The notes below the pieces were generated by a model. It was not told the origin of the DNA and searched no databases. It saw nothing but the letters and a program-made list of their open reading frames with translations. Positions 1-23,366 of a stretch of 23,366 nucleotides of DNA are shown piece by piece. The stretch is from a virus: IMG/VR virus record IMGVR_UViG_3300033153_002450, positions 1 through 23,366 of that record; one strand, 5' to 3'. Positions within the stretch are counted from its first letter, which is position 1. Each line of letters begins with the position of its first letter. A program made the position numbers and the translations under genes.

Positions 1-1
1 T

Positions 2-1552
2 ACAGGTGTCAACAACTTAGATACAGTTAACGCTGGTGACAGTTGGGGTAATCAAGCTTCTTACGGTTGGGGTTACAAGGTTCAATTCAATACTGACTTG
101 CCTAAGAACTTAGGGTTTGATGATGCGATTGTTAAGATAACTGGTTCAGGTACAAGCAACTTTGCTACATATTGGTTGACTTATGCTGAGAGTCAATGGC
201 AAGAGACTAAAGACCCGTCTATAGCTCTTGTTATTGATGAAGAGACTATGCCTCATATCTTGGTTAGGAATACTAACGACACATTTACATTTAAAAAGTA
301 TGACCAATGGAGTGAGGGTTTAGTTGGAGATGATAATAGTAATCCTTCTCCAAGTTTTATTGAGACCGCAGACAATATCCTACCAACGATTAAAGATATT
401 TTCTTCTTTAAAAATAGACTGGGGTTCATTACTGAACGTACAGTAATATTATCTGAAGTTGGAGAATACGGAAACTTTTGGAGAACTACTACGGCGGCCG
501 TACTCGATAGCGACTACATTGATGCAACAGTAGATACAACGAAAGTTATATCGTTAGAGTACGCTACTTACTTAGAAGATGCGATGATGCTATTTAGTGA
601 TAAGGCTCAATTCAAGTTAGAGGGTGGTAGGGTCTTAAGTCCTAAAGATGTGCAAATATCTCAAACTTCTGCTTATGAGATTAATATTAATGTTAGACCG
701 TTGTTTATGAATGACAAAGTATTTTTCTGTGCAGTGCGTGGAAACTATACCGCTATAATGCAGTACGAGGTTAAGGCTACAAACGCTTCATCTGAGGCAA
801 TTGATGTTTCTGCACATGTGCAAACATATATACCTAATACAATTACTAAATTATCAGGTAGTCCGATTAACAATATGTTATTCCTTACAAGCAATGAGGA
901 TGACAATAGTATATGGGTATATAAATATTACGATGACGGTGGTACGAGAGTGCAATCTGCATGGTTTAAATGGACTTATAACGGTAAAATTTATCATGCG
1001 TTCAGTCTTGGTAACAATCTTAACATTATGATTAATCGTAACCATGCTGTAGCTGCAACAGACTGGGTTATTGGTACTGGTATTTGGGATAACTCAAAAT
1101 TATGGGATAATTCTCAATTATGGGTTATGAGTGATACAAGTCTTGACGCCAAAGACCAGTTTGAAACAACACCTATATTTCCTCAAGACTATACTGGTGA
1201 ATTTTTAGATGACTTTACAACTGAGGATAATGAGACTATAATTCCAACAGTAGTCAGAATTGGCGAATGGGTTGCGAGTAGTCGTGGTTCAAAAGATATT
1301 CGTGGACATTTAAAATTTAAAACTGTTCAAATATCTAGTGAAGACGGTAGTGAATTTAATCTAGTGGTTGAAGACGTTGCTAGAGTTACAAGTAGGATTA
1401 TAAAATCTAAATATACAGTTAATCGTAAACCGATGATTTACGGTGATGCTAAAAACATTAGAATAAGTATAACGAACTCAAATGCAACGGGATTTAGAAT
1501 AAATACCGTCAGTTATGAGGGCAGATTAACCAAAAGAGATTCAAGGAGATAA
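2..1552 (+). CDS. Tail tubular/nozzle protein, T7 gp12-like (5' end outside window)
   Basis: The reading frame is open from base 2, so the gene starts upstream; 516 residues are visible of a family usually near 800. The protein forms the nozzle at the tip of the short podovirus tail, through which DNA leaves the particle. The match to T7 gp12 rests on recognisable blocks in the right order: TMPHILVRNTNDTFTF, then WSEGLVGDDNSNPSPSF, then IKDIFFFKNRLGFI, followed by a segment with VLSPKDVQIS. In T7 the equivalent blocks read MPHALVRN, GDDDTNPMPSF and NDIFFHRNRLGF (recalled, not aligned by program). The tail fibre gene begins one base after the stop, with the ribosome site AAGGAGA lying inside the last codons, so the two are probably translated from one message. 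The family call is secure; the exact start is unknown. Confidence 0.93.
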   Translation, partial: TGVNNLDTVNAGDSWGNQASYGWGYKVQFNTDLPKNLGFDDAIVKITGSGTSNFATYWLTYAESQWQETKDPSIALVIDEETMPHILVRNTNDTFTFKKYDQWSEGLVGDDNSNPSPSFIETADNILPTIKDIFFFKNRLGFITERTVILSEVGEYGNFWRTTTAAVLDSDYIDATVDTTKVISLEYATYLEDAMMLFSDKAQFKLEGGRVLSPKDVQISQTSAYEININVRPLFMNDKVFFCAVRGNYTAIMQYEVKATNASSEAIDVSAHVQTYIPNTITKLSGSPINNMLFLTSNEDDNSIWVYKYYDDGGTRVQSAWFKWTYNGKIYHAFSLGNNLNIMINRNHAVAATDWVIGTGIWDNSKLWDNSQLWVMSDTSLDAKDQFETTPIFPQDYTGEFLDDFTTEDNETIIPTVVRIGEWVASSRGSKDIRGHLKFKTVQISSEDGSEFNLVVEDVARVTSRIIKSKYTVNRKPMIYGDAKNIRISITNSNATGFRINTVSYEGRLTKRDSRR

Positions 1553-1553
1553 C

Positions 1554-3068
1554 ATGGCAATTCAATCAAGTTTTTATACAGGAACTGCTTTAGATAGTAG
1601 AACTTTTCCCTCAACTAAACACATACCAACTAAACAACACATGGCTGTTTGGAGACAACAAGTATCGGATGATGTTTGGGTACAAATGAGTATTGGGGAT
1701 TATCAACTTATTAATAATGCCTGTACTTTGAATAGCTTATTAAGTCAAGCTTTATATAAGCAACTGGAAGTTCGTGTGGCAGATGAGCCTGATGAACTTG
1801 TATCCAGTCCTAGTGATATTGCTCTTGTTGCAAGTATAGCTGATGAGATAGTTATTGTTGCTGGTATTGATGCTGAGGTAGTTATCGTAGCTGGTGATAG
1901 TGCTGTTATTGATACTGTTGCGGGAGATACCTTGGTTATCAATATTGTTGCTGGAGATACTTTAGCTGTAAATATTGTAGCTGATGATACAGTTGCTTTA
2001 AATCTAGTCTCTGATGATTTAGCGAAAGGTATCGGCACTAATCAACCAACTGATTCAGCTATTTTAAATGCACTTACAAATGCTACTCAAACAATAGCTG
2101 ATGTGGTTCTTACACATGCAGATGTAGTTATCACAAATGGGGATGTGGTTATTACCAATGCGGATGTTGTGCTTACTCATGCTGATGTGGTTGTAACAAA
2201 TGCGGATGTCTTACTAACCAATGCTGATGTTGTTTCGTCAGGCACAAATGCCACAAATGCTGAACTATCTACATGGGAAGCTGAGGCTGAAAAAATGACA
2301 GCAGATAGTTATGCCACACAACCTGAAGATGAGTTTGTAATAGTTTATACTTCTGATGGAGATGGTACATTTACAGCAACTCCTACAACAGAAAACAGTT
2401 CCCTTCATTGGGCTGCTAAATCACTGGCTTTTCAGTCACCAAATTTTGGCTTTAAAAATTATATCGCTAATGGAAGTAAGAGAGTAAATCAAAGAGGATA
2501 TGCGGATGGCGTTCTTGCTGATGGGGTATATGGTTATGATAGATGGAAGGGAGCTGATAGTGATGCCAATAGAGAGCAGATTATAGAGCAACAGAATATC
2601 ATAAGTGGTACATATACTATAAGCTTCAACGGGGGAGGTACTGCAACAGTAGCAGGCACAAGTGGTTTATCTAGTGGGGATGATGTTGTAATTACTGTGT
2701 CTAGTGACATAAGCGTAAAAGTACCTAAGGCTGCTACCAACATTCAGCTAGAAGAAGGCTCAGTGACTACACCATTTGAGCAAAGACCTTATGCTTTAGA
2801 GTTGAGCTTATGCCAGAGATACTATGAAGTATCTTCATCTCTTTTGACTCTAAATGGGCATGGAAATGTTCCTCAAACAAACTGCTCTGGAAATGCTTGG
2901 TTTAAAGCTAGAAAAAGAGTTACGCCAACAGTTATTATTGGTGGTGCTGTCAATCTAGCAACACTTGTTCTTGGAACAATAGGGGTTGATAAATTTATTG
3001 TAACGGGGACTACTGCAAGCGCATCATTGCCAACTATGGGAACATGGACAGCAGATGCGGAACTTTAA
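1554..3068 (+). CDS. Tail fibre protein with repeat stalk and carbohydrate-binding type C-terminus
   Basis: This 504-residue protein probably recognises the host surface. Residues 1-80 are non-repetitive and likely attach it to the tail. Residues 91-160 are ten-residue repeats of the form IVAGDTLxxN, and residues 182-229 are seven-residue repeats of the form ADVVLTN; together they look like a trimeric fibrous stalk. From about residue 300 the sequence follows a module common at the ends of phage fibres: NYIANGSKRVNQRG, DRWKGA, GTYTISF, then IQLEEGSVTTPFEQRPYALE and LCQRYYE. The last 80 residues are a probable tip domain. ATG at 1554 follows AAGGAGATAAC. The gene lies directly after the tail nozzle gene and before a fibre-associated protein. 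The fibre role is well supported by composition and the C-terminal motif; the receptor is unknown. Confidence 0.85.
   Translation: MAIQSSFYTGTALDSRTFPSTKHIPTKQHMAVWRQQVSDDVWVQMSIGDYQLINNACTLNSLLSQALYKQLEVRVADEPDELVSSPSDIALVASIADEIVIVAGIDAEVVIVAGDSAVIDTVAGDTLVINIVAGDTLAVNIVADDTVALNLVSDDLAKGIGTNQPTDSAILNALTNATQTIADVVLTHADVVITNGDVVITNADVVLTHADVVVTNADVLLTNADVVSSGTNATNAELSTWEAEAEKMTADSYATQPEDEFVIVYTSDGDGTFTATPTTENSSLHWAAKSLAFQSPNFGFKNYIANGSKRVNQRGYADGVLADGVYGYDRWKGADSDANREQIIEQQNIISGTYTISFNGGGTATVAGTSGLSSGDDVVITVSSDISVKVPKAATNIQLEEGSVTTPFEQRPYALELSLCQRYYEVSSSLLTLNGHGNVPQTNCSGNAWFKARKRVTPTVIIGGAVNLATLVLGTIGVDKFIVTGTTASASLPTMGTWTADAEL
1824..2033 (+). repeat. 30-bp coding repeats (10-residue units) in fibre stalk
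   Basis: Seven consecutive ten-residue units occupy residues 91-160 of the fibre, for example TVAGDTLVIN, IVAGDTLAVN and IVADDTVALN. The underlying 30-base units are degenerate at the DNA level. Repeats containing TVAGDT are familiar from phage fibre shafts. Confidence 0.8.
2097..2240 (+). repeat. 21-bp tandem coding repeats (7-residue units) in fibre stalk
   Basis: Seven units, the last shortened to 18 bases, begin at 2097, 2118, 2139, 2160, 2181, 2202 and 2223. They encode ADVVLTH, ADVVITN, GDVVITN, ADVVLTH, ADVVVTN, ADVLLTN and ADVVSS. They are in frame and separated from the ten-residue repeats by a linker of about 21 residues. Confidence 0.9.
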
Positions 3069-3079
3069 GGAGATAAAAA

Positions 3080-3550
3080 ATGATTAAAACAGTAAAAATT
3101 CAAGGTGATGGTTATTTAGTAAATGGAACGATATCAGTTCCTAAAGCAGAAGGTAATAGACATTATGAAGATGTAAAGATATGGTTAGCAGATAATACTC
3201 CTGAGCCTGAATTTACTCAAGCAGAGTTAGATGCTCAAGTAGATGCTCAAGCTAAACGAGATAGAGATAAAGCCTTAGATGAATTAGTGATTACTCACAA
3301 CACAGTTGCTTATGATGCTAATGGTAAAGCTATTGGTAATATGAGTGCTGTAATGGGTGTAGCTAATTTTAAGTTTAATCAGATGTTAGCTAATGACTTT
3401 CTGCCTTCTGATGCTTATCAAGCTATTTACAAAGAGACTAAGATATGGTGGAAAGGTTTTGATGACCAACCACATGAAGTAATGATTGAGTCTATATGTG
3501 AAGCACTAGAGCTATCTATGCTTGGTGTGTCCGATATATTAGGATTATAG
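3080..3550 (+). CDS. Fibre-associated protein, DUF4376-like
   Basis: A 156-residue soluble protein that starts 11 bases after the fibre gene behind AAGGAGAT. Residues 1-40 contain the WLADNTPEPEFT type of sequence often found in small proteins encoded beside phage tail fibres. A charged helix (residues 45-70, rich in D, A, Q and R) leads to a C-terminal domain from about residue 72 with YDANGKAIGNMSAVMGVANF and a conserved-looking WWKGFDDQPHEV. This resembles DUF4376-type domains, which are common next to fibre genes; the function is not known, with fibre chaperone, connector or tip decoration as possibilities. The position right behind the fibre gene supports a role in fibre assembly. The family resemblance is from memory and should be treated as moderate. 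Confidence 0.6.
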   Translation: MIKTVKIQGDGYLVNGTISVPKAEGNRHYEDVKIWLADNTPEPEFTQAELDAQVDAQAKRDRDKALDELVITHNTVAYDANGKAIGNMSAVMGVANFKFNQMLANDFLPSDAYQAIYKETKIWWKGFDDQPHEVMIESICEALELSMLGVSDILGL

Positions 3551-3907
3551 ATGATTACTTTATCTGCTCCAATAGAGTATACAGTGCTTACACCTGAAGG
3601 TAAAGCTGAAATATGTAATGGTTGTGGTTCTAAAGGTGGTATTAAAGTACCTAGTACTATGTATGGACTAGATATATCTGAAGCATGTAACATACATGAC
3701 TTTAGATACTATCTTGGTGAGACATGGGATGATAAGGTATTTGCTGATAAAGAGTTTGGTACTAACCTAGATTCTATCATATTAGCTGAGACATGGTTTG
3801 GATGGCTTAAGAAGCTTAGAATGATTAGAGCTAGAGAATATGTCATAGCTGTTAAACTATGGGGTGATGAGGCTTACAGAGAAGGTAAAGGATTGAAACC
3901 AAGATGA
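3551..3907 (+). CDS. Small phospholipase A2-like protein
   Basis: This 118-residue protein starts on the base after the previous stop. It carries the pattern of secreted phospholipase A2 folds: a loop C22-NGC25-GSKGG like the calcium-binding CGxGG loop, then C46-NIHD50, matching the CxxHD core in which His49 would be catalytic, and a following helix with D61-D66 (DDKVFADKEF) where the partner Asp is expected. Small proteins of this kind with an ACNIHD core are seen in other phages and are usually labelled hypothetical. No signal peptide is evident, so it could act on the inner leaflet, be released at lysis, or travel in the particle. It opens the lysis-like cassette, suggesting membrane damage at lysis, though activity is an inference. 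The catalytic-site resemblance is direct; the fold is not proven. Confidence 0.6.
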   Translation: MITLSAPIEYTVLTPEGKAEICNGCGSKGGIKVPSTMYGLDISEACNIHDFRYYLGETWDDKVFADKEFGTNLDSIILAETWFGWLKKLRMIRAREYVIAVKLWGDEAYREGKGLKPR

Positions 3908-4008
3908 AAAAGATAGCATTTGTAATTTGCATTATGATTTTAGGTAGTGGTTGTGCTAAAATACCACAGAGTGAATATAGATATATTGATACAAAGGAAA
4001 TGAGATGA
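3904..4008 (+). CDS. 34-residue lipoprotein-like peptide
   Basis: ATG at 3904 overlaps the previous stop (ATGA), and the stop overlaps the next start in the same way. The product begins MKKIAFVICIMILGSGC, a lysine pair, a hydrophobic core and a cysteine, followed by AKIPQSEYRYIDTKEMR. This is the outline of a lipoprotein signal peptide, though the -3 residue before the cysteine is Gly rather than the preferred Leu. The mature part would be only 18 residues. A tiny outer-membrane lipoprotein inside a lysis cassette suggests an o-spanin-like or accessory role. The coupling on both sides makes translation plausible. Confidence 0.6.
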   Translation: MKKIAFVICIMILGSGCAKIPQSEYRYIDTKEMR

Positions 4009-4211
4009 AGAAGTTATTGTTATTGATTGGTTGTGTATTGGTACTTGGTGGGTGTTCTGCTATGGATGGAACTTACGGCAAAGCTAAGAAGGTATATGGT
4101 GGAGCTAAGAAGGTATATGAGATTCAACCCATTAAGAGTAATGCGCTAGAAGCAGTAGGTGGAACTGCTGAAGCATATGATGGGCTAAGAGAAGAAGTTA
4201 GAGGAAAGTAA
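4005..4211 (+). CDS. Small lipoprotein, possible o-spanin
   Basis: A 68-residue protein with a clear lipoprotein signal: MKKLLLLIGCVLVLGGCS, with the lipobox LGGC placing the acylated cysteine at residue 17. The mature 52 residues begin with two near copies of a short unit (YGKAKKVYGGAKKVYE) and end in a charged helix. Lipoproteins with such K-x-VY repeats are common beside phage lysis genes. It overlaps the preceding lipoprotein gene by four bases and is followed one base later by a one-span membrane protein with a coiled coil. That pair could form a spanin complex that fuses inner and outer membranes, but the mature part lacks the proline-rich region many o-spanins have. Lipoprotein: firm. 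Spanin: tentative. Confidence 0.75.
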   Translation: MKKLLLLIGCVLVLGGCSAMDGTYGKAKKVYGGAKKVYEIQPIKSNALEAVGGTAEAYDGLREEVRGK

Positions 4212-4212
4212 C

Positions 4213-4716
4213 ATGCCAATAGATATTGAGCTTGAGAAGGGTCATGCTAAAGAGATAGGTCAATTACAAGCTGAGGTTCATACACTGAACACTTTAGTTA
4301 CTAAGCTGTTTGAGAAGTTTGATTTACTTGTAGAGAAGTTACAACCTAAACAGCTTGGTGTAGCTGGATACATAGGTATTGCTTTATCTATAATGACTAT
4401 CTTTGCTTTGTTGTTTGGTAGCATGATATATATGACAAGCTCAGCCAATGCTCCTATCTCAGCTCAAATGGCTCAGATTGCTCAAACATTAGCATCTATA
4501 CAAAATAGTACGATACAGGCTTCTAGTAATACTCAGTTGCTTAGTAAGGAGTTATCAGGGTTAGGGAAGAGTGTTGAGAACAACAATAACACTTTAGAAT
4601 GGATGATATTCCAAGAGAATCTACCTAAGCAAATTACAGAGACTCAAGGTAGATTAAACACACTAGAGATGCAAATGACTAGATTAGTTAATGGTATCCA
4701 CAATAAAGGAAAGTAA
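4213..4716 (+). CDS. One-span membrane protein with coiled coils (i-spanin or holin candidate)
   Basis: The 167-residue product has a charged, heptad-like N-terminal helix (residues 5-45), one strongly hydrophobic segment (about 48-75, LGVAGYIGIALSIMTIFALL) and a long polar helix rich in Q, N and S (80-160) likely to form a coiled coil. There is no cleavable signal peptide. One span with a periplasmic coiled coil suits an inner-membrane spanin partnering the lipoprotein encoded one base upstream; a holin is the other option, since no other membrane-spanning gene lies in the cassette. The long N-terminal coil is unusual for either family. The ATG follows AGAGGAAAGTAAC. The membrane topology is clear, the precise role is not. 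Confidence 0.6.
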   Translation: MPIDIELEKGHAKEIGQLQAEVHTLNTLVTKLFEKFDLLVEKLQPKQLGVAGYIGIALSIMTIFALLFGSMIYMTSSANAPISAQMAQIAQTLASIQNSTIQASSNTQLLSKELSGLGKSVENNNNTLEWMIFQENLPKQITETQGRLNTLEMQMTRLVNGIHNKGK

Positions 4717-4717
4717 A

Positions 4718-4780
4718 ATGGTAAGACCTAAAGTGAGAAAATCAAAAGCTAAAACAAGACCTCGGGGTAAAAAGAAATGA
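4718..4780 (+). CDS. 20-residue polybasic micropeptide
   Basis: The gene has a good ribosome site (AAAGGA, seven bases before the ATG), begins one base after the previous stop and ends in an ATGA overlap with the next start, so it sits exactly where a translated gene would. The peptide contains 11 Lys or Arg residues, 2 Pro and no acidic residue (it ends PRGKKK). Such a peptide could bind nucleic acid, membrane lipid or the acidic surface of another lysis protein. It may instead only serve to carry ribosomes into the downstream peptidase gene. No family is recognised. Confidence 0.5.
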   Translation: MVRPKVRKSKAKTRPRGKKK

Positions 4781-5076
4781 TACTTAAAAAAGGTATTAAA
4801 ATAACGGGTATTAAATCTGAGTTGCTATTAGCTTTAGCTATTGCTGATAAAATATGGTTAGACTATAATCAAGAATTAGTAATAACTGAGATTACTGGCG
4901 GTAAACACGGTACAGCTTCCTTGCATTATGTAGGATTGGCGGCTGATTTAAGAACTCGGTATTTTACGGATGAAGAAAAAGAATTAGTTGCTAAAGACTT
5001 GAAAGATGCTCTTGGCGAAAACTATGATGTTGTTGTTGAGAAGACGCATATTCATATTGAATTTCAACCTAAATAA
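4777..5076 (+). CDS. M15-type peptidase, probable endolysin
   Basis: This 99-residue protein carries the zinc-peptidase signature of the M15 family: SLHYVGLAADLR (residues 49-60), giving ligands His50 and Asp57, and VEKTHIHIEF near the end, giving catalytic Glu88 and ligand His93 or His91. M15A enzymes cleave peptide cross-links of peptidoglycan, including D-Ala and L-Ala-D-Glu bonds, and small ones of this size are common phage lysis enzymes. It has no signal peptide, so release would need a holin or membrane collapse. It is translationally coupled to the polybasic peptide (ATGA) and follows the spanin or holin candidate, consistent with a lysis cassette. The enzyme class is solid; the bond cut is not determined. 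Confidence 0.82.
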   Translation: MILKKGIKITGIKSELLLALAIADKIWLDYNQELVITEITGGKHGTASLHYVGLAADLRTRYFTDEEKELVAKDLKDALGENYDVVVEKTHIHIEFQPK

Positions 5077-5088
5077 AAAGGATAAATA

Positions 5089-6558
5089 ATGGGTTTAGCA
5101 AAAACATTATGGACATCAATAGTTGACTTAGTATCAACAGGTCAAAATGTGTCGGACGCATTTGACGTTGCGTTTAGTAATATAGATGATGCTATAGATA
5201 AGATAGATGCAAATGCAGTGATAATTGATAACTTCAGTGACAGTGTTGGAGCAGAAACAGAGCTTACTGGCATATTGTCAATAGAAGATATAGTTTCTTT
5301 AAATACTGATATTAAGAAAATAGACTTACTGGCTTTTGGGTACTTTATACAAGGCACTAAATACAACTATGCTGGTGCTACTGCTATTAGTCCTACAATC
5401 GGGGCGGGTGATAGTTCTACTTATGTAGGAGTTGATAGTGCTGGTTTGGTTTACAGTGGAACAAAGTTTACAACAGAACAACTAAAAACAATTTTACCTC
5501 TAGCTAGACTACAAGCAGTTCAAGGTCAATCTGGTAGTGGCAGTGATTTGCAGTCTCCAATACACCTTACTTACTCTATAAGCCAAGATGGATTTACAGA
5601 CAGAGAGTGGATACAAAATGTTGTTGGTGCTTTATATGCAGATGGTGGACTTTATTCAGAGAATAGTATTACTCCATTACAAGTAGACCAATTGGAAGGA
5701 GCGTTTCATAATGCTCAAAGGAAACATATAGACATATCATCAGCCACTAACATTGAAGCCTCAGCGATTTATAATGTCTCAAGTGTTCCAACACTACAAG
5801 CAAGAGCAACTTTAGTCATTCCAAAGTATTATGACAATGGAACAGATATTGTAGCACTTCCAACAAACAAATATGTCTCACATACATTGTTGAGAAGTCC
5901 TAAGTCAGAAGATGTTTTTATCTTTGTTTATGGTGATGCAATCTATGATTCACAAGCACAAGCAGAAGAAGCAAATGCGGAATATAGTGTTTTCCAAAAT
6001 CAAGCAGCATCCGGCTTAATGGCTGTAGCAAGATTTGTGGTTAAAGGCGATAGCACTAATATTGAAGCTATACAAGATGAAAGACCTAAGTTCTTACTAA
6101 AAGATGAATCTACTGGAATAGGAACGAGACCGCCATCATCTGCTTGTTCATATCTATCTTCAGCAGTAGAAACAGTAATAGTGACAGATGGGGTTTTTGT
6201 AAAAGCAGCGGGTACGACAATAGAAGTAACAACTTCAGCAGACTTCACACAAACAGATAATGGTAGATTTCAATACACTGGTACTGAGAAGAGAAGGTTT
6301 AAAGTAGAGATTGTATGTAGTATGACTTCAGTTGGAAACAATCAAACAGTAAGAGGAAGACTTGCTATAAACGATACAACAATGGTAGCAAGTGAACAAG
6401 AGCAAGTTGGTGTAGGAACAAGGGTTGGTAATATGGCGATAGCCTGTATGCCAGAACTAGAAGAGAATGAATATATAGAGTTTTGGATAGCAAACATAGG
6501 TGCAACAAGTAATCTTACTGTGGACTATATGAACTTTAATATAATTTCTGTGGATTAA
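5089..6558 (+). CDS. Second fibre or appendage structural protein
   Basis: A 489-residue protein preceded by AAAAGGATAAATA. The first 60 residues are helical (SDAFDVAFSNIDDAIDKIDA) and could be an attachment or trimerisation segment. The middle is rich in S, T, G, A and short beta segments, as in virion surface proteins. The last 130 residues (from about 360) consist of alternating beta strands with N, G and T turns, ending LTVDYMNFNIISVD, a pattern that suits a jelly-roll head like the C1q/TNF type, which phages use at fibre tips. No enzyme motif is visible. It sits between the lysis-like cassette and the internal virion proteins. A second receptor-binding or appendage protein is the best reading; the family is not recognised by name. 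Confidence 0.55.
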   Translation: MGLAKTLWTSIVDLVSTGQNVSDAFDVAFSNIDDAIDKIDANAVIIDNFSDSVGAETELTGILSIEDIVSLNTDIKKIDLLAFGYFIQGTKYNYAGATAISPTIGAGDSSTYVGVDSAGLVYSGTKFTTEQLKTILPLARLQAVQGQSGSGSDLQSPIHLTYSISQDGFTDREWIQNVVGALYADGGLYSENSITPLQVDQLEGAFHNAQRKHIDISSATNIEASAIYNVSSVPTLQARATLVIPKYYDNGTDIVALPTNKYVSHTLLRSPKSEDVFIFVYGDAIYDSQAQAEEANAEYSVFQNQAASGLMAVARFVVKGDSTNIEAIQDERPKFLLKDESTGIGTRPPSSACSYLSSAVETVIVTDGVFVKAAGTTIEVTTSADFTQTDNGRFQYTGTEKRRFKVEIVCSMTSVGNNQTVRGRLAINDTTMVASEQEQVGVGTRVGNMAIACMPELEENEYIEFWIANIGATSNLTVDYMNFNIISVD

Positions 6559-6571
6559 ATTAATTGTAGCG

Positions 6572-6593
6572 AGGACTCTCTTTGGAGAGTCTT
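6572..6593 (+). terminator. Hairpin after the appendage gene
   Basis: GACTCTC-TTTG-GAGAGTC forms a perfect 7-bp stem, extendable to 9 bp by a G-T and an A-T pair. It starts 14 bases after the stop codon. There is no run of U after it, so it may be a weak terminator, an mRNA stabiliser or an RNase III-type processing site rather than a classical terminator. Confidence 0.5.
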
Positions 6594-6594
6594 A

Positions 6595-6603
6595 TGATAT
6601 AAT
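6595..6603 (+). promoter_or_regulatory. Extended -10 promoter TGATATAAT
   Basis: TG-A-TATAAT is a perfect extended -10 element for sigma-70 RNA polymerase. No good -35 is present (17 bases upstream lies in the hairpin), which extended -10 promoters can tolerate. Transcription would start near 6610, almost on the ribosome site AAAGGA (6610-6615) of the next gene, giving a message with almost no leader. Confidence 0.5.
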
Positions 6604-6622
6604 TACAATAAAGGATTGCGAT

Positions 6623-7270
6623 ATGGCTATTCAACTTAGACCCACGGGTTCTGATACAACTTTTAATCAATTAAATTTAGCTTCACAAGGTGGTGGAAGC
6701 AGTTACACGCCATACGCTGCTGGCGCATCTGCAATCTCAAGTGTCATTAGTGACCAACTTGCAACAGAACAGTTTAAAGCTGAACTAAATGCTAGAACTA
6801 ATGCCGCAATACAAAACGTCGGCAATGCTGTTACGAGTTTTGAGTTACAGCAAGTTAAGAATAAAGAGCAGATTGATAATATTAATCACGTGCTTGGAGA
6901 TAAATTATCTGAGCGTGGACTTAATGCAATGAAAGAAGCTTCTTTACTCAGAACGGCTGCGGCTGAAACTGGCACAACTGGCGGTACTACTGCAATGGCT
7001 ATCAAAGAAGCTTTTATTAATGAGAACATGGATAAGGCGAATATTATCGCTTCCGCTAGACAGAGTAGAAGAAACTTAATGGTTGGTATGGATATAGCTG
7101 AACAAGGCATCCGAAATCAAATAGACACAACATTGCTTGGTGGCGGTGTTGCTATTGGTACAGACCCACTACTTGCCGGTATCGCTGGTGGTCTAGGTGG
7201 AATTACAGATACGTTAAATATGATACCAATGTCTGAAAGAGTAGAAGCTTTTGGCATTAAGCCAAACTAG
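6623..7270 (+). CDS. Internal virion protein, T7 gp14-like
   Basis: A 215-residue protein, close to the 196 residues of T7 gp14. It is rich in Ala, Gln, Asn and Gly, with a long amphipathic helical middle (residues 45-150) containing LLRTAAAETGTTGGTTA and ASARQSRRNLM, and a Gly-rich hydrophobic stretch at 171-195 (TLLGGGVAIGTDPLLAGIAGGLGG). In T7, gp14 leaves the capsid during infection and forms the pore in the outer membrane. The assignment rests on size, composition and above all its place as first of three genes in the order gp14-gp15-gp16. A strong ribosome site (AAAGGA) precedes ATG 6623. It opens a probable separate transcript behind the extended -10 promoter. Confidence 0.7.
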   Translation: MAIQLRPTGSDTTFNQLNLASQGGGSSYTPYAAGASAISSVISDQLATEQFKAELNARTNAAIQNVGNAVTSFELQQVKNKEQIDNINHVLGDKLSERGLNAMKEASLLRTAAAETGTTGGTTAMAIKEAFINENMDKANIIASARQSRRNLMVGMDIAEQGIRNQIDTTLLGGGVAIGTDPLLAGIAGGLGGITDTLNMIPMSERVEAFGIKPN

Positions 7271-7280
7271 GAGAATATAA

Positions 7281-9443
7281 ATGCCAACATTAAGCGAATT
7301 AGCAAAAACACAACAAACAACTACAGTTGCTTCAGCACAGGCCGGTGGAGTAGGTTCCGCTGGTGGTACGAGCATCCAACCTACTCAACAAGTAGATAAG
7401 TCTGCTGCATTGGTTAAAGACATTGGTAAAATGTTTGGCGGATTATTGCAAGAACACCAAGAAGCTTCTGAGTATGCTGGTAAAAGAGTTGGTACAGATA
7501 ATCTTGTTGAATATAAAAAAGATATGAGCGGTATAGCCCAATTATACGACAGACCCGATATTACATCTGCGGACATAGCTGAAAAAGATAGGTTAGAGCA
7601 AGGTGTTTATGAAACCTATATGCAAAAAGGTCACTTTGGCGACAATGAACTTGCTAACCAAGCTTTTAGAGATACTTATGCGAACCCAGCAGCGATAGAT
7701 TTACTTAAAAATAAAGAGTCTAACATTGCGTTAAAGAATAAATTACATACTACCGAAGAGTTACAAGCTATTGGTTTAGAAATGACTTTAACCAATGGTA
7801 CATTTACAGATAAGAATGTTAAAGTGTGGCAAGACAGACTCAGAGCCATAGGTCAAAACCCTCAAGCAATATGGACTGGTGTATCGCAAGGTTTAAACTC
7901 TGCATTTACTAATAAGTTTAAAGACGGTGTGGATAGTGTTGAGTTAACAAAATATTTAGATAAAGGTTTACTCAATCAAAATGGTATTGATAGGTTATTT
8001 AACGATACTTACGGTGGTTTTGCAAAAAGAACTAACGGTGAATTTAGTAAAGTTGATGCCTCTATAACCGATACAGCTTACGATGCTATGAAAAAAAGTT
8101 TTAATAACTGGATAGATGGTTATAACAAAGAAGTCATTGGTAAAGTGAAAAAAGTTAAATTAACTATTGCAAATACAAACTCTAATATTAACATTATGAA
8201 CTCTACACCCGCTCAAGCGTTGACGGCTTCTACGACTTCAGGTAAACAACTATCAGAAGCTATGCGGTTGCAACCTACTAAAGACTTTTCTTCTGATGTT
8301 GATAATCTTGTTAAATTGAATACAAAAGCAGAAACTATTATAGTATTCAACAATGCTTACACCAATCTAATGAGTGGAGACAAATCATATAGTGAGACAA
8401 TGGAACAAGACTATGTTATCACTACTAAAGAGAGACAAGTTGCTGATAACTTAACAATCACTGTCGGCGGTACAACTTTAGCTAGTGATGATGTGAAGAA
8501 ATATATAGACAATAAATTAACAACTGACATACGAGCAACTGTTACGTCAGGCGACATGGATGCCTCATCAACACTTGGTGTAAACATTGGTCTAATGAGT
8601 ACGGACGGCTACAGTGGCGGGTCAGCATTAAAGACTGTAGAGAACAATATCACAGCGTTTAATAACAATGGGTTTCGTACAGCTAGAACAACTAACGAGC
8701 TTATTGCTTCATTGCACTTAAACCAATCATTTATCCATACATATTCAGGTAACAACGCTTCTTGGATTTCAAGAAGAACGGTAGAAGATGTTGCAACATA
8801 TAGAAATAACTTATTACAAAAAGCTGAAACAGACCCGACACTGACTGAGGATGTGATTTTATTAAAGTTGAAACAAAAGACTTATTCTTTAAGTGAGGAA
8901 TATAAAAGTAGAAATGAGGGTTCTCGTAAAGCAAAGTTAATCGCTGCAACCGATATAGTCGAAGATGATTTTGTAGGTGGCGCTGTGTTTGGAGAAACAA
9001 AAATGGGGAGCGGCTCATTCGATACAATGTTGGCTCTTGCTGAAACACAAGGCAAACCTATCTTAAGTAAAGAGGATATGGTCGAATTTTCAAAAGAAGT
9101 TACAATGGAAGTTGACCCTAGTAAATTTCCTATATTTGGAACATCTGTTAGTTTTATTAACCCATTAAAGAATAACACATCAGCTAGTCAAACTAAAGTT
9201 AGAAAAAACTTTCAGAGATTAGTAGATGAAGATTTAAAAGCTTTTAGTGGTAGGAAGATAGATATCAGTGATTTATCCGATGAAGATGATTTTAAAACCT
9301 ATCAATTTATTGGATTGAATGGGGAAGTGCAAACAGTTGTGAACATGTACACTGGTCGCAAGTTAGTTATGACAAACATATACACTCCTAATGAGTTTAG
9401 AACTGGAGTTAGAGAGTACAAAATACCAGCGGGGAACAGATAA
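7281..9443 (+). CDS. Internal virion protein, T7 gp15-like
   Basis: This 720-residue protein matches T7 gp15 (747 residues) in size and position. It starts with a flexible stretch rich in T, A, G and Q (residues 1-45) and continues as a mainly helical, charged protein without membrane segments or enzyme motifs. In T7, gp15 forms the tunnel that links the outer-membrane pore to the inner-membrane part of the ejection channel. The gene starts behind AGGAG, ten bases after the previous stop, and its TAA overlaps the next ATG by one base (TAATG). I see no similarity to T7 gp15 that could be quoted motif by motif, so the call depends mostly on context. Confidence 0.68.
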   Translation: MPTLSELAKTQQTTTVASAQAGGVGSAGGTSIQPTQQVDKSAALVKDIGKMFGGLLQEHQEASEYAGKRVGTDNLVEYKKDMSGIAQLYDRPDITSADIAEKDRLEQGVYETYMQKGHFGDNELANQAFRDTYANPAAIDLLKNKESNIALKNKLHTTEELQAIGLEMTLTNGTFTDKNVKVWQDRLRAIGQNPQAIWTGVSQGLNSAFTNKFKDGVDSVELTKYLDKGLLNQNGIDRLFNDTYGGFAKRTNGEFSKVDASITDTAYDAMKKSFNNWIDGYNKEVIGKVKKVKLTIANTNSNINIMNSTPAQALTASTTSGKQLSEAMRLQPTKDFSSDVDNLVKLNTKAETIIVFNNAYTNLMSGDKSYSETMEQDYVITTKERQVADNLTITVGGTTLASDDVKKYIDNKLTTDIRATVTSGDMDASSTLGVNIGLMSTDGYSGGSALKTVENNITAFNNNGFRTARTTNELIASLHLNQSFIHTYSGNNASWISRRTVEDVATYRNNLLQKAETDPTLTEDVILLKLKQKTYSLSEEYKSRNEGSRKAKLIAATDIVEDDFVGGAVFGETKMGSGSFDTMLALAETQGKPILSKEDMVEFSKEVTMEVDPSKFPIFGTSVSFINPLKNNTSASQTKVRKNFQRLVDEDLKAFSGRKIDISDLSDEDDFKTYQFIGLNGEVQTVVNMYTGRKLVMTNIYTPNEFRTGVREYKIPAGNR

Positions 9444-12400
9444 TGGCTGAATTTGGAAGCACTGAAACAGAAGTAAAACCGGCTAAGGGTCAAAATCAAT
9501 TTATAATTCAAGAGCAAGAGCGATTAAAGAATGTTGCTCAAGCCTCAGTTCTTGATTGGAATGAGGGTGAAGTTCTACCTGATGTTGGAGAAAAATGGAA
9601 AGCTTTTTCACACACATTTGATGAGACATGGATAGCTAAAGGGTACGACTATTTTAAATACGATAGAGCGCTGTTTAGAGATACTGATGAAGAGTTCTTA
9701 AAAACTTGGGACAACGATGCTAAGTTTAAATTTCTAACAGATAATGGTTTGACTCTTAATAATTTTAATGAGGTAAGTGATGCTGTAAGCTACGAACATG
9801 CTACGGATTTAGCTGAATTAATTAAACTTGATAATGCGAGAACTGACCAAATACAAAACTCTCTTACGGACACTCAACACTTGGTGTCATCACTTGTTAC
9901 AAGCATTGCTGATGTAGATATTATTATTGGTGGGCTTGGAGTAACAGCTGCTAAGACAATGGCTAAGACAGCTAAAACAAGTGAGACTATAGCTAAGATA
10001 ACTGCTGGGTCTGAAGTTGGTTATGGTGCATTTATTGGTGCTATAGATGATGACACTTCAATGGTTGAAGCCATGTTGCTTTCAACTTTCATTGGAGCGA
10101 TAGATTACTCAATTGTCAGAAAGATGAATAGTGTTGACAATGTGAAGATAGGTTCATCTGTAGTCAATGCGCCTAGTGACAATGCTGTAATGGGTGTTGC
10201 TTCTAAGAGGGAAGCAATGGAACTGGCTTTGAGTACAGAGAGAAAGTCTCCAAATCTACGCAATCAAAAAATGTCTGAGATGATAGATGAGATGGACACT
10301 GCTAAACCAAATGAAAGTAAAATCGCTAGACTACAAAAAGAGATTGATGAGTTAGATAAGATTGGTACGAAGAAGCCAAAAACTAAAACCTCATTGGATG
10401 AGTTGAAAAGAGTTGAGGTATTGAAAACTGAGATAATCAAGAGACTAAAGTTGGCTAAATCTATAGGTTTTAAACAACTTGACGGGTTCGTTAAGAAGGC
10501 TGGTAACAAACTCTCAACTAAAGAGCTTGGATTAATTCATCAGACAAAAAGAGACATACTTGAGATAGCTGATGATATTGAGATGAATATCTCGTATATC
10601 AAAAAGGACTTAGAGGCTCTAGCTAAAGGGGACGTTGATACTGCCTCTGAGGTTTTATCTGTTTATGAGAAGCTCCATACAAACGGATATATTAGTAAAT
10701 CGGCATTTGAGCAAATTAACAATAGTTTTCAAAAAGCTGGTGGAAAAGGTTTCAAAAGACCAAAAATAGAAGTCACTTCTAACGGTATTAATAAGAACAT
10801 GGACATCAAAATCAATGGTAAAAAAGTTGGTAAAGTTGGTTTTGCTCTAGGTGCGTCATTGGCTGCTACATCTGCATTTGCATACGATGGAACAGACTTA
10901 GCTGAAGATGCTGGGATATTGCTTGTTGCTGGTGTATTAGGATTAGCTGGAATTAAAAACGCTAAGACAATAGCTAAATACATTGCTGGTGTTGGCAGTA
11001 GTGTTAAAGTTGCTAATGCAATGGAACAAACTATGGGTGTTAGAGCTAAGATAGCTGACACTCTAAATAAAACTAGAACAAGACTTACAGAAACTATTGA
11101 ACCATTACGAAAAGATACCACTGGTAAGATGAGAGAACTGATTGATAACTTATATTACAATCCTATTGACACACAACGAACAGTCGAGCGTATTAAAAAT
11201 CAACAATACCATGCTCATTGGAACACACTTCAAAAGTTAGTAAAAGAGAGTTATGTTCAATGGTTAAAAGATACTGGTATTGGTAGAGTTGAGGGTGCAT
11301 TAAGTCTATTCACTTCACAAAGTAAACGTTACGAATATGATAAGATGATAACTGAGTATATTGAGTACGGTCATCATGCTGATGTCCCATCTATTGTAGA
11401 GGGCGCAACAAGTGTTAATAGAATCCTTGACAGCATGATGGATGAGATGAAAGCTGCGGGTGTTAAAGATGTTGATAAAACAACTATACTTAAAAACTAT
11501 GTACCTAGAAATACGAGAACTGGAAATGTTGCATCTGTGTTAGCTAATGCAACTCCTAGCTCACGGACAGCGTTTATCAAAGAGTTCTCTAAAATGCTAA
11601 CTAAATCCAGCAATCCTGAGAAAGTAGCCGAGGTTTACATTGACGCGATAGCTAATGCTGTAAACGGTGCTGGAAAAAAAGGCCTATCGTCTGTTGAAGA
11701 TATTAAGAAAGTTGCTGAGAAACATGGTTTTGGCGATGAGGTGGTAAACGATATTGCTGATGCGTTAGGCGTTGGTGGGGATAAGTTTGGTAGATTAAAA
11801 AATAGAATACCCATGGACAAAAGAATGTTTAAAGGTGTGACTATTGAATATGTTGACGGTACAGCACCGTACAAAGTTGCCCTTGATGACATCTTTGAGC
11901 AAGACATAATGAACATAATGACAGACTATCTTAATAAAGCTAGTGGTCAAGTTGCGTTTGCTGATATGGGTTATAAATCAATAGATGAAGCTATTGAGAT
12001 TGTAGCTGGTAGTGGGGCTAAACCCAAAGTAATAACTGAAGTGTTAAACGATATTCAAGCACTTGGTGGTTCGCCAGTAGTTGATTACAGTTCAACTATC
12101 AATAAAGTAATGCGTGATGTTGGTAATATGGTTATGGGTACAAAGATGATTACCTCAACAATATCTTTAGCACCTGAAGCATTGACGACTGCGTTTAAGT
12201 TAAACAAGTCGGGATGGAGAGGGGTTTTTCAAAATCTAAATAAAAACCTTATGGCTGAGTATGGTGATGACAGTTTTATGATGAAGTCTTTAACTGAGGA
12301 AAAAGGGTTAGGGCTTGGTACTCACCAATACGGTGCGTCTTATGGTGCATATAAATCTATTGATGAGGTTGGTAATGTGTCAGGTGGAGAGGTTGGACTA

Positions 12401-13090
12401 GATGTGTTTTCTAAAGTGTCTGAGGTTGTGAGAGACTTCACACTCCACACTTTACCATTTGTAAAGTCATCAGATTTCTTAACTAAGGTTAATATGCAAG
12501 ATAGTCTTCAAGCCCTCTATAATCATAGCAGTGGTAAGAATGTATTTAAAGAGTACGAAAAAACTTCTTTTGCAATTACACCGAATGTAGAAAAGATACT
12601 TAAGGGGCTTGAGTTAAATAATAAAGGTCATGTGAAATACTTTGATATTTCTAAAATGAGTAGAGGGGATAGAATAGATTTATATACAACTATTGATGCT
12701 ATGTTACAAAAGAGAATACAACAATCTACTATGGGTACTACAGCTTCGTATAGTCGTCAAACAGCTTTAGGTGTTGTTGCTTCTGTACTGATTAAATTCC
12801 CGATGAGTGCCTATTCTAATATTGGTTCGTTCTTAGGTAGAGGAATGATGGCTGGGGATGCTAATGCAATGATACAAACATCGCTATGGTTTGGTGGTGG
12901 TGCGTTGGCTACTATGGCTAGAAACGAAGCTTACGGTAGAGATTATGATGAAAATGATATAATGATGTCAGCATTACTATCTCATCCGTTTGCTGGTGCT
13001 TACGGTACAGCGTTAGGTTTAATGAATCCAGCACCAACTAAAGCACTTGCGGATGCTCAAGAGGCAGTGAATATTTACAATTATAAATAG
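9443..13090 (+). CDS. Internal virion protein, T7 gp16-like, without transglycosylase domain
   Basis: At 1215 residues this is near T7 gp16 (1318) and is the largest protein here. T7 gp16 begins with a lytic transglycosylase domain; this protein does not, starting with a polar helical region (MAEFGSTETEVKPAKG). Residues 150-215 hold the DVDIIIGGLGVTAAKTMAK and Ala/Gly-rich stretches typical of these giant ejection proteins. Long coiled-coil-like regions follow at about 270-400. Around 467-490 there is a hydrophobic FALGASLAATSAFA segment, then ILLVAGVLGLAGI, suitable for crossing the inner membrane. In T7, gp16 completes the ejection channel and pulls in DNA. One-base overlap with the upstream gene implies coupled translation. 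The family role is well supported by gene order, size and hydrophobic pattern. Confidence 0.75.
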   Translation: MAEFGSTETEVKPAKGQNQFIIQEQERLKNVAQASVLDWNEGEVLPDVGEKWKAFSHTFDETWIAKGYDYFKYDRALFRDTDEEFLKTWDNDAKFKFLTDNGLTLNNFNEVSDAVSYEHATDLAELIKLDNARTDQIQNSLTDTQHLVSSLVTSIADVDIIIGGLGVTAAKTMAKTAKTSETIAKITAGSEVGYGAFIGAIDDDTSMVEAMLLSTFIGAIDYSIVRKMNSVDNVKIGSSVVNAPSDNAVMGVASKREAMELALSTERKSPNLRNQKMSEMIDEMDTAKPNESKIARLQKEIDELDKIGTKKPKTKTSLDELKRVEVLKTEIIKRLKLAKSIGFKQLDGFVKKAGNKLSTKELGLIHQTKRDILEIADDIEMNISYIKKDLEALAKGDVDTASEVLSVYEKLHTNGYISKSAFEQINNSFQKAGGKGFKRPKIEVTSNGINKNMDIKINGKKVGKVGFALGASLAATSAFAYDGTDLAEDAGILLVAGVLGLAGIKNAKTIAKYIAGVGSSVKVANAMEQTMGVRAKIADTLNKTRTRLTETIEPLRKDTTGKMRELIDNLYYNPIDTQRTVERIKNQQYHAHWNTLQKLVKESYVQWLKDTGIGRVEGALSLFTSQSKRYEYDKMITEYIEYGHHADVPSIVEGATSVNRILDSMMDEMKAAGVKDVDKTTILKNYVPRNTRTGNVASVLANATPSSRTAFIKEFSKMLTKSSNPEKVAEVYIDAIANAVNGAGKKGLSSVEDIKKVAEKHGFGDEVVNDIADALGVGGDKFGRLKNRIPMDKRMFKGVTIEYVDGTAPYKVALDDIFEQDIMNIMTDYLNKASGQVAFADMGYKSIDEAIEIVAGSGAKPKVITEVLNDIQALGGSPVVDYSSTINKVMRDVGNMVMGTKMITSTISLAPEALTTAFKLNKSGWRGVFQNLNKNLMAEYGDDSFMMKSLTEEKGLGLGTHQYGASYGAYKSIDEVGNVSGGEVGLDVFSKVSEVVRDFTLHTLPFVKSSDFLTKVNMQDSLQALYNHSSGKNVFKEYEKTSFAITPNVEKILKGLELNNKGHVKYFDISKMSRGDRIDLYTTIDAMLQKRIQQSTMGTTASYSRQTALGVVASVLIKFPMSAYSNIGSFLGRGMMAGDANAMIQTSLWFGGGALATMARNEAYGRDYDENDIMMSALLSHPFAGAYGTALGLMNPAPTKALADAQEAVNIYNYK

Positions 13091-13113
13091 GATTTAAGTA
13101 GGTAGGAGGACTT

Positions 13114-13362
13114 ATGGGTAAGAAAGAAGATTTAGAAAGATTAGATAAATTGGTTAGAGAGAAGATGATAACATGCTTAGAAAACGGGAAGACGGATTTG
13201 CTTCCTGAACTCAATCCAGTTGTGTCGTATCTTTCTAAAAACAATGTAGTATCTGAGAAGGGTAAAAACTCTGTAGAAGAGAATATTGCTAAGAAAATGC
13301 AAGATGCTAAAGATAGAAGAAACGGCAAGGTTGTAGAAGAAGAAGACGAGGACGAGTTTTGA
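13114..13362 (+). CDS. Terminase small subunit, T7 gp18-like
   Basis: An 82-residue helical protein, close to T7 gp18 (89 residues), placed directly before the large terminase. It has the pattern of podovirus small terminases: a first helix LERLDKLVREKMITCLENG, then PELNPVVSYLSKNNVVSE, and a strongly acidic tail (VEEEDEDEF). Small terminases recognise the phage DNA ends and recruit the large subunit; the acidic tail may contact the large subunit. A strong AGGAGGA site precedes ATG 13114. Its TGA overlaps the TTG start of the large subunit. Confidence 0.8.
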   Translation: MGKKEDLERLDKLVREKMITCLENGKTDLLPELNPVVSYLSKNNVVSEKGKNSVEENIAKKMQDAKDRRNGKVVEEEDEDEF

Positions 13363-15071
13363 TAGACTTTACTAAACTCTCTCCTGAAGCAACGGTTGAA
13401 TACTTTACAAATTGTGAATGGGGTCAACACTACGAAGACGATAAGTATTTTGAAGATGCTGAACTCATGGACAACTTCATTGTATTTTTTACTTATGTTT
13501 TTGCACATCTAAATTTACCTCGACCAACTAAAGGTCAGTACGCGATTGCATTGTGGCTTCAAGATACTTCTAACCCTCACAGAATGGTTTGGGCTTCTCG
13601 TGGTCTAGGCAAGTCATTAGCGTCACAGATTTACGCTGTATGGCGTTATCTTAATGACCCTAATGAAAAGATACTCGTGATGTCTGCCGGTGCTGCCAGA
13701 GCTATTAACTACACGCAGTTCGTACAAAAACTAATTAAGATGCTCCCAATCACTAAAGATATGACACCTAGACACAATATTGAGCGTACTTCAGGCCAAT
13801 CATTTGATGTCGCTGGTGCTGTTGCTTCAGATAGTCCAAGTATGTACGCGGTTGGTGCTGGTAATCAAGTTACCGGTATGAGAGCAAGCCTTGTTATCTA
13901 CGATGATATTGAGACAGCACAAACTGTTGAGTCAATGACGATGATGGACAAGATAGACATCTTTGCTAAAGAGGCACAAAACTTACTGATGTCAGGTAAA
14001 GATGAGTCTATTTGTTTATCAACACCACACTCGATGTCATCTATGTATATCGGCTGGTTAGACTCAGGTTACAAACTCTTAGCACTTCCAGCAGAAGTGC
14101 CTGAAGACGATAGTGCTTACTTTGGTGCATTAGCTCCACATATCGTAGAGATGATAGCCGAGGGTCTTATTGGCATGGCAGTTGATGAGAGGCTTGATAA
14201 AGAGTTCTTGATGTCTAAGAAGATGCGTATTGGTAAATCTAAATATAAACTTCAATACATGTTGGACGTGTCCGATGCAGATGACTTGCGTTACCCACTT
14301 AAACTATCAGATTTAATAGTTATGGATGTTGATGAAGAGGTTGCACCACTAAAGATTTCACACTCAACTATGCCTGAGAACAACTTGTATATAAAGCACA
14401 ATGGGTTCAAAGCAGATAAACTTTACTCTCCGTCGTACACTTCTAAAGAGGTTGCAGACTATGAGATGAAGTTGTTATCACTTGACCCGTCAGGTAAAGG
14501 TAAAGATGAAATAGGTGTCTCACTAATCTTTTCTCTGAACACAAGACTGTTCTTAAAAAAGATTACTGGTCTTCAAGGCGGGTACGAAGATGAGAACATG
14601 ATTGCAATAGCAACTATGTGTAGAGATTATGGTATTGATACTTTACTTATTGAGGAAAACTGGGGTGGGGGAATGTTTACGAAGATGCTAGAACCTCATC
14701 TTAGAATGATAAGCCCTAAGACTGAGGTAGATGAGGTCAATGTTAAGGGTCAAAAAGAAGTTCGTATAATCGAAGCCCTTGAACCACTGCTTAATCAACA
14801 TAAATTGATTGTTGATAAAGAGACATTAGATAAAGATAAGAACGCACCAGCGATAAACAGTTTTACATATCAGCTAAGTAAGATTACCAAAGAACGAGAT
14901 AGCCTTAGAGCAGATGACAGATTTATTTATATGATTGATAAGATGTCAGATGACGAAACTTTTGGAATGATACAGCATAAAGAGCAAGAAGCTGAAGATA
15001 ATTTAGCTTTCACTCTTAATACATTTGGACAGTACCAAGCTGGTACTGATGGTTATGGGGATGTGTTTTAA
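13359..15071 (+). CDS. Terminase large subunit, T7 gp19-like
   Basis: The motor and nuclease that packages phage DNA into the procapsid. The 570-residue length fits T7 gp19 (586). The ATPase half shows Walker A SRGLGKS (residues 80-86), a KILVMSA strand, Walker B LVIYDDIE (178-185) and the coupling motif STPHS (221-225). The nuclease half shows LSLDPSGKGKDE (Asp376), LLIEENWGGGMF (Glu432/433) and RADDRF (Asp519/520). The blocks NWGGGMF and KEVRIIEALEP parallel NFGDGMF and KEMRICDTLEP of T7. The start is TTG at 13359, overlapping the previous stop as TTGA, with GAGGA six bases ahead; the next in-frame ATG, at residue 37, would remove a conserved region. T7-type terminases usually go with direct terminal repeats. 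It is the last plus-strand gene. Confidence 0.95.
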   Translation: MIDFTKLSPEATVEYFTNCEWGQHYEDDKYFEDAELMDNFIVFFTYVFAHLNLPRPTKGQYAIALWLQDTSNPHRMVWASRGLGKSLASQIYAVWRYLNDPNEKILVMSAGAARAINYTQFVQKLIKMLPITKDMTPRHNIERTSGQSFDVAGAVASDSPSMYAVGAGNQVTGMRASLVIYDDIETAQTVESMTMMDKIDIFAKEAQNLLMSGKDESICLSTPHSMSSMYIGWLDSGYKLLALPAEVPEDDSAYFGALAPHIVEMIAEGLIGMAVDERLDKEFLMSKKMRIGKSKYKLQYMLDVSDADDLRYPLKLSDLIVMDVDEEVAPLKISHSTMPENNLYIKHNGFKADKLYSPSYTSKEVADYEMKLLSLDPSGKGKDEIGVSLIFSLNTRLFLKKITGLQGGYEDENMIAIATMCRDYGIDTLLIEENWGGGMFTKMLEPHLRMISPKTEVDEVNVKGQKEVRIIEALEPLLNQHKLIVDKETLDKDKNAPAINSFTYQLSKITKERDSLRADDRFIYMIDKMSDDETFGMIQHKEQEAEDNLAFTLNTFGQYQAGTDGYGDVF

Positions 15072-15100
15072 CTTTTCCAATACTTCCAAAATGTCGGATA

Positions 15101-15122
15101 CCCACCATAGCTACTCGGTGGG
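15101..15122. terminator. Weak hairpin between the convergent gene blocks
   Basis: CCCACC (15101-15106) and GGTGGG (15117-15122) can pair around a ten-base loop, in the short gap where the plus-strand and minus-strand operons meet. The hairpin overlaps the stop codon of the minus-strand gene and lacks a U run on either strand, so a terminator role is only suggested by position. Confidence 0.3.
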
Positions 15123-15314
15123 AGCGTCCTTCACTTGCATATCTTGTTTCATCTCGTCCATAATAGAACGGATTTCCGATACAGGCAACTCACTTTGAGC
15201 CGCTATAAACGCCTCAATACCTAACAATGCTGTAAATATTTGTGCATCATCATCAGTTCTTATATCAAACTCAGCCTGACCTTTTTTATTAAACTCAATA
15301 TTTATATAACCCAT
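15111..15314 (-). CDS. Small hypothetical protein, last gene of the replication operon
   Basis: A 67-residue acidic protein with no recognised family. The start is taken as the ATG at 15314 because GAAGGAGATAATTAAA stands directly before it; a longer reading from 15371 would begin inside dUTPase without a ribosome site. It begins MGYINIEFNKKGQAEFDI, two short beta strands, followed by a helix (DDDAQIFTALLGIEAFIAAQ) and a charged tail. The gene begins one base after the dUTPase stop. It is similar in size to small phage proteins of unknown function found near the end of early operons. Confidence 0.7.
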   Translation of the reverse strand: MGYINIEFNKKGQAEFDIRTDDDAQIFTALLGIEAFIAAQSELPVSEIRSIMDEMKQDMQVKDAPTE

Positions 15315-15315
15315 T

Positions 15316-15822
15316 TTAATTATCTCCTTCTTTTTTATTTGTAGAACCAAAACCACCAGTTCTTTTATCATCTGTATCTATACCGAATAAATACGACTTG
15401 TGTTCTAATAGAGTTATCTGAGCTATCTTGTCGCCTTTTTTGATTTCAACTGGTTTTTTAGATTGGTCTGTATAATCTTGATAAAACTCTAATGAACCTA
15501 GAGGATTATGCAATCTAATCTTAATCTCATTTTCATAATCTAAATCTATTACCCCAACACCATTAGCAATAATAAGATGTTTTGATAGTGAGCTTCTTAG
15601 CATTAGTTGGAGGTAATGAGTATGTTTAAAATGAGATACATCATATTTCCAATTCTTATCTAGCTGTTCAGTTATTAACGAGTCATCAATACAAACCCCA
15701 AGTCCAACAAGCTTAGTCTCACCAGCACCTATAACTACATCCTCACTTGCATATAAATCAACACAAGCACTATACTTACTACCTCTTGTGGGTTTACACC
15801 CTTCTTCTAATATTTTAAACAT
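15316..15822 (-). CDS. dut: dUTP diphosphatase (dUTPase)
   Basis: This trimeric enzyme converts dUTP to dUMP and pyrophosphate, keeping uracil out of phage DNA and feeding thymidylate synthesis. All five motifs of the family are present in its 168 residues: I SACVDLYAS (18-26), II MLRSSLSK (74-81), III GVGVIDLDYENE (88-99, with the catalytic Asp region), IV GDKIAQI (130-136) and V RTGGFGSTN (154-162). A stretch at about 50-72 between motifs I and II is longer than in the E. coli enzyme. The gene overlaps the upstream gene by eight bases and has GGGAGA before its ATG. Confidence 0.95.
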   Translation of the reverse strand: MFKILEEGCKPTRGSKYSACVDLYASEDVVIGAGETKLVGLGVCIDDSLITEQLDKNWKYDVSHFKHTHYLQLMLRSSLSKHLIIANGVGVIDLDYENEIKIRLHNPLGSLEFYQDYTDQSKKPVEIKKGDKIAQITLLEHKSYLFGIDTDDKRTGGFGSTNKKEGDN

Positions 15823-16012
15823 CGTTTATTTTCTCCCAAAAATCGATAGCTTTTTGCACTCTACGCACGCGCGCACTATCTCTACCTAAATATGTCACCT
15901 TCAATAACTCTGCAAGATTATCGTTTAGAGCTTCCAACCGTCTGACAATAACTTCTTGAGGTATCTCAGGAACCTCAACATCTTTACCATATAAGTAATC
16001 GTTGGTCATCAT
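15815..16012 (-). CDS. Small hypothetical phage protein
   Basis: A 65-residue helical protein: after an acidic start (VEVPEIPQEVIVRRLEALND) comes LAELLKVTYLGRDSARVRRVQ and AIDFWEKIND. The pattern of a short helix, a linker with GRD and a basic helix ending in FW is one I associate with small uncharacterised phage proteins, but no function is known. The start overlaps the previous stop (TAATG) and an AGGGG site lies seven bases upstream. A second ATG follows at once, so the first Met is uncertain. Confidence 0.7.
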   Translation of the reverse strand: MMTNDYLYGKDVEVPEIPQEVIVRRLEALNDNLAELLKVTYLGRDSARVRRVQKAIDFWEKINDV

Positions 16013-16155
16013 TAATCTACCCCTTGACCTTTAAAATACTTAGACATTTTAATCAGTGCTCTTATCAATGACTTGTATTTAACAAACTCAACACCGTCAA
16101 TACTAACGATATAATAACCACCAGCTCTACTAAATTTGACTTCAAATACTTCCAT
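16012..16155 (-). CDS. 47-residue hypothetical protein
   Basis: A small gene with AAGGAA seven bases before its ATG and one-base overlap with the next start (TAATG). The product starts MEVFEVKFSRAGGYYIVSID, two or three beta strands, followed by a basic helix (YKSLIRALIKMSKYFKG). It could be a small DNA- or protein-binding domain; no family recognised. It fills most of what would otherwise be a 258-base gap in a tight operon. Confidence 0.65.
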   Translation of the reverse strand: MEVFEVKFSRAGGYYIVSIDGVEFVKYKSLIRALIKMSKYFKGQGVD

Positions 16156-16267
16156 AGTTCATTTCCTTATATCTTTTCTTAACTTGTTTTTCTGTATGGC
16201 AAAACCACATGGTCTCACCTGCATCCGATTGTATAATCCAATACCACTTGCGTTCAATTATTTTCAT
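16142..16267 (-). CDS. 41-residue hypothetical protein
   Basis: The ATG is preceded by GGGAGA at seven-base spacing and stands three bases after the previous stop; the end overlaps the next gene by 14 bases. The peptide is basic and aromatic: MKIIERKWYWIIQSDAGETM, then WFCHTEKQVKKRYKEM. The arrangement of strand, strand, helix is similar in outline to its neighbour, though no clear sequence identity is seen. Function unknown. Confidence 0.6.
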   Translation of the reverse strand: MKIIERKWYWIIQSDAGETMWFCHTEKQVKKRYKEMNYGSI

Positions 16268-16270
16268 TGT

Positions 16271-16735
16271 CTATCTCCCATAAGTCGCTTTCCAGCGTTT
16301 TAAAAATTCAATCCGTCTAAGCCGTTTACTGAGCACTATTCTTTCTCTAGCTGGGGCAAACCTACGAGTCCTCGCTAACTCCGCACCTGTAAATAAATCA
16401 TTCCATATATCGGAACTGTCAGGTATTCTATCACCGTACTTTATTCTATCTTCACGTATCTTATAAAGCACATCTAACTTACTCGCATGGTTATCCCTAC
16501 TTCTTTTACCAACAGTACCTCTGTCTTTACTAGCGATAGTTAATTGTTTAATTGCATGGTCTATGTCCACTTCAGCCGCATGTACTCTTTTGTAGAATAT
16601 TGTTCTACCATTATTGCTTTGAGTATAAATAGGCACTACGTCAAAAAAACATCTATGTTTTAAAGTGGCAACAAGTATATGAGCCTCTGGTGACTCGACA
16701 TATCTCCGCACATGGGTGACGTTAATTGTTTTCAC
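16271..16735 (-). CDS. Basic hypothetical protein
   Basis: A 154-residue, strongly basic protein of unknown family. It begins MKTINVTHVRRYVESPEAHI, contains a mixed strand region to about residue 55, then a long helical part with many arginines (for example KDRGTVGKRSRD and LARTRRFAPARERIV) ending in LRRIEFLKRWKATYGR. The composition suggests nucleic-acid binding, but no catalytic motif is visible. The start is GTG, overlapping the preceding TGA as GTGA; no internal ATG offers an alternative and the ribosome site is weak, so expression probably depends on coupling. Confidence 0.7.
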   Translation of the reverse strand: MKTINVTHVRRYVESPEAHILVATLKHRCFFDVVPIYTQSNNGRTIFYKRVHAAEVDIDHAIKQLTIASKDRGTVGKRSRDNHASKLDVLYKIREDRIKYGDRIPDSSDIWNDLFTGAELARTRRFAPARERIVLSKRLRRIEFLKRWKATYGR

Positions 16736-17136
16736 GATTTGTTCTTTAGGTATGTGTAATAAGCCTCATACCCTAAAAGCTTTTTAGCTTCTTTTAGAAC
16801 ATCATCTTTATTACCAATACGAAGTCGATATTTCATAGCAGTAATCTTAGCCCAAACCATTAACTCTTCAGTGTCGTACATCTGTTCCATACGTACAATC
16901 GCTTCAACATCATCAACCATTGAGTAATGTTTAGAGTCAGGATTAAGCAATGGGTGTATTTGGTTAGCTTCTTGCTTACGCTCGATTATTTCAAAAGCTT
17001 TATCTTCAGCAGTTGGTATAAGCTTATTCCAACAATTACATGCCGGACATTTCCAATTTTTACAATAATCATCACTCTCAACTACTGAACCACCAAGTGT
17101 TTCAGCCTTACAATGTTTACATGTAAAATTATCCAT
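16732..17136 (-). CDS. Zinc-ribbon protein with DUF3310 / T7 gp1.7-like C-terminal domain
   Basis: A 134-residue protein in two parts. Residues 6-35 hold CKHC and, after a loop, CPACNC, a likely zinc ribbon. Residues 69-131 (KHYSMVDDVEAIV, MKYRLRIGNK, KEAKKLLGYEAYYTYL) follow the DUF3310 pattern. T7 gp1.7, a nucleoside monophosphate kinase, ends in a closely similar stretch with HYMLFDDIEAIE and LKYRLRAGKK (recalled). T7 gp1.7 phosphorylates dTMP and dGMP, so a nucleotide-metabolism role here fits with dUTPase in the same operon. However, most of the T7 protein outside this domain has no counterpart, so enzymatic activity is uncertain. The start overlaps the upstream small gene by eight bases. 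Confidence 0.7.
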   Translation of the reverse strand: MDNFTCKHCKAETLGGSVVESDDYCKNWKCPACNCWNKLIPTAEDKAFEIIERKQEANQIHPLLNPDSKHYSMVDDVEAIVRMEQMYDTEELMVWAKITAMKYRLRIGNKDDVLKEAKKLLGYEAYYTYLKNKS

Positions 17137-17278
17137 CTTTCATCTCCTCAAAAGCCTTATTGATTAGCCGTGTAACTACCGCTCTGTATTTACGGTCTTC
17201 CTTTTTAGCTATTAACTTAAGCTTATCAAAGATTAGCTCATCAACTGTTATATGTTTCTCAACTATCTTTTTTCTCAT
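17129..17278 (-). CDS. 49-residue ribbon-helix-helix-like protein
   Basis: A short gene with AGGAG seven bases before its ATG, overlapping the genes on both sides (20 and 8 bases). The product fits the Arc/CopG ribbon-helix-helix fold: a strand EKHITVDE, helix one LIFDKLKLIAKKEDRKY and helix two RAVVTRLINKAFEEM. Such proteins bind DNA as dimers through the N-terminal strand, commonly repressing their own operon. A phage of this type could use it as an early-gene repressor or to bind host promoters. The fold assignment is by pattern only. Confidence 0.6.
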   Translation of the reverse strand: MRKKIVEKHITVDELIFDKLKLIAKKEDRKYRAVVTRLINKAFEEMKDG

Positions 17279-17444
17279 TTTTCTTCTCCTCAATCTTTAG
17301 CTCTATAAAATCTTTAGGTAGCATCTGCCAACCATTCTTTGCATTGATATACTCATCATCTTCTGAGAAGTAGTCTTTAGTTACTTCCAACATTGTCTCT
17401 TTTGACTGTGGTAACTTGAACCACTTATAAAATCTTTTCCACAT
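17259..17444 (-). CDS. 61-residue hypothetical protein
   Basis: An ATG overlapping the upstream stop (TAATG) with GAGGAG a few bases ahead supports translation. The protein starts with an aromatic, basic segment (MWKRFYKWFKLPQSKE), followed by acidic stretches (DYFSEDDEYINA), the phrase GWQMLPKDFIELKI and a Lys/Glu-rich tail. The aromatic amphipathic N-terminus could lie on a membrane. No family is recognised. Confidence 0.6.
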   Translation of the reverse strand: MWKRFYKWFKLPQSKETMLEVTKDYFSEDDEYINAKNGWQMLPKDFIELKIEEKKNEKKDS

Positions 17445-17641
17445 TATTCTGTCTCCTCATCACAGTCTTGGCAAAGGTCATCGCAAGTACCTTGCTCTTC
17501 TGCTGAAAAGGTATCCCCACAGCAACTACATTTAAACCATTGTTCTTCTAAAGCACAGTTGTTACATGCGCCCTCTAAGTCAAAGGATTGTTCCTCTAAC
17601 CCTAACTCTTGTTGACATACATCACAAGTAAACACACTCAT
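17444..17641 (-). CDS. Small protein with paired zinc-binding CxxC motifs
   Basis: In 65 residues there are four CxxC pairs: C6/C9, C26/C29, C38/C41 and C57/C60, with extra cysteines at 40 and 53. They are spaced as two consecutive zinc ribbons, the second being KCSCCGDTF and LCQDCD. The protein is very acidic, so direct DNA binding is less likely than a protein contact. AGGAGGAG stands seven bases before the ATG, lying in the end of the nuclease gene one base upstream. Its target is unknown. Confidence 0.75.
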   Translation of the reverse strand: MSVFTCDVCQQELGLEEQSFDLEGACNNCALEEQWFKCSCCGDTFSAEEQGTCDDLCQDCDEETE

Positions 17642-17642
17642 C

Positions 17643-17918
17643 TTAAAACTCCTCCTGAACGTCCCACAAGCAATCAGCCACTATAGCTTTACCACCACTT
17701 GCATGTATCATTTCTATGTGCCATTTCTGAAGTTCGGTTACTTGTTTCTTCTTACCAGTAGCTTTTACTTCAATAGCACAAAACTTTCCGTCTTTACAAA
17801 ATAAAATATCGGGAACACCTGAAACATTTGCAACTACTACTTTAATGACATAGTAGCCCTCAGCTTTCAAATAATCCAATATTTCTTTTTGTATAACTTT
17901 CTCTGCAATTTTCTTCAT
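17643..17918 (-). CDS. VRR-NUC domain nuclease
   Basis: The 91 residues form a minimal VRR-NUC domain of the PD-(D/E)xK nuclease superfamily: a first helix with E6 and Q10 (EKVIQKEILDYLKAEGY), GVPDILF with Asp37, AIEVKA with Glu50 and Lys52, then GKKKQVTELQKWHIEMIHA with the conserved Gln. Stand-alone phage VRR-NUC proteins are metal-dependent nucleases, some acting on branched or flap DNA, and are frequently encoded beside an SNF2 helicase, as here. Its job is probably processing of replication or recombination intermediates. The ribosome site before ATG 17918 is poor (AAAGG about 13 bases away). Confidence 0.88.
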   Translation of the reverse strand: MKKIAEKVIQKEILDYLKAEGYYVIKVVVANVSGVPDILFCKDGKFCAIEVKATGKKKQVTELQKWHIEMIHASGGKAIVADCLWDVQEEF

Positions 17919-17942
17919 AGTTATATTCTACCTTTAGTTAAC

Positions 17943-18041
17943 TTAAGTGCTTCTTGTATCGTGATACCATTTAGCTTGAAGTATTGCATTTGCTACACTT
18001 GCCAACGCTGTAATTGTGACCACCACCTCAACATAACTCAT
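17943..18041 (-). CDS. 32-residue hydrophobic small protein
   Basis: A perfect GGAGGT site seven bases before the ATG and an ATGA overlap with the end of the helicase locus argue that this tiny gene is translated. The product opens with a hydrophobic run (MSYVEVVVTITALASVANAI) long enough to cross or enter a membrane, and ends QAKWYHDTRST. It could be a toxin-like or inhibitor peptide, or a small membrane protein; no family is recognised. Confidence 0.55.
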   Translation of the reverse strand: MSYVEVVVTITALASVANAILQAKWYHDTRST

Positions 18042-19356
18042 TTTAATACCTCCAATAATTCTGATTGAACAACATCTTTCTTAGCTAATGCTGTCATCAG
18101 GTCGTGTTCAATATCTCCCACAGCAATGTGCATGGCTCGTACTTTTTGAGTCTGCCCTTGTCGGTCATACAATGAGCGAACCTCCATCTTGTAAATTAAG
18201 CCCATGCCCAGCAGAAGCTGGGTGGGCAAGTAGTAGTTTAATTTCACCCTTGTTCCAACGTCCAACGGCTTCACCATTTTTGTCAAGCACAGTTGCGTCA
18301 GGGAAGTTATCTGTAAGAGCCTTAAGTTCGTGTTTATAATTGTAGGCGACCAATATATTATCGTTGGGATTCTCATCTATAATCTCCTTCAAGGTATCTA
18401 TTTTTAAATCATGGAAGTGATGCACTGTACCATTTTCATCGTACATGTTGCCACTACAGAACTGTAAGAGTTTGTTGGTTAAAGTTGCCGCAGATAAAGC
18501 AGTGATTTTCTCATCTTTGTTTACTGCTAATATCATATCGTTTTTAAACTTCAGATACTTGCGTAACAACTCTCCCTCAAGCTCGTTGCCAAGTACAGAC
18601 GGTATGAAGTCAGGAAGCTCAAGATAGTCCTCTGAGGACATCGACAATACTAAGTCTTGTATTGAGTCCTGTATCATCTTAACAGCACCGTCACGAAGCG
18701 TGTACGTCCACCCCATGAAGTCTTTGTCAAAGTATCTAGTCCTAAACATCGTTTGCGTTCTACCCAATCTAAATCCACCGTCAAGCAAAAAGAACTGAGA
18801 GTATAAATCCCCGTATCCATTGCTTGCGGGAGTTCCAGTTAGTAAAACCATGCGACTTATTAAAGGACTAACTTTCTTAAGAGCTTTGAAACGCTGTGAT
18901 GAGGGGGATTTGAACGAAGAACTTTCATCAATAACAACCATATCAAAAGCCCATTTCTTACCAAGATGCAAGACAAGGGCTTTGATGTTTTCTCTATTGA
19001 TGATATAGATGTCGGCTTTACGCTGTAGTCCAACCATCATCTTAGCTTTTCCACCAGCTAAATTAGAGAAAGTTAAGTCTTTAGTATGCTCCCACTTCTT
19101 AGCTTCTTGCATCCATACCGTGTTGCAAACACGAAGAGGGGCGATAATCAATACTTTGTTCACACTAAAGCTATCGTACATCAGGTCTTCTATACCAGTA
19201 AGAGTTGAGACTGTTTTGCCAAGGTCAAAGTCCCATATCTAAAAATAAAGCAGATTTAGGTATCGTTAAGATATGCTCAACGGCTCTCTCTTGATACTTA
19301 TGCAACTGCTCCTTTTTTAGAATGGGACGACCTCCTTGTGTTAAATTTTTACTCAT
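18038..19356 (-). pseudogene. SNF2-family helicase locus, split over three frames
   Basis: SNF2-type helicases use ATP to move along duplex DNA; phages carry compact ones beside replication genes. ATG 19356 (GGAGG ahead) begins MSKNLTQGGRPILKKEQLHK and runs to SALFLDMGL, then TGA at 19227. One base later the frame continues as DLGKTVSTLTGIEDLMYD with motif Ia (LIIAPLRVCNTVW), motif II VVIDESSSFK, motif III LTGTPASNG and motif V HPASAGHGLNLQ, ending at TGA 18167. The third frame supplies DRQGQTQKVRAMHIAVG and the C-terminal helix to 18038. At the second break the usual 15-20 residues between motif V and the RQGQ of motif VI are missing. Family: certain. Whether the locus is dead, assembled from mixed strains, or partly rescued by frameshifting is open; a pseudogene is most likely. 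Confidence 0.75.
19224..19230 (-). other. CUU UGA C heptamer at the helicase frame change
   Basis: On the minus strand the last sense codon of the first helicase frame is CTT, followed by stop TGA and then C. This equals the +1 frameshift site of the prfB (release factor 2) gene. A +1 shift there leads to GAC CTT GGC AAA ACA, the frame that encodes the ATP-binding GKT. A strong Shine-Dalgarno element at the spacing used in prfB is not seen; only ATGGGA directly precedes. Confidence 0.45.
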
Positions 19357-19357
19357 A

Positions 19358-19846
19358 TTATTTTCCTCCATGATTTTCGTGAAAACCATATTTAATTTCA
19401 GCGTCTTTCCTAGCTGAAATAGCATCTGTCTTATCTGTAAAAGAACCTAACCATATCACTTTACCGTTAACTTTAATTTGAGAACCCCACTTATTCAACC
19501 TAGAAATACGATAAACCCCGATAGTTCCTGATGTATTTCTATCTGTAAGTTTTTGATTTCTACGGTTATCTTGTCGTGTTACCAAACGCAAATTAACTAA
19601 TCTATTATCATCTCGTTCGTGGTTAATATGGTCTATCTCCATCCCGTCAGGTATTTCGTTGTTATACATAATCCATATTAGTCTGTGAACCATATATAAC
19701 TTACCAGTTATTTGGACTTGATAATAACCTGAATGATGTTTAGAACCAACCTCAACACCTTTCAATGCTCTTGGATTACGATTGTATTTATTATACAACT
19801 TGCCTTTTTTATATTCAAACATCTCTGTAAGTGTTTCGCTATTCAT
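19358..19846 (-). CDS. HNH homing-type endonuclease with AP2 domain
   Basis: A 162-residue mobile endonuclease. The HNH core lies at residues 52-97: MVHRLIW (His54), EIDHINHERDDN (Asp72, His73), RLVNLRLVT (Asn85) and DNRRNQ. An AP2-like DNA-binding domain follows at 106-157 (SGTIGVYRI, KWGSQIKVNGKVIWLGSF, KDAEIKYG). This layout is typical of free-standing or intron-borne phage homing endonucleases. It lies inside the helicase locus, between two copies of the helicase N-terminus. It has its own sigma-70 promoter, AAAGGAT before the ATG, and its last codons (GGA GGA AAA TAA) provide the ribosome site of the helicase start one base later. These features mark it as an inserted cassette adapted to keep the downstream gene translated. 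Confidence 0.92.
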   Translation of the reverse strand: MNSETLTEMFEYKKGKLYNKYNRNPRALKGVEVGSKHHSGYYQVQITGKLYMVHRLIWIMYNNEIPDGMEIDHINHERDDNRLVNLRLVTRQDNRRNQKLTDRNTSGTIGVYRISRLNKWGSQIKVNGKVIWLGSFTDKTDAISARKDAEIKYGFHENHGGK

Positions 19847-19968
19847 ACAATATCCTTTTCTAGTATTGTACTATATCCTTGTCCATTTGTCAACGCACTC
19901 TTTGGAATATCTAATATGTGTTTAACCGCTCGGTGTTGATATTTATGTAATTGATTTTTTCTTAACAT
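19843..19968 (-). pseudogene. Truncated second copy of the helicase N-terminus
   Basis: This 41-codon frame (GGAG before ATG 19968) begins with 25 residues that match the helicase start after the HNH gene at about 20 of 25 positions: LRKNQLHKYQHRAVKHILDI against LKKEQLHKYQERAVEHILTI, then both PKSAL. The DNA is far more different than the protein, especially at third codon positions, so this is not a recent tandem duplication but a diverged allele. Homology stops at SAL, where the codons GCG TTG ACA begin the HNH promoter; the remaining 15 residues are the promoter region read as protein. The end overlaps the HNH start (ATGA). It is best read as the remains of the helicase gene that the HNH cassette entered. 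Confidence 0.72.
19865..19893 (-). promoter_or_regulatory. Near-consensus sigma-70 promoter of the HNH gene
   Basis: On the minus strand, -35 TTGACA (19893-19888), a 17-base spacer and -10 TACAAT (19870-19865) stand in front of AAAGGAT and the HNH ATG at 19846. This is one base from the full consensus with ideal spacing. Start of transcription is expected near 19858. Confidence 0.75.
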
Positions 19969-20158
19969 GTTTATACTCCAAATCCCTATAGTTTTGTTTC
20001 TTAGGTTTATATAAAGGTGGAAGTTTCGTAAGCTCATCTGTGCACATAACAACATAACCTCTATGGTACAGTTTACCGTCCTTCTCAACGATAGATTTAT
20101 CTTCTAAACCCACATCTATCATCCACTGAGGGAAGATTAGATAGTTATCTTTACTCAT
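19943..20158 (-). CDS. 71-residue hypothetical protein
   Basis: The ATG overlaps the upstream stop (ATGA). The protein is mixed alpha/beta with the phrases IFPQWMIDVGLEDKSI, EKDGKLYHRGYVVM and a proline and lysine-rich end (LPPLYKPKKQ). The last codons overlap the truncated helicase copy by 26 bases and hold its ribosome site. No family is recognised; the basic C-terminus may bind nucleic acid. Confidence 0.6.
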   Translation of the reverse strand: MSKDNYLIFPQWMIDVGLEDKSIVEKDGKLYHRGYVVMCTDELTKLPPLYKPKKQNYRDLEYKHVKKKSIT

Positions 20159-20478
20159 CTTCTATTCCTTGATACTTTAACATTTCGTAATTTCTTTAGG
20201 GCTATTTTATCGCACTTACATGTTTCAGGGTTCATGTATAAATATATGGTAGCTGTGCATTCAACCCACCATCCTCTTTGTACTTTTTCTAAATTCTTCT
20301 TGCTTAGAGGCAACCACATGTGATGTCTTTCACATCTTCCGTCAATTAAACAATGGGTGAATAAAGCTCTAGGATAGCCAAATCTTGTGTCGGCCATCCT
20401 TATTTGCTCCAACTTACCACTGAAAGCAACTTTCATGGGTCTCTTCATTAGGTCTTTATTGTTGTAGCTAAAGCTCAT
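20155..20478 (-). CDS. Hypothetical protein, possible OB-fold
   Basis: A 107-residue basic protein. ATG 20478 was chosen because TAGGAG lies six bases before it; a reading two codons longer would use TTG inside that site. It contains MKVAFSGKLEQIRM, a segment FTHCLIDGRCERHHMWLPLS, then VQRGWWVECTATIYLYMNPE and a basic tail. The alternation of strands with a central GWWVECTATIYLY reminds me of small OB-fold-like proteins encoded near phage polymerases, but this is not a secure match. It overlaps the end of the DNA polymerase gene by 11 bases, suggesting coupled expression and a replication accessory role. Confidence 0.6.
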   Translation of the reverse strand: MSFSYNNKDLMKRPMKVAFSGKLEQIRMADTRFGYPRALFTHCLIDGRCERHHMWLPLSKKNLEKVQRGWWVECTATIYLYMNPETCKCDKIALKKLRNVKVSRNRR

Positions 20479-22267
20479 AATCAACTCCTAAGTCTTTTAG
20501 TTTTGATTTAGCTTCATCGTAGTACCATTCGTAATCTAAATCTTCAGGTACATTATCAGTTAAATTCATCATTGGTTTAACACCTCTACCTTCACCTGTT
20601 TTAGGTACAAGGTTTCCATTATTGCTGTAATTTATAGTGTCGCCTTGCGTTGAATAATACCAACGCACCATTTTACCAAGGTACTCACCTTTCCAAACAC
20701 CGCCACTCTTAACTGTTCTAGCAGATACAAATTGATTTACATCAAGACAATTCCTAATAGTTAATGCTAAATGCGTACCGTCAAGTAAATATTTTCTAAT
20801 AGCTTCATAAACTATTGGTGTACTTCGACCCTTACTTAATGTTGTCTCAGCGTAGATGCCTTTTGATTTAACATACCCGTCATAAACAGCAACGTAGTTA
20901 TTTACATCTTTTGCATGCAAAGCTTGATACTCACCGTGTTCCATTTCAAAACCAGTTAGAAGCTCTAAGTCAAACACCAAAGTCTCAGCCAAGTCAATCT
21001 TATCACGAGGACAAAAATACTCAAGACCGTCTGTGTTAGCAGATACAACTGGAATATCGTGTGACTCCATTTGCTCTATGAGCATCAACAGCGTCAGTTG
21101 GCCGGTAATTGTTGTAGCCAATAACATGTTCGGAGAATATAGTTTAGAATATTTTGAACCAAACTTACCAAACGACCCATTAATTGTAATCTTAAGTGAG
21201 TCAGCTACAAGTTTGTTGCCCTCAGCTTTTGCCTTAAGTCTAGTTTGAACAATCTTATTATAAACATACAAGAACTTCTTACCAAGATGTTTAGGATAAA
21301 GTTTTTGATTGAGAATAATAAATGGATAGTATGAAGCAAAGTCAGCATTACGCATGACATTGTTCTCATCACTTACAACACTGATAGACTTCTCTTGTGA
21401 GTGCAATCCACCAATACCCATTTTGTATGTTGTGTTCCCAAGAATGATTTTATGATTAGCTAAAATCTTTGGCATCTTTACAGCACCGTTAGAAGCTATA
21501 TCAAAGTCAATGTCTTCTAACATCTCAACCAGTTCGTTAAGTTTTTTATCTTTAAACTTAATATAATCAGGTGCTTGGTAATGTGCTTTAAACCCATGAG
21601 GTAACTCAGGCTTTCTAGCATTAACACCTAACTTCTTTAATTCAGAAGTAATAACAGTCTCAGCTATTTGTGCATCTGACTTACTTCTAAGGTCAAGTCC
21701 ATATTGCTCACCCATAGATACACGCAACTCTATGCGGTCTTCAATTACTCTATATAAATCAACTGTGACATCAACATCGTTCTCACAATATGCGATTAAC
21801 TTGTCTTTCTCATGTTCAGTAATCGGCATGTGTGGGTCAAGATAAAACTCTTGCAACTTCTTTGAGCCAACACGAGTACCATAATTTTTAAGTGAAATCA
21901 TTACCGCTGGGGATGGCTCCATAACATCAAAATGGTCATAAGGTCTTGGGTCAATACCTAAGTTACGATAGGTCATCCAATCAGGTTGACGTTTATCTAT
22001 GATGTTTTTAGAGTTCTCATATAACTCTTGACATGTTGCACCGCTTAGTGCGTAATTAATTTGAGGCATGTCATAGTTGCTTGAGTTGAAACCAAACGAC
22101 GTGTATCGAGAAAGCATGTGATTTAACTTACTTCTTTGCTCTCTAGTTAATTTAGTACCAGCCCCGTACATATCCATTTTTAAATATTTACCACTGGTTA
22201 AACCTTTGATAACAATAAGAAAGTAGTTGGGGAGAACTTCTATATCGAGACAGATTAACTTATTCAT
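20468..22267 (-). CDS. DNA polymerase, family B, with 3'-5' exonuclease
   Basis: The replicative polymerase. In 599 residues the exonuclease motifs are CLDIE (Exo I, Asp8/Glu10), FGFNSSNYD (Exo II, Asn61-Asp66) and YCENDV (Exo III, Tyr160-Asp164). They are followed by MGIGGLHS (the YxGG-type link, about 283-290), motif A DFASYYPFIILN (309-320), motif B KITINGSFGKFG (359-370) and motif C SANTDGLEYF (409-418). Motif C reads NTDG instead of the usual DTDS: the first Asp is replaced by Asn while Asp413 remains. The same variant is known to me from other phage family B polymerases, so it is probably active. It is short for the family and no long terminal-protein insertion is obvious, so protein priming is not indicated. 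AAGGA precedes ATG 22267. Confidence 0.95.
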   Translation of the reverse strand: MNKLICLDIEVLPNYFLIVIKGLTSGKYLKMDMYGAGTKLTREQRSKLNHMLSRYTSFGFNSSNYDMPQINYALSGATCQELYENSKNIIDKRQPDWMTYRNLGIDPRPYDHFDVMEPSPAVMISLKNYGTRVGSKKLQEFYLDPHMPITEHEKDKLIAYCENDVDVTVDLYRVIEDRIELRVSMGEQYGLDLRSKSDAQIAETVITSELKKLGVNARKPELPHGFKAHYQAPDYIKFKDKKLNELVEMLEDIDFDIASNGAVKMPKILANHKIILGNTTYKMGIGGLHSQEKSISVVSDENNVMRNADFASYYPFIILNQKLYPKHLGKKFLYVYNKIVQTRLKAKAEGNKLVADSLKITINGSFGKFGSKYSKLYSPNMLLATTITGQLTLLMLIEQMESHDIPVVSANTDGLEYFCPRDKIDLAETLVFDLELLTGFEMEHGEYQALHAKDVNNYVAVYDGYVKSKGIYAETTLSKGRSTPIVYEAIRKYLLDGTHLALTIRNCLDVNQFVSARTVKSGGVWKGEYLGKMVRWYYSTQGDTINYSNNGNLVPKTGEGRGVKPMMNLTDNVPEDLDYEWYYDEAKSKLKDLGVDYEL

Positions 22268-22270
22268 TGG

Positions 22271-22849
22271 TTAATCCTTCAGTGTCTGTATAAACTCTAG
22301 TGGGGCGATATTAACGATGTTCAGAGTGTAGTTTTGGTATCTCTCTACATGATATGTATTACTATTTTCCCAGAATACACACCATTCACCTTCTTGTGGT
22401 TTCCATAATTTAATATCACTATAAATTTCTGTACAACTTCCATGTTTTAATGATTTTACAACAGCTTTATTATCTTTGATAGATGTTATACTTCCATTTG
22501 ATTTAGGATAGCTTTGGTATGTTACCCAATCACCTACTTTAAATGGTTCATCTGGTTTGATACGATATTGTTCAATCGGTTGTTTAAAATACCAAGTATG
22601 ATTATGCTCTAAATTTATCCAATTATTACATCTATTTTCTTGATACTGTATAACCTTCCCATCAGCTTGAGCTTTACGATATTCAGCATATTCATCATTT
22701 TGTATATGAGGATAAGCTAAAGTCCAATTAGGGTTATTGCGCAAATTCCATTTTCCTAATGCTGTGCTATATACCCATATACCTTTCTCTGCATTATCAC
22801 AGAACCATTTGATTACTGGTCCATGCTTCTCTATTTGTTCCTTGTTCAT
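22271..22849 (-). CDS. Hypothetical phage protein with Trp/Tyr-rich repeats
   Basis: A 192-residue protein directly upstream of the polymerase (three-base gap), with AAAGGA before its ATG. It contains DEYAEYRKAQADGKVIQYQ, then PIEQYRIKPDEPFKVGDWV; this pairing of an EYR(K)A segment and a YRIKPDE segment is common in uncharacterised phage proteins. A GDWV start of a small beta barrel at about 106 leads to VTYQSYPKSNGSITSIKDN, like KOW/Tudor-type barrels, and a last WCVFWENSNTYHVERY region. The protein may bind nucleic acid or protein; no function is known. It follows the non-coding region and probably begins a transcript segment. Confidence 0.72.
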   Translation of the reverse strand: MNKEQIEKHGPVIKWFCDNAEKGIWVYSTALGKWNLRNNPNWTLAYPHIQNDEYAEYRKAQADGKVIQYQENRCNNWINLEHNHTWYFKQPIEQYRIKPDEPFKVGDWVTYQSYPKSNGSITSIKDNKAVVKSLKHGSCTEIYSDIKLWKPQEGEWCVFWENSNTYHVERYQNYTLNIVNIAPLEFIQTLKD

Positions 22850-22903
22850 CTTCTTATCCTTTACGCTATGCGATTTTTCTTTATTTTAGGAGTTAGCTCC
22901 ACT

Positions 22904-22929
22904 GTTAAGCCGAGAATAGTCGGCTTAAC
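22904..22929 (-). repeat. Perfect 10-bp inverted repeat (hairpin)
   Basis: GTTAAGCCGA and TCGGCTTAAC pair perfectly around a six-base loop. There is no U run after it on either strand. It lies in the leader of the 192-residue gene, 55 bases before its ATG, so it could shape or process that message. Confidence 0.7.
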
Positions 22930-23022
22930 TAGCAACTAACTAGATAATACATTTGCAAGAGTTTTAAATAGTTATATAGAAATTATCCACTATGAGCATG
23001 TCTCAGGGAGTTAAACTCTAGT

Positions 23023-23045
23023 GACTACACCATATAGGTGTAGTC
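23023..23045 (-). terminator. 9-bp hairpin after the ssDNA-binding protein gene
   Basis: GACTACACC and GGTGTAGTC pair around ATATA, eight bases after the stop of the ssDNA-binding protein gene. The position suits a terminator or an RNA 3'-end stabiliser, but no U tract follows on the minus strand, so it may only attenuate or protect. Confidence 0.5.
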
Positions 23046-23052
23046 TAAGAAT

Positions 23053-23366
23053 TTAATATTCATCATCCTCTTCGATGTCATCAAAGTCATCAGCATCAGC
23101 AGTTTTACCACCGTCACCGAATGGCTCACCGTCTTTAACGAATTGAATACCAAGCAAGTTAGCATTAACACGCTTACCGTATTGGTTATTTTGACCCCAC
23201 ATGTCGATAATCGCATTTACGTAACAACCAGCATAGATAACTTCATCTTCTTCTACAAGAGGAGTTTTGTCACGATTGATTACAGTTGGTCTTTTGTTGT
23301 TACCAGCTTTCACCATCCACATACCTTCACAACCATCATACTCAGACTCATCACCGTCTTTAATAC
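23053..23366 (-). CDS. ssDNA-binding protein, DUF2815-like (5' end outside window)
   Basis: The frame is open to the window edge, so the start lies beyond 23366; 103 residues are visible with a gene order that makes it the most upstream replication gene here. The blocks DGDESEYDGCEGMWMVKAG, RPTVINRD, IYAGCYVNAIIDMW and YGKRVNANLLGIQFVKDGEP correspond to the DUF2815 family of phage single-strand binding proteins. The C-terminus is acidic and ends in an aromatic residue (DADDFDDIEEDDEY), like the tail of T7 gp2.5 that contacts polymerase and helicase. It likely coats single-stranded DNA during replication and recombination. Confidence 0.88.
   Translation of the reverse strand, partial: IKDGDESEYDGCEGMWMVKAGNNKRPTVINRDKTPLVEEDEVIYAGCYVNAIIDMWGQNNQYGKRVNANLLGIQFVKDGEPFGDGGKTADADDFDDIEEDDEY

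Follow-up and report, generated by a model that had tools for sequence, protein, structure and literature searches.

Organization of the locus

The window, by which we mean the whole stretch of 23,366 bases that was analysed, comes from a virus record in IMG/VR. A DNA polymerase gene (20468-22267) and two small genes are followed, on the minus strand, by a helicase region in which an HNH endonuclease gene stands beside two versions of the helicase N-terminus. The slot between polymerase and helicase (window 20155-20484) varies in gene content by relative, with a Dam-like methylase in L002 and other genes in L003 and L005 (L numbers designate loci throughout). The features of the region, with the basis of each call in brackets, are as follows.

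19891..19968, minus strand: helicase N-terminus copy 1, a displaced stump, MLRKNQLHKYQHRAVKHILDIPKSAL (translation)
19865..19893, minus strand: promoter-like TTGACA-17-TACAAT at the cassette's left end (matching the consensus at 11 of 12 positions; common to L095)
19358..19846, minus strand: HNH endonuclease gene, 162 aa (Pfam HNH_3, E 3.4e-18; phrog_99, E 1.2e-58)
19352..19372, minus strand: GGAGG ribosome-binding sequence within the last HNH codons, then the new helicase ATG (sequence)
19228..19356, minus strand: helicase N-terminus copy 2, 43 codons (its start, M(S/N)KN(L/S)(T/I)QGGRPIL, is cassette-specific and common to L016 and L095)
19228..19230, minus strand: proposed take-off codon CTT, the Leu of DMGL (sequence and insert catalogue)
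19224..19227, minus strand: stop codon plus one base, TGAC (identical in L016, L095 and L257)
19221..19223, minus strand: proposed landing codon CTT, after which coding resumes with GGC AAA ACA (GKT) (sequence and insert catalogue)
18165..19220, minus strand: SNF2-type helicase body in the +1 frame, from GKTVSTLTG to GSLIV, then a stop (SNF2-rel_dom, E 1.1e-14; phrog_62 DNA helicase, E 7.8e-99)
18165..18166, minus strand: junction of a 53-nt deletion, with WYGFTWSLELYQQFNARL lost and the frame shifted (absent from L016 and L095)
18038..18164, minus strand: leftover helicase C-terminus in the third frame, ending LLEVLK (translation; phrog_11354)

As a first-pass annotation of this DNA had recognized, the HNH gene (19846-19358) lies between two diverged helicase N-termini. 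Copy 1 starts at 19968 and loses sense past SAL at 19891, leaving a stump of 26 codons; copy 2 begins at ATG 19356 with an 11-residue extension, MSKNLTQGGRP, and then continues as a near-copy of copy 1 (MSKNLTQGGRP-ILKKEQLHKYQERAVEHILTIPKSALFLDMGL). The resemblance claimed for the two copies is confirmed, with agreement at 20 of 26 residues by eye and at 18 of the 21 best-aligned residues, far above chance, as is the wide divergence claimed for third codon positions (7 of 21 agree, and 66% of bases overall, across these 21 residues). The end of the HNH gene also supplies a likely ribosome site for the new start, as had been suggested, in the form of GGAGG in the last HNH codons just before ATG 19356. 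The same annotation had copy 2 leading into the rest of the helicase, which is incorrect: this reading frame ends at a TGA stop (19227-19225) within the Walker A motif, and the 351-codon helicase body follows from 19220 in the +1 frame. The motif reads GAT ATG GGA CTT TGA C CTT GGC AAA ACA, where a 7-nt insert, TGACCTT (19227-19221), brings both the stop and the frame shift.

The first-pass annotation contained neither this insert nor two further features, the deletion at 18166/18165 and the promoter-like sequence. The latter directly follows the stump and directly precedes the HNH gene; promoter-like sites are no more numerous in the region than expected by chance, and its function is putative. 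The sequence lost in the deletion belongs to the motif V-VI region (window 18182-18152, minus strand), and the window's copy of the helicase may be dead, inactive or misassembled. Because of this deletion, selection on the window copy is doubtful, and the argument developed below rests on the window's relatives. The unusual part of the locus is the Walker A stop insert, which turns up again in many phages, whether or not an HNH gene is present.

The cassette in related phages

The order of stump, HNH gene and new N-terminus is found again in two diverged contigs, IMGVR_UViG_3300003177_000011 (L016/L096) and IMGVR_UViG_3300011126_000039 (L095), whose HNH genes are 77 and 81% identical. Both have the new start M(S/N)KN-QGGRPIL, the same insert as the window, CTTTGACCT, and an intact remaining helicase gene, and the cassette with its 7-nt insert, GGRCTTTGACCTWGG, is common to three diverged contigs (window, L016 and L095). 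The HNH gene is sporadic at the locus, being present in these three and absent from the relatives L002, L003, L004, L006 and L007, which have a single helicase N-terminus and a Walker A sequence of the form GAY ATG GGN YTN GGN AAR with no extra bases (nearly so in L006, which has GAA). Another HNH-less relative, L005, carries a different stop insert at the same place in Walker A. We looked among L002-L007 for an HNH-less relative with both N-terminal copies and found none. The recurrence of the stump-HNH-new N-terminus order in L016/L096 and L095 supports the earlier suggestion that the second N-terminus arrives with the cassette and that the old one is left as a stump, and the placing of an HNH cassette near the ATP-binding loop is likewise supported.

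The provenance of the second N-terminus, which had been attributed to a related phage rather than to local duplication, differs by phage. The 21-codon segments, too short for trees, were compared by identity matrix. For the window's copy 1 the nearest sequence is the uninterrupted N-terminus of L007 (82% of nucleotides), and for its copy 2 the cassette copy of L016 (74% of nucleotides), which fits acquisition of the window's copy 2 from elsewhere; in L016, however, identity between the stump and copy 2 reaches 90%, and the second copy in that contig is therefore largely, or at least partly, local. The left junctions of the cassette fall at about helicase codons 26, 22 and 10 in the three phages, as expected if the stump erodes freely.

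Two other arrangements were seen in these contigs. The HNH ORF of L016 (2403-2963) is in frame with the helicase stump, and a single 187-residue protein made of N-terminus and HNH domain is possible. In L095 (100-2431), a second HNH gene (phrog_374, 1012-1662) interrupts the DNA polymerase gene immediately ahead of the NGSFGKFG motif, and the second half of the polymerase has a new start and leader.

Recurrent inserts in the Walker A motif

Extra bases at Walker A, from 2 to 9 in number, occur in 46 phage helicase loci from several families. This set consists of 43 distinct catalogue loci from pattern scans together with L084, L488 and L489; the catalogue loci form 26 clusters when grouped at 70% body identity, or nine when grouped at 50%, and include distant DEMG-type helicases. 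Their layout is constant: a Gly or Leu codon, a stop directly after it, 0-3 bases, a codon for the same amino acid, and the rest of the motif. Nearly all insert loci have this synonymous landing codon before coding resumes, and a hop from the first codon to the second would restore D/E-M-G-L-G-K-T. The lengths to be skipped in the 43 catalogue loci are 6 nt (15 loci), 7 nt (15), 8 nt (8) and 9 nt (5), all three frame classes being represented, and all three stops are used (TGA in 20, TAA in 16, TAG in 7). The shorter inserts, +5 in L488 and L489 and +2 in L084, have landing codons that overlap the stop or the stop's neighbours. That of L488 is a 5-nt tandem duplication, and L489 has the one imperfect landing codon, the triplet AGA instead of a Gly codon. 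These two are named complete genomes, Paenibacillus phage Pd_22F (L488, whose helicase is immediately preceded by an HNH gene) and Fusobacterium phage phiPaco (L489).

Insert length can vary even between close relatives, such as L087 (+6, TAG GGC) and L421 (+7, TGAG GGC), whose bodies differ by a dN of 0.064. A fixed frameshift or stop readthrough therefore cannot serve, whereas a hop over a free gap can.

The stop also affects annotation. In GenBank the phiPaco helicase is entered as two genes, and the helicase starts of Pd_22F and phiPaco are set after or at the motif, so that because of the Walker A stop these helicases appear truncated or as two genes. Many other phage helicases may be misannotated as truncated or split in the same way.

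In L083, L087 and their relatives, GGCC in the upstream LGL codons can pair with GGCC of the landing codon, enclosing take-off codon and stop; L440 does not have this pairing. A search of phages with L443 DNA gave no match. When genome contigs were scanned outside helicases with GGNCTTTGACCTNGGNAARAC, 28 matches were obtained, of which L383, L392 and L394 alone passed the open-frame filter, and these look like chance matches.

Controls and selection

Most Gly-type catalogue loci come from patterns in which both a stop and a Gly landing codon were required, and the controls rest on smaller sets. In a scan without the stop requirement, the stop lay directly after the take-off codon in 20 of 20 distinct genuine helicases, the remaining matches being uninterrupted helicases in another frame or not helicases at all. 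One candidate, L471, was removed as an insert case; it is an uninterrupted IWADMGLGKT read in another frame. Similarly, GGN AAR is immediately preceded by a Leu codon in all eight Leu-type loci found without the landing-codon condition (six from the pattern scan, plus the window and L095, which came to light independently). Finally, among 167 helicase loci collected by protein similarity alone, five of five internal interruptions lie in the Walker A motif, as frame breaks in L016 and L084 and as internal in-frame stops in L005, L083 and L087; the three other stops in this set are at gene ends.

Purifying selection is evident on both sides of the insert. In the L083/L087 family the helicase body has dN/dS of 0.035-0.11 where dS is measurable, the bodies of L423 and L475 differ by a dN of 0.022 and a dS of 0.52, the body of the window gives a dN/dS of 0.135 against L095, and the short N-terminus is conserved too. 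Two other sources of the inserts were rejected. The same 7 nt in three independent contigs, and the same class of insert in two complete named genomes, exclude sequencing error; an alternative code in which TGA specifies an amino acid is excluded by the additional use of TAA and TAG and by the fact that most inserts shift the frame or vary in length.

At nine loci (L479, L005, L305, L425, L335, L338, L257, L459 and L434; z from -2.3 to -9.3) the take-off codon is adjoined by a stable hairpin that uses the DMG/DEMG codons (GAYATGGG or GAGATGGG) as its 3' arm, an arrangement that recalls the 5' stem-loop of T4 gene 60. Five of the 43 insert loci have hairpins with z below -5, as against none of the 123 uninterrupted loci, a comparison partly confounded by helicase type; three DEMG-type uninterrupted helicases, among the few such controls, have no take-off hairpin. 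The window family and the L083/L087 family show no strong 5' hairpin, so this element cannot be essential, and a putative hop in the window family would have to reach its efficiency without one.

Association with HNH genes

Within 1.5 kb upstream of the motif, 11 ORFs among 38 insert loci match HNH_3, and ten of the loci concerned can be named: window, L016, L095, L087, L423, L474, L452, L488, L409 and L480. L448 has NUMOD4 in its upstream region. The corresponding region of uninterrupted loci had no HNH-family match at E < 3e-4 in any of 99 cases. The association has a Fisher p of about 2e-7 (2e-6 with near-duplicates removed), for a comparison in which the uninterrupted loci are mostly of DMG type and the insert set spans more families. 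The HNH genes of insert loci come from different families (phrog_99, phrog_59 and phrog_15471), so a single inherited block does not account for the association. At most insert loci there is no HNH gene within 1.5 kb; these loci would need either past loss of the HNH gene or selection by the endonucleases of competitors.

Other mobile elements were also seen in this group of helicases. L515 (Mesorhizobium phage Cp1R7A-A1) has an apparent intein in Walker A of a related helicase, with the intein-like end VTHN-TVSAIG, and L425 combines a Walker A stop insert with an apparent intein in motif VI (CILKDSLVF...VHN-CHRIGQ). These helicases therefore look like targets of other homing elements too.

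Interpretation and alternatives

Judging from the sequence, we consider it probable that the window holds a homing-endonuclease cassette in a phage SNF2-type helicase gene, in which a Walker A insert blocks self-cleavage and ribosomes cross the insert by a stop-hop. The proposed parts of the cassette are the HNH gene, a replacement helicase 5' end and the short Walker A insert (CTT-TGAC-CTT). For the homing, the cleavage site, the immunity and the hop, we infer the following course. The HNH enzyme would cut helicase genes that lack the HNH gene, at or near the conserved Walker A DNA; repair would copy in the cassette and the helicase sequence that flanks it, reducing the old N-terminus to a stump; and the insert would destroy the cleavage site in the carrier. 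A ribosome that reaches the take-off codon would then meet the stop, and its peptidyl-tRNA could slip forward and re-pair with the synonymous landing codon before GKT, yielding an intact DMGLGKT. Stop-hops in synthetic constructs are generally inefficient. Dozens of phage helicases that are otherwise intact have an interruption of this type, and its recurrence suggests that ribosomes hop over it.

For the window family, an alternative is a +1 frameshift of the RF2 type: slippage at CUU UGA C would bring GAC into the reading frame, and the product would be DMGL-DL-GKT, longer by two residues. The heptamer CTT TGA C is the classical shift site of prfB; the window, L016, L095 and L257 all have it unchanged, and in each of them a +1 shift would bring the body back into frame, whereas the codon that follows varies (CTT, CTA, CTC). 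We regard this as unlikely, since such a shift cannot serve the +6, +8 and +9 loci, would run at once into TAG in L338 (CTT TGA CTA), and would cost the product the second G of the P-loop GLGKT. Further, there is no Shine-Dalgarno-like element 3 nt before CUU; ATATGGGACTTTGAC has GGGA touching CUU and no AGGGGG at 3 nt.

More doubtful still is a loss-of-function origin, by which endonuclease cleavage followed by end joining left the inserts as scars in helicases that are dead or dying. The location of the inserts matches a likely homing target, the L488 insert is a tandem duplication, and the window has its 53-nt deletion as well, all of which scars would account for. However, the stop follows the take-off codon directly in every unselected case, both halves are under strong purifying selection across large divergence, the 167 helicases are without other lesions, and two complete named phage genomes have the insert.

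That the stop divides two proteins, with termination and downstream restart making the N-terminus and the body separate products, is very improbable. The GenBank helicase starts after or at the motif in Pd_22F and phiPaco would agree with it, but in the window and L095 no in-frame start is available between the stop and GKT, the ATG of the window ORF is missing in L095, and under restart the landing codon, GKT and the N-terminus would have no reason to be conserved. A group I intron or intein spanning the HNH gene and spliced out is scarcely credible: HNH genes often live in introns or inteins, and there is the intein-like sequence in Walker A of Mesorhizobium phage Cp1R7A-A1, but window 18000-20500 has no Rfam match at E up to 1, each of the three phages has its left junction at a different codon, splicing would not remove the stop in copy 2, and the HNH ORF is read in another frame than copy 2, with intervening stops, so that an intein would have no continuous reading frame.

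To return to the stop-hop, we think it likely, with slightly less assurance than for the window itself, that Walker A of phage SNF2-type helicases is a recurrent natural site of 'micro-bypass' (2-9 nt, with a Gly or Leu hop), and that the inserts have spread or been selected as immunity scars against upstream HNH homing endonucleases. If so, these loci would be the first large natural set of stop-hops, one motif would have seen the repeated evolution of immunity to homing endonucleases by recoding, and many of the phage helicases now entered as truncated or split would probably be whole. With their variable length, stop and hairpin, the 46 loci would also provide a natural mutational series for the mechanism of bypass. 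We found no report of a stop-hop for helicases in the open-access literature.

Comparison with known systems

To our knowledge, programmed ribosomal bypassing in bacteria and their phages is represented almost entirely by one example, T4 gene 60. In T4, the homing endonuclease mobA split gene 39 (PMC5009743; PMC2988022). Gene 60 carries a stem-loop immediately 5' of the take-off site, and its 50-nt bypassed insert has been proposed to guard against the nuclease (PMC5009743). Here, as in T4 (PMC5009743), an HNH homing gene splits a replication gene whose downstream part has its own start; a stop-containing insert lies in the first 50 codons, with take-off codon, stop and matching landing codon; the insert is proposed as protection from cleavage; and the endonuclease adjoins the gene with the insert (window, L016, L095, L087, L423, L452, L488 and others). 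The phage helicases differ from T4 in that the inserts measure 2-9 nt instead of 50 and lie in a helicase Walker A motif instead of a topoisomerase, that there are many independent inserts of different length, that the HNH gene is not always present, that the window family has a duplicated N-terminus, and that the hop proposed here is predicted from sequence. T4 mobA/gene 60 is the closest precedent, and we therefore propose the same logic with much smaller inserts.

Other systems resemble single parts of the arrangement. Mobile endonuclease ORFs of fungal mtDNA (Allomyces atp6; Glomus atp6, atp9, cox2 and nad3; PMC3630166) also bring a diverged gene end and displace the resident one, and there, as in the window, the divergence between copies is mostly synonymous; they differ in involving C-terminal ends, LAGLIDADG or GIY-YIG enzymes, and no recoding site. 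The +1 site of RF2 (prfB), CUU UGA C, is a heptamer identical to that of the window family; unlike prfB, the window family has no Shine-Dalgarno element at a 3-nt spacing, and other loci use other stops and lengths. The byps of Magnusiomyces capitatus mitochondria (PMC5009743) are likewise short inserts in many genes, skipped by ribosomes and with a proposed mobile origin, but they are read by mitochondrial ribosomes, have an unused A-site codon in place of a stop, are longer, and are not confined to one motif. Lastly, the stop-hops of Weiss et al. (1987) were synthetic constructs, and a 2016 review (PMC5009743) knew of no natural in-frame case; L284 has exactly such a site, CTG TGA CTG, in a natural phage sequence.
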